IMG/VR virus record: IMGVR_UViG_3300033142_001318 | Span: 1-52,218 of that record | Direction: 5' to 3' (one strand) | DNA: 52,218 nucleotides | Source of the DNA: a virus | In this document: piece after piece, positions 1 through 52,218 of the stretch | How the letters are laid out: each line of letters starts with the position of its first letter | Position numbering within the stretch: position 1 is the stretch's first letter | Notes under the pieces: generated by a model | Databases searched by the model: none | Seen by the model: only the letters and a program-made list of their open reading frames with translations | What the model was told of the DNA's origin: nothing | Made by a program: the position numbers and the translations under genes

Positions 1-157
1 AACTGTGTGGGATTCTAAAACTAAGAAGAAGAAAAAGAAGGAAGCAGAAGACGAGGAAGAAACCACAAAGAGGGAACTTGATAAGTGGTCTATCGATGCC
101 CGGAACAAGATTCTTGGTGAACTGGAACAGATTTATGTTACAGGAAATATGAAATGA
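1..157 (+). CDS. C-terminal fragment of a head protein, probably portal
   Basis: The frame opening at base 2 is cut by the window edge. It encodes about 51 residues that begin TVWDSKTKKKKKKEAEDEE and end in an amphipathic segment (ARNKILGELEQIYVTG) before a TGA. The stop overlaps the ATG of the next gene (ATGA), so the two are translationally coupled. The charged Lys/Glu linker and helical tail, and the position upstream of the MuF-like protein, protease and capsid genes, fit the C terminus of a portal protein. No diagnostic portal motif is inside the fragment, so this assignment rests on position. Confidence 0.5.
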   Translation, partial: TVWDSKTKKKKKKEAEDEEETTKRELDKWSIDARNKILGELEQIYVTGNMK

Positions 158-615
158 TTGAAATAAATTTGCACAAACTTGGATCTGAAATTGGTACGCA
201 TAAAGGACCAGTACAGGTTACCCGTGGTGGTAAAACGTTTACACAGATGAGACGGTTAGGAACGAAGAAAAAAGATATATATCCAGTGAGACAACCAGAA
301 AAAGATATAACACAGGTTGTGGCAGGTAAAACTTATACTGGAAAATTATATCACTCCACATCATTAAAAAATGCTGAAAAGATATCGAAAGAAGGATTCA
401 AGACAAAAGGGAAATTAACAGATAGGTATACCCCCGAACAAAGACAAGGTGCACAGACGTGGTCCAAGTACGGATTTATCTATTTTAATAATGATATGGA
501 AGATACAAGTAGATATGGTGATGCTACTTTTGGGCTATTGATAAACACGGATTTAGTAGTCCCGAAGTTGAAAAACTATATGCGGAACGAGAAGGAAAGC
601 ATGATGAAACAATGA
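154..615 (+). CDS. Tagged ADP-ribosyltransferase-like protein (5' part, frameshifted)
   Basis: Residues 1-40 are the tag shared with other genes here: MIEINLHKL, then GTHKGPVQVTRGGKTF and RRLG. Residues 65 onward resemble an ART-fold domain of the kind linked to phage MuF proteins: YHSTS (66-70) for the first catalytic strand, a helix leading to GF, and IYFNND (109-114) for the second. The frame ends at 615, but homologous-looking sequence continues in another frame to 728 (next entry), so the gene is interrupted near base 560. ART enzymes transfer ADP-ribose from NAD to protein or nucleic acid targets, and T4 packages such an enzyme (Alt) in its head. ART assignment is moderate; injection into the host is inference. 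Confidence 0.6.
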   Translation: MIEINLHKLGSEIGTHKGPVQVTRGGKTFTQMRRLGTKKKDIYPVRQPEKDITQVVAGKTYTGKLYHSTSLKNAEKISKEGFKTKGKLTDRYTPEQRQGAQTWSKYGFIYFNNDMEDTSRYGDATFGLLINTDLVVPKLKNYMRNEKESMMKQ

Positions 616-728
616 CGAATCTCGTTGTTAAAGAATTCAATAAGAAATATGATGGTATGATTGGACTGCCTGGTGATATTGTAATAACTAATCCAAATAT
701 AATAAAAAATATTAAAAGGATTAAATAA
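559..728 (+). pseudogene. Out-of-frame 3' part of the ART-like gene
   Basis: In the frame ending with TAA at 726-728 the translation runs PEVEKLYAEREGKHDE..., then KYDGMIGLPGDIVITNP and ends NIIKNIKRIK. The YDG(M/V)I...G(D/E)(I/Y)V(I/V)xxP pattern is the usual C-terminal strand of ART-like domains, with an acidic residue (here Asp) at the third catalytic position. It therefore belongs to the gene starting at 154. The frames differ by -1 and the likely junction is the GTCCCGAAG region near 557-565. Either a real indel has inactivated the enzyme or one base is miscalled. Confidence 0.55.
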
Positions 729-732
729 AAAT

Positions 733-1308
733 ATGACCATAGAAATAAATCTCCACAAGCTCGAACGTGGCACACACGAAGGTGTGGTCACCGTCCGTCG
801 TGGTGGTAAAGTGTTCCAACGTAAACAACGTGTAGGTAAGAAAGAACCTGATGTGAAACCGGTACCATCAACGGAACTCACGATGGATTGTCTAGAGGAT
901 ATAAAATCTAAAGATGTGAAAGCGATAGATTTCGTGGTAGACCATGGGTGGAACGCAGAAAAATCACGATTATTTAGTAATTTTGTATCAAATGATAGTT
1001 TTGTATTTATGGAAAATGATAAAATCTCTGGTATAAGTGATCTCAGGATGAGATATGACAAAACGCTAATGTTATCACTTCTTGAAATTAATCCGGATAC
1101 ACAACGTCAAGGGAAAGGCGTGTCAGCGATGCGACAAATCGTTAGATATGCAATGGAGAATGACGCTAAAGAGATATCATTACAATCAATGGACGCAGAT
1201 TCCGATAAATTCTATGAAGCTATCGGGATGGAAAATAAAGGAAAAATCTTTATGACAAGTTTTGTCGGGAGTAAAGAATGGATGAAAGAGTTTATAAAGG
1301 CAAAATAG
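733..1308 (+). CDS. Tagged GNAT-family N-acetyltransferase
   Basis: Residues 1-36 form the shared tag (MTIEINLHKLERGTHEG, RRGGKVF, RVG). Residues about 50-190 form a GNAT domain. Motif A is LLEINPDTQRQGKGV (116-130), with the Q/RxxGxG/V pyrophosphate loop that binds acetyl-CoA, and the end SDKFYEAIGM is typical of the GNAT C-terminal strand region. GNAT enzymes move an acetyl group from acetyl-CoA to an amine; the substrate here cannot be told. The gene lies between the ART-like gene and a second tagged GNAT, and its 3' end carries the first copy of a 47-bp direct repeat. Because it sits in the late head cluster and carries the tag, I infer a packaged protein. Confidence 0.8.
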   Translation: MTIEINLHKLERGTHEGVVTVRRGGKVFQRKQRVGKKEPDVKPVPSTELTMDCLEDIKSKDVKAIDFVVDHGWNAEKSRLFSNFVSNDSFVFMENDKISGISDLRMRYDKTLMLSLLEINPDTQRQGKGVSAMRQIVRYAMENDAKEISLQSMDADSDKFYEAIGMENKGKIFMTSFVGSKEWMKEFIKAK

Positions 1309-1917
1309 ATCTTAAGGACACCCGAAATATGATTGAAATAGACATCAATAAATTAGAAGTCGGTACACATAAGGGGCCGGTGAAGGTTACCCGTGGTGGT
1401 AAAACGTTTATCCAACAACGACGTTTAGGTCAAAAGGAGAAAGTAAAAGAGAGTTCCGGTATCGAAATGAAAGCCTTGAAGGAAGCAAACGTTAAAGGTA
1501 TGGAACCCATGAATTTTATAAAATCTTTAGGATGGGATTATAAACATTCGTATTTCTTTGCTGGTAGTGTCCCGGATTATGTAAATATATGTACAGATAA
1601 TGATAAAATCGTTGGTATTACTAGTTATAATGTAGATGACGATAATAATTTTCACATTAATATTATTGAAGTAAATGGTTATAATCGCCGGCAGGGGGTC
1701 GGTGTAAAAATTATGGGTGAGTTGATCAAAGAAGCGATGAAAGCCGGTGCGGAGACTGTAAAATTGGAATCACTGGATGAAGACAGTGATAAGTTCTATG
1801 ACGCGATCGGGATGACAAAGTTAGTAATACCAAAAGCAACACAATCAGACATGAGTAGATATGAAGGTGATAAAGAATGGATGAAAGCGTTTATAAAGGC
1901 AAAATAGATCTTAAGGA
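1272..1917 (+). repeat. 47-bp direct repeat, two copies (1272-1318 and 1871-1917)
   Basis: Both copies run from TAAAGAATGGATGAAAG through TTTATAAAGGCAAAATAG to ATCTTAAGGA and differ at one base. Each covers the last codons and stop of a GNAT gene plus about 14 bases of spacer. The repeat marks a tandem duplication of the tagged acetyltransferase unit and would allow homologous gain or loss of a cassette. Confidence 0.8.
1329..1907 (+). CDS. Second tagged GNAT-family N-acetyltransferase
   Basis: I chose the ATG at 1329 rather than 1278 because it starts exactly at the shared tag (MIEIDINKLEVGTHKGPVKV, then TRGGKTF and RRLG), as in its neighbours. Residues about 45-190 are a GNAT domain: the acetyl-CoA loop is RRQGVGV (120-126) and the end DSDKFYDAIGM matches the preceding gene. 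The two GNATs share the tag, domain order and identical-looking C-terminal ends (KEWMK-FIKAK), so they are tandem duplicates that have diverged in the middle. The substrate is unknown. Confidence 0.8.
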   Translation: MIEIDINKLEVGTHKGPVKVTRGGKTFIQQRRLGQKEKVKESSGIEMKALKEANVKGMEPMNFIKSLGWDYKHSYFFAGSVPDYVNICTDNDKIVGITSYNVDDDNNFHINIIEVNGYNRRQGVGVKIMGELIKEAMKAGAETVKLESLDEDSDKFYDAIGMTKLVIPKATQSDMSRYEGDKEWMKAFIKAK

Positions 1918-1967
1918 AGCGAGGAAGTACGATCCACTTGTAGGATCAGAAAAAGAGGATGTAACTA

Positions 1968-2402
1968 ATGGTAGTAGAGAAACGAGGTAATAAGTGGTGT
2001 ACAATTTCGTGTCATCATGACCCTGGGGCTATTATTGCTTGTTTTCCTACGAAAGAAGCTGCAATGGCACAACATCGTGCTATCGAAGCGAGTAAACACG
2101 CTACAAAACTTGAAATAGACGTAGATGAACTTACAAAGTCGTCTAAACATTACGAATCTATCTCAGTAACCCGGGGTGGACGACAATTTAACCGGAGACA
2201 ACTCGTAGGATCCGACCTAAAACCACAGTGGAACAAAAAGATCAATCAAACCTGCACAGATATGGACACACAAGCGAAAAAGGGGATGTATTCCGTAACG
2301 TTAGCATCCGGACTTCGTCAGATGGCTAAACAGGCAGGACGACTATTAGAAATCGAGAAATTTCTATATGATGTGAAGAAACAGGCAGAATCTAATAAGT
2401 GA
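1968..2402 (+). CDS. Small head-module protein with internal tag
   Basis: The first 42 residues (KWCTISCHHDPGAIIACFPT, then EAAMAQHRAIEA) form a small Cys/His-containing domain of a type that often sits next to prohead protease and MuF genes in phages; its role is unknown. Residues 48-81 are a variant of the shared tag: LEIDVDELTKSSKHYESISV followed by TRGGRQFNRRQLVG. The C-terminal 60 residues are helical and basic. It follows the GNAT duplicates and precedes small virion genes. A virion or prohead-associated role is inferred from the tag and the neighbours. Confidence 0.6.
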   Translation: MVVEKRGNKWCTISCHHDPGAIIACFPTKEAAMAQHRAIEASKHATKLEIDVDELTKSSKHYESISVTRGGRQFNRRQLVGSDLKPQWNKKINQTCTDMDTQAKKGMYSVTLASGLRQMAKQAGRLLEIEKFLYDVKKQAESNK

Positions 2403-2454
2403 TTAAATGTTAAAGATGATAATTAATTATAATAATATAAATGGAGGGAAATAA

Positions 2455-2808
2455 ATGGCATTTGAAACTATTGATAACAGACAGTGGCGTATGCAGGTCG
2501 CCCAAAGAAAGGTTGAGGTCACGATCGTGACCGGGAAGACCGGATCGACTGATGTAGCGGTTAATGGGGAATTACTTAATTACGTAATCGTAGCACCTGA
2601 TCTTGCAACCGATGCAGATTTTACATTATCCTTCGTTAATGAAGATAGCGAAACGACATATTCCAAGAGTAGTATCAGTGATAACACAACTACGGCAGTA
2701 TTAGTATCAGCAACACCGGTACCGATGTCCGGTACGATTACAGTTACGTGTTCATGTACGACGGACCAGACGGATAAATCATTTACAATATATCTTTATT
2801 ATAAATAA
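2455..2808 (+). CDS. Probable small virion protein, beta-rich
   Basis: This 117-residue protein has a good ribosome site (GGAGGG) upstream. It is rich in Thr, Ser and Val in alternating strand patterns and ends in an amphipathic strand (KSFTIYLYYK), as many phage decoration or fibre-base proteins do. It has no signal peptide, membrane segment or enzyme motif. It opens a run of five similar small genes ahead of a beta-helix fibre, suggesting a capsid or fibre-attachment role. Function is not recognised. Confidence 0.45.
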   Translation: MAFETIDNRQWRMQVAQRKVEVTIVTGKTGSTDVAVNGELLNYVIVAPDLATDADFTLSFVNEDSETTYSKSSISDNTTTAVLVSATPVPMSGTITVTCSCTTDQTDKSFTIYLYYK

Positions 2809-2823
2809 ATGTGGTGTTATTGA

Positions 2824-3186
2824 ATGTCCGAATGGAATCAGAAGGAATTATTAGGTAGTCCACGGTATAGCGCGAAGTCTACCGACCCGATTACGGGTAC
2901 GACTGTTAACACTTCTACTGCGGTGGTCGATTTGGATACCCGGGCATTTAACGACAGTGTACACATAATTGCTAACACCGGATCCAATACACTAAATTAT
3001 AGTGTGGAAGTCCGGAGTGATTATGCTAATGGGGATAATTTTGTTCTGTATTCTAACGCTGTTGTAGCAGGTGATGAGGACGAACTTATATTAGTACATC
3101 ATGCAAGAGTTTTTATATTTATACAGTCCGATTTAACAGATCACCACACGACATTCTCTATAACTTCAATCGGGAGTACAACATAA
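2824..3186 (+). CDS. Hypothetical virion protein, beta-rich
   Basis: This 120-residue protein is predicted to be nearly all beta strand, with alternating hydrophobic and polar residues from about 35 to the end. Its architecture resembles the gene at 3591 (a short N-terminal arm, then one beta domain), so the two may be distant paralogs. The stop overlaps the next start. No enzyme motif is visible. Position between head proteins and a fibre suggests a structural role. Confidence 0.4.
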   Translation: MSEWNQKELLGSPRYSAKSTDPITGTTVNTSTAVVDLDTRAFNDSVHIIANTGSNTLNYSVEVRSDYANGDNFVLYSNAVVAGDEDELILVHHARVFIFIQSDLTDHHTTFSITSIGSTT

Positions 3187-3590
3187 TGGTAAAAATAAAA
3201 ATAGAATTAGATTTAGAGGATCTTATAAATGTGAATCAGGCATCTGATATTACACGATCACATCTTCCAACCGTTCCGGCTGATTATGACACACAACACG
3301 GTCTTAATAATCAAAAGATTTGGTATAAGACGTACGAAAAGGGTATGCGATGGGTTACGATGGAAGGTAGAGGTGAAACACCCTTAGATTGTACAGACAT
3401 AATTATACGGATGTCACCCGGGAATACGGATGTATTGGAAGACGAGATGACGTGTCAACACCCCGAATATGGCGAAGTTTCTTACGAAGATTACCCGGAA
3501 AATATGTACATTCAAACCGAGAGACTCCGACAATTAGAGGACGTGGGTTATGTGGAAGGTGGGGATAATCTCGTACCGATGGTGGTTTGA
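3186..3590 (+). CDS. Hypothetical acidic protein of the head module
   Basis: The protein has 134 residues and is acidic, with a central segment KIWYKTYEKGMRWVTMEGRG and a Glu/Tyr-rich C-terminal third. The N terminus MVKIKIELDLEDLINV faintly resembles the shared tag (hydrophobic-E-L-D-x-x-x-L), but the following hairpin is missing. It overlaps the previous gene and ends directly before the next ATG, so all are in one operon. I do not recognise it. Confidence 0.35.
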   Translation: MVKIKIELDLEDLINVNQASDITRSHLPTVPADYDTQHGLNNQKIWYKTYEKGMRWVTMEGRGETPLDCTDIIIRMSPGNTDVLEDEMTCQHPEYGEVSYEDYPENMYIQTERLRQLEDVGYVEGGDNLVPMVV

Positions 3591-3968
3591 ATGGACCCCG
3601 GAATGATGGCATATCCGCCTAATATAGAGATAAAGAGATTTATAGTTACGACGTCTGCTGAGACGGATAGTCTAACACCCAAAGCAGGTAAAAGAATCCA
3701 CGTAATAGGACACACGACGTCTCAAGTCGTAGGGAGTAAAGTTACGGCTACGGTAAAAGCGACTTTAGCGTTTGGTAGAGATGGTGCCGATGTACCAGAT
3801 AAAATATTAGATAGTAATAATCAAATTCATATTAGTAGTCATACGAGTTCTCATGTAGATGATGTAAATATATTAGGTGATGTGGACGAGATTATACAAT
3901 TAAAAAATACTACATTCAGTTCCGGAAGTGTTACCACCCGAGCAACAATTTATTATCTTGAAGAATAA
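3591..3968 (+). CDS. Hypothetical virion protein, beta-rich
   Basis: The protein has 125 residues. After a Pro-rich N terminus it is one beta domain with repeated Ser/Thr/Val strands (FIVTTSAETDSLTPKAGKRI, later STVTTRATIYYLEE-like strands). It starts one base after the preceding stop. Such small beta proteins between head genes and fibres are often capsid decoration or fibre adaptor proteins, but nothing here proves it. Confidence 0.4.
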   Translation: MDPGMMAYPPNIEIKRFIVTTSAETDSLTPKAGKRIHVIGHTTSQVVGSKVTATVKATLAFGRDGADVPDKILDSNNQIHISSHTSSHVDDVNILGDVDEIIQLKNTTFSSGSVTTRATIYYLEE

Positions 3969-3990
3969 TTATAATTATAAGGAGTTATAA

Positions 3991-4329
3991 ATGGGAAAAA
4001 GGTTTGTCGAGCTTTCAGGTCGAGGTAGTGGTATACCCGATTACGCCCCCGAGACGATAGGTTCCGGGCGTCAGGTTATACCTACTGCCGGAACTGCGGT
4101 ACAACTTGCGAGCACATTGACGATAGGTGGAATAATCATTGTGGCAGAGTTTACTAACACCGGCATTGTCTGTGTGGGAGATCTCAATGTTGTTGCGGCG
4201 GAACTTACACGGCAGGGTGTTCCACTGAATGCCGGTGATGGCGTGATAATATGTATCGACAATATTTCCAAAATATGGATAGATTCTACATCTGATGGTG
4301 ATGGTGTGACTTATACGATGGTGGGTTAG
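3991..4329 (+). CDS. Small virion protein, decoration-like
   Basis: This 112-residue protein has a pattern common in small phage structural proteins: TAGTAVQLAS, then TNTGIVCVGDLNV, then PLNAGDGVIICIDNISKIWI and a final strand GVTYTMVG. These form a compact beta sandwich. It is preceded by AAGGAG and sits directly before the beta-helix fibre gene. A decoration protein or a fibre anchor is the best reading; no direct evidence separates these. Confidence 0.55.
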   Translation: MGKRFVELSGRGSGIPDYAPETIGSGRQVIPTAGTAVQLASTLTIGGIIIVAEFTNTGIVCVGDLNVVAAELTRQGVPLNAGDGVIICIDNISKIWIDSTSDGDGVTYTMVG

Positions 4330-4332
4330 ATT

Positions 4333-5982
4333 ATGGATCTAGATTACATAAAAGCACCGGATGCACCACCCGAATATGTGGCTGAGGTGAGTCCGAGTTT
4401 CCATTATAATTCGTTTAAACGGCAATTCCCGACCATACAGGAAGCCATAGACTTCATGCATGGAAAATACGGTGCACATACAGGTGTTATTATAAATGTA
4501 CACAGTGGTTATTATACAGAACAAATCCACAGTTACCCGGGGTATTTTATAAGGGGGATTGCACGACACGCCCCAACCAACGAATTACGTCCGGTAACAC
4601 TTTATAATACCGGTCTTGACCCGGCGCATTATCCGATGCGGGCAGAAGCTAATGATTTTTATCTTATGCAGAATATAAATATTATAACCGATGCAGGTGG
4701 TACATTTGGTAAACTCGGACAAGATAGGTACGACGGGGTCTATTTCGGTGGTGGATCATTTACAGAATCAACTTTTGACACGGTTGTATATAATACGTGG
4801 ATGGATTGTTCATTCGTAAACTCTAAAGCTTTTAATCTTACAGGTACGAACGTAGCTAATGCCCGTTATTTAGTGTTACTCAATTGTTGGTTCGGGTGGT
4901 GGCAAAACCCGGTACTCACATCGACACACACCGGTGGTTATGCAGTTTTTGATATGGACGGCGGGCACCTTGCGTTTACTAATTTGACGTTAGGTGGCGA
5001 TTGGTACCATTTTGCCAAAAATTATCATAGTTTCGGTGCTTATAGGCACGTATATGATACTACAGCCGGGATTGCATACAGAGGTGTGACGGTATCAAAC
5101 GGAATTCATTTCGTGTCTGACCCGGGAGTATTCCAGATGGCGAACTGTGATATGTTGGACTCCGCCGAAATGCCTTTACCTGCGGATCAGTGTGATATTA
5201 CGGCTGATGTCCCAATTACAGATGCCATATTGGTAGGAAATCAAATGTTTAATGGTATCTGTGGCGAGATCCAGATAACAGATCATGTGAAGAACGTTGG
5301 TGGAGACGCTTCAAATAAATATTTTGATCTTGTGGAAGCTGTTAAATCTGTAACAGGTGAAGATATCATAATGTTAGGTGAAGACCAGATAGATGTACCG
5401 AAACTCACAATGCCGGCATCAGGGACGGTTCAGATCAGGGGACGTTCACTGTACGGAATTACATTCACAGGTGATATTGCAGATTTGACAGCGAATGATA
5501 TATTAATATTTGATGCGTGTGGAGCGATTACGGGAGGAACCGTAAACGTGAACGGGAATAATGCTGAACTTCACATGCATGGGTGTATATGTTCAGAAAA
5601 TGCATTCGAGATTCTTGTGACTTCCGGTACGGATGCTATTGTACATATACGTGATTCTTCACTTACAGGGAGTGCGGGAAAATCTGCTCTTCAGATTAAT
5701 AGTATAGATCCATCGTATAAGGTTTCGTTCTCACGTCTTACAGGTGCAACTGGAGAGCCAGCTGTGGAATTTACCGTGGAAGCAGACGACAAGTTTAAAG
5801 CGAAATTTTCAACGTTATTACATGGGGATGGTGGGGCGAATTATCCGGTTATTTATACTGGTGCAGGAAAAATTTCAATCGCCGTATATAATTCGGGACT
5901 TAATTCTCCGTGGAATGCAGCTGAATTTGCAAATAGTATCGGAGGGGCTAATAATGCCACAGATATAGCTATCGATTTCTAA
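4333..5982 (+). CDS. Parallel beta-helix fibre / pectate-lyase-like adhesin
   Basis: The protein has 549 residues. Residues about 33-80 carry the signature of pectin-lyase-like beta-helices in phage fibres: FPTIQEAIDFMHGK followed by GVIINVHSGYYTEQI. The remainder is repeated short strands with Asn, Gly and aromatic ladders (NDFYLMQNINI, DGVYFGGGSFTEST, AVFDMDGGHLAFTNLTLGG), then a second beta-helix-like half from about 330. It probably binds or cleaves host surface sugars as a fibre or spike. No clear catalytic acid pair can be assigned. Its place among head genes rather than tail genes is unusual and may mean a capsid-attached fibre. Confidence 0.65.
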   Translation: MDLDYIKAPDAPPEYVAEVSPSFHYNSFKRQFPTIQEAIDFMHGKYGAHTGVIINVHSGYYTEQIHSYPGYFIRGIARHAPTNELRPVTLYNTGLDPAHYPMRAEANDFYLMQNINIITDAGGTFGKLGQDRYDGVYFGGGSFTESTFDTVVYNTWMDCSFVNSKAFNLTGTNVANARYLVLLNCWFGWWQNPVLTSTHTGGYAVFDMDGGHLAFTNLTLGGDWYHFAKNYHSFGAYRHVYDTTAGIAYRGVTVSNGIHFVSDPGVFQMANCDMLDSAEMPLPADQCDITADVPITDAILVGNQMFNGICGEIQITDHVKNVGGDASNKYFDLVEAVKSVTGEDIIMLGEDQIDVPKLTMPASGTVQIRGRSLYGITFTGDIADLTANDILIFDACGAITGGTVNVNGNNAELHMHGCICSENAFEILVTSGTDAIVHIRDSSLTGSAGKSALQINSIDPSYKVSFSRLTGATGEPAVEFTVEADDKFKAKFSTLLHGDGGANYPVIYTGAGKISIAVYNSGLNSPWNAAEFANSIGGANNATDIAIDF

Positions 5983-5999
5983 TAAAATAGAAGGTAATA

Positions 6000-6161
6000 A
6001 TGATAAATATAAATGAAATAAGGATTAGATCACTTGTGGGTATCGTAAGTATGTCCATAGTAATGATTATATTGAATATCCAACAAGTAGAGGTCTTACT
6101 CGGATACATGGGCGCGTGTACAGCAGCAATCTTACTGGATAAACCAGATACAGACGTTTAA
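6000..6161 (+). CDS. Small two-helix membrane protein, holin-like candidate
   Basis: The frame starts at the ATG at 6000 (ribosome site GAAGGT about 5 bases upstream) and encodes 53 residues. It has two hydrophobic stretches, LVGIVSMSIVMIILNI (about 13-28) and VEVLLGYMGACTAAILL (about 31-47), and a charged C terminus DKPDTDV. This hairpin topology, small size and charged tail resemble small class II holins, but no endolysin is nearby, so the lysis role is only a suggestion. Confidence 0.5.
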   Translation: MININEIRIRSLVGIVSMSIVMIILNIQQVEVLLGYMGACTAAILLDKPDTDV

Positions 6162-6170
6162 GGTGTTAAA

Positions 6171-6302
6171 TTGTTATCACAAGCACTCATAATAATGGAA
6201 TCAATAATACTGACCACAAGTACAAAAGATCCACGACGTACAGAATTGATTACAATTAGAGATATTATAATAAATTATATGGAGAGTGAGGATATAGAAT
6301 GA
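6171..6302 (+). CDS. Small hypothetical protein
   Basis: This is a 43-residue frame from TTG at 6171, six bases after AGGTG; an ATG at 6195 is an alternative start. The sequence (MESIILTTSTKDPRRTELIT and a helical end NYMESEDIE) has no recognised motif. The TGA overlaps the ATG of the response regulator gene, which suggests translational coupling and supports it being real. Confidence 0.4.
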   Translation: MLSQALIIMESIILTTSTKDPRRTELITIRDIIINYMESEDIE

Positions 6303-6703
6303 AAGATTTTAGTAATTATATATTAATAGTAGATGACAGTGTGGCGTATATGCGTCTATTATTAGAATCTATGGTCGATAATGGCAATGGGAAACTCTCC
6401 GGGCATATTCTTTTTGCAGAGGATGCCGACAAAGGTTTTGAATTGTACGTATTATATCGTCCTATGATTGTTCTTATGGATGTTCGAATGCCCGGGAAAT
6501 CCGGGATCGATGCAGCTAAGATGATTGTGGATTATGATAAATCTGCAAATATAATGCTGGTTACGAATTATAGTAATGATCCTGGAATTAGTAAGGCTAT
6601 ATCAGACAAATTAGTTAATGGAAAGATTGATAAAGGAGTTGGGGTTGGTATTATCGCCGCTATGGTAACAATAATACTTAAAACTGCTGGTAAATTGTTA
6701 TGA
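6299..6703 (+). CDS. Stand-alone response regulator receiver domain
   Basis: This 134-residue protein is a single REC domain. The acidic pair is D12-D13 in ILIVDDS, the phosphoacceptor is D61 in VLMDVRMPGKSG, the switch threonine is T89 in LVTNYS, and a Lys follows in NGKIDKG (K109 or K112). All residues needed for phosphorylation are therefore present, and there is no output domain. It probably takes phosphate from a histidine domain, perhaps the H189 domain encoded downstream at 6818. It overlaps small genes on both sides. A two-component receiver in a virus structural cluster is unusual. Confidence 0.85.
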   Translation: MKDFSNYILIVDDSVAYMRLLLESMVDNGNGKLSGHILFAEDADKGFELYVLYRPMIVLMDVRMPGKSGIDAAKMIVDYDKSANIMLVTNYSNDPGISKAISDKLVNGKIDKGVGVGIIAAMVTIILKTAGKLL

Positions 6704-6837
6704 TGGGTAATGTTAGAAAGGGATTGGATGATATCTATGGCTATGGAGTACTTTTAGATATTTCCAAATTTATGGAAGAACAATATAAAAATAGATATAA
6801 GATTAGGGATGATATAAGTGGACGGTATATTAAATAA
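6703..6837 (+). CDS. Small hypothetical protein
   Basis: The ATG at 6703 overlaps the stop of the response regulator (TGATG), and the frame gives 44 residues beginning MGNVRKGLDDIYGYGVLLDI and ending in Lys/Arg/Tyr-rich sequence. Its 3' end overlaps the GTG start of the PocR protein by about 20 bases. No motif is recognised; tight overlaps on both sides are the main support. Confidence 0.45.
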   Translation: MGNVRKGLDDIYGYGVLLDISKFMEEQYKNRYKIRDDISGRYIK

Positions 6838-7555
6838 AGAATTCGTAACAAATTTACAGGTATTCCAGAACCGATTTTCAGATTTCTTCGGTGTTGCATC
6901 GGCGATCTTTGATGACACGGGAAAAATGATTACAGAACCTTCCGGATTTACAGATTTTTGTAAAACGATACGTGCTACGAAGGACGGGGGTAGGGCGTGC
7001 CGGGATTCCAAGAAAGGACTTTTCGATATAGTAGCAAACGGTGAACCTGCAACATACCACTGTGCGATCTTTTCACAATTGGCAGATTCGATTGTTCCGG
7101 TCATGTGGAATGGTAAAGTTATTGCTGCATGGGCGATAGGACAGAAACGTGTTGAGGATATTCCAAGATCAGAAATCAATAAGACGGCAGAAAGGATCGG
7201 TGCGAAACCGGATGACTTGTGGGCTGGTTACGAAAAACTACCACTTACCACGATGGATGAGTTTGAGAAGGCTGTGTTTTTCCTTCATACCACGATTTCA
7301 ACGATCATGAAGATGCGGGAACAAGATATTGAATTAAAAGAAACCTTGGATAAATTTACAACTATAAATGGTATTGTGGCACATGATATGCGTGAATCAT
7401 TATCAACTATATTAGGATTTATAAAATTACTCGATAATAGATATGGTGCTACCGAAAATGATGAATTCAGGGATTTCGTGTCCTATATCGTTACCTACGG
7501 TGAAAAACTTAAAAATACGGCAAGCTTACTAATCGATGCCTGTGAAAAGAGGTGA
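6818..7555 (+). CDS. PocR sensor plus HisKA domain, lacking the ATPase domain
   Basis: The frame starts at GTG 6818. Residues about 10-165 are a PocR-type ligand-binding domain (FSDFFGVASAIFDDTGK, then Cys48, Cys61 and Cys82, and the strand VPVMWNGKVIAAWAIGQ). Residues about 170-245 are a HisKA dimerisation and phosphotransfer helix pair with H189 in the H-box VAHDMRESL. The protein then stops: no N, G1, F or G2 box of an HATPase_c domain follows, so it cannot make phospho-His by itself. It could form mixed dimers with a host kinase or pass phosphate to the receiver encoded upstream. PocR-kinase combinations are common in methanogens. Confidence 0.8.
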   Translation: MDGILNKEFVTNLQVFQNRFSDFFGVASAIFDDTGKMITEPSGFTDFCKTIRATKDGGRACRDSKKGLFDIVANGEPATYHCAIFSQLADSIVPVMWNGKVIAAWAIGQKRVEDIPRSEINKTAERIGAKPDDLWAGYEKLPLTTMDEFEKAVFFLHTTISTIMKMREQDIELKETLDKFTTINGIVAHDMRESLSTILGFIKLLDNRYGATENDEFRDFVSYIVTYGEKLKNTASLLIDACEKR

Positions 7556-7559
7556 TTAC

Positions 7560-7763
7560 ATGATTGAAATAGACACTGATGAACTGAATAAATTTCGATT
7601 ACCGGGTTCAAAAGATAAAAAGAAACGGAAAAAGAAAGCTAAATCCAAATCTGTGAAGGAGGTTATAAGTGATGCGTATGAGGAGAAGGAAGATGAGAAG
7701 AAATTCCCATGGGAATCCACGTTACCAAAACATGGTGTTCAAAGTATATATACTGTAAAGTAA
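7560..7763 (+). CDS. Small Lys-rich tagged protein
   Basis: I chose the ATG at 7560 over 7536 because AGAGGTG lies seven bases upstream and the protein then begins with the shared tag, MIEIDTDELNKF. Residues 14-35 are a strongly basic run (KDKKKRKKKAKSK), followed by an acidic stretch and a Trp-containing end, 67 residues in all. A tag joined to a basic peptide suggests a packaged DNA-binding internal protein, as with T4 internal proteins, or a small scaffold helper. No enzyme domain is present. Confidence 0.6.
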   Translation: MIEIDTDELNKFRLPGSKDKKKRKKKAKSKSVKEVISDAYEEKEDEKKFPWESTLPKHGVQSIYTVK

Positions 7764-7778
7764 TTATCGGTGAATTTA

Positions 7779-8561
7779 ATGGATGATATATTAGAAAAAG
7801 GTGCTGTGATAGACTTTATAGCGAAATTATTAAAGTCTATAGACATACCGGGTTTCCGGGTACTACTTACGAGTAGGGTCATAAACGCCTTCACGTCGTC
7901 ACACGAGGACACCAACGAAGAATACAACCTCGGTAGGACAAAAGCAGATCCCTTAGCACTTGATTATCTCCGTGAGCGTGAATTAATTCTTTCAGATAAA
8001 ACTAAATCGAAATTGGATGGTGATCTTAAGTTTGAGATTCTGGAGGCAATGAAGGCTAATGAATCGATCTCAGAGATTACAAACCGTTTAGATGGGATAT
8101 TTACAGATATGTTACCGTGGCAACTCGAGAGAATCGCCCGGTCGGAGGTTGTAAATGCCCAGAACGCCGGTCGTCAATCGGCATACGAAAAATCCAGTGT
8201 GGTTAAATATAAAATGGTAGTCGGTGCAAAGGATAAACGACTATGCGCATTATGCCGACGAATGCAAGGTCAAATTCAACCTGTAGATAAACCATTCCGA
8301 GACCCGGAAAATCCGACTAAGACGTGGATGTATCCTATATTCCATGCGAATGGACGGTGTTCAACAGTACCTCTGATACGACTTCCGGACAATGTGATTA
8401 CTGTGGGTGGACAGATGTATGCTGGAGATAAGAAACTCGGGAAGATCGAAATTAATATTGAAAAATTATTAAAGTCCGAAGATCCACAGACACATGAAGT
8501 TTGGGTCAAGCAAACAGCGAAACGAAAAGGGCATTGGCGAACTATTAAAAATAAAATATAA
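7779..8561 (+). CDS. MuF-like (SPP1 gp7-like) head morphogenesis protein with C-terminal tag
   Basis: The start at 7779 has GGTG at the right spacing; a GTG at 7770 is possible. The core carries the family signature ERIARSEVVNAQNAGRQSAY, then DKRLCALCRRMQGQ and HANGRCSTVPLI with its Cys/His cluster. MuF/gp7 proteins bind the portal and enter the head in a few copies; some are fused to toxin domains. After the core comes GKIEINIEKL, the same tag as in the effector genes, then THEVWVKQTAKRKGHWRTIK as a basic end. It lies upstream of the protease and scaffold, the usual place for this family. Confidence 0.85.
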   Translation: MDDILEKGAVIDFIAKLLKSIDIPGFRVLLTSRVINAFTSSHEDTNEEYNLGRTKADPLALDYLRERELILSDKTKSKLDGDLKFEILEAMKANESISEITNRLDGIFTDMLPWQLERIARSEVVNAQNAGRQSAYEKSSVVKYKMVVGAKDKRLCALCRRMQGQIQPVDKPFRDPENPTKTWMYPIFHANGRCSTVPLIRLPDNVITVGGQMYAGDKKLGKIEINIEKLLKSEDPQTHEVWVKQTAKRKGHWRTIKNKI

Positions 8562-8573
8562 AGGTGATTAAAT

Positions 8574-8732
8574 ATGACAGAAAAAGGTGAACCGAAACGA
8601 GATGGTTCCGGTGGTGGAACGCGCGCTAACTATAACCGTGGTGGGTGTCAGGATGGCGAGACGTGTGATGTCCTGGGAAATGTAATAAGAGAGCAATATC
8701 CGAGACGAGGTAATAGGAATAATGGCAGGTGA
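8574..8732 (+). CDS. Small Gly/Arg-rich protein
   Basis: The frame runs from ATG 8574 (AGGTGAT upstream) to TGA 8732, 52 residues: GSGGGTRANYNRGGCQDGET and an Arg/Asn-rich end. Small Gly-Arg proteins of this kind occur beside portal and MuF genes in several phages; their role is unknown. The end overlaps the next gene by 11 bases. Confidence 0.5.
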   Translation: MTEKGEPKRDGSGGGTRANYNRGGCQDGETCDVLGNVIREQYPRRGNRNNGR

Positions 8733-8919
8733 AGGTAGGAAAGAACCGGAAAGTATTGAAACGTTTTCGGTTGATGATTATAAAGATAAATTGATCTCGG
8801 AAGGATATTCGGATTCTACGGCATTGATGCTTGCAGAGAAAAAACGAGATAAATTATCGGAACAAGCAATGAAAATGGAAAAATCAGAATTGATAGAAAT
8901 TGATTTATCAAAACTTTAA
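8722..8919 (+). CDS. Small protein ending in the shared tag
   Basis: This 65-residue helical protein (SVDDYKDKLISEGYSDSTAL, then MLAEKKRDKLSEQAMKM) finishes with ELIEIDLSKL and the stop. The last residues match the tag seen at the end of the protease and near the end of the MuF-like protein. It could be a small scaffold-interacting protein. Its final codons overlap the left half of the operator palindrome of the downstream promoter. Confidence 0.55.
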   Translation: MAGEGRKEPESIETFSVDDYKDKLISEGYSDSTALMLAEKKRDKLSEQAMKMEKSELIEIDLSKL

Positions 8920-8945
8920 AAGTTTATGACCAAAAGGTTTATATA
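8910..8945 (+). promoter_or_regulatory. Archaeal promoter with upstream palindromic operator
   Basis: A palindrome AAAACTTTAAAAGTTT (8910-8925, one base short of the 17-mer seen elsewhere) is followed by ATGACCAAAAGG and the TATA box TTTATATA (8938-8945). From the palindrome centre to the end of the box is 27 bases, the same as at three leftward promoters. A small hairpin (TACTTA/TAAGTA, 8961-8975) lies in the leader before the HNH gene. Confidence 0.7.
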
Positions 8946-8978
8946 GGATGAGAGCTAATGTACTTATGGTAAGTATAT

Positions 8979-9917
8979 ATGATAGGTAGACCTCCAGATA
9001 AAATGAAGAAAATAATAAAACCATGTAAACAATGTGGTGAATTATTTGAATCTTATATATCTAGTAATAGAAAGTTCTGTTCACTTAAATGTAGATCAGA
9101 TTATTATACTGGTGAGAATCATCCTATGAAGAAAGAAGAATCAGAACTTATAAGATACACAAAAAAGTGTCGAAATTGTGGTATAGAATTTACAAGTTGT
9201 GATTATAAGGCTATTTTTTGTTCACAAGAATGTTCACATGTATGGCATAATAGTGACAAAAACCCTAATCGTACGAGTAAAATATTTATAAATTGTAAAC
9301 AATGTAATAAATTATTTACTATTTATCCAAGTGAAAAAGATAATAGGAAATTCTGTTCACATGAATGTGCGGATACTTGGAGGAGAGAATCTGGATTATA
9401 CAAAGGTGAAAATTCTGTACATTGGAAAGGTGGTAAGGTAACAGTTATTTGTAAACAGTGTGGTTGTGAATTTAAAGTAGATCCACATCAAAAAGATATA
9501 AAGAAATTTTGTTCTAATACTTGTTATTATATGTGGATGTCAGAAAATAAATGTGGGAAAAATAGTCCAGTATGGAAAGGTGGAATTTCATTTGAACCAT
9601 ATTGTGAAGATTTTAATAATGCTAAAAGATTGGAGATTCGTGAAAAATATAATAATTGTGATTATTTAACTGGAATCCATCGTGATATCTGTAATGTTAC
9701 GAAGAGTGGTAAAGTTAGAGAATTGACAGTCCATCATGTGGATTATGATAAACGACAAGGTTGTGACGGTATTAAATGGAAATTGATTCCTGTATCAGGT
9801 AGGCACAATTCTATGTTTAATAAAAATAGATCATTTTGGGAACGATTAATATTATACGCATTAGAATATGATGAAGAATATTATGAAAATAAAGAATTTA
9901 ATATATTAGATATTTAA
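8979..9917 (+). CDS. Free-standing HNH homing endonuclease with zinc-finger repeats
   Basis: The protein has 312 residues. Residues about 15-195 hold four CxxC...FCSxxC zinc-binding repeats, spaced by NxxW-type linkers (KGENSVHWKGG, KNSPVWKGG), which probably bind DNA. The C terminus is an HNH-type nuclease with LTVHHVDYDK and a later PVSGRHNSMFNKN. The gene is visibly richer in A and T than its neighbours and carries its own TATA promoter, as expected for a mobile endonuclease that copies itself into related genomes. It separates the protease from upstream head genes. A related gene lies at 41480-42322. Confidence 0.85.
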   Translation: MIGRPPDKMKKIIKPCKQCGELFESYISSNRKFCSLKCRSDYYTGENHPMKKEESELIRYTKKCRNCGIEFTSCDYKAIFCSQECSHVWHNSDKNPNRTSKIFINCKQCNKLFTIYPSEKDNRKFCSHECADTWRRESGLYKGENSVHWKGGKVTVICKQCGCEFKVDPHQKDIKKFCSNTCYYMWMSENKCGKNSPVWKGGISFEPYCEDFNNAKRLEIREKYNNCDYLTGIHRDICNVTKSGKVRELTVHHVDYDKRQGCDGIKWKLIPVSGRHNSMFNKNRSFWERLILYALEYDEEYYENKEFNILDI

Positions 9918-10001
9918 TTCTGATTAATTTTGATATTTTTTGGTAGATTAACTATTAGTCTATCTTATTTAATTTTTTTAGATATTTGGAGGTAAATATA
10001 G

Positions 10002-10943
10002 ATGGAGGAACAAGAAGAAAATAAAATCACAGATAACGAATTCAATTATCATGGTGAATTGACTAAAATAGAGAAATCAAATGATGGTAATATCTATATC
10101 GCCGGAATTTGTACAACAGAAAAAATGGATCATGACGGTGAAATCGTAGATCTGAACGAGGTCCGGAAGGTGTGGGATGATTACATGACCAACCCCGTAC
10201 TAAAATACATGCACGGTAAGGACACATCGAACATGGCTGCTATTGGGGTTGTGGTGCCTTCTTATACAGATTCGACAGGTAAGATGTGGAAGACCGAATT
10301 TACTGATGAGGGACCGTTTATTGTATGTAAGATATCAAATGCCCCGGATACGGAAAGTATCCGAACAAAAGTTGAAGAGGGGATCGTGAAGGGCTTTTCA
10401 ATTGGTGGGAGAGCAAAAAGAGTAAAAACATTCGATCCTACACTACAAAAAGACGTAAATCGTGTTATAACAACCCGGATCTCAGAAATAAGTCTCGTAG
10501 ATCTACCAGCAAATCCTGACTCGTTCTTTTCAGTACTAAAAGCAGCATGTGTGGGAGATAACTGTCCCATGAATGACGACACAGAAACCATCGAGAAGGG
10601 TGAAGGCAAAGCCCCTAAAACGTGGTGGGACAACTGTATGGGAACCGCAAAGGGGATCCCGGGTATGAAAGATGCATCAGCATTCTGTGGTTGGATGTGG
10701 GCACACGGTAAGGAAGATTTCGGACCACAACGGAGCGAAATTGGTAAGATTGAGGACGATCCGATTGTAGACCAAGCGGTGGCAAAATTTGAAGAGTTAA
10801 TTGTGGAAAATGCCACATTGAAAGACAGATTAGAGAAACTCGAAACGGGTTTGGATAACATGGTAAAGATCGAAGAGGAAGATCTCACCGTCCAAAAATC
10901 TGAAAACAGTAATCTAATCGAAATTAATTTACAGGAACTATAA
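10002..10943 (+). CDS. Prohead protease, XkdF-like, with C-terminal tag
   Basis: The protein has 313 residues. Residues about 15-175 form a caudoviral prohead serine protease fold: KYMHGK with candidate catalytic H71, GFSIGG (131-136) with S133, and ISEISLVDLPANP (160-172), the usual end of the core. A Cys/Trp-rich segment (TWWDNCMGTAKG, FCGWMWAHG) follows, then a coiled coil (about 255-300) and the terminal tag NLIEINLQEL. Proteases of this type trim scaffold and capsid N termini during head maturation. The order protease, scaffold, capsid is classical. The shared tag at its end suggests it marks a docking or cleavage site in the prohead. Confidence 0.85.
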   Translation: MEEQEENKITDNEFNYHGELTKIEKSNDGNIYIAGICTTEKMDHDGEIVDLNEVRKVWDDYMTNPVLKYMHGKDTSNMAAIGVVVPSYTDSTGKMWKTEFTDEGPFIVCKISNAPDTESIRTKVEEGIVKGFSIGGRAKRVKTFDPTLQKDVNRVITTRISEISLVDLPANPDSFFSVLKAACVGDNCPMNDDTETIEKGEGKAPKTWWDNCMGTAKGIPGMKDASAFCGWMWAHGKEDFGPQRSEIGKIEDDPIVDQAVAKFEELIVENATLKDRLEKLETGLDNMVKIEEEDLTVQKSENSNLIEINLQEL

Positions 10944-11060
10944 ATATTGAACGGGTAGATCGATTGACCTACCGCCAATGACCTATACAGCGAGGCACAA
11001 AAAATAATAATTACTCCATAATAAATAAAATATGGAGGTAAAATGATAGGAGGAAAAACT

Positions 11061-11567
11061 ATGGAACAAGAAGAAGGAATTGTTCGGCTAGAAGTAGACG
11101 AACTTACGAAATATATCGAAGATACCGTTACTAATATGGTCGAGAAGCAGGAGACAGTTGAAAAACTCGAGGATTACGACAGACTCGTAGCTGAGCTCAA
11201 GGATATGCGAAAGAAGATCGAAGATCTTGAAGCAGCGGCAAAGGCTAACGTGAAGAGTATGAAGACAGGTACCGAGACATCATATAAGTCAGAGGGTGAT
11301 GTAGAAGATCCTGATACTGTGGAGAAGGCTAAAAAGAAGGAAAAGGAACCAAAGAAGAAGTATGATGACGAGGGTAACGAAATCACTGAAGAGGCGGATA
11401 TGACCGTCAAAAAGATGGAAGAGTTAGAGGCTGAGATTGCGGAACTAAAGGCGAGCCCTCTATATAAGGCACAGCAGGACGAGGGTACAGTCGAGAAGAC
11501 TGAGTCTACCGAGACACCGACGGGTATACTGTCAGGTGTAATCGCAGCACATTACGGAGGTAATTAA
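11061..11567 (+). CDS. Probable capsid scaffold protein
   Basis: ATG 11061 has a perfect AGGAGG seven bases upstream; ATG 11043, with GGAGGT, is the alternative. The protein is about 168 residues, very acidic and helical with heptad-like patterns (DRLVAELKDMRKKIEDLEAA), and a Lys/Glu-rich linker. Near the N terminus is IVRLEVDELTKYIE, a variant of the shared tag. Position between protease and capsid gene, charge and coiled coil are what scaffold proteins show. It ends one base before the capsid gene. Confidence 0.75.
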   Translation: MEQEEGIVRLEVDELTKYIEDTVTNMVEKQETVEKLEDYDRLVAELKDMRKKIEDLEAAAKANVKSMKTGTETSYKSEGDVEDPDTVEKAKKKEKEPKKKYDDEGNEITEEADMTVKKMEELEAEIAELKASPLYKAQQDEGTVEKTESTETPTGILSGVIAAHYGGN

Positions 11568-11568
11568 T

Positions 11569-12618
11569 ATGGCAAAAGATGGGTGGGGAAATGGTGGAGA
11601 AATCGACCATGAATCCCTTTATAAGATGAGTTTCGGTGAACTCCCGGATGAGAGTATCTTCGAAGATGCAATGAATGGTGTACACACGTTCGCAAAGGGT
11701 GAGAAACTTGTGACACAAACCGGAGAAGGCGAACTAGCGAAGGCTGTTAATGTGGGTGCCGCATCCGGTGCCGCAGGGTATGCGTATACCCCGATTGTGT
11801 GGGATCAGGCAGTAATTGATATCACACGGAGAATGACCCCTCTAATTGGTCTAATCCCGAAGGTGACCAATAAGGGTAAAGTTGCGCAGTATTATCGTGT
11901 TACCGCAAGAGGAGCTGCAACGTGGGGCGCCGAGGATCCAGCACTTAATGAGACGGATGATACGAAGGAAGAGGCGAGTGAAGCAATCAGATATCTACGT
12001 GTCACCGGGCGTGTAACTGGTGTTGCACAGATCGCGGGCGCTCACTTCGAGAGTTCAATGCAGAGAGAAGTTCTTAATAAGACACAATCAATGAATGAAG
12101 CACTTGAGGCTGCTATTCTGACAGGAAACAACGCTACGGACCAGTACCAGCATGATGGACTTCAACAACTTCTAACGTCTAATTCATCAAGTCAGGGTGG
12201 AGCTATCACTCTATCTGCTGTAAGAAAGCTTGTAAGTGATTGTTTTGTTGCAAAAGGTGCACCAAATTTGATCGTAACAGATCCTTACACAGCAGATGAT
12301 CTTGTTGAGCAGATTATGGACTACACAAGATATGTTGATCCTAATGTAACACTTGCATGGGGACTTCAACTACCATCTGTTCAGACAGTAGTTGGTAGGG
12401 TTCCAATTCTGGCAAGTCAGTTTATGCCGAATACGAGCACAGAAAGACGTCTGTTCTGTATTAACACCAACTTTATCCAGCAGAGAATTCTGAAGGATAT
12501 CACGTTCGAAAGACTGGCGAAGACAGGAGATTCTGAGAAGTTCTTCCTATCAACGTACAGGACGATGGTTAACAAATTCCCTGAAGGTATGGGCCAACTT
12601 TACGAAATATCGGACTAA
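11569..12618 (+). CDS. Major capsid protein, HK97 fold
   Basis: The protein has 349 residues and a strong ribosome site (GGAGGT). It shows HK97-type features: an N-arm, VWDQAVIDITRRMTPLIGLI, the E-loop region with TARGAATWGAEDPA, a spine helix (SMNEALEAAILTGNN), and a C-terminal P-domain ending FLSTYRTMVNKFPEG. The first 65 residues before GAAGYAYTPIVWD are polar and could be a propeptide removed by the protease; EIDHESLYK (about 11-19) resembles the tag. It forms the icosahedral shell. A perfect hairpin follows the stop. Confidence 0.9.
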   Translation: MAKDGWGNGGEIDHESLYKMSFGELPDESIFEDAMNGVHTFAKGEKLVTQTGEGELAKAVNVGAASGAAGYAYTPIVWDQAVIDITRRMTPLIGLIPKVTNKGKVAQYYRVTARGAATWGAEDPALNETDDTKEEASEAIRYLRVTGRVTGVAQIAGAHFESSMQREVLNKTQSMNEALEAAILTGNNATDQYQHDGLQQLLTSNSSSQGGAITLSAVRKLVSDCFVAKGAPNLIVTDPYTADDLVEQIMDYTRYVDPNVTLAWGLQLPSVQTVVGRVPILASQFMPNTSTERRLFCINTNFIQQRILKDITFERLAKTGDSEKFFLSTYRTMVNKFPEGMGQLYEISD

Positions 12619-12641
12619 TTAACTATATTTAGTTAAGTTTT

Positions 12642-12680
12642 ATATTAGACGGTTTCATTATAAGTGAAACCGTCTAATAT
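12642..12680 (+). terminator. Perfect 16-bp hairpin after the capsid gene
   Basis: ATATTAGACGGTTTCA (12642-12657), a 7-base loop, then the exact complement (12665-12680). There is no long U tract after it. Behind a highly expressed capsid gene this may be an attenuator or an mRNA-stabilising or processing site. Confidence 0.6.
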
Positions 12681-12723
12681 GTAACAAATAAGAACAAGAT
12701 AATTATATAATGGAGGAAAAAAT

Positions 12724-13218
12724 ATGGCAGTAATAGTAACAGAAACGACTTATAACGTCTCACCGAATCTCGGTGGAAAGGTCATTAAGTTTAAGGGAAC
12801 GAAAGCGACACAACTTGATTGGATTGTTTTCGCAGATCCGGTTGGAGTTGTAGTTCTGATTGATTCAACTGGTGTAATAGATGGTGCGGTGGCGTACGCG
12901 AATTGTGATTCAACAGACGATGCAGATGGTGTTCTAACTGATGATGCAACAGATGACACCTACACATACGATAATGTAGGCGACGCAACTGAATTACCAT
13001 CAACTCTCGGGTATATCATGATGGATAATGAGATTATGCAATATACCGCCGGTGGTGCGGCAACATCAGGTACATTTACAGGACTAAAGAGAGGACTTTT
13101 TGGTACGACTGTGGCAGCACACGCTAAGAATACTACAGGTTATATCCTAAATACGATAATGCTTGGTAGTGCAACAACAGGACTCGTACGAGGAATCGCA
13201 GACGTGATCGAGGAATGA
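12724..13218 (+). CDS. Capsid-associated protein, decoration-like
   Basis: This 164-residue protein follows the capsid gene with GGAGG upstream. Its C-terminal half shows the phage structural pattern YIMMDNEIMQYT ... TFTGLKRGLFGTTVAAHAKN, a beta motif found in decoration and baseplate proteins (bound-state check, then a GxxGTxxxxH turn). The N-terminal half is acidic (Asp/Thr repeats). Location and composition suggest a head decoration protein. A precise family is not assigned. Confidence 0.55.
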   Translation: MAVIVTETTYNVSPNLGGKVIKFKGTKATQLDWIVFADPVGVVVLIDSTGVIDGAVAYANCDSTDDADGVLTDDATDDTYTYDNVGDATELPSTLGYIMMDNEIMQYTAGGAATSGTFTGLKRGLFGTTVAAHAKNTTGYILNTIMLGSATTGLVRGIADVIEE

Positions 13219-13263
13219 GGGATTTAATCCCACATTCTTCTATTTTTATGGAGGTATAAAAAT

Positions 13264-13971
13264 ATGGATACGATGAAATTGAACCCGAGACATACAACGG
13301 AACTTGCGAATATGTCATTCCCGTTAACTATGGTGAATGGACAAACGGCCGGGTGTATGATCGGTGCAGGAACTTCAGCCGCACCGGTAGATTGTTCTAC
13401 CACGGCAAGTATGAAGTTTAATAGCATTTACACAAAATCGTCTGCGGTATCAGGTGATTCAAGGAATACATATCTACGTCACTATCTCGCTGGTGCGTCA
13501 GGTGGTGGTGAATGTCTTAGAGCATATACTGAGATTTCCGGTGTCGCCGCAAGTACAGCACACGGTGCACATCTATCACTTGGAATGGGTGAGAGTACCA
13601 CCGGTGGTGCAGTCACAGGTCTTGGTGTGGCTGTAAGATGTACCCTTGGACTTCCGGACGTCGCACTGGCATCCGGTGGAACATACGCGGCAGTTATGGC
13701 GGAGATATATTCTTTTGGTGATGCCAGTGATGCAGGAGCGGTAACAGAGTTGTCGTTTATACGAGTTGTGAATGCCGGTACCACGGATGGTAAAGCTGAT
13801 GTGGATGATGACGCTTTCGCGTTGAGTTTCCAGGGTTTTACTGCGGCAACTGGTAATATGATTCAAACAGGTAATACCCAGGCCGGTGCTGTGGCAGGAA
13901 CTGTGAAAGTAAAGGTTGGATCTACTACAGGATATCTGACATACTACGACGCAGAAGCAACAACGACGTAG
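13264..13971 (+). CDS. Capsid-associated virion protein
   Basis: This 235-residue protein has repeated Gly/Ala-rich strands: RNTYLRHYLAGASGGGECLR, HGAHLSLGMGE, AAVMAEIYSFGD, FIRVVNAGTTDG and a final YLTYYDAEA. The pattern recurs in proteins encoded just downstream of capsid genes in many tailed viruses, probably decoration or minor capsid proteins. GGAGGT lies upstream. No enzyme motif is seen. Confidence 0.6.
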   Translation: MDTMKLNPRHTTELANMSFPLTMVNGQTAGCMIGAGTSAAPVDCSTTASMKFNSIYTKSSAVSGDSRNTYLRHYLAGASGGGECLRAYTEISGVAASTAHGAHLSLGMGESTTGGAVTGLGVAVRCTLGLPDVALASGGTYAAVMAEIYSFGDASDAGAVTELSFIRVVNAGTTDGKADVDDDAFALSFQGFTAATGNMIQTGNTQAGAVAGTVKVKVGSTTGYLTYYDAEATTT

Positions 13972-13981
13972 GTGAAGACAC

Positions 13982-14314
13982 ATGATGAAAATTGATCTGC
14001 GGAACTATTCCGTAGAGGTACCCGGGATTGATGAAGAAGGAAAACCAAAAATATTTTATCAGGAATATGATGTTAAGACGTCGCTGATAACGTGTATAAT
14101 GCATCCGGATTTAGAACTTAAGGCCGTGGAATTGCTACAACGTGATGAGATTGCACGTAAAATAAGGGATTCCACAGACGAGGTCCTAATCGAGGACGCA
14201 GAATTCGGGATATTAAAGAGTTCCTTTGATATAATCAAGGGTCTAACACAGAACGATGTGGAACTGGTAAAGCGGGTATTTAACGCAGATCAGGTTGAGG
14301 TTATTGAGAAATAA
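13982..14314 (+). CDS. Small head-tail module protein, function unknown
   Basis: This 110-residue, mostly helical protein contains YDVKTSLITCIMHPDLELKA and a C-terminal FDIIKGLTQNDVELVKRVFN. Similar short proteins occur between capsid and tail genes in other phages, but their job is not known to me. AGGTGAA precedes the start; a second ATG follows immediately at 13985. Late expression with the capsid operon is likely. Confidence 0.5.
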   Translation: MMKIDLRNYSVEVPGIDEEGKPKIFYQEYDVKTSLITCIMHPDLELKAVELLQRDEIARKIRDSTDEVLIEDAEFGILKSSFDIIKGLTQNDVELVKRVFNADQVEVIEK

Positions 14315-14359
14315 TCTCACATTTATTTTTTAAAATTAATATAAAGGAAGATTACAATT

Positions 14360-14536
14360 ATGAATAATGAAGAAGTTAAACTTATAGAGCGATTCGTAAA
14401 GAACGCTCGCCCGGCAGACCGGGTACCTTATATCCTACAGCAGGAAATCGTAAATCTGCTTACCGAGATCCGGAATGAACTAAAGGGTAAGGCACCAAAG
14501 ACTACCACAAAGAAGCCAACGAAGACCGGTGAGTAA
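14360..14536 (+). CDS. Small basic-tailed hypothetical protein
   Basis: ATG 14360, with AAGGAAG upstream, opens a 58-residue frame: a helical part (EEVKLIERFVKNARPADRVP, then QQEIVNLLTEIRNELKG) and a Lys/Thr/Pro tail (PKTTTKKPTKTGE). The next gene begins two bases after its stop. No family recognised. Confidence 0.5.
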   Translation: MNNEEVKLIERFVKNARPADRVPYILQQEIVNLLTEIRNELKGKAPKTTTKKPTKTGE

Positions 14537-14537
14537 T

Positions 14538-14693
14538 GTGAAAGATACACCCGAAGGATTAATCGAAGATGCTATACTTGAGGGTAGACTTTTGTTGAAA
14601 GGGTTAGACCCGGACGATCCGATTCGGGAGTCTCTGATGTACATGTTGGAAATGTGTGAAGAGGCGATGGGTGTTTTGAAGAAGAATAATTAG
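14538..14693 (+). CDS. Small acidic hypothetical protein
   Basis: A GTG at 14538, with CCGGTGAG in the preceding gene as ribosome site, gives 51 residues: DTPEGLIEDAILEGRLLLKG then an acidic helix (MYMLEMCEEAMGVLKKNN). It fits tightly between two coding regions. No family recognised. Confidence 0.45.
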   Translation: MKDTPEGLIEDAILEGRLLLKGLDPDDPIRESLMYMLEMCEEAMGVLKKNN

Positions 14694-14715
14694 AATAATA
14701 AAGGTGGAATTATAA

Positions 14716-14937
14716 ATGACAATAAATTTTACAGAATTAAATGATACACAGAAAATGGAAGCTGCTGATTTAATACAGAAAATAGAATCACTGGACGGTG
14801 CTCTCGCTGATGTGCAGACGGAAAGAGCAACGGCGGAAGTTGACTGGGTAGTAAAAGAAGAAGAAATCAAAGCTGAGAAAAATAAGATGAAGGAAAATAT
14901 GCGTAATATTCGAAAGGCGACTGTAGAAAAAGTATAG
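14716..14937 (+). CDS. Small coiled-coil protein
   Basis: The 73-residue protein starts at ATG 14716 (AAAGGTGG upstream) and is one long charged helix, with heptads through QKIESLDGALADVQTERATA and EIKAEKNKMKENMRNIRKAT. It immediately precedes the fibre genes and could trimerise or act as a fibre chaperone; this is only inference from shape and place. Confidence 0.45.
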   Translation: MTINFTELNDTQKMEAADLIQKIESLDGALADVQTERATAEVDWVVKEEEIKAEKNKMKENMRNIRKATVEKV

Positions 14938-14945
14938 GTATATAA

Positions 14946-15404
14946 ATGGCGTGGTATAATAGTAGTTGGTCGAGGCGGAAGGCAATCACCCTAACCGGAG
15001 GTAGTTCTGGCGCTCAAACCGATTATCAACTCAAATTAACGGTAGCATGGGATTCCGACATGAAATCGGACTTCTCAGACCTGAGATTCACGAAAGCGGA
15101 TGGCACAACCCTCCTCGATGCCTGGATGGAATCGCATACTGCGTCCACATCTGCCGTTGTATGGGTTGAAACTGATACCCCGGCAAACACTGTGGAAGCC
15201 GATATTTATATGTATTACGGGAATTCCGGTGCTTCGAGTGATTGGGATGGAGACGCTACATTTAAATTTTTCGATGATTTTGAGGGCGATCTAAGTAAAT
15301 GGACAAATGAATCAGGTGGCGCATTAGCTATTGTTACCGATCCGACAGTACTTCGACTCAAGAATCTTATGCTTCATTTACAAACCAAACAAGTGACTTT
15401 GTAA
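14946..15404 (+). CDS. DUF2341/LamG-like fibre protein, 5' part (frameshifted)
   Basis: The protein opens with MAWYNSSWSRRKAITLTGGS and continues DYQLKLTVAWDSDM ... DLRFTKADGTTLLDAW ... ADIYMYYGNSGASSDWDGD, the hallmark of the DUF2341 domain found in archaeal surface proteins and phage fibres. It then enters a concanavalin-like domain (FFDDFEGDLSKW) and runs out of frame near residue 135; the last ~18 residues are unlike the family. The proper continuation is in the frame of the next entry. Likely role: sugar binding at the host surface. Confidence 0.75.
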   Translation: MAWYNSSWSRRKAITLTGGSSGAQTDYQLKLTVAWDSDMKSDFSDLRFTKADGTTLLDAWMESHTASTSAVVWVETDTPANTVEADIYMYYGNSGASSDWDGDATFKFFDDFEGDLSKWTNESGGALAIVTDPTVLRLKNLMLHLQTKQVTL

Positions 15405-15889
15405 TGGAATTTTATGCGAGAGTCCATAATAGTGGTGCAAGATATCGTTATATTATGATCGAGAAAGTTGGTGGATCAGAAAACGATTCCGTTAAACTTC
15501 AATGGTTCCAAGACACAAAACTTCGATATCAAAGTGATAGTGGTGATGTCGAAATCATGAATGTTAGTATGGACACGTGGTATCGCTTCAAGATAGCTGT
15601 TCACCCATCAACCGATACGTTTGATATGTGGGTAGATGGTGTTTCTAAAGTTACCGGTGGCGATGTGTCGGGAAGTATAACGAGTGGGTGTTCAGCGATA
15701 TCAATGTATGGATATGTTACTTCCGCCGATTATCCGCAATACATAGATTCTGTATTAATGTATAAATACGTAGCAAACCCAGCGACATACGCATTCGGTA
15801 GTGAGGAAGGTGCACCGACAGGTAGATTTATGTGGAAAGTAAATGGCGGAACAATGAGAGGATTAGTTAACGGAGGATTAGCAAGATGA
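15404..15889 (+). CDS. Concanavalin-like fibre protein, 3' part (frameshifted)
   Basis: The reading frame is open upstream to about 15350, where it reads TSTQESYASFTNQTSDFVME, the natural continuation of the preceding domain. From ATG 15404 it gives FYARVHNSGARYRYIMIEKV, DTWYRFKIAVHPSTDTFDMW and DSVLMYKYVANPATYAFGSE, a LamG/concanavalin-type sandwich, and ends with a short basic linker. The two parts are one gene split by a -1 (or +2) shift near 15350. ATG 15404 is probably not a true start. Confidence 0.65.
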   Translation: MEFYARVHNSGARYRYIMIEKVGGSENDSVKLQWFQDTKLRYQSDSGDVEIMNVSMDTWYRFKIAVHPSTDTFDMWVDGVSKVTGGDVSGSITSGCSAISMYGYVTSADYPQYIDSVLMYKYVANPATYAFGSEEGAPTGRFMWKVNGGTMRGLVNGGLAR

Positions 15890-17121
15890 TGTATTTAGGA
15901 GATTATGCTGAGGATCAACCTGTATACTTCGCATGGAATACAAGTGATTCTGACGGAGCATCGATAACACGAAGTGGAGATGGAACGATTTCAGTATACA
16001 AAGATGCATCCAACGGGACTGCGTTTGACACAACACAGGTTACAACCGGGATTACAAACGATGAAGATTTCGATGGATTGACTGGTGTGCATACATGCTC
16101 AATCACAACCACAGATGCGTGGTATGAAACGGGCCATGATTACATGGTGGTGCTTTCAGGATCAACTATAGACACACAGACAGTAAATGTTGTGCTCGCT
16201 CATTTCTCGATAGAAAATAGATTTATGAGGGGAACAGACTCAGCTGCAACAGCGGCAGCACTTACAACACACGACGGAAAGCTCGATACTGTAGATACCA
16301 ATGTCGATAGTATACTGACCGACACAGGAACGACCCTACCAGCCAGATTTACCGGAATCGAGGGAGCAACGTTCGATACTGGAACGGATAGTTTGGAAGC
16401 AGTTCGTAATAGGGGTGACGCCGAGTGGGTTACAGCAACTGGATTCTCAACACATACAGCAGGCGATATATGGTCTGTAGCGACACGTATACTCACAGCA
16501 AGTACTAATTTCAATGATATATCGGCAGCAGACGTCAACACGCAGGTGGATACAGCATTGTCGGACATAAACCTTGACCATCTCATGAAAATCGGGGTAG
16601 ATACCAATTGGGCGACAACCGTGCATCTTGATAGTGCTCTTGGACATATTGCCGACGTAGGTACAACCGCAACATTTGATAGGACTTCAGATGCACTTGA
16701 AGCAATCAGAAACCGTGGTGATAGTGAGTGGATTACAGCCACTGGATTCAATACGGTTGTCCCGGATGCTGCTGGTGTTGCACCTACGGCAGTTGAAATT
16801 CGACAAGAAATGGACGCTAATTCCACAAGATTAGATGCCGATATATCGAGTAGATCAACCGTCACTACAGCACAAGTAAACGCGGAGGTTGTGGATGTGT
16901 TGAGGACCGATACATCAGTTGAACCAACACAAGGTGCACCAACGGCGACACCGACGATGGAGGAAATGATAAAATATCTGTATTTCAAATTGAGGAATAA
17001 AGGAGAAACCACATCAACAGAAGATACGATGTATGCGGATAATGGATCAACAAAGATAATGAAGGCAACTATTAGTGATAATGGAACTACGTTTACAAAG
17101 TCAGAGTATATAAGTGGTTAA
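15886..17121 (+). CDS. Fibre/baseplate-type protein with N-terminal BppU-like domain
   Basis: The protein has 411 residues. Residues 1-110 show a pattern common in phage fibre bases: DYAEDQPVYFAWNTSDSDG ... ISVYKDAS ... GVHTCSITTTDAWYETGHDY ... VLAHFSIENR. Residues 115-350 are Asp/Thr-rich helices with repeats (DSLEAVRNRGDAEWVTATGF and DALEAIRNRGDSEWITATGF), probably a trimeric shaft. The C terminus is a short beta segment. It begins inside the last codons of the preceding fibre gene, with GGAGG upstream. Confidence 0.65.
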   Translation: MMYLGDYAEDQPVYFAWNTSDSDGASITRSGDGTISVYKDASNGTAFDTTQVTTGITNDEDFDGLTGVHTCSITTTDAWYETGHDYMVVLSGSTIDTQTVNVVLAHFSIENRFMRGTDSAATAAALTTHDGKLDTVDTNVDSILTDTGTTLPARFTGIEGATFDTGTDSLEAVRNRGDAEWVTATGFSTHTAGDIWSVATRILTASTNFNDISAADVNTQVDTALSDINLDHLMKIGVDTNWATTVHLDSALGHIADVGTTATFDRTSDALEAIRNRGDSEWITATGFNTVVPDAAGVAPTAVEIRQEMDANSTRLDADISSRSTVTTAQVNAEVVDVLRTDTSVEPTQGAPTATPTMEEMIKYLYFKLRNKGETTSTEDTMYADNGSTKIMKATISDNGTTFTKSEYISG

Positions 17122-17133
17122 GTAGGGGTTTAA

Positions 17134-18801
17134 ATGGCAATAGATAGTGCGGATAAGCGAAAGTCGGCGGTAAATTGGCTCCTTCGGATTTTGCCTATCC
17201 CAGATAGTGTGATAAGTAGTATAGATAGAAAGCATGTAGGTGGATTTTATCGTATATTTGTAGGATTAGTAACTGAGACTATTACACTATCTTCTGATTT
17301 ATTAATCAAAAAGTTAAATGTTGTTGTTGACTTTAGTTCTGATTTATTAATATACACAAGAACTATTAAATCATTAACGTCTGATTTATTAATCAAAAAG
17401 TTAAATGATGTTGTTGACTTTAGTTCTGATTTATTAATCAAAAAATTAAATGTTGTTGTTGACTTTAGTTCTGATTTATTAATATACACAAGAACTATTA
17501 AATCATTAACGTCTGATTTATTAATCAAAAAGTTAAATGTTGTTGTTGACTTTAGTTCTGATTTATTAATCAAAAAGTTAAATGTTGTTGTTGACTTTAG
17601 TTCTGATTTATTAATATACACAAGAACTATTAAATTATTAACGTCTGATTTATTAATTAAGAAATTAGATATACCCGTACCAACGACTTCCGATCTGATT
17701 ATAGTTTTTAAGAGATACGAACTAATATTGTCCGATCTGTTAATCAAGAAGTTAGGTATCATAAAAGCAATAACTATAGATACGCTAATCAGAAGGGTAG
17801 ACAATGTTACAACCTTAATATCAGATATACTGATTAAGAAACTAGATATAGTACGAGATTTAACTACAGATCTGTTGATATATGTAAGAATCATCAATAA
17901 CTTTTCAGCCGACATCCTAATACGTGGTGAGATACTTGTATCAGCAACTATCGATGTACTGGTTGGTGTAAATAATAATGTTAAATCTGTAACATCAGAT
18001 CTATTAACATGTATTACAGACATTAGAAAAAGTACATCATCCGATCTATTGACACAAATCCAATTTTCAGTATCAACTGTGTCTAATATACTGATTAGGA
18101 AGTCGGAAATTGTAGATTACACGTCGGATTTCCTTATTCGTATCACGGATAGAATCAAGAGTATATCTACAGATTTGTTAATGATTGCTGTGATACCTAT
18201 AGTTATGATTTCTGATACACTAATCAGAAAGTTGAAAATACTAGTTCATACAACATCAGATATATTAATCAGTATTACAGATCTGGTAAGAACGACGACT
18301 ACAGATTTATTATTGAAGGGTACATTACCGATATCTATAATTTCTGATACATTATTTAGAGCAGTAGATATTATTAGGTCTGTGACTTCAGATTTGTTGA
18401 TATATACTAGGTATGACATAAATACGACATGTAATATATTATTTAGAAAAACAAATATAATACTATCGAATACGATCGATATATTATTAAGAAAAGTAGA
18501 TACGATAATATCATTTACTACAAATTTATTGTTATATACTAGAACTATCAAAGATGTAATATGTGATTCTCTTATAAGAAAATGTCACCTTGTGGCGGAC
18601 GTAATTGCTGATGTTGTGATTACAATTGAAGAGAGAATAAGATTAAGGTCATATATTAATATATCAGAAGACATAAAATCATATATAACTACTACGATAT
18701 ATAAAGATTCTGGTGTAACAACAACCATATCAGGATATTCAGAGACGGATAGTGGTATATCGATATCAAGATATTCGAAGATAGACCTGAATAATGTATA
18801 A
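17134..18801 (+). CDS. Giant 15-residue-repeat fibre protein (SDLLIKK repeats)
   Basis: After about 48 non-repeat residues, the protein (555 residues) is built from about 31 units of 14-16 residues with the core (S/T)-(S/T/I)-D-x-L-(I/L)-x-(K/R/T), for example SSDLLIKKLNVVVDF and SSDLLIYTRTIKSLT. The first nine are nearly identical; later ones diverge but keep the core. The last 50 residues leave the repeat. Regular alternation of polar and aliphatic positions suggests a beta-solenoid or other fibrous stack. A shorter relative is at 25599. I know no named family for it. The place among adhesins suggests a fibre shaft. Confidence 0.6.
   Translation: MAIDSADKRKSAVNWLLRILPIPDSVISSIDRKHVGGFYRIFVGLVTETITLSSDLLIKKLNVVVDFSSDLLIYTRTIKSLTSDLLIKKLNDVVDFSSDLLIKKLNVVVDFSSDLLIYTRTIKSLTSDLLIKKLNVVVDFSSDLLIKKLNVVVDFSSDLLIYTRTIKLLTSDLLIKKLDIPVPTTSDLIIVFKRYELILSDLLIKKLGIIKAITIDTLIRRVDNVTTLISDILIKKLDIVRDLTTDLLIYVRIINNFSADILIRGEILVSATIDVLVGVNNNVKSVTSDLLTCITDIRKSTSSDLLTQIQFSVSTVSNILIRKSEIVDYTSDFLIRITDRIKSISTDLLMIAVIPIVMISDTLIRKLKILVHTTSDILISITDLVRTTTTDLLLKGTLPISIISDTLFRAVDIIRSVTSDLLIYTRYDINTTCNILFRKTNIILSNTIDILLRKVDTIISFTTNLLLYTRTIKDVICDSLIRKCHLVADVIADVVITIEERIRLRSYINISEDIKSYITTTIYKDSGVTTTISGYSETDSGISISRYSKIDLNNV
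17290..17655 (+). repeat. Tandem 132-bp higher-order repeat inside the fibre gene
   Basis: Units encoding SSDLLIYTRTIKSLT recur with the GAT of the Asp codon at 17341, 17473 and 17605, exactly 132 bases apart. Each period holds three sub-repeats (15, 14 and 15 residues). Near-identity of the DNA indicates recent expansion, so copy number may vary between relatives. Confidence 0.85.
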
Positions 18802-18812
18802 GGAGACAAGAG

Positions 18813-19097
18813 ATGGGAAATAAAATTTACGTAGGTGATATCGGGACCGTTATTACCCTTGATACAAATGAAGATATTTCGTCTGCCACGACCACCGAAA
18901 TTAGAGTTAAGAAAGGTGATGGTACGACAACAACGTGGACGGGTGAATTATCTGGTTCCGATAGTGTGACATATACGATTGTGGACGGTGATTTTAGCTG
19001 TTCAGGTGTATATAAAGTACAGGTATACATTGTAATGACGAGTTGGTCCGGTCTGGGCGAAACGGCAGAATTTCAGGTATATGATGTATTTGAATAG
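18813..19097 (+). CDS. Small BppU-like beta-sandwich protein
   Basis: This 94-residue protein reads VGDIGTVITLDTNEDISSAT, then TEIRVKKGDGTTTTWTGEL and YKVQVYIVMTSWSGLGETAEF, the pattern of BppU/immunoglobulin-like N-terminal domains of phage baseplate proteins. AAGGAG lies upstream. Here the domain stands alone; the neck gene at 26317 carries a similar domain as a fusion. It may be an adaptor holding fibres. Confidence 0.6.
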   Translation: MGNKIYVGDIGTVITLDTNEDISSATTTEIRVKKGDGTTTTWTGELSGSDSVTYTIVDGDFSCSGVYKVQVYIVMTSWSGLGETAEFQVYDVFE

Positions 19098-19126
19098 AAA
19101 TTTAAATATAATGGAGGAATAATAAT

Positions 19127-19747
19127 ATGGCAGCAACAGTAACAATATATGAAGCGAACGGTGGATCAGATGGTGCGCCGGGATCAAAGACCCGTGTAGA
19201 CGGACAGAATTTAGGTAATGGTGTAGATGTAGATGTAAGGTTTTGTACAGAGGATGCATACAATGATGTGGCAGCACATCCATGTATCATACCGGCGGCA
19301 GGGAGTAATTATTCGTATTGGAAACATCTATATCTGAATATAGCCACAGGTACGGGTTTCACGACAGTCAATAATATCAGGTTTTACACCGACGGTACGG
19401 TAGGATGGACTTGTGGAACCGGTGGGGGATTGTATGTAGGTCTCCGTGATACTGGTGATAATGGTGCTCCGATGGACGCGAGTTATGAAATCGCGACGGG
19501 TGTATCAGGTACAAGCGGACATGCTATCGATGATGTGACGAACGGTCATACATATTATAAAGATCAGACACCGGCAACCGCACTCGCGAGTAACTATACA
19601 TCAGGTGCAAGTCTGTTGATAGACAGTGCGGATTATAGTGTTGCGGACGAGTCTGATGCCGTCGTACTTAATGTCAAGATTGCTACAGACGCAACACAGG
19701 GTACACAAGCGGCAGAGACACTTACATTCCTATATGATGAGATTTAG
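19127..19747 (+). CDS. Virion structural protein, beta-rich
   Basis: The protein has 206 residues and GGAGG upstream. It consists of strands such as VTIYEANGGSDGAPGSKTRV, YSYWKHLYLNIATGTGFTTV and a C-terminal DAVVLNVKIATDATQGTQAA then ETLTFLYDEI. The last motif resembles ends of surface or virion beta-sandwich proteins in archaeal viruses. No enzyme motif. A promoter starts directly at its stop codon. Confidence 0.5.
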   Translation: MAATVTIYEANGGSDGAPGSKTRVDGQNLGNGVDVDVRFCTEDAYNDVAAHPCIIPAAGSNYSYWKHLYLNIATGTGFTTVNNIRFYTDGTVGWTCGTGGGLYVGLRDTGDNGAPMDASYEIATGVSGTSGHAIDDVTNGHTYYKDQTPATALASNYTSGASLLIDSADYSVADESDAVVLNVKIATDATQGTQAAETLTFLYDEI

Positions 19748-19811
19748 ATGACCAAAAGGTTTATATACTATTAGTACCAATGTCATATTACATAGTAGGA
19801 AATACTATGTA
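19748..19811 (+). promoter_or_regulatory. TATA promoter and leader hairpin
   Basis: ATGACCAAAAGGTTTATATA (19748-19767) is identical over 20 bases to the promoter at 8926-8945; the TATA box is TTTATATA at 19760-19767. The upstream palindrome is missing here. In the leader, TACATAGTA and TACTATGTA (19789-19811) form a 9-bp hairpin with loop GGAAA. It should drive the gene at 19835. Confidence 0.7.
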
Positions 19812-19834
19812 TAATATTTAGAAGGTTAAACAAA

Positions 19835-20176
19835 ATGAACCCCCCACTTAAATACTATTGGATTGTAACATACACAGACGGTACAGAACTATCACAATTT
19901 GAGGATACCGGGAAAGAGAATATGTGGAAAGAAGTACGACAAGATGATGTAATTCGTGTTTCATGGCGTCAATTTTCACGTAAGATGGCAAAACGTATTG
20001 AGACACCGGTGAAATGGGTATTATTCCCAACCAGTCACACATTAGATTATAAACCTGGAGAGAAAATAATTATATGCCGAAGGAATCATATTGACTTTAG
20101 TACTGGGAATGGTGAAAAAGGTAGACGTACCGAATATATACTCGGAAAAGATAAAGAAGAAATTATAAAATTATGA
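19835..20176 (+). CDS. Hypothetical protein with its own promoter
   Basis: The 113-residue protein begins MNPPLKYYWIVTYTDGTELS and is mixed alpha/beta with a basic centre (RVSWRQFSRKMAKRIETPVK). It ends TEYILGKDKEEIIKL. It has a dedicated TATA promoter inside the adhesin operon, which suggests timing unlike its neighbours, as for the HNH gene with the same promoter. I do not recognise a family. Confidence 0.45.
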   Translation: MNPPLKYYWIVTYTDGTELSQFEDTGKENMWKEVRQDDVIRVSWRQFSRKMAKRIETPVKWVLFPTSHTLDYKPGEKIIICRRNHIDFSTGNGEKGRRTEYILGKDKEEIIKL

Positions 20177-20188
20177 ATGGAGTAATAT

Positions 20189-21886
20189 ATGGTATTTAAA
20201 TTTGAGAATAATGCGTCATCTAGTGTGAATAATACTCCACTCTCTGCCGGTGATCTTACACTGAACCTCCCGGCAGGTGAGGGGGCTAATTTTCCGACGG
20301 TTGGTAATTTTAGATTGACAATCTGGAATGCCACTGTGTACGCTAATCCTGGTGATGATTCCGAAATGGAAATCGTGGAGTGCACATCTCGTACAGATGA
20401 TGTACTCACGATCATCAGAGCACGGGAAGGAACATCGGATGTAGAACATGCACATGGACGTAAAGTAGCATTATTATTAACTTCTGGGGTGTTCAATGAT
20501 CCGACACAAGGTATCTATAATACGTTTGTCGAAGATTCCGACTTCAATGAACAAACTATCCTCGTGGCAGTAACAGATGACACACCAGTAGCCGTAACAG
20601 TCGATGAAGATACCATCGTCGGTAGGATCACGGCAGGAAACGTATCCGCACTTTCTCCGAGTGATGCAAGGACTATCCTCAACATTGAGGATGGTGCAGA
20701 TGTGACGGATGCCGTTAATGTGGATGATGCCGGTGCCATTATGGATACCGACATCGTTGAAGATGAAGGTTTTGTCCGGAAGACCGGATCGGAGACTTAT
20801 GAAGCCATAAAATCAAACCTGAATGCATCTACAGTACCAACAGTAGATGAAGATTCAGGTGATGGTTATGCTGTAGGTAGTCGTTGGATTGACACGAGTG
20901 GAAACGCTGAATATGTATGTATAGATGCATCTTCTGGTGCAGCGGTATGGATGAATACGACCATATCTACAAATACTACACAAGGTCTCACAGATTTATT
21001 TAGGCATTATTGTTCACAGGTCTATGGATGGTGTGGTGGTGGTAGTACGGGTGCAAATTCCGACGTTATAGACAGAATAACACTTACTGCCGATACGACC
21101 AATGCAATCGATAGATGTAATCTATCTATTGCACGGTATGGTGTGAGTTCTTTCACAAATAATGTTTATGGTTGGTTTGGTGGTGGTGATGATGGTTCAA
21201 TTTCCGATACGGTAGATCGGATTACAATAGAGGTGGATACAACTAATGCCTCTGATAGGTGTAGTTTATCTTCATCTAGAAGATATCTCAGTGCATTCAC
21301 AGATAATATACATGGATGGTTCTGTGGTGGGTATGGAACTACTTATTCTAATGTGATAGATAGTATAACTCTAGCTTCAGATACCAATAATGCTGATGAT
21401 AAGTGTGATTTGAGTGTTGCAAGATATGGAATAGGGTGTTTTACTGACAATACTTATGGATTCTTTGGTGGGGGTGACACAGGTGCAATTTCTGATGTTA
21501 TAGATAGAATGACTCTAAGTGATGATATCATAAATGCAATAGATCGTTCTAATTTATCATCGGCACGGAGAAATCTAACGGCATTTACGGACTATATTTC
21601 TGGTTGGTTCTGTGGTGGATATACAACTTCAAACTCTGATATAGTAGATAAGATAGATTTAGCAATTGATATGAATAATGCTGTGGATCGTTGTAATATA
21701 AGTGTTGCAAGATATGCACCATGTTCATTTTCGGATCACTCATACGGGTGGATTTGTGGTGGTTATACTACCGAGGAATCTGATATAGTGGATAGAATTA
21801 CAGTAGCAAACGATACGGTAAATGCTGTAGATAGATGTGATTTAACCGTAGCGAGACATGGATTATCCGGATTTACAGGTAAATAA
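20189..21886 (+). CDS. Tail fibre with C-terminal six-bladed kelch-like propeller (copy 1)
   Basis: The protein has 565 residues. The N-terminal 260 residues form a phage fibre base: SSVNNTPLSAGDLTLNLPAG, then VLTIIRAREGTSDVEHAHGR, a linker with DDAGAIMDTDIVEDEGFVR, and DGYAVGSRWIDTSGNAEYVC (a collar motif of tail fibres). From about residue 279 follow six blades of about 48 residues, each starting (Y/H)GW(F/C)xGG and containing DRITLxxDTxNAxDRCxL...RxGLxxFT. Six such repeats predict a closed six-bladed propeller that binds the receptor. It is the only one of the four propeller genes with the fibre base, so the others may attach to it or replace its tip. Confidence 0.75.
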   Translation: MVFKFENNASSSVNNTPLSAGDLTLNLPAGEGANFPTVGNFRLTIWNATVYANPGDDSEMEIVECTSRTDDVLTIIRAREGTSDVEHAHGRKVALLLTSGVFNDPTQGIYNTFVEDSDFNEQTILVAVTDDTPVAVTVDEDTIVGRITAGNVSALSPSDARTILNIEDGADVTDAVNVDDAGAIMDTDIVEDEGFVRKTGSETYEAIKSNLNASTVPTVDEDSGDGYAVGSRWIDTSGNAEYVCIDASSGAAVWMNTTISTNTTQGLTDLFRHYCSQVYGWCGGGSTGANSDVIDRITLTADTTNAIDRCNLSIARYGVSSFTNNVYGWFGGGDDGSISDTVDRITIEVDTTNASDRCSLSSSRRYLSAFTDNIHGWFCGGYGTTYSNVIDSITLASDTNNADDKCDLSVARYGIGCFTDNTYGFFGGGDTGAISDVIDRMTLSDDIINAIDRSNLSSARRNLTAFTDYISGWFCGGYTTSNSDIVDKIDLAIDMNNAVDRCNISVARYAPCSFSDHSYGWICGGYTTEESDIVDRITVANDTVNAVDRCDLTVARHGLSGFTGK

Positions 21887-21887
21887 T

Positions 21888-22541
21888 ATGACAAATATAG
21901 ATATAGAAAACTATGAAACTTATCATAGTAATTTAAAAGAACAATTTCATGAATTTGCACAGAGAAAATCAGACTTTCAAGTCGAAAAGTTTACAGCGTG
22001 TTCTGATGGTACGATACCATCACATCAATATCGGCATACACTTGTCCAGATTCGTGTTGCACTTACTGAACTAAAAAGGCGGATTGTTGATCGAGAACGT
22101 CAAATCCGGGTTCGGGATCGTGCAATAGAAAATAAATCTGAAGACTGGGATTTAGATGTAGCAGGAGCGGAGACTGAAATTGAATCTCTCACCTATGATA
22201 TTGAATCAAAACTTATTGAGGTTAACGGTTACGCTGCAATTTTGGAACAACTTGAGAAAGAAAATGGTAAACCCTTTACGAATGCCGACTTTCAGGCGGA
22301 TGAACCAGAATATTGGAAACGTAGATTTGCTAGACAAATGCATGATTCCGTAATAGACAGACAGACCGGGTGTGGTCAAGGTAACCTTATTGCACTTCGT
22401 GAAGCATGTATAGATCCAATAATTCCTGGATCTCCGAATCAATTGGAGGTACTACCTATGGATGTTAGAGTTTTGGCATTAATAGCAGAAGGTGTCGATC
22501 TAAAAATGCTTGAGGAAGGCGAAGAGGAAGATGGTATATAA
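21888..22541 (+). CDS. Probable fibre assembly or attachment protein
   Basis: I chose ATG 21888 (AGGTAA upstream) over an earlier in-frame ATG lying inside the propeller gene. The 217-residue protein begins with FHEFAQRKSDFQVEKF, has a long helical centre (LTELKRRIVDRERQIRVRDR), then DEPEYWKRRFARQMHDSVID and a glutamate-rich tail. It overlaps the next propeller gene by 11 bases. A truncated relative of its N terminus (23517) precedes the third propeller gene, so the two kinds travel as pairs, as fibres and their chaperones do. Function is inferred from this pairing. Confidence 0.5.
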   Translation: MTNIDIENYETYHSNLKEQFHEFAQRKSDFQVEKFTACSDGTIPSHQYRHTLVQIRVALTELKRRIVDRERQIRVRDRAIENKSEDWDLDVAGAETEIESLTYDIESKLIEVNGYAAILEQLEKENGKPFTNADFQADEPEYWKRRFARQMHDSVIDRQTGCGQGNLIALREACIDPIIPGSPNQLEVLPMDVRVLALIAEGVDLKMLEEGEEEDGI

Positions 22542-23502
22542 GAGATATACATCAAAATATGTCTCAGATATGTTACGGGTGTGTCGAGCAAATAGATTTG
22601 TTGGTGTAATTATGTTACCTGTTGATGTTATTGTCTATGGAAACTTTTATGGTTGGTTTGGTGGAGGAACAACTGGAGCATATCACGATATCATTGATCG
22701 TATTACCCTTACAGATGATACAACAAATGCAATAGATAGATGTGATTTGACAGTGGGAAGATCACATCTTGCAGCATTCGCAGACAATACGTATGGTTGG
22801 TTCGGTGGTGGAACAATTGGAGCATATCTTAATATCGTTGATCGTATTATCCTTGCAAATGATACAGCAAATGCAATAGATAGATGTGATCTGAGTACAT
22901 CGAGATATGGTCTTGCAGCATTCACAGACGATACTTATGGTTGGTTCGGTGGTGGAGTAGTAGCGAATAATGTTGATCGTATTATCCTTGCAAATGATAC
23001 CGTAAATGCAATAGATAGATGTGATCTGATTGGATATAGATATAATATTGCAGCATTCACAGACAATACGTATGGTTGGTTCGGTGGTGGTATTATTTAT
23101 GCTGGTACTGCAAAATATGATGTAATAGATCGTATTACCCTTGCAGATGATACCACAAATGCAATAGATAGATGTGATTTGACAGTGGCAAGAGATGGTC
23201 TTGCAGCATTCACAGATTTAACTTACGGGTGGTTTGGTGGTGGTCTTGCAGCAGTATATAGGACCAAATGTGTTGATCGTATTACCCTTGCAAATGATAC
23301 CGTAAATGCAATATATAGATGTGATCGGAGTATAGCGAGGGAGGGAGTTGCCGCATTCACAGATGATACTTATGGTTGGTTTGGTGGTGGAAATGGGGAT
23401 GATGATACCATTGATCGTATTACCCTTGCAGATGATACCACAAATGCAATAGATAGATGTAATCTGACTGTAGGAAGAGAAGCAACAGCAGCATTCCATT
23501 AG
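22531..23502 (+). CDS. Six-bladed kelch-like propeller, receptor-binding (copy 2)
   Basis: ATG 22531 is chosen because the product then begins MVYKRYT, like the paralogs MVFRKLT (23617) and MVYRKLT (24651). About 38 N-terminal residues without a fibre base are followed by six blades (YGWFGGGTTGAYHDI, YGWFGGGTIGAYLNI and so on). Cores are nearly identical (DRITLADDTTNAIDRCDLTV) while the loops after GWFGGG differ, as expected for a binding surface. The last blade ends in AAFH. It overlaps the putative assembly protein gene. Confidence 0.7.
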   Translation: MVYKRYTSKYVSDMLRVCRANRFVGVIMLPVDVIVYGNFYGWFGGGTTGAYHDIIDRITLTDDTTNAIDRCDLTVGRSHLAAFADNTYGWFGGGTIGAYLNIVDRIILANDTANAIDRCDLSTSRYGLAAFTDDTYGWFGGGVVANNVDRIILANDTVNAIDRCDLIGYRYNIAAFTDNTYGWFGGGIIYAGTAKYDVIDRITLADDTTNAIDRCDLTVARDGLAAFTDLTYGWFGGGLAAVYRTKCVDRITLANDTVNAIYRCDRSIAREGVAAFTDDTYGWFGGGNGDDDTIDRITLADDTTNAIDRCNLTVGREATAAFH

Positions 23503-23516
23503 GAAATGTATAAAAT

Positions 23517-23627
23517 ATGAATAAAATCACAATCGATAAGATGAAGTCCCGGTTTAGTGAGTTCATTCAAAGAAAGTCCGATTTTCAGATTAAGAAGTTT
23601 GTTGGATGGAGTATAAATGGTATTTAG
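23517..23627 (+). CDS. Truncated paralog of the fibre assembly protein
   Basis: This 36-residue frame reads MKSRFSEFIQRKSDFQIKKF then VGWSINGI. FxEFxQRKSDFQxxKF matches the N terminus of the 217-residue protein at 21888. The frame stops 10 bases into the next propeller gene, so it is a relic or a miniature version. It supports the view that propeller and assembly genes were duplicated as units. Confidence 0.55.
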   Translation: MNKITIDKMKSRFSEFIQRKSDFQIKKFVGWSINGI

Positions 23628-24648
23628 AAAATTAACCCCGGCACGGGTATATGAGTTGTATTATGCCGGATATTATAGTCCTACTGTATTATTATCTGTG
23701 AATCTTATACTTGAGAAATATTGGGGTACCTCTTTTCTAACAGTGGATATGATGGTGAGGTTGCCACCTGGTATTTATGGTTGGTTTACCGGAGGGTATA
23801 TAGGTAGTGGTACAATCGTGAATATAATAGATCGTATAACGTTAGCTGATGATACAACTAATGCAATCGACAGATGTGATCTAACTACTGAAAAATCGTC
23901 GATGGCAGATTTTACAAATGGTATTCATGGTTGGATAGGTGGTGGAAATATTTCTAGTGGTATTTCAGATACGGTAGAGAGGATAACGTTAACTGATGAT
24001 ACAACTAATGCAATCGACAGATGTAATTTAGTGGCATCTCGTAGTGCGTTAGCAGGTGTTACAGATAATATCCATGGTTGGTTTGCTGGTGGTGATTATG
24101 GTTTACCGTGTGATATAGTAGATCGTATTACATTAGCAGATGATACGACTGATGCACTTGATAGATGTAACTTGAGTACTGGCAGATGGGCATTAGCAGG
24201 CTTTACAGATTCTACTCATGGGTGGTTCATGGGCGGAGTGGGATACCAACCGGAGGATATAGTAGATCGAATAACATTTGCAGATGATACAACTAATGCG
24301 ATTGATAGATGCAATTTAACTATACAAAAATATTGGCACGCCGCCTTTGCAGATTCAACTTATGGGTGGTCTGTTGGTGGGATGGGGATGGCTGGTGTAG
24401 TTGATATAATAGATCGTATAATGTTAGCTGATGATACAACTAATGCAATCGACAGATGTGATCTAACTATTGCTCGATATGGCACTTCCGCTTTTACAGA
24501 TTTAACTTACGGGTGGTTTGGTGGTGGATACGCTACAATATCCTACGATATAGTAGATCGAATTACATTAGCAGATGATACGACTAATGCTATCGATAGA
24601 TGTGATTTAACTGTTGGAAGATCAAGATTAGCAGGATTCACGGGGTAA
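23617..24648 (+). CDS. Six-bladed kelch-like propeller, receptor-binding (copy 3)
   Basis: The 343-residue protein starts MVFRKLTPARVYEL, has a hydrophobic segment to about residue 50, then six blades: YGWFTGG, HGWIGGG, HGWFAGG, HGWFMGG, YGWSVGG, YGWFGGG. Blade 3 carries the loop DYGLPCDIVDR, found again in blade 5 of the next gene; blades 5-6 share RYGTSAFTDLTYGWFG with blades 2-3 of the next gene. That indicates gene conversion between copies. Presumed role is host receptor binding. Confidence 0.7.
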   Translation: MVFRKLTPARVYELYYAGYYSPTVLLSVNLILEKYWGTSFLTVDMMVRLPPGIYGWFTGGYIGSGTIVNIIDRITLADDTTNAIDRCDLTTEKSSMADFTNGIHGWIGGGNISSGISDTVERITLTDDTTNAIDRCNLVASRSALAGVTDNIHGWFAGGDYGLPCDIVDRITLADDTTDALDRCNLSTGRWALAGFTDSTHGWFMGGVGYQPEDIVDRITFADDTTNAIDRCNLTIQKYWHAAFADSTYGWSVGGMGMAGVVDIIDRIMLADDTTNAIDRCDLTIARYGTSAFTDLTYGWFGGGYATISYDIVDRITLADDTTNAIDRCDLTVGRSRLAGFTG

Positions 24649-24650
24649 TC

Positions 24651-25595
24651 ATGGTATATAGAAAATTAACACTATATCAAATGTGTGGGATGTTTGGGAA
24701 TGGTGAAATGGTAGAAAATTACTATGGTTGGTTTTGTGGTGGTACAACTGGATCACCGTCCAGTACAGTAGACCGAATCACATTAGCAGACGATACCGCA
24801 GCTGCAATAGATAGATGTACGATATCTGTTGCGAGGTATCAAGTCTCTGGTTTCACAGATTTGGTACACGGTTGGATAGCCGGAGGTATAAGTGAGGGTG
24901 GATCTCATTCTAACATAATAGATCGGATCGAATTAGCACAGGATACTACAAACGCTATAGATAGATGTAATTTATCTCTTGGGAGATATGGCACTTCCGC
25001 TTTTACAGATTTAACTTACGGGTGGTTTGGTGCTGGATTCGCTACAATATACTACGATATAGTAGATCGAATTACATTAGCAGATGATACAACGGATGCA
25101 ATAGATAGATGTAATCTAACTACCGCAAGAAGATATGCTAGCGCATTCTGTGATGATACGTATGGTTGGTTCGGTGGCGGATATAATGGTTCTATATTAG
25201 GTGTGATAGATCGTATTACATTAGCAGATGATACGACTGATGCACTTGATAGATGTGATTTGAATGTACCGAGGTACGGTTTAACGGGTTTTACAGATGA
25301 TATCTATGGTTGGTTTGCTGGTGGTGATTATGGTCTACCGTGTGATATAGTAGATCGGATGACATTAGCAGATGATACGAATAATGCTATCGATAGATGT
25401 GATCTGAGTACGATTAGATATCACATGACGTCATTCACGGATCTGAATTATGGTTGGTTCGGTGGCGGATATTGGAGTACATATTCTGATACTGTGGATA
25501 GAATCACGTTGAATAACGATACCGTGAATGCAATGGATAGATGTGATCTAACTGTCGCGAGATATGGACTTACTGGATTTGCAAATCGGGAGTAA
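24651..25595 (+). CDS. Six-bladed kelch-like propeller, receptor-binding (copy 4)
   Basis: The 314-residue protein starts MVYRKLTLYQMCGM two bases after the preceding stop. Six blades begin near residue 25: YGWFCGG, HGWIAGG, YGWFGAG, YGWFGGG, YGWFAGG, YGWFGGG. Cores are conserved with Cys in DRC at each blade. Loops vary most, except those shared with copy 3. Four propellers in a row give this virus a set of alternative or combined receptor binders. Confidence 0.7.
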   Translation: MVYRKLTLYQMCGMFGNGEMVENYYGWFCGGTTGSPSSTVDRITLADDTAAAIDRCTISVARYQVSGFTDLVHGWIAGGISEGGSHSNIIDRIELAQDTTNAIDRCNLSLGRYGTSAFTDLTYGWFGAGFATIYYDIVDRITLADDTTDAIDRCNLTTARRYASAFCDDTYGWFGGGYNGSILGVIDRITLADDTTDALDRCDLNVPRYGLTGFTDDIYGWFAGGDYGLPCDIVDRMTLADDTNNAIDRCDLSTIRYHMTSFTDLNYGWFGGGYWSTYSDTVDRITLNNDTVNAMDRCDLTVARYGLTGFANRE

Positions 25596-25598
25596 TAA

Positions 25599-26303
25599 AT
25601 GAATACATCAGAATTGAATACAACAGAATTAAATACACCCGGTGTCGAAGGTGTAAAATCTAAGGGTATAACAGTAGATGTTAAATTAGTATTACTCTTG
25701 GGCGTAAGTGTTGTATCTGATGTGATAATAAAATTGACAGGGGCGGATATATCTACAAATATCGATATAATCATAAAGAAATTACGTTTATTATTACATG
25801 TGAATACGGATATGATAATGATGTCACGGAGTTATATATATCCAACTATAGATACACTAATTAGAAAGAGTATAGATAAATCATTAATTATAGATGTATT
25901 AATAAGATTAAACGACACTGTGAAGGATATTACTACTGATGTAAATATATTTAGTCGTGGTTATGAAAATTTCAGCGTAGATGTAGTTATAGGGAGAAGA
26001 TACGATATAATAATACAAACATCATCAGATATACTTATGAAGATGCTTAATCAATTAACTACATTGACAAGTGATGTCTTTATATTTGCAAGACATGTGA
26101 CGAGTATAACTACAGATGTGATGATGAAAAAGTTTGGTGATATTGTATATACAAATGCAGATATTATAATAGGCATGGGAGGTATGATACACGGAGATCC
26201 TACATTTGTAGATCCGAGGGATTCAAACATAGATACGGTAGATATGATTCATGGAACTCCAACGTTTGTAGATCCGATGGATACAGATATCGAATATATA
26301 TAA
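25599..26303 (+). CDS. Shorter SDxLI-repeat protein, relative of the 555-residue fibre
   Basis: The 234-residue protein begins with an NT-ELN repeat (MNTSELNTTELNTPGVEG), a short motif seen at the start of phage fibre proteins. About eleven units follow with the core (S/T/N)-x-D-(V/I/M)-x-I (VVSDVIIKL, TIDTLIRK, SSDILMKM), as in the gene at 17134. The end has two copies of MIHG(D/T)PTFVDPxD. Both repeat proteins flank the propeller set, suggesting parts of the same fibre complex. Confidence 0.5.
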   Translation: MNTSELNTTELNTPGVEGVKSKGITVDVKLVLLLGVSVVSDVIIKLTGADISTNIDIIIKKLRLLLHVNTDMIMMSRSYIYPTIDTLIRKSIDKSLIIDVLIRLNDTVKDITTDVNIFSRGYENFSVDVVIGRRYDIIIQTSSDILMKMLNQLTTLTSDVFIFARHVTSITTDVMMKKFGDIVYTNADIIIGMGGMIHGDPTFVDPRDSNIDTVDMIHGTPTFVDPMDTDIEYI

Positions 26304-26316
26304 GAGGTTATAAAAT

Positions 26317-27267
26317 ATGGTAAATATTTCAGATAATATAAAGGAATGGGATCGTAATGAGACTATCCGGGTGACTAATACATTTAGAGATGAGAACGAT
26401 GAATTATATAATCCGGATACTATAGAATTACATATATATGATCCCAGAGATGCTTTATACTTAGTCGTAAATACTACTGATGGAGATATTGGAAAATTAT
26501 CTCTCGGTGTTTGGGCTTATGATTTTGACATTCCAGCAGATGGTGCTACGGGTTGGTGGATTGTAAAATGGACGGCTATGGTAACAGGTAGTCAGAATGA
26601 TGTTACAAAGGCACAATTTAAGGTTCGTGATCCTGAGCGGAAACTCTACACAGAACCCGAGTATGTGTATAGTCGTGCCGGACAGGATGAGAATTTCGTT
26701 AGTAGGAATGACGTTGGTTATTTTATAACGGAAGCAATGAAAGAAGTGGATGATTTAATGGGTAAGGTTTTCGATTATTCAACAAAGGTAACGGAATGGT
26801 TTGATACTACACAACCAAACCCCAATACGAAGGTTACGAAGTTATTTTTACGGTTTACACCGATGCGGACAGTGACGTCTGTGGAAGAATATGATACGTA
26901 CGGTGATTTAGAGAAGACTTACACAGATAGTGATTACTATGTAGATTTGGACACCGGGATGTTAGGACTTCGTACGTTAGATTTCGGTCATCAGGAACGC
27001 CGGGTCAAGGTCGTTTATAATTACGGATTTGATACCGTTCCTGCTGATATACAGCAATTAACGACTGTCATAGCGGCTATAAAAGTGTATTTAAATCACA
27101 TAGGAAACTCGGTTGATGATGTAACGTCATTTAGTGCTTGTGGAATTAGTATGGGTGTCGGAGAACCATATACTGCTTCAGAAAGAGCGTTACAAGATCT
27201 TACAAAGGAAATGACACGAATTATAGGTTCCATTGGACGTGTTCGTCAATCAATTTTTATAGTATGA
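26317..27267 (+). CDS. Head-tail connector fused to BppU-like domain
   Basis: The protein has 316 residues. Residues 1-108 resemble the BppU-like domain (VTNTFRDENDELYNPDTIEL, then YDFDIPADGATGWWIVKWTA, AQFKVRD). Residues about 120-316 match gp6-type head-tail connectors: VGYFITEAMKEVDDLMGKVF, FLRFTPMRTVTSVEEYD, DYYVDLDTGMLGL, VKVVYNYGFDTVPADIQQL and a helical end. Connectors form a ring under the portal. The N-terminal domain is extra for this family and could anchor the adhesins encoded upstream to the neck. Confidence 0.75.
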   Translation: MVNISDNIKEWDRNETIRVTNTFRDENDELYNPDTIELHIYDPRDALYLVVNTTDGDIGKLSLGVWAYDFDIPADGATGWWIVKWTAMVTGSQNDVTKAQFKVRDPERKLYTEPEYVYSRAGQDENFVSRNDVGYFITEAMKEVDDLMGKVFDYSTKVTEWFDTTQPNPNTKVTKLFLRFTPMRTVTSVEEYDTYGDLEKTYTDSDYYVDLDTGMLGLRTLDFGHQERRVKVVYNYGFDTVPADIQQLTTVIAAIKVYLNHIGNSVDDVTSFSACGISMGVGEPYTASERALQDLTKEMTRIIGSIGRVRQSIFIV

Positions 27268-27289
27268 AATTTAATAATGGTAAAGTATA

Positions 27290-27688
27290 ATGGCACGAAT
27301 AAATTTTGGTCTTACATCTAAGTTCACACAGATGCTCAAAGATTGGGCTGGACGTACAGCAACGAAAATCACCGTAACGGAAACTATAGACGAACAAGGT
27401 AACGTCATCGACCGCTCAGAAGATGAAACCGAAATTACAGCACTAATCGGTAATCCATCTACGAACACATCACTAAATCCTCCCGGAAACTTCCAGACCG
27501 GAGATCTCTGTGCTTACACGAAAGTGGCAGACAATTTTATAGCGTTTGAACAGGTAACGCCGACGACATCTCAATATGACATCGTTCGTTACCAAGGAAC
27601 AACGTATCGTACGGAATTGATAGATTCGATTTACGATGTGGATGAGGAAAGTATCAGGGTTTTCAAACTTAAAAAGATAGCAATATAG
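27290..27688 (+). CDS. Probable head completion / stopper protein
   Basis: The 132-residue protein, next after the connector, is beta-rich: ATKITVTETIDEQGNVIDRS, then FQTGDLCAYTKVADNFI and DIVRYQGTTYRTELIDSIYD. This pattern (strand, then RYxGxxYRV) is typical for stopper or adaptor proteins that close the connector channel. Order connector, stopper, tail completion, terminator, tube supports the call. Confidence 0.6.
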   Translation: MARINFGLTSKFTQMLKDWAGRTATKITVTETIDEQGNVIDRSEDETEITALIGNPSTNTSLNPPGNFQTGDLCAYTKVADNFIAFEQVTPTTSQYDIVRYQGTTYRTELIDSIYDVDEESIRVFKLKKIAI

Positions 27689-27706
27689 ATAGGTGATTAT
27701 AATTAT

Positions 27707-28411
27707 ATGACAATAGAAATCAAAATAAAAGACTTACGAAAAGCCGAACGTGGTACCCATACAGGACCGGTGCAGGTAACACGTGAAGGAAAGACGTTCG
27801 TACAACAACGTCGGGTTGGTCGAAAGGACACCGGTAAGATAGCATCCCTTCCACAAGAACTTAAAGATGAGATCCTTACTTTGAGAAGACAGAATGATTC
27901 TGGTGCTAAGATCAAGACTGCGATTGAAACTATGATAAAGAATAGAATGGGTAAGTTATCATTAGGTAAGGAATTTGAAGCTAAAAGACATGAATTGACG
28001 AACAAATATGATACGGCAACCAAAGCTGGTGATAAAGAAGAAATGAAGAGATTGTGGTCAGAAATCAAATCAATGACGGATAAAGAAGAGAAATTTACTG
28101 ACTCACCAGAATTCAAATCCGGTGCCGTAACTAAAGATGGTAAACTGACAATTACAGGTCAGGCATTGGTTTCATGGGCACAAAGTAGGGGTGTCACAGG
28201 TAAAACCAGAAAAACTGTGGCACAAGTGGCAGCAGAAAAGGATAAAGAGTGGACGGAACGGTGGAATAAGCTTAATAAAGAGAAGGCAAGACTTGAAATC
28301 GAATTGAAAGAGTCGGAGAATAATGCCAGTGCGCAAAGGACGCAAAAACTCCGAATACAGGATCGGTTAGAAAATTGCCAAAATAGATTATCTCAGGCTA
28401 AGAATAAGTAG
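27707..28411 (+). CDS. Tagged coiled-coil protein
   Basis: Residues 1-43 form the full shared tag: MTIEIKIKDL, then GTHTGPVQVTREGKTF and RRVGRKD. The remaining 190 residues are charged helices with a small central domain (GQALVSWAQSRGVTGKTRKT) and a long C-terminal coiled coil (ERWNKLNKEKARLEIELKES). It lies as an extra gene between two neck genes, far from the other tagged effectors. No enzyme motif is visible. It may be an internal virion protein delivered with the DNA; this rests on the tag. Confidence 0.55.
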   Translation: MTIEIKIKDLRKAERGTHTGPVQVTREGKTFVQQRRVGRKDTGKIASLPQELKDEILTLRRQNDSGAKIKTAIETMIKNRMGKLSLGKEFEAKRHELTNKYDTATKAGDKEEMKRLWSEIKSMTDKEEKFTDSPEFKSGAVTKDGKLTITGQALVSWAQSRGVTGKTRKTVAQVAAEKDKEWTERWNKLNKEKARLEIELKESENNASAQRTQKLRIQDRLENCQNRLSQAKNK

Positions 28412-28424
28412 ATTGTATGGAGTT

Positions 28425-28500
28425 TACCGGGATCTCCTCCAAAACCCGGTATCGGACAAGAGTCTGGTGTGTAAAATGTGCCCAAGTGGGCTTTATTTTT
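28425..28500 (+). terminator. Hairpin pair with T-rich tail between neck genes
   Basis: TACCGGG (28425-28431) pairs with CCCGGTA (28445-28451), and GCCCAAGTGGGC (28480-28491) is followed by TTTATTTTT, like an intrinsic terminator. The first loop contains CTCCTCC, complementary to the ribosome site GGAGG at 28506, so it could also mask translation of the next gene. Confidence 0.5.
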
Positions 28501-28518
28501 ATCACGGAGGTGGTATTA

Positions 28519-28983
28519 TTGGAGATGGAAGTTGACTTCTCGGGGATGATGAAAGGTCTATCAGAGAAGGAAATCAAGGATAAAATAAGGCGATCAGTGG
28601 AAACTATGGCTTTTGAATGTGAATCTGAGGCAAAACAGATTGTGGCAACTACTTCTATGGATACAGGACAGTTTTTGAACTCTATTTTTACTGAAACAAG
28701 TGAAGAAGGGGATGAATTCAGTTTCACGATGTATGATGGGGTAGAATATGGAATATACCACGAATACGGTACTGTTTCTCATTGGGTTCCGTTTTATTAT
28801 CGTGGTGACACGAGTCAACCGATCCTCGCAGAATGGGCACATCGTGTACTCGGAATGGACGAGGAAGAGATGTTGGAGAAGGGTGGTATGATGGTACAAA
28901 TAGATGAGACTATGCCGTTCCGGAAGGCACTTACACACGTGGAAAATATGACACAAGAAATATTTAATAAAGAATTTAAATAA
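28519..28983 (+). CDS. HK97 gp10-like tail completion protein
   Basis: The start is taken as TTG 28519, six bases after GGAGGTG; ATG 28525 is the alternative, and the longer frame from 28417 crosses a hairpin. The product of about 154 residues shows the family pattern: KIRRSVETMAFECESEAKQI, TGQFLNSIFTE, VEYGIYHEYGT and a C-terminal PFRKALTHVENMTQEIFNKE. Proteins of this family join tail to head. Confidence 0.7.
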   Translation: MEMEVDFSGMMKGLSEKEIKDKIRRSVETMAFECESEAKQIVATTSMDTGQFLNSIFTETSEEGDEFSFTMYDGVEYGIYHEYGTVSHWVPFYYRGDTSQPILAEWAHRVLGMDEEEMLEKGGMMVQIDETMPFRKALTHVENMTQEIFNKEFK

Positions 28984-29000
28984 TATAATAAAGGGTAAAT

Positions 29001-29738
29001 ATGACATTAGAAAACGTATCAATAGCAAGTTATATCACAGACAAACTTAGAAACAATATAACGGATCCTAATTCAGCTAATCGTCAATCACAGTTCGGTC
29101 AATGGATATATCCAGATATGCCGAAAATTGTAAAATTATTGAATGATAAAAATAATTTTCCGCGTATATCCGTTGAAACCGTAACATCTAACACCGATTC
29201 CGAGATGGGGATGGCATGTACCGAACACGTGGAAAATGTGAATCTACGAATCTCAGTGTGGACCGTCCGGGATCTTGTCTGTACGGCAGCATCAACGACG
29301 TCGGAAGCGCATACTTATATGACTGGGACGACTGAGTATGAACTCGATAATCTGCCACTTTCAACTATTTCACTGATTACGGGTATCGTGACAACTTTAC
29401 CACATACATTCACGAATGGGACGGATTATCAACTTATAGATGGTGATTCCGACGGATATCTCGATACTGTTGAATGGTTAGGTGTGGATCTCCCGGACAA
29501 CGGGACCGACTTTAATGTTAGTTATCAACGGAAAATGTCGGCTGACGAACTTTGCCGGTTTATTGCGCAGGAAATAAATGCTTATTTACGGGATAATTGG
29601 CGATTATGGCAGGAAAGAGTAATGTGGGGATATAAAAAGACAGGTGGGAACCATGTGAATTTTGATAATGATTTAGGTGTACACAAATATGAATTAACAT
29701 GTTCATTTCAAGGAATAAATATCGGTGATGATATATAA
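29001..29738 (+). CDS. Tail terminator-like protein
   Basis: The 245-residue protein follows the gp10-like gene and precedes the tail tube gene, the place of the tail terminator. It has an N-terminal helix (IASYITDKLRNNITDPNSAN), a strand block FPRISVETVTSNTDSEMGM and VNLRISVWTVRDL as in the terminator fold, and the C-terminal DLGVHKYELTCSFQGINIGD. A central insertion (about 105-170) reads like an extra beta domain. It would cap the tail at the head side. Confidence 0.6.
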   Translation: MTLENVSIASYITDKLRNNITDPNSANRQSQFGQWIYPDMPKIVKLLNDKNNFPRISVETVTSNTDSEMGMACTEHVENVNLRISVWTVRDLVCTAASTTSEAHTYMTGTTEYELDNLPLSTISLITGIVTTLPHTFTNGTDYQLIDGDSDGYLDTVEWLGVDLPDNGTDFNVSYQRKMSADELCRFIAQEINAYLRDNWRLWQERVMWGYKKTGGNHVNFDNDLGVHKYELTCSFQGINIGDDI

Positions 29739-29767
29739 TTAAATTAATAAAGGAGGAATCATAAAAT

Positions 29768-30757
29768 ATGACAGAATACTACATAGGAAAGAGGACCCGT
29801 GCGTCTTACGCAAAAGAAAGTACGTACGGAACAGCAAATACAGCCAGTACTTACGGGTGGCCCGGTATCATACAGACAGTGACACCGTCATCAAAAAGTG
29901 ATATCATTCAGATAAATGCAATGGATGATTCGGATACGAGGAATGTGAGTGATTATTTTGAGAATTTACGGACTTACGGATTCAGTACAGAATTCTTACT
30001 ACAACATGCAAGACCACTGTATTTTGCATGGGGAAATGACAGTCTAGTCTCGGGTGCTCATGATGTTCATACAATTACAGGGACGAATACACTACCGTCG
30101 TTCACATTTCAGGTCGGTTACGAAGGTGCTACTGATCATGTTATAACTTATACTGGATGTATGATAAATAAACTTGACATATCATGCACGAAAAACGAGT
30201 TTGTGAAGTGTACGGCAGAAGTTGTGGCACAGAAAGCGACAGACGGTACGACATTCAAGAATTATCAATCGTCGAATGTAGTGATGAAAAAATATCCATC
30301 GATAGGATCCGGATCGATACTTCCATATCACTATTCACATTCCGATATCAGTATAGGTGGTACAGATTATTGTGAAATAGATACTATAAAATTATCTATT
30401 AATAATAATCTACTCTCGGAACCTGTATTGTGTTCGGATAACGGAAAGAGGATATCAGAACCCATTCCACAATTAAGAGAATATGACGCATCGGCAACGA
30501 TCAGAATGAGTTCTGCGGATTTCTATACGATGTGGGAGACTGGTACTTACATTACCGATCCGACTATCACGTTTGCGAGAATAACTAGTTCAAATCAGAT
30601 CGTATTTACATTGGAAGACGCAATAATCGAATCGGCGATCAGTCCGTTTAACATCTCAGAAGGTATGGTACTAGTGGAAGTACCGTTTAAGGTTAAATCA
30701 ATCGTTGTAAAAGAAACCAACGATTTAGGTATCCAATATAGTGCAACGGAGACGTAG
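29768..30757 (+). CDS. Major tail tube protein
   Basis: The 329-residue protein has a strong site (AGGAGG) and begins with RTRASYAKESTYGTANTAST, typical of tail tube proteins of archaeal and bacterial siphoviruses. Later segments PSFTFQVGYEGATDHVITYT, GCMINKLDISCTKNEFVKCT and VEVPFKVKSIVV form the tube beta sandwich. It polymerises around the tape measure. It sits directly before the tail assembly chaperone genes as expected. Confidence 0.8.
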   Translation: MTEYYIGKRTRASYAKESTYGTANTASTYGWPGIIQTVTPSSKSDIIQINAMDDSDTRNVSDYFENLRTYGFSTEFLLQHARPLYFAWGNDSLVSGAHDVHTITGTNTLPSFTFQVGYEGATDHVITYTGCMINKLDISCTKNEFVKCTAEVVAQKATDGTTFKNYQSSNVVMKKYPSIGSGSILPYHYSHSDISIGGTDYCEIDTIKLSINNNLLSEPVLCSDNGKRISEPIPQLREYDASATIRMSSADFYTMWETGTYITDPTITFARITSSNQIVFTLEDAIIESAISPFNISEGMVLVEVPFKVKSIVVKETNDLGIQYSATET

Positions 30758-30759
30758 GA

Positions 30760-31146
30760 ATGGCGAAAGCAAACAAGTATTTTACAAAACGTGGTGAACG
30801 GGACATCACAATTAAGTTAGGCGACGAAAATATAGATATCAGAGTAGTTGTACCCACTAACAGACAACACGATGAAATGATGGAACGTTATACGGAATTG
30901 ACACCGGAGGGGTTGGTCGATATCCATGGTACTGATCTACTTGAAGACCGTCTAACCAGTTATATTATATCACTTCCGTTTGATGTTCCGTATGATGAAG
31001 AAATGGGTACATACGGTCCATGGGACGATGCTACTATAGATCAGAAAAAAGTAGCATTGAGTATGATGGATTCGAAACTTCGTGATGCAATCAATGATGC
31101 AATATCGGGTGAAGAGGGACTTTCAAGTGATGAGGTGGGAAATTGA
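30760..31146 (+). CDS. Tail assembly chaperone, short form (G-like)
   Basis: The 128-residue protein begins KANKYFTKRGERDITIKLGD, has a central helical region, and is acidic at the end (GEEGLSSDEVGN). It lies between tail tube and tape measure genes. Just before the TGA stop is the slippery heptamer G GGA AAT (31137-31143) in the correct register for a -1 shift, so a minority of ribosomes should continue into the next frame and make a longer form ending at 31355. Short and long forms coat the tape measure during tail assembly. Confidence 0.8.
   Translation: MAKANKYFTKRGERDITIKLGDENIDIRVVVPTNRQHDEMMERYTELTPEGLVDIHGTDLLEDRLTSYIISLPFDVPYDEEMGTYGPWDDATIDQKKVALSMMDSKLRDAINDAISGEEGLSSDEVGN
31137..31143 (+). 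promoter_or_regulatory. Programmed -1 ribosomal frameshift site
   Basis: GGGAAAT read as G GGA AAT fits the X XXY YYZ rule and lies directly before the in-frame TGA. The downstream frame is -1 relative to the upstream one. Lambda uses GGGAAAG at the same place. Confidence 0.8.
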
Positions 31147-31355
31147 GAATTGCGGTTTTTACAGATAACGTAGAACGTGAGATTTCTGCATTGTGGAATC
31201 GCATAAATTTAGCACTTATTTTACATGTTTTACCATCTCAGATTGATGGTGAATCGTATAAAGATATACAAGCGTTTAAAGTGATTTTATCAGCAAGAGA
31301 AGAATATAAGGAAATGGAAAATAATAGAGGTGATAATACATGCCAGCTCCAGTGA
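31143..31355 (+). CDS. Tail assembly chaperone, T-part made by -1 frameshift
   Basis: After slipping on GGGAAAT the reading continues GK-LRIAVFTDNVEREISALW and NRINLALILHVLPSQIDGES to the stop at 31355. The listed start (TTG 31143) overlaps the slippery site and is probably not used independently. The extension is helical, as in lambda gpT, and is expected only as a fusion to the protein from 30760. A fused product would be about 198 residues. Confidence 0.75.
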   Translation: MRIAVFTDNVEREISALWNRINLALILHVLPSQIDGESYKDIQAFKVILSAREEYKEMENNRGDNTCQLQ

Positions 31356-32368
31356 TTGCAAGTATGGCTGTGAAGGGAATCTTCAAAGCGGGAAGTCTAT
31401 TAGGTGGTCTAAGTAAGATGGGAGCAAAACTGAAAGAAGCCGGAGCCCGTAGTAAATCTACAACCACAGAAATGAAGAGAATGACCGGACACGCGAGAAT
31501 GTTAGCTGGTGCGCTTACCGGGATAAGTGTTGCCGCATTTACAGCACTTATGATGCAAGCCCCTCAACTTGCGGGTTCGTTGGCGAAGATTAAGACAGAA
31601 ATGATGCTAATGGCGTATGCCGTGGGAGCAAAACTGAAACCGGCACTAGACGCCGTAGGTACGATATTGAGAGGTATTCGTACCGGTGACTGGACGGTAA
31701 TAAAACAAGGTATTAAAGATCTTACGGATGCGATTATTAAATTAGCGGCCGAAGCCGGAAGTGTTGTGATGGATTTTATATTCGGTGAAGGATCAGCAGC
31801 AAAAGTGAAAACAGATTTTAACAATTGGATCGAAGAATTAAAGACGGCTTGGGAAGAAGGGGATCTAATAGGATTGATAAAAGGCCTATTGTGGGACCCG
31901 GCAGAGTGGTTACTTACAAACGCCTATGAGTGGGGATATAATCATTTAGGACCAGCTATAGCCGACGTCGTAAAGGGTGCTTGGGATGCTGCTAAAGATC
32001 TATATGGTGGTGCGTTTAAATTCGGTGGAAGAGTGGCTGAACGTTACGCTGGAGCGGAAGGAATATGGGGACATCTACCAGATTGGGCTCATCCAGGGTA
32101 TGATAAGGAATCCGGACAGTTCTATCGTGGTTCACGTCAAACCGGTGGTTATATCGGACAAACAGGTATGTATCGACTTCATGCAGGTGAGAGTGTGACT
32201 ATGAAAGGTTCGTCGGGATGGGATGATAGTTATGGTAGAGGATCATCTAATATTACGATTAACTTTTCTGGTGCTACCATTAATGCAAGTACTGATGAAC
32301 AAGTTCGAGATCTGGCGAGTAGAGTAGGGAATGAGATCGCTATAAGACAACAATCGTTGATAATATAA
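31340..32368 (+). CDS. Tape measure protein, short
   Basis: The 342-residue protein has an N-terminal helical part (SMAVKGIFKAGSLLGGLSKM), a hydrophobic segment (MLAGALTGISVAAFTALMM, about 55-73), amphipathic helices, and a C terminus typical of tape measures: RQTGGYIGQTGMYRLHAGES then a beta segment SNITINFSGATINAS. With about 0.15 nm per residue the tail would be near 50 nm, so short for a siphovirus. AGAGGTGAT lies upstream. It starts within the frameshift chaperone's last codons. Confidence 0.8.
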   Translation: MPAPVIASMAVKGIFKAGSLLGGLSKMGAKLKEAGARSKSTTTEMKRMTGHARMLAGALTGISVAAFTALMMQAPQLAGSLAKIKTEMMLMAYAVGAKLKPALDAVGTILRGIRTGDWTVIKQGIKDLTDAIIKLAAEAGSVVMDFIFGEGSAAKVKTDFNNWIEELKTAWEEGDLIGLIKGLLWDPAEWLLTNAYEWGYNHLGPAIADVVKGAWDAAKDLYGGAFKFGGRVAERYAGAEGIWGHLPDWAHPGYDKESGQFYRGSRQTGGYIGQTGMYRLHAGESVTMKGSSGWDDSYGRGSSNITINFSGATINASTDEQVRDLASRVGNEIAIRQQSLII

Positions 32369-32378
32369 GGTAATTATC

Positions 32379-33197
32379 ATGGGAAACTGGAAAATAGGAT
32401 ATATAGATGGGTTAAGTGATATTGGTTCCACTTACGAACTCGGAATGGAAGCATATCATGGGTTCGGGGCGAAAACACTCAATTTGGATCCTACAAAGAT
32501 GTGTCGTGCAAGTGGTATGATAGTCACGACATACCCGCCAGACCGTTTAGAATGTTCAATGATTAAGAACTATCCCAATGTAGCCAATACGGCAGTCACC
32601 TCATTCTTTGAGAATAATGAGTTTAATAATGGTTTTGTTAGGATATTATCTGGTCCAGAAAAAGATAAGGTATATAAAGTAACAAACACTACGGATTCAA
32701 TATTAACCATAAGTGGATCTATAGGAGATGTAACAAATGGTGATGCATTCGAAGTTGTGACAGGAGCATGTACATTTGAGTTCCCGGACGGTCGGAATCC
32801 TACACGACAAGATTTTAAAAGAATGGTGGCAAACTATCCCCTACGATATCCGTATTACGGTGGTGGGATAGTAATTCCGAAGGGGTGGCAACCTGATGAT
32901 TTCATGATTAGATCCCATCTTACAGACGTTCGAGACGCTGATAGATTGGAAGTTATGCTTAATCACATTTTAGACTATAAGGGATTTGATGGTTTATATT
33001 CGATAGGGAAACTGAATGATAATCCGAATGGTTTTGCACCTATGATAATCGAAACCGGATCACATTATGCTCAATATCAACATTTAGGAAATGTGGTGGA
33101 TTATAATATTACAAGGAGTGCCAGAAAATCAGATAATTTCTTTGATGTATCGATACACTTTGAAGGATATAATACTCCAATATATAGAGGATTATAA
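32379..33197 (+). CDS. Distal tail-like protein (copy 1)
   Basis: This 272-residue protein begins MGNWKIGYIDGLSDIGSTYE, then LNLDPTKMCRASG, KVYKVTNTTDSILTISGSIG, EFPDGRNPTRQDFKR and a C-terminal FDVSIHFEGYNTPIYRGL. The following gene has the same layout throughout, so the two are tandem paralogs. By position after the tape measure and before the hub they should be distal tail proteins or tail-tip ring components. Confidence 0.6.
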   Translation: MGNWKIGYIDGLSDIGSTYELGMEAYHGFGAKTLNLDPTKMCRASGMIVTTYPPDRLECSMIKNYPNVANTAVTSFFENNEFNNGFVRILSGPEKDKVYKVTNTTDSILTISGSIGDVTNGDAFEVVTGACTFEFPDGRNPTRQDFKRMVANYPLRYPYYGGGIVIPKGWQPDDFMIRSHLTDVRDADRLEVMLNHILDYKGFDGLYSIGKLNDNPNGFAPMIIETGSHYAQYQHLGNVVDYNITRSARKSDNFFDVSIHFEGYNTPIYRGL

Positions 33198-33199
33198 AT

Positions 33200-34033
33200 A
33201 TGGGTATATATAAGTTAGGATATATAAAAGACATGGATAATACATCGTCATGGGACGTCGGAAAAGATAGATATGAAAGGTTTGGTGCTTATACGTTACC
33301 ATTAGATCCAAAGAAGATGTGTCGTGCGATCGGGTATGTCTCTTCTATCAGTGGTGATCGTATTAATTGTAGTGGTATTATAAATTATCCTAATCTCGCT
33401 GATAGTACATTCCAAGGGGCTTTATATCCAACATCACGTAAATTTGAAACTAATGAATTCAATCGGGGTTTCATTAGATTTTTATCGGGTTCTGCCAGGA
33501 ATAAAGTATATCGAGTGATTGGAACGACTACCACACAATTACGTACTAGTGAGACCGTATTAGGTGTTGTAACTAAAGATTATTTTGAAGTTGTATCAGG
33601 ATCATGTACGTTCGATTTTCCGACAGGTCGTAATCCAACTGACCGAGTATTCAAACGGAGTGTCGTAAATAAGGCACTACGGTTCCCGTTCTCTCAGGGT
33701 AGTCTCGTCATGTTTGAAGGTTATCAACCTGATGATTTTGTATTGTTGGTACATCTAACACGTAGAGTAGATGCCGACAGATTAGAACTCATGCTTAATC
33801 ATAATCTCGATTATAGAGGATTTGATGGTCCCTATTCGTACGATACGATACCCGGGAGTGACGAAGGATTGGCGCCAATGATTCTCGAGACAGGATCACA
33901 TGATACCAAAAATCAATATCTCGTGTATATGAATGACTATAAAATTGTGAGGGATGCAAAGTATAACAGTGAATTCTCTGAATTAATGATTCATTTCTTG
34001 AATTATTCTGGTGTAATATATAGAGGTGTATAA
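33200..34033 (+). CDS. Distal tail-like protein (copy 2)
   Basis: The 277-residue paralog of the preceding gene: MGIYKLGYIKDMDNTSSWDV, LPLDPKKMCRAIGYV, TFDFPTGRNPTDRVFKRSVV, and SELMIHFLNYSGVIYRGV at the end. Similarity covers the full length with many substitutions, so the duplication is old. Two different copies may build hetero-oligomeric rings at the tail tip. It starts two bases after the preceding stop. Confidence 0.6.
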   Translation: MGIYKLGYIKDMDNTSSWDVGKDRYERFGAYTLPLDPKKMCRAIGYVSSISGDRINCSGIINYPNLADSTFQGALYPTSRKFETNEFNRGFIRFLSGSARNKVYRVIGTTTTQLRTSETVLGVVTKDYFEVVSGSCTFDFPTGRNPTDRVFKRSVVNKALRFPFSQGSLVMFEGYQPDDFVLLVHLTRRVDADRLELMLNHNLDYRGFDGPYSYDTIPGSDEGLAPMILETGSHDTKNQYLVYMNDYKIVRDAKYNSEFSELMIHFLNYSGVIYRGV

Positions 34034-34035
34034 AA

Positions 34036-35955
34036 ATGTGGACGGTAAAAATTGGACAGTTCAATGATCCAACTGGTGTTAGGACACAAGAACGAGTAAC
34101 AGACATAAGAGTAACACAATCCTCCACTACGTTGGATTTTTCTGTTACAGTTAAGAACCCTACCGCAGACGAAAGAGCACAGGCGAAAGGTAGGATAGAT
34201 TCCGCTATTATTCGTATAGAACGGCGTTCAGAAGTTTTAGTAGAAGGTTTTATTGAAGATGTGGAATTCGGAGCAAATTATGTCAGGTACACCGGTAGGT
34301 CTTTTATCGTTCTAACTGGTTATTCAACATCATCATTAACAGATAGTAGTGGTAAAACAGAGGGTGAATACAATAATGATATTGGTGAAGAGATCATAGA
34401 AAGTCTTATATCGAAGTATTGTAGACCTAAAGATAATGAAATCAATTATGCGATATCATTAAAAGACGTTGACGGTATGGATGTAAGATATGGAGGTGAT
34501 GTAAAACTTCACGGTAAAAAAGTCTATCAGATCGTAAGGGAAATGTGTCAGTCGTATGGCCATGACTTGTGGTCAAGTACGAAACTAGATAGTAATGGTG
34601 ATGTAACATCAAAAATCATAAACGTCGGTATAAAAGAACGTGGATCTACAGTAAATCCACACAAAACCTTCCGGGGTGGTATTGAACTTAAGAATATACC
34701 AGTAATGCAATACAGGTCATCGAAAACGGTTAACCGTATCCGTGTGATTGGTGCTGGAACTGGAAAGGATAAGGTATCAGAGGTTGTAGAGGATACTGAT
34801 TCTATAGCATGTATTGGAACCATCGAAGGTGAACCTTATCACAATAATATGATTAGATCGGTAGATACTGCAAGATCGATTGGTGAAGCTATAATAAGGG
34901 ATAAAAAAAATCCCATCGAAGAACTTCATGTAGAACTTGCGATGTACATAAGTGATGTTCAGTATGGTGACTGGGTTAATATTATAGATGAATACAGTAA
35001 TATAAATATTACAAAAAGAATAAAGAATATAACTTATACATATTCCGCTGGTGCTGCGGATATGATGTCGATCGAACTCGGCGACAAATTTGATAATTAT
35101 CAAAGTATTATACGGGATCTTACACAGAATGACGTGGACGCAGAACCTGATATGACAGTCGCTGGAGGTTCACTACGTATCACAGCAAACGATCCACCAT
35201 CTACTTATGTCCGGGTGGATCCCGGTGATTGGTACGGTACTGATGGCATTTTGTATCATTTCGGTAAGTCTACATGTGTATTTTGGGCATCACCAGCAGA
35301 CCCACCATATAATCCAAATGTAGTCGGGAACTATGCTAAAGCTTTAGTACAAATAAAGGATGGTGCAGCATCAGCGAAAGATATCACGTATAAGACTAAT
35401 CTGACTATTGATAGTATGAGTGGATATTCGAAAGAGATGGCAGAACTGGAATCGATATCCGCGGAGCCCGGGTATACTCCGATTGGAGAAGTAATATTAA
35501 AGTGCGAGAAAAGTTTTACTTTTTTTAATCCCCCACATAAGATCGGTATCATACATAATGTTTCTGCTATTGATGAAGGAGAATCGTATATATATCGGGA
35601 TGCCAGACCAATAGTTGGAAGTTCGGGTGGTTCAGGTGGTGGAAAGTGGGCACTCATATCTCGGATAGCAGCTAAAAATATATGGACGGCAAGTACAGCG
35701 TACGAAGTCGGAAGTTGGGTGAAACCTATCACTGAACCTCTGGATAGATTCTTTGTATGTATATCTTCAGAAGAACCGTGGGAGAGTGGTACGTTAGAAC
35801 CTGTGTGGCCTACCGTATTGGGAACAACTGTCACCGATAATAATCTGATATGGCAATGTAATAGTGATGGTATTATACCGGAAGAGATACTCGGTATCCC
35901 GAATATGAACATCCATGTAACTCCGGTAGGAAACGGTATTGTATATTTAGGGTAA
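34036..35955 (+). CDS. Baseplate hub / tail-associated protein
   Basis: The 639-residue protein begins like gp27/Tal hub proteins with two beta barrels (TVKIGQFNDPTGVRTQERVT, SAIIRIERRSEVLVEGFIED), a helical insertion (YNNDIGEEIIESLISKYCRP), then VKLHGKKVYQIVREMCQSYG and KNIPVMQYRSSKTVNRIRVI. The C-terminal 270 residues differ: a beta domain and a Trp-rich part with NIWTASTAYEVGSWVKP, the sequence of carbohydrate-binding or tip-attachment domains. It forms the end of the tail channel and probably contacts the cell surface. Confidence 0.75.
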   Translation: MWTVKIGQFNDPTGVRTQERVTDIRVTQSSTTLDFSVTVKNPTADERAQAKGRIDSAIIRIERRSEVLVEGFIEDVEFGANYVRYTGRSFIVLTGYSTSSLTDSSGKTEGEYNNDIGEEIIESLISKYCRPKDNEINYAISLKDVDGMDVRYGGDVKLHGKKVYQIVREMCQSYGHDLWSSTKLDSNGDVTSKIINVGIKERGSTVNPHKTFRGGIELKNIPVMQYRSSKTVNRIRVIGAGTGKDKVSEVVEDTDSIACIGTIEGEPYHNNMIRSVDTARSIGEAIIRDKKNPIEELHVELAMYISDVQYGDWVNIIDEYSNINITKRIKNITYTYSAGAADMMSIELGDKFDNYQSIIRDLTQNDVDAEPDMTVAGGSLRITANDPPSTYVRVDPGDWYGTDGILYHFGKSTCVFWASPADPPYNPNVVGNYAKALVQIKDGAASAKDITYKTNLTIDSMSGYSKEMAELESISAEPGYTPIGEVILKCEKSFTFFNPPHKIGIIHNVSAIDEGESYIYRDARPIVGSSGGSGGGKWALISRIAAKNIWTASTAYEVGSWVKPITEPLDRFFVCISSEEPWESGTLEPVWPTVLGTTVTDNNLIWQCNSDGIIPEEILGIPNMNIHVTPVGNGIVYLG

Positions 35956-35960
35956 TATAA

Positions 35961-36704
35961 ATGACGACTACTATAGCAGCATACGTACAAAATGCAGCGG
36001 GTCAAGGTATTGGGAATGCCCATGTTTCCGGTGGTGGTGGAAGTTGTGATACAAACTCCAGTGGGAATTGTTCTTATGATATACCTTATGGTGGTCATCG
36101 TACTATCACTGCGAGTCATGCTGGGTATGTAACAGAATCACAACAGGTATATATACAGTCTGACCATCATGTGAATGTTTATTTTCAAACTTTTAATGGT
36201 CATGCTCTAGCAGCAAGTATCGAAGGTACGGTTTATGACCAAGATGGTGTACCATTCCCAAATATAATGGTGTGGTGTTCCGGGACGTTAGGGACCACGA
36301 AGATGTGGGGGGCGACAACGAATTCCGCTGGATACTATTCATTGGCAGTGATTACGGCTGGTGATTACATAATATATTGTGGAAAAAATAATTATAAAAT
36401 AGTTGGTACCCAGAATTATTCACAAGCCACGGAGTATCCTACAACCACAACAACCATAAATTTCACTGGTAGTAATTCACCGCAACGTGTGGAGACATCT
36501 GATACAAAATTAGCTGTTTATAATAGATCATTTATAGTTAAAGATGATTTAAGTGAGAGTTATTACAATGTTGCTGATGTACCATCTAACGATACTGTAT
36601 TTGCGAAAGTGAGGAAGTGGAATGGCAAATTTCTAAATGTTTACGAATGGGTAGCGGATGATTATTGGGTAGGAGACGGATATGGTGGCGATTATTATGA
36701 ATGA
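35961..36704 (+). CDS. Tail-tip protein with carboxypeptidase-regulatory-like domains
   Basis: The 247-residue protein has two Ig-like domains of the carboxypeptidase-regulatory type: IAAYVQNAAGQGIGNAHVSG with TITASHAGYVTESQQVY, and SIEGTVYDQDGVPFPNIMVW with TNSAGYYSLAVITAGDYIIY. The C-terminal 70 residues (DDLSESYYNVADVPSNDTVF, WVADDYWVGDGYGG) are unique. Such domains decorate phage tails and bind surfaces weakly. It lies in the tail-tip operon. Confidence 0.65.
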   Translation: MTTTIAAYVQNAAGQGIGNAHVSGGGGSCDTNSSGNCSYDIPYGGHRTITASHAGYVTESQQVYIQSDHHVNVYFQTFNGHALAASIEGTVYDQDGVPFPNIMVWCSGTLGTTKMWGATTNSAGYYSLAVITAGDYIIYCGKNNYKIVGTQNYSQATEYPTTTTTINFTGSNSPQRVETSDTKLAVYNRSFIVKDDLSESYYNVADVPSNDTVFAKVRKWNGKFLNVYEWVADDYWVGDGYGGDYYE

Positions 36705-36714
36705 GGTATTATAA

Positions 36715-38559
36715 ATGGCTAGTTATGACTGTTATGATGATTGTGGATATCGATGGTTGGAAGTGGGGGCTACAACGGAGTGTACAAGAGATATAGATGA
36801 TGGTACTGTAGATTTTGCACGTTTGATATTAGAGGTCATCGAAATTCAAGTAGATCCAGATTCGGAATGTGAAATATGTACACATGAAGCTAGATGTTTA
36901 ATTAATATATATGAACACTATACTGGAGATGTTAGTGAAACACATGTATTCGAAGGTGTATATACTGTATATCATAATACAAATAGGAATTTCTTTAAAT
37001 ATAATGCATGGAAAGTCGATCTTGCCGACGCCCGTTCTGGTCCACCTGTTGAAGCACAATTAAGGATAGCACATAAGCCATTATGTCCGGGATGTACATA
37101 TAATTATCTTTGTGATTGTGAGGAGGACGTTTACATCAATGGATGGACAGATACACAAGCAATGACTCCGGACGATCCTAGTATCATATATGAACAGATG
37201 CAGGTAAAATTATTAAGTGTTGCTTACGATTTATCGTATGTAATAGTCAATGTTAGGGTATGGGATGTTTATAGTGGAGGATCTTCAATATTATATGATA
37301 ATGATGTGAATGTATCAGAAGATAGTTTTTATGATATTTCACAGAGTAATATGATATTTGATTGGCGGGTGTGTTGTAATGATATCGATATGGCTAATGC
37401 AGAAATCCAATTGTGTTATGCTTATGAAGATGGTAATAATGATAGTGGCGGAGGGAATGGATCCGGAGGTCTAGATGGTTTAGTAGCAGCACAATATTTT
37501 GATACACGTGATTTTGGGTATACCGGTGGATCTATGGTGTATGCCAGGACAAAAAATCCTAAACATCACAGTGGTACAAATAATGTACCAACCGAGGTTA
37601 GAATGAATCTCTACGAATGGCAAGGTGATTATACATCTACTAAAAACAGTACTTCGTTGGCAACACAAACTTTGATAATACCATCGGAAGATATGGAATA
37701 TCATGATGTGGTTATACCTTTTATCTGGGATTATGACGCCCCACCAGGTGAATATATGTGGATGTTAACGTGTTTACGGGGACCACGTAATGGTAGTTTT
37801 CAATTATGGTTTATAAGTTATGCTCCAGCTCAGAAATTTCCGGCATGGGTGAATGGTTCTCCAAATCAAAATTTCAACAGTCGGATTCTAGGGATAGAAA
37901 CCGAGAAATCATGGGGAAATGTTATATCTGTTGATGACACATTTGGTAATTATTACTATACTGGTATTACTGGATGGTCAAATGTAAAAGTTAAGTCAGG
38001 AGGAGAATATAAGGACGTATTATTACCGAAAACTAATTGTAATCTTGTGAAAAGGGGTCCAGGATCTGTCGAGGTGACAAATCCCTCATTCGAAACCGGG
38101 GATTTTACAGGTTGGACGAAAGGAGGTATGGGGACGAAATTTTCTGTAGAAATTACGGACGAATGGAGTTCTGATGGTACATATTCTTGTAAAATGTGTT
38201 CTGTGGATGCATTTAATATATATTGGGATGATTTCATATATATATACCAGATATTACCTTCACATTCTACTTATCCTGGATGGATGGTATATTTTGATTT
38301 ATATATTCCTTCTTCTGGTCGTAGTTTAATATTTAATGAATATCATAGTGGATATACTCATAGTATAACAGCTGGTACATATTTGAATGAATCATTTACA
38401 TTAACAAATAATAAATTACTCTTCAAATTGGTGTGCACAGGTGACTGGCCGAGTGTATCATCCGTGTACATAGATAATGTCAGATCTGTCCCACCAACCA
38501 TACCTAATACACCGATAGGACGTATGATAGGTGGTGCGAGTGATATTAGGGTTGTTTAA
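36715..38559 (+). CDS. Large tail-tip / receptor-binding protein
   Basis: The 614-residue protein is the last rightward gene. The N-terminal 250 residues are Cys-rich (CEICTHEARC, PLCPGCTYNYLCDCEEDVYI, WRVCCNDIDMANAEIQLCYA), perhaps metal- or disulfide-stabilised. A Gly/Ser linker follows (DSGGGNGSGG), then a beta domain, and near residue 465 a carbohydrate-binding-module-like domain: EVTNPSFETGDFTGWTKGG through WDDFIYIYQILPSH to VYIDNVRS. This last pattern (NPSFE..G..TGW...VYIDNV) is typical of sugar-binding sandwiches. It probably recognises the cell envelope. Confidence 0.6.
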   Translation: MASYDCYDDCGYRWLEVGATTECTRDIDDGTVDFARLILEVIEIQVDPDSECEICTHEARCLINIYEHYTGDVSETHVFEGVYTVYHNTNRNFFKYNAWKVDLADARSGPPVEAQLRIAHKPLCPGCTYNYLCDCEEDVYINGWTDTQAMTPDDPSIIYEQMQVKLLSVAYDLSYVIVNVRVWDVYSGGSSILYDNDVNVSEDSFYDISQSNMIFDWRVCCNDIDMANAEIQLCYAYEDGNNDSGGGNGSGGLDGLVAAQYFDTRDFGYTGGSMVYARTKNPKHHSGTNNVPTEVRMNLYEWQGDYTSTKNSTSLATQTLIIPSEDMEYHDVVIPFIWDYDAPPGEYMWMLTCLRGPRNGSFQLWFISYAPAQKFPAWVNGSPNQNFNSRILGIETEKSWGNVISVDDTFGNYYYTGITGWSNVKVKSGGEYKDVLLPKTNCNLVKRGPGSVEVTNPSFETGDFTGWTKGGMGTKFSVEITDEWSSDGTYSCKMCSVDAFNIYWDDFIYIYQILPSHSTYPGWMVYFDLYIPSSGRSLIFNEYHSGYTHSITAGTYLNESFTLTNNKLLFKLVCTGDWPSVSSVYIDNVRSVPPTIPNTPIGRMIGGASDIRVV

Positions 38560-38578
38560 TGGACGTTATTATAAAAAG

Positions 38579-38605
38579 TGGTATGTTGGATGACCCAACA
38601 TACCA
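38579..38605. terminator. Bidirectional hairpin between converging arms
   Basis: TGGTATGTTGG (38579-38589) and its exact complement CCAACATACCA (38595-38605) form an 11-bp stem with a 5-base loop. A-rich and T-rich stretches flank it on both sides. It lies between the stops of the last rightward gene and the last leftward gene, so it can end transcription from both directions. Confidence 0.7.
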
Positions 38606-38612
38606 TTATACT

Positions 38613-39656
38613 TTACTTACCGTGGTATATCCCATCACAGGTCGGGTAATCGTAGATATACTCATAACCTTGCATTCTACTTAGGGACATTCTACGTAGA
38701 TTTGTATGTATCGTATATTCACCATCTACATAATCACCACCCAGATTGATAAATGACCCTACTATTTTTATATCGCCTAATTGGTCCGTAGGTAACTTGA
38801 TTCTTACAGAATCATTCATTATACGGTGTCCACCGTTCGGATTATCTATGATCGTAGGTTTGAAGGATGCTATCATTTCATCATCTACGAATATTTCTAC
38901 ATGTTCTATCTGATCATAGGAATCTCCTTTTCTCCATCCACCGTAACGTGTAGAGATACACCCAAATATGATCTCATCGGGGTATTCCTTTATGTACTTG
39001 AAGTTACCTTGATATGTCAAACTAATATGACTTCCGGTTAATCCGACTTGATAATCTAGTGTTGATGTTGGTATTGGTGTTGGTGTCGGAGTGATTACGG
39101 GTGTCGGTGTTGATAATATCGTTGGTGTCGGTGTCGGTTCAACGTATCGTTCCGGTACTATTGTTGTGTCCAGTTTCGGGTTTGGTATCCCATTGAATCT
39201 CGTGTTGATTAATTCTTGGACTTTACCGTCTTCGAATGTACCTTCACAGGTTACTTTCCAGTCACCGATTATCGTACATCCAATTTTTCGTGGTACTTGA
39301 CATTCCGGTGAATAAAGATCTATGGTCTCACCATTTACCAGGACACGAAGTTCCTTAAGGAGGTGGAAATCCCTACCACCATTTACTGATATGATAAGTG
39401 TATCATATTCTTGTTGAGCACATATTTGAACATGATATGATCTCTGAATTGGTGCCGGTGTAGTCTGGAGTGATGTTAATACAGGTTCTTCGTATTCGGT
39501 ATTATCTGTGGCGATTCTGGATTTCTGTATGGATGCTATTGAGGCGTCTTCTATGGTACTTGTCGTTATCGATCCTATACACCCGGACATTAGTATGCTG
39601 ACAATTAAGACAGCAAGCAAAGCGATTTTGGTTCGGTTTTGTGTCATGTTGTTCAC
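38613..39656 (-). CDS. Secreted lipoprotein with Pro-Thr linker
   Basis: The 347-residue protein has a signal peptide (KIALLAVLIVSILMSGC, residues about 10-26) with lipobox LMSGC; Cys26 should be lipidated, anchoring it outside the membrane. Two related beta domains follow (HVQICAQQEYDTLIISVNGG with LRVLVNGETIDLY, and HISLTYQGNFKYIKEYP with VEIFVDDEMIASF), joined by a PTPTPTI...TPTPTPIP linker. A strong promoter with operator precedes it. As a virus-encoded surface protein it may block superinfection or alter the host envelope. A start nine bases downstream (MTQNRT) is also possible. Confidence 0.75.
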   Translation of the reverse strand: MNNMTQNRTKIALLAVLIVSILMSGCIGSITTSTIEDASIASIQKSRIATDNTEYEEPVLTSLQTTPAPIQRSYHVQICAQQEYDTLIISVNGGRDFHLLKELRVLVNGETIDLYSPECQVPRKIGCTIIGDWKVTCEGTFEDGKVQELINTRFNGIPNPKLDTTIVPERYVEPTPTPTILSTPTPVITPTPTPIPTSTLDYQVGLTGSHISLTYQGNFKYIKEYPDEIIFGCISTRYGGWRKGDSYDQIEHVEIFVDDEMIASFKPTIIDNPNGGHRIMNDSVRIKLPTDQLGDIKIVGSFINLGGDYVDGEYTIHTNLRRMSLSRMQGYEYIYDYPTCDGIYHGK

Positions 39657-39700
39657 ATCCTTATAGACTTTTGCCTATAATGTATTATTGGGCGTGATCC

Positions 39701-39736
39701 TATATAAAGATTGTGGTTTAAAACTTTAAAAGTTTT
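39701..39736 (-). promoter_or_regulatory. TATA promoter with 17-bp palindromic operator (lipoprotein gene)
   Basis: On the minus strand the order is palindrome (39720-39736, AAAACTTTTAAAGTTTT), AAACCACAATC, then TTTATATA (39708-39701). Palindrome centre to box end is 27 bases. The expected start site lies near 39678, about 20 bases before the ATG. The palindrome overlaps the stop codon of the upstream gene. Confidence 0.75.
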
Positions 39737-40139
39737 AAATCGTATCCCTTAATATTTTTCTTACCACTGTTTCTTCCCCCCACAGATTAAATGACAATAT
39801 CAGACACCTCTTCTCATTGACTACTTTTACAGCTTTTTCTTCATTGTCCGTATTCACTTTATAGATCATAAATTCCCCAGATTCCCAAGGGTAAAATCCG
39901 TAAAAACCACTTTCATCTGTTGGTTTAACCATGTGCCTTACATTTTTAGTTGTACCATCTTTTGTCATCCATACTTGGATTATATCGATGGGTTGCGTGG
40001 AAGGGTCGAGTTCAAACTCTTCGACATTACCGTACTTAAAATTCATACGGTACTTTTCTGCTTCATCTTCATCTGTGAAGACGGCATTAATGTGATAATC
40101 CGAATAAGTACCACTCGTTACAACGAAAACTTTTTTCAT
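39735..40139 (-). CDS. Small hypothetical protein, DUF7336-like
   Basis: The 134-residue protein begins MKKVFVVTSGTYSDYHINAV and FTDEDEAEKYRMNFKYG. This pattern (short strand, SDYHI, then an EAE helix) occurs in small phage proteins that carry a DUF7336-type domain of unknown role. The start lies directly after the kinase stop, with GGAGGAAAT as ribosome site. Function unknown. Confidence 0.55.
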   Translation of the reverse strand: MKKVFVVTSGTYSDYHINAVFTDEDEAEKYRMNFKYGNVEEFELDPSTQPIDIIQVWMTKDGTTKNVRHMVKPTDESGFYGFYPWESGEFMIYKVNTDNEEKAVKVVNEKRCLILSFNLWGEETVVRKILRDTI

Positions 40140-40721
40140 TTATTTCCTCCTATTTATGATCTTAACTTTTTTACGCGTGGAAAACTTATCGCAGAAAGTC
40201 GGGATACTGAAATTCTTACGGTACCGAGTATATTTCAACCCAAAATCATTTATCATCTTCGATATCCGGGTGTCAATGTCCTTCGCAAAGTCCGGATCCG
40301 TTGACCGCGTACCGTCTTCTTTTAGCCATTTAAGATTTAATGGCATATAGATTATGTAATCATATTTTTGTGACCAGTAGCGGGCTATCTCGACCATCTG
40401 TAGGTATTCTACGACCGGGAACGGTTTATGATTTTCACTGATCCTTTCCATATAACATAGATTATCCAATATAGCACGATTATATAGAATTATATCAGGA
40501 TCTTTATATTCAGCCTCTAATTCTTTTGTTAATTGTTCATGGAAAATCCATCGTTGTGATAAAAAGGTTCCTTGTTCGTTAATCCCGAACGGACACGAAC
40601 GAGCAACCTCTTCCACGACGTTAACTGTCTTACCACGCCGGTGAAGTTCTTTCTGAAGTTTTGACACCAGCGTTTTCTTCCCAGTTCCCTGAGATCCTAT
40701 GATGGCTATTTTTACATTCAT
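40140..40721 (-). CDS. P-loop kinase, AAA_28 / NadR-like
   Basis: The 193-residue protein has Walker A GSQGTGKKT (9-17), then VVEEVARSCPFG and DIILYNRAILDNLCYM, the pattern of AAA_28/NadR-type nucleoside kinases and related phage enzymes. These phosphorylate nucleosides or similar small molecules with ATP. The end is basic (FCDKFSTRKKVKIINRRK). It overlaps the next upstream gene by 4 bases (ATGA). The exact substrate cannot be told. Confidence 0.7.
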   Translation of the reverse strand: MNVKIAIIGSQGTGKKTLVSKLQKELHRRGKTVNVVEEVARSCPFGINEQGTFLSQRWIFHEQLTKELEAEYKDPDIILYNRAILDNLCYMERISENHKPFPVVEYLQMVEIARYWSQKYDYIIYMPLNLKWLKEDGTRSTDPDFAKDIDTRISKMINDFGLKYTRYRKNFSIPTFCDKFSTRKKVKIINRRK

Positions 40722-41035
40722 CCGTAATAGTTCCTACAATCGGATTCGTCCTCTGATTCCGGTTCTGGTTCTGGTTCTTGCATTTCAGCCATTCGTGCTA
40801 TCTGTTCTTTGAGTGCATTATCAGAAGCCGCATGGATTTCCTGCATGATCTCTTCATCATAGTCCGAACGTCTCCATAGGACATCATGTGGTACTATGGT
40901 AAGAAAATGTGTCGGTTTTCCTTCTTTATTAATTTCTATCATTCGTAGATAGAATATTCCATTTTCGATGAAAGGATATACCATTTCCTGGACATCGAAA
41001 TCATCTTTCGTTCCTCTAATTCTTATTGTCTGCAT
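40718..41035 (-). CDS. Small hypothetical acidic protein
   Basis: The 105-residue protein reads MQTIRIRGTKDDFDVQEMVY, a mixed fold with FLTIVPHDVLWRRSDYD, then a helix and a tail of Glu/Pro repeats (EPEPEPESEDESD). Acidic tails of this kind are common in DNA-mimic or single-strand-binding partners, but nothing more is visible. It overlaps both neighbours, showing operon structure. Confidence 0.45.
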   Translation of the reverse strand: MQTIRIRGTKDDFDVQEMVYPFIENGIFYLRMIEINKEGKPTHFLTIVPHDVLWRRSDYDEEIMQEIHAASDNALKEQIARMAEMQEPEPEPESEDESDCRNYYG

Positions 41036-41420
41036 TTATATCACCTTCTTTATCTAATGACATTAATTTAATTCTGTCTATCTCTGAAAGATAATGCATC
41101 ATCTGTTCTTCCAGAATTTTGTCGATAGCACCTATTCGTACCAGCATCTCTTCATTGTTACTATGCCCTTCCTTTATAGCACGGTTTGTAAGTCGGTCAC
41201 CATCAGCGAAGAGTAATCGCATCATTCTGTGGACGAATTCCACTGTGTTCTCTGTTTTAATCTCATTCATCCGTCCGGGTAAGATCTGATCTCGCCAGAT
41301 CCGGAATCTACGACTAAAATGTACATCGATCTTATACGCAGCCTTTTTATTAACTACTGTTACAGATTCGAATAGGCCGAAAAATTCACTTTCTGTTAAA
41401 ACATCTCCTATATCTTCCAT
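41016..41420 (-). CDS. Hypothetical helical protein
   Basis: The 134-residue protein begins MEDIGDVLTESEFFGLFESV and is helical, with RFRIWRDQILPGRMNEIK and KILEEQMMHYLSEIDRIKLM. GGTGATAAT lies upstream. A weak TATA-like box (TTTAAATATG on the minus strand, 41464-41455) about 35 bases ahead could start this short operon separately from the ligase operon. Not recognised. Confidence 0.4.
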   Translation of the reverse strand: MEDIGDVLTESEFFGLFESVTVVNKKAAYKIDVHFSRRFRIWRDQILPGRMNEIKTENTVEFVHRMMRLLFADGDRLTNRAIKEGHSNNEEMLVRIGAIDKILEEQMMHYLSEIDRIKLMSLDKEGDINADNKN

Positions 41421-41454
41421 ATTATCACCTTATCTATATACTATTGTACTTAAT

Positions 41455-41464
41455 CATATTTAAA
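41455..41464 (-). promoter_or_regulatory. Probable weak TATA box
   Basis: The minus strand reads AATCACAAAG then TTTAAATATG, resembling the strong promoters here (ACCACAAACTTTATATA) with a poorer box. It lies between the HNH gene and the gene at 41420. Confidence 0.4.
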
Positions 41465-41479
41465 CTTTGTGATTATACT

Positions 41480-42322
41480 TTAAATATCTATCATAAAATA
41501 TCTATTAGGATATAAATAATACATTATTGAATCCTCCCAGTATTTTCGATTGGTGTTAGTTTTACTATGACAGGAACTACATAAAGGTACGAATTCACAT
41601 CTTAATCCACATAAACAGTTTTTATCATAATTTACATGGTGTACTGATAATCTTTTACCATTTTCTTTTTCTGTTTTACCACATAAGAAACATCTACGAT
41701 TGTAGAAATTACGTATTTGTTCTTTGAATTTTGTATTGAATAATGAACAATATTTCTGTTCCGTCATAAAACATCCCCATACGTTGTGTGGTAATCCTTG
41801 TTTTGTAGCTGACATATCTCGTTTACTTTCTTCTGTATGATGTCTATCCCAAAACGGATTACTTTCCCCTTTTAAGTTTCTAACTTGCCATTTTGCTTTA
41901 CAATCTTGATTACAGAAATTATGATTATAGATCTGTGTTCTCTTTTTATAGATTATAGAACCGCACCAATCACAGATAAGTTTGATATCTCCACCTTTCC
42001 AACCAGGATGATTCTCTTTATTTAAATTCTCTGATTGCCATTTCGCTTTACAATTTATATTACAAAAATTATGATTCCTGATACCACTTTTTATTCTATA
42101 AATCGTTGCACCACACTGATTACAAATAATTTTGATTCTCGAACTATATGAACATTTTCTACAAATATCACTATATCCTCTAAATTCAAGTATCTTTATA
42201 TCATTACAATTATCACATATACGTACTATTTTTCTATGTGATCCTGGATATTTCAAGAAAAAATTCTTACATTCATCTATATTCCAATTATGTAAATCTG
42301 CACTCTGTTTCCAGTCAATCAT
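41480..42322 (-). CDS. HNH homing endonuclease with zinc-finger repeats
   Basis: The 280-residue protein has an N-terminal CxxC domain (ICDNCND, CRKC), two clear repeats ICNQCGATIYRIKSG / ICDWCGSIIYKKRTQ, each ending NHNFCNxxCKAKWQ, and a C-terminal HNH nuclease: CFLCGKTEKENGKRLSVHHV, then FVPLCSSCHSKTNTNRKYWE. It is AT-rich and lies just downstream of the DNA ligase gene. It belongs to the same family as the gene at 8979. As a free-standing homing endonuclease it cuts related genomes lacking it. Confidence 0.85.
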   Translation of the reverse strand: MIDWKQSADLHNWNIDECKNFFLKYPGSHRKIVRICDNCNDIKILEFRGYSDICRKCSYSSRIKIICNQCGATIYRIKSGIRNHNFCNINCKAKWQSENLNKENHPGWKGGDIKLICDWCGSIIYKKRTQIYNHNFCNQDCKAKWQVRNLKGESNPFWDRHHTEESKRDMSATKQGLPHNVWGCFMTEQKYCSLFNTKFKEQIRNFYNRRCFLCGKTEKENGKRLSVHHVNYDKNCLCGLRCEFVPLCSSCHSKTNTNRKYWEDSIMYYLYPNRYFMIDI

Positions 42323-42333
42323 CTAATTATCCT

Positions 42334-43479
42334 CTAAATAATACGAACAAATACGGGAAATCTTAATTTTTTCATTTTAGTTATCTCTTGATATCGAATT
42401 ACACAATTCAAGTGTTCTCCAGTATTTATTCGTTGTGTAATTTCTATTAATTGATTATCACTGAAACCTGTACCCACTTTTGTCTGTACACCACTTAGAC
42501 CTTCAGGCTCAACTATGATTGCACCGAGTACATTACTACGTTTACCGGTACCTGTAGTCATTCCCACAATCCGGGCATTCAAATCCTGCATAAGTTTTCT
42601 CTTAATCCAACCTCGATTTTTCGGTTTATAGACAGCACTGGGATCTTTCGCTATAACACCTTCCGCGCCGGTTTCCCGGATCCAATCATCCACATCGTCC
42701 AATGTGGAAAGATCAAGAATTTCCGGGATACTTACACGACCGGAAAGGTCAAGTCCTTCGAGCTTTGTACGCCTGTGCGTAAGGGATTGATCCATGATGT
42801 TTTGACCATCAACATAAAGGGCATCAAAAACCTGATACTGGACATCGTTTCCGTGACGTCTAAGAGACTCGAAGACACCGTCCATAGCCAGGATCTCTCC
42901 ATCAACGACTGAACCTTCCGGTAGACACCGTTCAAGTTCCTGTGTAATCCGTTCAGACACAAGGGGTTTACCATTTCTACTGTGGAGTATCACTTCTCCG
43001 TCTACCTTTCGGGCTACTAATCTGTAACCATCTAGTTTTGGTTCGATTTGGTACTCTGATGGGTTGAATTCTTTCGCTTTAGCTAACATCGGAGATATTA
43101 TATCACCAATCCCACTATTAACCCGGTGAATTGTCACACCGAGTCCGAGGTTACCACCGAGACCATATAAGGCTTGACCCACGAAATCCTTCTCGTCCTG
43201 TGTAAGTGTGATCCCATGGACGATATTCCGTTTTTCTGTACTGGAACCTATCTTCGATGCCACATCGAAGGCATCAATAAGGTATTCTAATGTGGAAGAC
43301 CGATGTCCCATATTGATCTCCTGATAAATTTCAGTACCGATTCCTACCATGGGAATATTAGCACCCAATAAGTCCTGGATTTGTGGGGACAAAGTGGCGA
43401 TGTATGCTAACTTTTCTTTTTTCGTACCTAAATTCCGGATAGCGTTAGCTTTATCCATCACTGTGGATATTGTTGTCAT
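42334..43479 (-). CDS. ATP-dependent DNA ligase
   Basis: The 381-residue protein has the ligase motifs in order: motif I EPKLDGYR with nucleophile K148, motif III SVVDGEIL (about 190-197), motif IV EGVIAKD, motif V RGWIKRKLM, then an OB-fold C terminus (RIVGMTTGTGKRSNVLG, QTKVGTGFSD). The N-terminal 130 residues are a helical DNA-binding part. It seals nicks using ATP. Length is shorter than cellular archaeal ligases (about 550-600), as in viruses. Its ATG overlaps the stop of a small upstream gene. Confidence 0.9.
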   Translation of the reverse strand: MTTISTVMDKANAIRNLGTKKEKLAYIATLSPQIQDLLGANIPMVGIGTEIYQEINMGHRSSTLEYLIDAFDVASKIGSSTEKRNIVHGITLTQDEKDFVGQALYGLGGNLGLGVTIHRVNSGIGDIISPMLAKAKEFNPSEYQIEPKLDGYRLVARKVDGEVILHSRNGKPLVSERITQELERCLPEGSVVDGEILAMDGVFESLRRHGNDVQYQVFDALYVDGQNIMDQSLTHRRTKLEGLDLSGRVSIPEILDLSTLDDVDDWIRETGAEGVIAKDPSAVYKPKNRGWIKRKLMQDLNARIVGMTTGTGKRSNVLGAIIVEPEGLSGVQTKVGTGFSDNQLIEITQRINTGEHLNCVIRYQEITKMKKLRFPVFVRII

Positions 43480-43637
43480 GATTGGATCTCCAGTATCTGT
43501 TTGTCTATGATTAATCTGTCACATCGGTATAATACGAGACATTTACTATGATGTGTTATCGAAAATGATGTAATAATCTCGTCATCGTAGACATCGATAA
43601 TCCCATATTCCATTTCTACTCTATTCAGTTCCATCAT
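43476..43637 (-). CDS. Small hypothetical protein, probably leaderless
   Basis: From ATG 43637 the minus strand encodes 53 residues (MMELNRVEMEYGIIDVYDDE ... RCDRLIIDKQILEIQS). The TGA overlaps the ligase ATG (ATGA), so the genes are coupled. A TATA box ends 23 bases upstream, placing the transcript start at or beside the ATG. The protein is beta-rich and acidic; no family is recognised. Confidence 0.6.
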   Translation of the reverse strand: MMELNRVEMEYGIIDVYDDEIITSFSITHHSKCLVLYRCDRLIIDKQILEIQS

Positions 43638-43659
43638 AATATGTCATTAACCTTAATCC

Positions 43660-43667
43660 TATATAAA
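43660..43667 (-). promoter_or_regulatory. TATA promoter of the ligase operon
   Basis: The minus strand reads ATAACCACAAAC then TTTATATAGG. The upstream ACCACAAAC element matches the other leftward promoters, but the palindromic operator is absent. The implied start is at the ATG of the small gene at 43637. Confidence 0.65.
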
Positions 43668-43675
43668 GTTTGTGG

Positions 43676-44395
43676 TTATATCGATCGCATCATAATCAGA
43701 AATTCGTTAGCTTTTTCGAATGCACCCGGACGTGGACGTTCCGGTAACGAGTCTTTTTCTACCTTCCTCGATTCTTCTACCAGATCATCATATATTCTTA
43801 GATTTGTGGCTCTCATCATATCTGATACCTTACGATTTCCCCTATATAGATCTATAAGGGTATCTACGTGATCCGTTAGATCAAATCGATTAGATATCTT
43901 TGTAATGTCCGATTCGAATTCTCCTGTCTCACAGAGGTTTATATAAACCATCAGGGGACGGATTGCATAAATACATTTTTTCGGATCATTCCAGTTCATC
44001 TTATAGATAGAATATGCCCATCCCCGGACGTGGTGTCCAAGTATCTGTGATAGTGAAAGATCAGCGATTTCCATGAATATTGGTGGGTAGTCCACATACT
44101 GATATGGTGTGTAGACCCATTCCATTATGTTGAAGTTCGGTTTTATCAGTAATCTAAGAAATTTTTCGAGTTCGAAAATCTGCCAGTCAACCATCCTGTC
44201 AGATGAAAATCCTTCGATGGTATTTCTTGGCTTTCTCAGACCTAAGACTAGTGAGTTGTCTTCAATGAATACACCTCGAATGTCTGTGTCACTGGTTTCG
44301 GACTTAAAACCGTAAGTACCACTTCCGGACTCACAGAGTAATATAAGTTTTTTATTAAAATTCTCTATAAATTCTTCTATTTCTATATTAGTCAT
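43676..44395 (-). CDS. Predicted nucleotidyltransferase (RlaP-like)
   Basis: I chose ATG 44395 because it overlaps the stop of the upstream frame (ATGACTAA) and gives MTNIEIEEFIENFNKK. The 239-residue protein has the nucleotidyltransferase signature CESGSGTYGFKSETSDTDIR (GSxxxG ... S-D-x-D), then FELEKFLRLLIKPNFNIMEW and a helical C terminus, as in the RlaP family of predicted nucleotidyltransferases. Such enzymes are common in large phages; the target is unknown. Confidence 0.75.
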   Translation of the reverse strand: MTNIEIEEFIENFNKKLILLCESGSGTYGFKSETSDTDIRGVFIEDNSLVLGLRKPRNTIEGFSSDRMVDWQIFELEKFLRLLIKPNFNIMEWVYTPYQYVDYPPIFMEIADLSLSQILGHHVRGWAYSIYKMNWNDPKKCIYAIRPLMVYINLCETGEFESDITKISNRFDLTDHVDTLIDLYRGNRKVSDMMRATNLRIYDDLVEESRKVEKDSLPERPRPGAFEKANEFLIMMRSI

Positions 44396-44588
44396 CTTCA
44401 TCATCTTCGTCATCCTCGAATTCAAATAATTCAAATTTACTACAAACACATTCCAGACTTATGTCGTCACCGCGTAGATTACATGCCGGACGGTATAAGT
44501 CTACGTGTTTACAGCGCTCTACTAATCCAGTCCGATTGGATGTGAAACGGTTGGTCTTTAAGCTGTGTATATCCCTTATCAGGGAAAT
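44388..44588 (-). pseudogene. 3' part of a split zinc-ribbon-like gene
   Basis: This open frame has no ATG, GTG or TTG start. It reads RFTSNRTGLVERCKHVDLYR, then PACNLRGDDISLECVCSKF and an acidic tail EDDEDDEDD. Four Cys and one His suggest a small metal site. Its stop overlaps the next ATG, so it is translated in some way. It is +1 relative to the frame at 44509-44652 and the two overlap by about 80 bases, so they are probably one gene split by a frameshift near 44510. Confidence 0.45.
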
Positions 44589-44652
44589 TCATATCGAATA
44601 GCTTCGATGCGAAATCCATGAGTTGTTCTTTCGTTAATTCTAATTCCATCAT
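44509..44652 (-). CDS. Small protein, 5' part of the split gene
   Basis: From ATG 44652 (GGTGAT upstream) the frame encodes 47 residues: MMELELTKEQLMDFASKLFD then PDKGYTQLKDQPFHIQSDWI. It ends at TAA 44509. A +1 shift at the end would continue into the Cys-rich frame of the previous entry and give a product of about 88 residues. Separate overlapping genes are possible but the second frame lacks a start. Confidence 0.5.
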   Translation of the reverse strand: MMELELTKEQLMDFASKLFDMNFPDKGYTQLKDQPFHIQSDWISRAL

Positions 44653-44693
44653 ATTATATCACCTTATATATTTTGATTACTTGGTCTCATTTC

Positions 44694-45566
44694 TTAACCC
44701 CTATAACTGCAATGTGCTGTGTGTATCAAGGCGTAAGTTCTAGGATAATCGAGTTTAACCTTCTTTGCTCGGATTGCGTTTAAACACGCGCCACAGATGT
44801 TTTTCCCGTACTTATAACCGTGCTCATATCTTGATAGCCACACGTCGGCATCAGATATGAGCATTGGTGATTTAACGTTGTCATTGATGATAACTATGAT
44901 ATTACGTAGGTCGGTAGGCTTGAATTCGGTAAATTTTCCGTGTAATGCGTTTAGAATATGTTCATTTTGTGAAACCGGGATTTCCATTTCATCACTATAT
45001 CCGTACTCGAGAAGGTGTATAAGGCACCTATAAGACCTACACCTGTCTACAAACTCATTAATCTGTGTAGAAGTCAATCCAAGGTTTTCTTTATCATTAA
45101 CCCGTTTAGCAAACGCTAACATAGAAAAATGATTGACTTTTATCTCTTTTTCCATGCACTGTTTACGAATTTTATCTGGAATCTTGGATATATTATTTGC
45201 TATTAATATAATCGGGATTTTATTATTAATATTGGATATTTCTTCTATTTTCTTCCACGTTGTCTTTGGGAGACCGTCGCATTCATCGAGGACAACACAA
45301 ACATTCTCATTTTTAATTCCGGATGATAAATAATCTCCGATTTTGATATCGCCGGTTTTCCGGGTGTCCGAGGCGTTACTTCTGCGCATCGTGACGTGTT
45401 CTGAGTGTTCTATCACATCGATTAGTGTTGTCTTACCACACCCGGGAGGTCCGTGTAGAAGGAAAAATCTCCGGGTAGCCTTACCCATGGTAGTTTTGTT
45501 TAGGTAGTTGACTACGTCGGCCGCATTGTAGCCGATATAGTCTTTTGGATCTATGGGTGATATCAT
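44694..45566 (-). CDS. RFC-like clamp loader AAA+ ATPase
   Basis: The 290-residue protein has Walker A GPPGCGKTT (39-47), Walker B VVLDECDG (91-98) and sensor 1 IILIANN, and the N-terminal DYIGYNAADVVNYLNK part found in RFC large subunit relatives. The C-terminal 100 residues are helical with an unusual Cys-containing end (YGKNICGACLNAIRAKKVKL). It would load the sliding clamp or a similar processivity factor for the viral polymerase. No clamp gene is in the window, so the host clamp may be used. Confidence 0.8.
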   Translation of the reverse strand: MISPIDPKDYIGYNAADVVNYLNKTTMGKATRRFFLLHGPPGCGKTTLIDVIEHSEHVTMRRSNASDTRKTGDIKIGDYLSSGIKNENVCVVLDECDGLPKTTWKKIEEISNINNKIPIILIANNISKIPDKIRKQCMEKEIKVNHFSMLAFAKRVNDKENLGLTSTQINEFVDRCRSYRCLIHLLEYGYSDEMEIPVSQNEHILNALHGKFTEFKPTDLRNIIVIINDNVKSPMLISDADVWLSRYEHGYKYGKNICGACLNAIRAKKVKLDYPRTYALIHTAHCSYRG

Positions 45567-45781
45567 TCTTTAACCTTTCTGAATTGTATATTATAAATTC
45601 CATACAATGCGATAATCTCGTAGACTATAAAGAGAAATGCTATCTCATATTCATTTATCATTATATTATGCGCTATGAGACCGATGTTTGATACACTCCA
45701 AATATAGTTTGCTGTCAATGCACGATTCTGTGAAACACATATCGCACCTGCGATTGACATAAGGGTGATTATTAATATCAT
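45563..45781 (-). CDS. Small membrane protein
   Basis: The 72-residue protein has three hydrophobic stretches (MILIITLMSIAGAICVS, SVSNIGLIAHNIMI, IAFLFIVYEIIALYGIY) and a basic end QFRKVKE. The layout and the ANYIWSVSNIGL segment recall small proteins that resemble PnuC/YgjV half-transporters. Its stop overlaps the clamp loader start. Role unknown; a transport or lysis-timing function cannot be excluded. Confidence 0.55.
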   Translation of the reverse strand: MILIITLMSIAGAICVSQNRALTANYIWSVSNIGLIAHNIMINEYEIAFLFIVYEIIALYGIYNIQFRKVKE

Positions 45782-45791
45782 AAATTAAAAG

Positions 45792-45813
45792 ATAATGGTG
45801 TAAACACCATTAT
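45792..45813 (-). terminator. Hairpin terminator for the nuclease-like gene
   Basis: ATAATGGTG (45792-45800) pairs with CACCATTAT (45805-45813) across a 4-base loop, extendable by about 3 pairs. On the minus strand it is followed by CTTTTAATTT. It overlaps the stop codon of the gene at 45810. Confidence 0.55.
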
Positions 45814-46193
45814 TTTAGGACTTCGGTATTATCTCGGTATGTATGGTATGCCTCTTGTGTAATGAACCAGTCATTCCGTCCGGTCTCCTGATATGGGTTA
45901 TTTCCGGCAATGTACTTCGCTATGTCCATCGACATGATGTAGACCTTCTTTGAACATCGATATCTCAGTCTTGTCACGGCTACGACATAGTCTGCTTTTA
46001 GTGTGTCCAGTGATCCATTCATTAGTGCGATCGCAGGCTCTTCATTCATCCCGCGTACGAGAATAGTCTTTCCGCTGTCAAGTATAAGGTCTATTCCACG
46101 TCCTGGACCCGCTCGCGTGGAGATTCCGTTCTCGATAAGGTAGCAAGCTGCATGTTCAACAGCTTTTTTGTGGGTTTCGTTGTTATTCGCCAT
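45810..46193 (-). CDS. Possible PD-(D/E)xK nuclease-like protein
   Basis: The 127-residue protein has an N-terminal helix (THKKAVEHAACYLIENGIST), then GPGRGIDLILDSGKTILVRG, the layout of a restriction-nuclease-like core (GxD, then hydrophobic strand with a basic residue in xVRG where VKG or ExK is usual). Strands and helices after it agree (DYVVAVTRLRYRCSKKVYIM). The usual Lys is an Arg here, so activity is uncertain. It has its own operator-type promoter. Confidence 0.45.
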   Translation of the reverse strand: MANNNETHKKAVEHAACYLIENGISTRAGPGRGIDLILDSGKTILVRGMNEEPAIALMNGSLDTLKADYVVAVTRLRYRCSKKVYIMSMDIAKYIAGNNPYQETGRNDWFITQEAYHTYRDNTEVLK

Positions 46194-46234
46194 TATAGTT
46201 CACCTTTGTGTAATATTACATCTGTACGTGATAG

Positions 46235-46270
46235 TATATAAAGGTTGTGGTCTAAAACTTTAAAAGTTTT
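46235..46270 (-). promoter_or_regulatory. TATA promoter with 17-bp palindromic operator
   Basis: Minus strand: palindrome AAAACTTTTAAAGTTTT (46270-46254), AGACCACAACC, then TTTATATA (46242-46235). The spacing of 27 bases from centre to box end equals the other sites. It drives the gene starting at 46193. Confidence 0.75.
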
Positions 46271-46279
46271 AATTGTTTA

Positions 46280-46846
46280 TCAACAGTAGTCACTTAGGTT
46301 CATAGTTCTACCCACGGGCTTTTCCTTTTTCAGACCATCTAGATATTTTAATTTCAAATAATTATCTTCTGATATCTTTGCATAGAAATCATCACTCCCT
46401 TGATCCAATAGATCACAGATTCTTTGTGATTCTTCGATACCGAAGATTAGATCGAGTGATGCCCGGAATGTTTTATATGCCGGTTCCCCCACACCATGAC
46501 ACTTAAATTTGATGTATCTATGTCGGATTATTAAAGTATCATTACCGTTAAGTGTAAACGGTGATGCAATACAACCGAATGGTTTCAGTGTGGTCCCATG
46601 TACATTACAAAGACCACTCGGTAATTGATGTGGACACATCTTAGTATCCGGGTCCGCTTGGAGTAGCCCATCAACTACATCGAACCCGTTATTACGTTGT
46701 GTGATTTCTTCTTCCGGGAGTAGACTTACTATGATCTTCCCGGTTCCCCTGCAACACCTACCGTTGCAGGTCGTCGTGATGTATTCGACGTTACAATTAA
46801 ATAGGTGGTTAGCCCATTTACTCGATATTTTTATTGTCTTATTCAT
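46280..46846 (-). CDS. YkgJ-like Cys-cluster protein
   Basis: The 188-residue protein has TTCNGRCCRG (29-38), then DTKMCPHQLPSGLCNVHGTT, KPFGCIASPF and KFKCHG. This order (CxxxCC, C..H....C..H, KPxxC) is that of the YkgJ-type zinc- or iron-chelating family, some members of which are linked to nucleic acid or protein modification. It overlaps the upstream nuclease gene by 4 bases, so they share an operon. Metal type and role cannot be told. Confidence 0.65.
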   Translation of the reverse strand: MNKTIKISSKWANHLFNCNVEYITTTCNGRCCRGTGKIIVSLLPEEEITQRNNGFDVVDGLLQADPDTKMCPHQLPSGLCNVHGTTLKPFGCIASPFTLNGNDTLIIRHRYIKFKCHGVGEPAYKTFRASLDLIFGIEESQRICDLLDQGSDDFYAKISEDNYLKLKYLDGLKKEKPVGRTMNLSDYC

Positions 46847-47739
46847 GAATTATCAAAACTCCTCACCAGTATAGGTTTCGCCTTCTCGAGGTCGGCGGGC
46901 GTCCTTATAGTAATATGTAGGGGCCCGTCATTACCATGGATATCACGAGCATCTTCCGTGAATCCATCTTCTAATGTGATCATATCCGGGTTGATGTTAG
47001 CACCGATTCGGATGTTACCATCCTTCGAAAAGATCTTTACGACGGCGAAATTCCGACCCGTTCTGAATGCCGTATAATTCTTCGTTTCCTTGACCTTTAC
47101 TGTAGTATCCAGATTCACCAGGAATTGTTTAAGATCACCGTATACTTCTCTGATGGTATCATTACATCTTTTGAGTCTTTCATCCGTTGTAGAACTGTAT
47201 AGGATATCTGATTTTGACGTCCCGGTATTATTAGTGTTCCGAGTGTATACATCCTCTATTATCAACATTCCATTATTAAACAGTCGATATTGCATCAGTT
47301 CGATATTAGGTCCCATGTATCCGATCGCACCGATGACGTATTTCTTGAAATCGTTTGCGATACAGATTACCCTAGGTTCCGACCAATCGATATTCTCACT
47401 CACGTCTTTACCGAGTTTTTCCTGTACAGCGAGTTTGAATTCTGACTTGTGATCCATTAACCACGAAAGGTAAAACAATCCCTGTATAGCAGCACCACTA
47501 TCTATATTACGTTTGTACTCAATGATCACGGGAACGTTGTTTTCATCGATACCGAGTGAATCTATTATCCCACCGTGTATCTTTCCTGTTTGGTACTCTG
47601 TAGCAAGGAATCTGACACCGAGGTATGTTTCCATATCTTTCTCAATGATGGTCTGGACATCCTTTTCAAGGATATCCGTTTTCTCCTGGATCTTCTGTAT
47701 GTTCTCTCCGGTTTGGTATAGGTGTGTCGTGTTTGTCAT
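46843..47739 (-). CDS. PD-(D/E)xK nuclease-like protein (DUF5655/NucS-like)
   Basis: I use ATG 47739 (AGGAAGTGA upstream) because the longer frame from 47823 starts upstream of the promoter at 47779-47814. The 298-residue product has the nuclease core GKIHGGIIDSLGIDENNVPV then IIEYKRNID (D...ExK), with helices GAAIQGLFYLSWLMDHKSEF. The C-terminal 100 residues match the DUF5655-type domain (TVKVKETKNYTAFRTGRNFA, DGPLHITIRTPADL). It may cut or bind non-self DNA or act in repair. It follows the methyltransferase gene. Confidence 0.65.
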   Translation of the reverse strand: MTNTTHLYQTGENIQKIQEKTDILEKDVQTIIEKDMETYLGVRFLATEYQTGKIHGGIIDSLGIDENNVPVIIEYKRNIDSGAAIQGLFYLSWLMDHKSEFKLAVQEKLGKDVSENIDWSEPRVICIANDFKKYVIGAIGYMGPNIELMQYRLFNNGMLIIEDVYTRNTNNTGTSKSDILYSSTTDERLKRCNDTIREVYGDLKQFLVNLDTTVKVKETKNYTAFRTGRNFAVVKIFSKDGNIRIGANINPDMITLEDGFTEDARDIHGNDGPLHITIRTPADLEKAKPILVRSFDNS

Positions 47740-47778
47740 TATGTTCACTTCCTGTAAGTCTATATCTCTCACCGGAGG

Positions 47779-47814
47779 TATATAAAGTTTACGGTTTAAA
47801 ACTTTAAAAGTTTT
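47779..47814 (-). promoter_or_regulatory. TATA promoter with 17-bp palindromic operator (nuclease operon)
   Basis: Minus strand: palindrome (47814-47798), AAACCGTAAAC, TTTATATA (47786-47779), with the same 27-base spacing. It lies in the space after the methyltransferase stop and separates nuclease expression from methyltransferase expression. Confidence 0.75.
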
Positions 47815-47819
47815 AACAC

Positions 47820-48671
47820 TCATAGTTTCTTGAATATCAGTGCATATTCGTGTATCCGGACGGATTTTTTATTTGCCTCAAAACGTCCTACACGTTGGAC
47901 TGCATTTCCAGCGGCGGAATGTATTACAATATCATCATGGAAAATAAATCCAGCTTTCCCGGCTGATCGTACCACATCACCACGGAAATCTATGAGATAT
48001 GTATTATTGTGTCTAAGGTTACCTACCACCCAAATACAATATGAATCTGGTTTTAGTGATGCATACACATTTTCCATGACTTTATCTATATCTTCCATGA
48101 ATCTTTCGTACGTTGGTGCCATAGACAGATCATTTTCACCACCGTGATATTGCTCCATATCGTAATATGGTGGACACGTTAATGAAAAATCAAAGGCTTC
48201 CTTATCTACGAAATCCCGGGAGTCCTTGTGTAGTAATGTAAAATCCAATCCTAATGTCTTACCACGTTTGTTAACATTATCCACTTCTTCCTTCCGGATT
48301 TCACATCCTGTGTATTTGTGGCCCATTGCGGTTGATATGATAGCGCGTGTGCCGCCGCCTGCGAAGGGGTCGTAGATATTCGCCGTCTTTGGTGCATAAC
48401 CACGAAGTAGCGATTTACACAAGTACGGATTAAAAATACTCCCTGCACTTTTCTGATACGCTATGACGGATGTGGTATCACTTCTACCTTGAGATATGTC
48501 GCCGACGTATTCTTTAAGTACCTTCGTCTGTTTCCAATCTATCTCAAAGATAGATAATGGTAGATAACCAAGTTTGGTTATCATCATCTTTTCTTCTTTT
48601 ACTTCACCCGAAAGAGTAAATTGTTGTACTTTAGTCTGTGGGTTTAGTATGTTTCTTATTTCTGAATTCAT
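47820..48671 (-). CDS. DNA methyltransferase (amino-type)
   Basis: The 283-residue protein has motif I NIYDPFAGGGTRAI (98-111), which binds S-adenosylmethionine, an acidic end of the next strand (YTGCEIRKEEVD), and motif IV TCPPYYD (165-171), the catalytic loop of N4-cytosine or N6-adenine methyltransferases. CPPYY is a variant of SPPY/DPPY. The C terminus has VVGNLRHNN and HEYALIFKK strands as in phage modification enzymes. It probably marks viral DNA against host restriction. Start ATG 48671 has GGTGAT upstream. Confidence 0.8.
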   Translation of the reverse strand: MNSEIRNILNPQTKVQQFTLSGEVKEEKMMITKLGYLPLSIFEIDWKQTKVLKEYVGDISQGRSDTTSVIAYQKSAGSIFNPYLCKSLLRGYAPKTANIYDPFAGGGTRAIISTAMGHKYTGCEIRKEEVDNVNKRGKTLGLDFTLLHKDSRDFVDKEAFDFSLTCPPYYDMEQYHGGENDLSMAPTYERFMEDIDKVMENVYASLKPDSYCIWVVGNLRHNNTYLIDFRGDVVRSAGKAGFIFHDDIVIHSAAGNAVQRVGRFEANKKSVRIHEYALIFKKL

Positions 48672-48690
48672 GAATTATATCACCATTTAT

Positions 48691-48788
48691 TTAATTTAAC
48701 AGATCGGGGTTTTCGTATATGTTACCGATTACTTCTATCTGAAACCGGGAAAAATTCGTTCCCATGCTCTGAATTTATGTTCTATCAT
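48691..48788 (-). pseudogene. YopX-like remnant, frameshifted
   Basis: From ATG 48788 the minus strand reads MIEHKFRAWERIFPGFR and stops; in the next frame QIEVIGNIYENPDLLN follows up to 48691. KFRAW at the start and EVIGNIYENP(E/D)LL at the end are the hallmark ends of phage YopX-family proteins, whose middle (about 80-100 residues) is missing here. So this is a deleted relic, or a miniature gene with a frameshift near 48740. Confidence 0.6.
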
Positions 48789-50597
48789 TTATTTCACCAA
48801 ATTTTTAAAGAAGTCGAAATTCATTCTTACTTCATCGTCCATTGCCGTATCTGCAATCTCACGCTTTGCCTCAAGCATTGCCGCAATTTCCACGTCTATA
48901 GTATCGATACCGATCAAGTAGTAAGCGTGTGTTGTCTTCCTACCTCGTCCGGATTGACGTAGTCCCTTGATACGACCTTCACATTGCTCATGGAGTTTCG
49001 GTGACCACCCGAGTTCAATAAATAGTACAGACTTTGACACCCCGAGATTGATAGCTTCCGATACAGCGATCATGTTACCAATGAAGATTTTTATCTCAGG
49101 ATCGTTCTCAAAACGATTCGTGATATCGAGGCTATCTTCTTTCGGTGTGGAACCATCTATCTTAATGGCAATCTTACCGAATTTCTTCATAAGTGCGTCC
49201 GTAATACTTTTATGATGTGTAAATACCACGATCTTTTCCTCGGACGTTAGGTAATCACTTATCCACTCGATTGTTGCCTTTACTTTACCTTCTGCTGCTA
49301 GTTGTTTTAGGTATTCGATCCGGGTTAGGTGTTCCGCACGTTTCGCTCTGTCAGCAGCCATTTTACCCTGTTCTTCCTGGATCCATGCTATGTGATCATC
49401 TTTAGCCTTATTATACGTGTGACGATTTGAAATAACTATCGGGATCGTCGTTCTGATCATTTCCGGGAGATCATCGAAGACTTCTTCTTCGGTTCTCCTG
49501 ATCATTATTGACTTTAATTGCTCAGCCAATCTATCTGTGTTTGAATTACCTGAAAAATCCCATCCATATTCATTCTGTTTAGAATCGCAGAACTCACGGT
49601 GCCATCGATGAAATGAACGTCTACTATATGTTATAGGGTCTATAATGGTTAAAGGTACCCAGAGTTCACTCGTGCGATTGAATAAGGGTGTACCAGACAG
49701 TAGAATCTTGTGTGGTATTTGACTTGCGAGATCCACAGCCGCAATCGTACGTTGCGCTTTATAGTTCTTTATCTTGTGGAATTCATCGAATATTATTACT
49801 TTCGGATCCAATTTCTTGAGTTCGAATGTATTTTTCTTCAAGATATCGTAATTTAGTATCAGAATATCTCCCACAAAGTCTTTTTTAGTACCGTTTATGA
49901 CTTCGACTATGTCCTCTGTCGTCATCCAGTCATAAACGTACTGATACCATTGACGTTTGACGGATGCCGGACACACGATTATTGCCGGTCGCAGTTCCGG
50001 GTGATTCTGTAGGTATGATAATGCCTGCGCAGATTTTCCGAGTCCGACAGTATCAGATATTATCGCACAACCATTCGTTCGTTCTAAAAATTCCGCACCG
50101 GCTACCTGATAAGGATATAACGTCTTATCATGCCCGAATTCGGGAGACATTGCGAAGTCCGATGTGGGAGTTGTGGCGGAACTTAATTTTATAATTTTAC
50201 TTTTATTTTTCTCTTTTTCTATTATCTCTTCGGGATTGTCATTTACAATAGCTTGAGCTATCGCCTTGACGTCATGCATGTAAGATTCCCGGGCTAACCA
50301 CTTTACGTATTGTGGATCATCAACCCACACATCACTCATAGTTTTTCCGGAATGTTTACCGAATGTAATCTTAAAGCGCCCCAATATACTATCAATCGGG
50401 GCTGTGGGTTCAGGTTTCTTAATCGGTTTACCTGCTATAACACATTTAGCAGCAAATCCCACATCGGTTGACAATTCTCCCGCCATCCACTTTACGTAAC
50501 CGCGATCTTCCTGCCAGATTTGGGCTATCGATTTTGATTTATACTTACCAAAACCTATAATGTAGTCTTCCCACGTCGGATCTGTTTGTCGTGTCAT
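48789..50597 (-). CDS. SNF2-type helicase with two N-terminal ExoX-C/DUF3820-like repeats
   Basis: The 602-residue protein begins with two related repeats: DYIIGFGKYKSKSIAQIWQE (11-30, then YVKWMAGE) and FKITFGKHSGKTMSDVWVDD (75-94, then YVKWLARES), similar to small modules at the end of exonuclease X-like proteins. The SNF2 motor follows: YPYQVAGAEFLE, Walker A SDTVGLGKSAQ (181-191), DEFH (271-274), LLSGTPLFNRTSELW, and in the second half VFTHHKSITDALMKKF and EQCEGRIKGLRQSGR. It may remodel DNA-protein complexes at the replication fork. A TATA box ends 23 bases before the ATG, so the transcript is probably leaderless. Confidence 0.8.
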   Translation of the reverse strand: MTRQTDPTWEDYIIGFGKYKSKSIAQIWQEDRGYVKWMAGELSTDVGFAAKCVIAGKPIKKPEPTAPIDSILGRFKITFGKHSGKTMSDVWVDDPQYVKWLARESYMHDVKAIAQAIVNDNPEEIIEKEKNKSKIIKLSSATTPTSDFAMSPEFGHDKTLYPYQVAGAEFLERTNGCAIISDTVGLGKSAQALSYLQNHPELRPAIIVCPASVKRQWYQYVYDWMTTEDIVEVINGTKKDFVGDILILNYDILKKNTFELKKLDPKVIIFDEFHKIKNYKAQRTIAAVDLASQIPHKILLSGTPLFNRTSELWVPLTIIDPITYSRRSFHRWHREFCDSKQNEYGWDFSGNSNTDRLAEQLKSIMIRRTEEEVFDDLPEMIRTTIPIVISNRHTYNKAKDDHIAWIQEEQGKMAADRAKRAEHLTRIEYLKQLAAEGKVKATIEWISDYLTSEEKIVVFTHHKSITDALMKKFGKIAIKIDGSTPKEDSLDITNRFENDPEIKIFIGNMIAVSEAINLGVSKSVLFIELGWSPKLHEQCEGRIKGLRQSGRGRKTTHAYYLIGIDTIDVEIAAMLEAKREIADTAMDDEVRMNFDFFKNLVK

Positions 50598-50619
50598 AGT
50601 ATACTATCAGTTTTGATAC

Positions 50620-50627
50620 TATATAAA
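50620..50627 (-). promoter_or_regulatory. TATA promoter of the helicase gene
   Basis: Minus strand: GGTGACCGGAACC then TTTATATAGT. The palindrome is absent. Spacing puts the start site at the ATG (50597). Confidence 0.65.
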
Positions 50628-50635
50628 GGTTCCGG

Positions 50636-50917
50636 TCACCGTATCTGTTGTAGAAGGACAGCACATGCCATATCTATACGATCCAAACTTTCTCCGATCT
50701 CAACGAGTTCATCTTCTGCGATTAGGATAAACCCTTCTCTAACTGGTACTGGACCTTCTCTTTTAGGAAGTGCAACTGGTTCCCCTAAAAGACCTTCATT
50801 GATATCTAATATTTTTTCTAATACTATACCTGTCTTTTCATTCAAATTACGTAATTCATTGAGTATATTCTGAAATTCTGGTTTACTTTCCATTGTTGGT
50901 TTGTCGTCTGTTTCCAT
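50636..50917 (-). CDS. Small hypothetical acidic protein
   Basis: The 93-residue protein starts at ATG 50917 with AGGTGATATAA upstream. It has helices FQNILNELRNLNEKTGIVLE and IGESLDRIDMACAVLLQQIR separated by a Pro-rich linker (GEPVALPKREGPVPV). No family is recognised. It lies directly downstream of the tRNA gene. Confidence 0.5.
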   Translation of the reverse strand: METDDKPTMESKPEFQNILNELRNLNEKTGIVLEKILDINEGLLGEPVALPKREGPVPVREGFILIAEDELVEIGESLDRIDMACAVLLQQIR

Positions 50918-50936
50918 TTATATCACCTACTGTGAA

Positions 50937-51007
50937 TGGACATGGAAGGATTTGTACCCTCATCTACCAGTTTTGGAGACTGGTGCTCTACATTAAGCTA
51001 CATGCCC
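50937..51007 (-). tRNA. tRNA-Trp (anticodon CCA), atypical
   Basis: On the minus strand GGGCATG and CATGTCC form a 7-bp acceptor stem (one G-T pair) with discriminator A. The D arm is GCTT/GAGC with a 6-base loop AATGTA, the anticodon arm is CCAGT/ACTGG with loop CTCCAAA (anticodon CCA), the variable region is TAGAT, and the T arm is GAGGG/CCTTC with loop TACAAAT. The D-loop lacks the usual GG pair and the T-loop has A in place of the second T, so the normal elbow contact is missing. No intron and no encoded CCA end. Confidence 0.8.
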
Positions 51008-51025
51008 TCAGTTATGTGTTAGTCT

Positions 51026-51271
51026 TCATTCCTTATTAATCTTTTGGTCTAAACTTTCCATGTATTCTTCGTATGTCTGTTCACCAAGTATCCTACCACA
51101 TCCACCACAGACGTACTGATATTTTTCGTAAAAGAAACTTGCGACTTGACCACCATCGCCGCCGATCGGTCTCTCGTAGCCACAATCACATAGGATCGGG
51201 TGAGTTATGATGGAATCTGTGGTACCACGTTTTAGTTCTACAGTCCACTTACTAAGTCCACTATTTACCAT
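51026..51271 (-). CDS. Small zinc-ribbon protein
   Basis: The 81-residue protein contains HPILCDCGYERP and YQYVCGGCGRILG, two CxCG/CxxCG knuckles about 40 residues apart that form a zinc ribbon. It starts just at the end of the polymerase gene, so it is co-transcribed with it. Similar small ribbons next to polymerase genes may bind DNA or polymerase; this is inference. Confidence 0.6.
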   Translation of the reverse strand: MVNSGLSKWTVELKRGTTDSIITHPILCDCGYERPIGGDGGQVASFFYEKYQYVCGGCGRILGEQTYEEYMESLDQKINKE

Positions 51272-52218
51272 TTAGAACCACTCACCAAGCGTCTTATTCT
51301 GTCGTGTCTTATATTCTGATGAAAAATTAAATACACCACATAGTTTTTCAATTATCTTTTCATAATATTTATAATCAATTTTATTAATATCAGCAAATTG
51401 AATTATCTTCCATCCGTCCACCTCTTTCACATATTCGTACTGTACACCAGGCACGGGTTTAATACCAATTGTCTTACCTTGTTTCCCGAGTTTCTTCTGG
51501 AGGGAACCCTTACTATAACTTGTGAAGTCTTTATGTATAGTCGTCCTAAGTGAAAATTCCGAAAGTGTATATTGTTCCATTTTTGCTATCCTATTTATCA
51601 TTTTCTTCACATCTACGTCACCTTCACTAAAGATCGTATCTACGATGATGTCACGTGCCGAATCAAACATTTTGGGTTGTCTGGAACTTTTCAGACTCAC
51701 ACCATGGAAGATAAGTTCATCATTGAGTTCTTGGAGGACGTAATTCTTTTGTTTCAGGAAATATCCTGCCTTATATTCATCACAATCCACACTGATATCA
51801 CTGGTATCATCGATCCCGAATTTCTTATGTGCAAATTCCTGAATGAATAAGTTAATCTTTTCGGAATCTGGTTCCTTATCCATCATAATACCGTCTGTGT
51901 CAAGTTCTACGGATGCATTATCATAATTGTCGTCTATGTAGGTGTGTAATGTCTTAATAAGTTCCCTACCGACCCCGACGGTCACGATAGTAACCGGTAA
52001 ACTTCCATATCTGGAAATACCGTCACCGCAGTTTCCGGACACGATGTTCATCAGGATTTTTACGTTCCAGGACTGACTGGTAAGTAGATCCTTCTCTTCA
52101 TCGTTTGCCGTCTTTAATTTCTGTTTTATTAGGTTCCGCTGTTCCCGAAGGGCCCTTAGTTCCTTCCGGAGGAAACCATCTTTTTTGTTGTTAACGGCAA
52201 CTACGATTACTTTATTGA
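51272..52218 (-). CDS. Family B DNA polymerase, C-terminal part (cut by window edge)
   Basis: The frame is open to the window end (first full codon at 52216), giving about 314 residues. The order fits palm and thumb of a family B polymerase: KKDGFLRKELRALREQRNLI, LLTSQSWNVKILMNIVSGNC (region of the K...NSxYG motif), RYGSLPVTIVTVGVGRELI, the catalytic ELDTDGIMM (usually YGDTDS), then KQKNYVLQELNDELIFHGVS and LKSSRQPKMFD. The Asp-Thr-Asp pair is intact, so it should be active. The Tyr of NSxYG is Ser here. It replicates the viral genome with the clamp loader, ligase and helicase. Confidence 0.85.
   Translation of the reverse strand, partial: NKVIVVAVNNKKDGFLRKELRALREQRNLIKQKLKTANDEEKDLLTSQSWNVKILMNIVSGNCGDGISRYGSLPVTIVTVGVGRELIKTLHTYIDDNYDNASVELDTDGIMMDKEPDSEKINLFIQEFAHKKFGIDDTSDISVDCDEYKAGYFLKQKNYVLQELNDELIFHGVSLKSSRQPKMFDSARDIIVDTIFSEGDVDVKKMINRIAKMEQYTLSEFSLRTTIHKDFTSYSKGSLQKKLGKQGKTIGIKPVPGVQYEYVKEVDGWKIIQFADINKIDYKYYEKIIEKLCGVFNFSSEYKTRQNKTLGEWF

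Follow-up and report, generated by a model that had tools for sequence, protein, structure and literature searches.

The window, by which we mean the whole stretch of DNA analysed, is a metagenome-derived virus record of 52,218 bases, which may be only part of the virus genome. The record carries genes of the head, the connector and the tail. Four co-directional propeller genes of the same build (copies 1 to 4; Table 1) are located after the head genes and before the head-tail adaptor. Blade parsing divides each of the four into six repeats (blades) of approximately 48 amino acids. The N-terminal region of copy 1 matches two tail-fibre PHROGs (phrog_30299, E 2e-11; phrog_8469, E 2e-10) and is absent from copies 2 to 4. 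Copies 3 and 4 share 19 of their 20 opening bases.

A second gene family ('SDFQxEKF') accompanies the propellers. A homologue, 36% identical to the partner gene in the window, lies immediately downstream of a propeller gene in phage L024, and in phage L008 a related domain is located between propeller genes. Given these neighbours in two phages and the truncated remnant in the window, the array probably expanded by segmental duplication of a module comprising propeller and partner gene. The partner is probably an assembly or attachment factor.

Table 1. Positions of propeller genes, partner genes, shared tracts and the tandem repeat gene in the window.
Feature	Position	Strand	Description
Tandem SDLLIKKL repeat gene	17134..18801	+	Repeat number varies within the same virus population
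Copy 1	20189..21886	+	Tail-fibre-like N-terminal region of ~280 aa, then six blades; first blade at 21023
Partner gene ('SDFQxEKF' family)	21888..22541	+	Homologues beside propellers in L024 and L008
Copy 2	22531..23502	+	Short N-terminus, six blades; homogenised cores
Second partner gene, truncated remnant (MNKITIDKMKSRFSEFIQRKSDFQIKKF...)	23517..23627	+	DNA and protein resemble the start of 21888-22541
Copy 3	23617..24648	+	N-terminus of 53 aa, six blades
Copy 4	24651..25595	+	N-terminus of 24 aa, six blades; predicted model Kelch-like
Tract T1	24476..24581 (copy 3 blades 5-6) / 24985..25090 (copy 4 blades 2-3)	+	3 mismatches in 106 nt
Tract T2 (DYGLPCDIVDR)	24074..24148 (copy 3 blade 3) / 25306..25380 (copy 4 blade 5)	+	3 mismatches in 75 nt
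Tract T3	24119..24168 (copy 3 blade 3 core) / 25207..25256 (copy 4 blade 4)	+	Exact, 50 nt
Copy 2 blade 4 core	23128..23175	+	Identical to blade 6 at 23413-23460, 48 nt
Copy 3 blade 1 core	23841..23887	+	Identical to blade 5 at 24423-24469, 47 nt

Each blade follows a common layout: a YGWFGGG motif, loop 1, a core (DIVDRITLADDTTNAIDRCDL), loop 2 and a closing FTDxT. Blades of all four copies match phrog_19111, a family of unknown function. No relevant Pfam match, Kelch families included, was obtained for the propeller genes up to E 0.1, and a sequence search for a solved structural relative returned chance antibody matches only. A structure predicted from the single sequence was of poor quality (pLDDT 47); an alignment-based predicted model of copy 4 (pLDDT 67) places beta strands in six sequential repeats, and the best Foldseek matches to this model are six-bladed Kelch domains (E 2e-6, probability 1.0; VIA Z approximately 10). 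Superposition on Kelch domains gives an rmsd of 17-19 A and a TM score of approximately 0.2, because the modelled ring is open. Relatives that could be parsed in full carry six or twelve blades. On the basis of sequence and predicted model, the four genes probably encode tail-fibre-like, Kelch-type six-bladed beta-propellers. In loop 1, dN is approximately equal to dS, at sites that are saturated and poorly alignable.

Several other genes deserve mention. The gene at 6818-7552, amid the viral head genes, encodes a PocR sensory domain (E 2e-34) and has a weak match to HisKA. An RlaP-type nucleotidyltransferase (RNA repair) at 43679-44449 adjoins an ATP-dependent DNA ligase (42337-43479), and a clamp-loader-like ATPase lies nearby at 44697-45566.

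Tracts shared within and between propeller genes

Comparison of copies 3 and 4 reveals three tracts of near-identical DNA at non-corresponding blades (Table 1). Two of these had been recognised in a first-pass annotation, which reported that blades 5-6 of copy 3 are joined to blades 2-3 of copy 4 by almost identical DNA (T1), and that the loop DYGLPCDIVDR of copy 3 blade 3 recurs in copy 4 blade 5 (T2). Both observations hold: the T1 coordinates then given were good to approximately 10 bases, and the T2 match extends to the DNA. The three mismatches in T1 each alter an amino acid (G/A, Y/F and S/Y), and identity falls to 65% and 57% in the 60 nt on either side. The T2 loop is found only in the two blades that share it. 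The third tract (T3), absent from the first-pass annotation, is an exact match. Taken with T2, it shows that blade 3 of copy 3 is mosaic, combining the loop of copy 4 blade 5 with the core of copy 4 blade 4. Exact repeats of comparable length also connect the cores of blades 4 and 6 within copy 2, and of blades 1 and 5 within copy 3.

To define what is expected from shared protein sequence, we constructed a null model in which the protein and the alignment column were kept and synonymous codons permuted. The actual genes contain ten exact runs of 30 nt or longer, whereas the 500 shuffles gave 0.56 on average and never more than 4, and a run of at least 48 nt was seen in just 0.2% of codon shuffles. 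A GENECONV-like column permutation with blade-length rows gave a weak result (score 76; highest score among 100 permutations, 75), the test being under-powered because the row of one pair is mostly tract. The codon shuffle gave no significant excess in S-SKS1, L008 and L009, because their blades are too uniform.

The arrangement of the tracts is also informative. The blade offsets between copies 3 and 4 differ from tract to tract (-3, +2 and +1), same-position blades of these two genes are no more alike at the DNA level than blades in shuffled positions (P 0.91), and no pair among the four copies gives a clear same-position signal. Conflicting offsets, and the lack of any same-position excess, mean that a single whole-gene duplication cannot explain the tracts.

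The first-pass annotation had put forward a comparison of synonymous change in cores and loops. Within copy 2 the synonymous difference is 0.12 in cores compared to 0.43 in other alignable columns (P 0.002); a weaker contrast is seen in copy 3 (0.42 and 0.65, P 0.008). Between genes the difference is near saturation in cores (0.64) and other columns (0.68) alike, which rules out constraint on core codons as the cause of the homogenisation within genes. To judge from sequence, homogenised cores are the expected trace of short, core-centred conversion tracts. In the 12-blade relatives described below, cores are no more homogenised than other columns.

Do the conserved cores act as sites of recombination, as the first-pass annotation had it? 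The switch point between T2 and T3 and the right edge of T1 both fall within the core and, together with the homogenised cores of copies 2 and 3, favour the claim; the left edge of T1, at the start of loop 2 and outside the core, does not. The claim therefore stands in part.

Blade ancestry in relatives

Kin of the virus were sought with copy 4, the copy 1 N-terminus, the head-tail adaptor, the minor tail protein and the repeat gene at 17134 as queries. Three contigs were recovered (L010, L011 and L012), each of which stops short of the propellers and has no propeller match; no propeller-covering contig of close kin was found among public contigs, and a scan of a genome collection found no relative. 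The exchanges between copies 3 and 4 are deduced from a single metagenome assembly.

One of the three contigs (L010) is the same virus, with 16 mismatches over approximately 8.5 kb before the tandem repeat gene. It is without 219 nt (189+30) of the SDLLIKKL repeats present in the window, the difference falling at the end of L010, approximately 1.4 kb before copy 1 begins and 3.5 kb before its first blade. This hints that repeats in this genome recombine on short time scales, although these repeats are of a different family and an assembly effect is possible. A cluster of SNPs lies alongside the repeat-number difference (17134-18801 compared to L010:8571-9151), and L010 carries a 31-nt insertion at 6751, relative to position 15345 of the window, in otherwise near-identical sequence. 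The protein encoded at 25599-26303 resembles the SDLLIKKL-type repeat.

A more distant phage group, represented by 22 contigs, carries orthologous 12-blade tail-fibre genes. Three of the contigs (L041, L042 and L043) are nearly identical to a fourth (L044), and their 2,208-nt 12-blade genes differ at six SNPs only, all within 41 bp. All six convert blade 1 to the sequence of blade 2; after the change, the identity between the two blades runs for more than 100 nt, and the tract is flanked by identical sequence. The direction of the event is not fixed.

This event bears on the possibility that the array reflects ancestral duplication with no later exchange, in which blocks of blades were duplicated on several occasions and the stretches that are still nearly identical stem from the most recent of these. 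The array has clearly expanded segmentally, as the matching starts of copies 3 and 4 and the partner-gene remnant attest, and amplification of new propellers from single blades is common (PMC9218822). However, the tracts in the window are shorter than one blade and end inside blades, copy 3 blade 3 combines two different blades of copy 4, the offsets conflict, and blade number is always six. To these must be added the copying of six SNPs from blade to blade between near-identical genomes. We therefore consider duplication without exchange to be unlikely.

A second possibility is that recombination between co-infecting viruses imports sequence from a common pool, similarity inside a genome being a by-product. 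Two observations among the relatives favour it. Contigs L033 and L034 form a mosaic in which the entire second propeller has been replaced: identity is 93-99% in blades 1 and 3-6 and 66-83% in blades 2 and 7-12, with flanks at 94% (N-terminal region) and 97% (downstream). The propeller gene upstream of the converted gene in L041-L043 has a cluster of 12 SNPs (L044:1119-1368 compared to L042, in contigs otherwise near-identical), for which no donor blade was found in its own genome. Against this, loops at different positions are shared at a rate of 0.7% within genomes compared to 0.1% between genomes, half-blades at 0.3% compared to 0.015%, and the tract in L041-L043 exactly equals the adjacent blade. 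Allelic import is, on this evidence, quite unlikely as the general source of the tracts. In a further pair (L039 and L040), the contigs are identical up to 3291 bases past the start of the fibre gene and then unrelated, the result of rearrangement or of a chimeric contig.

A third possibility, that collapsed or chimeric repeats created false tracts during assembly (the window and its relatives are metagenome assemblies, probably short-read, and repeats of 100 nt are able to mislead assemblers), is very improbable given that T1 carries three differences, every reading frame is intact, the converted allele occurs in three separate contigs (L041-L043) and shifted loops are present also in the cultured phage S-SKS1.

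Across 15 orthologues of the 12-blade gene, blades 1, 6 and 12, which adjoin unique sequence, are matched best by the blade at the corresponding position in 32-61% of comparisons. For blades 2-5 and 7-11 the figure is 4-16%, where 8% would be expected by chance. For interior blades of orthologues the synonymous difference is 0.281 whether positions are the same or different. Third-base identity at same and different positions lies within 0.04 in six close pairs, and two of these keep a slight positional signal (0.86 and 0.82; 0.89 and 0.85). In the propeller genes of S-SKS1, equal loops (e.g., SPSYV, PAESPSTV and TPTQV) occur in shifted positions. Together, the L041-L044 event, the L033/L034 mosaic, the 15 orthologues and S-SKS1 show that blade positions in the relatives have not each been inherited in a simple vertical line; that pattern is the one which the first-pass annotation had named as contrary to blade exchange.

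Probable concerted evolution at fixed blade number

The conflicting offsets, the L041-L044 event and the lost positional identity of interior blades give good support to the main proposal of the first-pass annotation, namely, exchange between blades and between genes. We think it likely that the locus harbours a tail-fibre-associated, Kelch-like propeller family whose blades evolve in concert through homologous recombination among the repeats. Under such a process, conversion-like tracts of approximately 40-110 nt would pair via the conserved core and copy adjacent sequence, within one gene or between neighbouring genes. What is copied would usually be the core alone and sometimes a variable loop. 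Blade number is constant at six per domain, which is the behaviour of gene conversion or double exchange; the exchange would thus preserve number, by gene conversion or double crossover and not by simple unequal crossing-over, or else unequal products would be selected out, possibly because their ring could not close.

The function of the exchange is less certain. The variability of the loops, and the N-terminal match of copy 1 to tail fibres, suggest that the propellers bind a receptor, that the loops form the contact surface, and that shuffling is favoured by selection. The first-pass annotation described the process as a mode of diversification. This is half right: loops are sometimes carried, but most detected exchange homogenises cores, and the L041-L044 event made two blades more alike in most of the contigs. 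It was further claimed that neither reverse transcriptase nor invertase is needed. The 52-kb record, which may be only a fragment, contains no match to reverse transcriptase (PF00078; controls were detected) or to serine recombinase (PF00239); the mode itself is already known. More tentatively, the multiple propeller genes may constitute a genomic bank of blades, from which core recombination builds new receptor-binding surfaces within a lineage.

If the loops do contact the host, then blade exchange at fixed number would be a cheap means of varying the tip of a tail fibre, requiring no dedicated machinery. It would also explain why positional ancestry of interior blades is nearly absent despite flanking genes that are approximately 85-97% identical, and it would mean that blade-by-blade phylogenies, or host-range predictions, based on such fibres will mislead.

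Comparison with known systems

Among the known propellers most like those of the window are the phrog_19111 proteins and the propellers of Synechococcus phage S-SKS1. This phage has the same blade family (YG[WY]FGGG...DRI...), multiple propeller genes and loops that recur at shifted positions; it differs in having paired domains (approximately 12 blades) that are partly annotated, and identity to the window is 35.9% over the best place. In the S-SKS1 records L025 and L026 the propeller genes are frame-broken and partly unannotated, and one seemingly spans the record ends.

High sequence symmetry between blades is also a feature of recently amplified beta-propellers, viral cases included, as presented in PMC9218822. 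There the symmetry is attributed to amplification of single blades; neither 'recombination' nor 'gene conversion' appears in the main text of that paper.

Exchange via conserved motifs is known from phage adhesins, and the mode is therefore not new. At the distal tail-fibre locus of T-even phages, recombination in conserved parts moves variable parts (Tetart et al. 1998, cited as ref. 66 of PMC12529663), and the Gp38 adhesin is described in PMC12529663 as having five glycine-rich motifs and four hypervariable segments. Gp38 resembles the putative receptor-binding proteins of the window in serving host recognition by a phage and in having hypervariable segments set between conserved motifs; unlike them, it is no propeller, and the genes in the window also exchange sequence between repeats and between paralogues of one genome.

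Exchange between repeats and between paralogues is found in the HNWD genes of Podospora anserina (het-d, het-e and het-r), the WD40 repeats of which swap within and between genes, generating recognition specificities (PMC1805685, PMC2873952). In both systems propeller repeats are exchanged within and between the genes of a family, and evolve in concert. HNWD genes are, however, fungal, NLR-type and highly variable in repeat number, whereas the family described here is fixed at six blades (or 2 x 6); and diversifying selection and phenotype have been demonstrated for HNWD, whereas the propellers of the window are known from their sequence. Should the notion of a blade bank prove correct, the array would be a fixed-number phage counterpart of HNWD. 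Given that relatives show the same copying, we conclude that the array exemplifies, in a phage, a known means of reshuffling recognition proteins and not a new mechanism. What is new is the phage Kelch-like setting, the fixed number of blades and the way in which interior blades differ from those at the edges.
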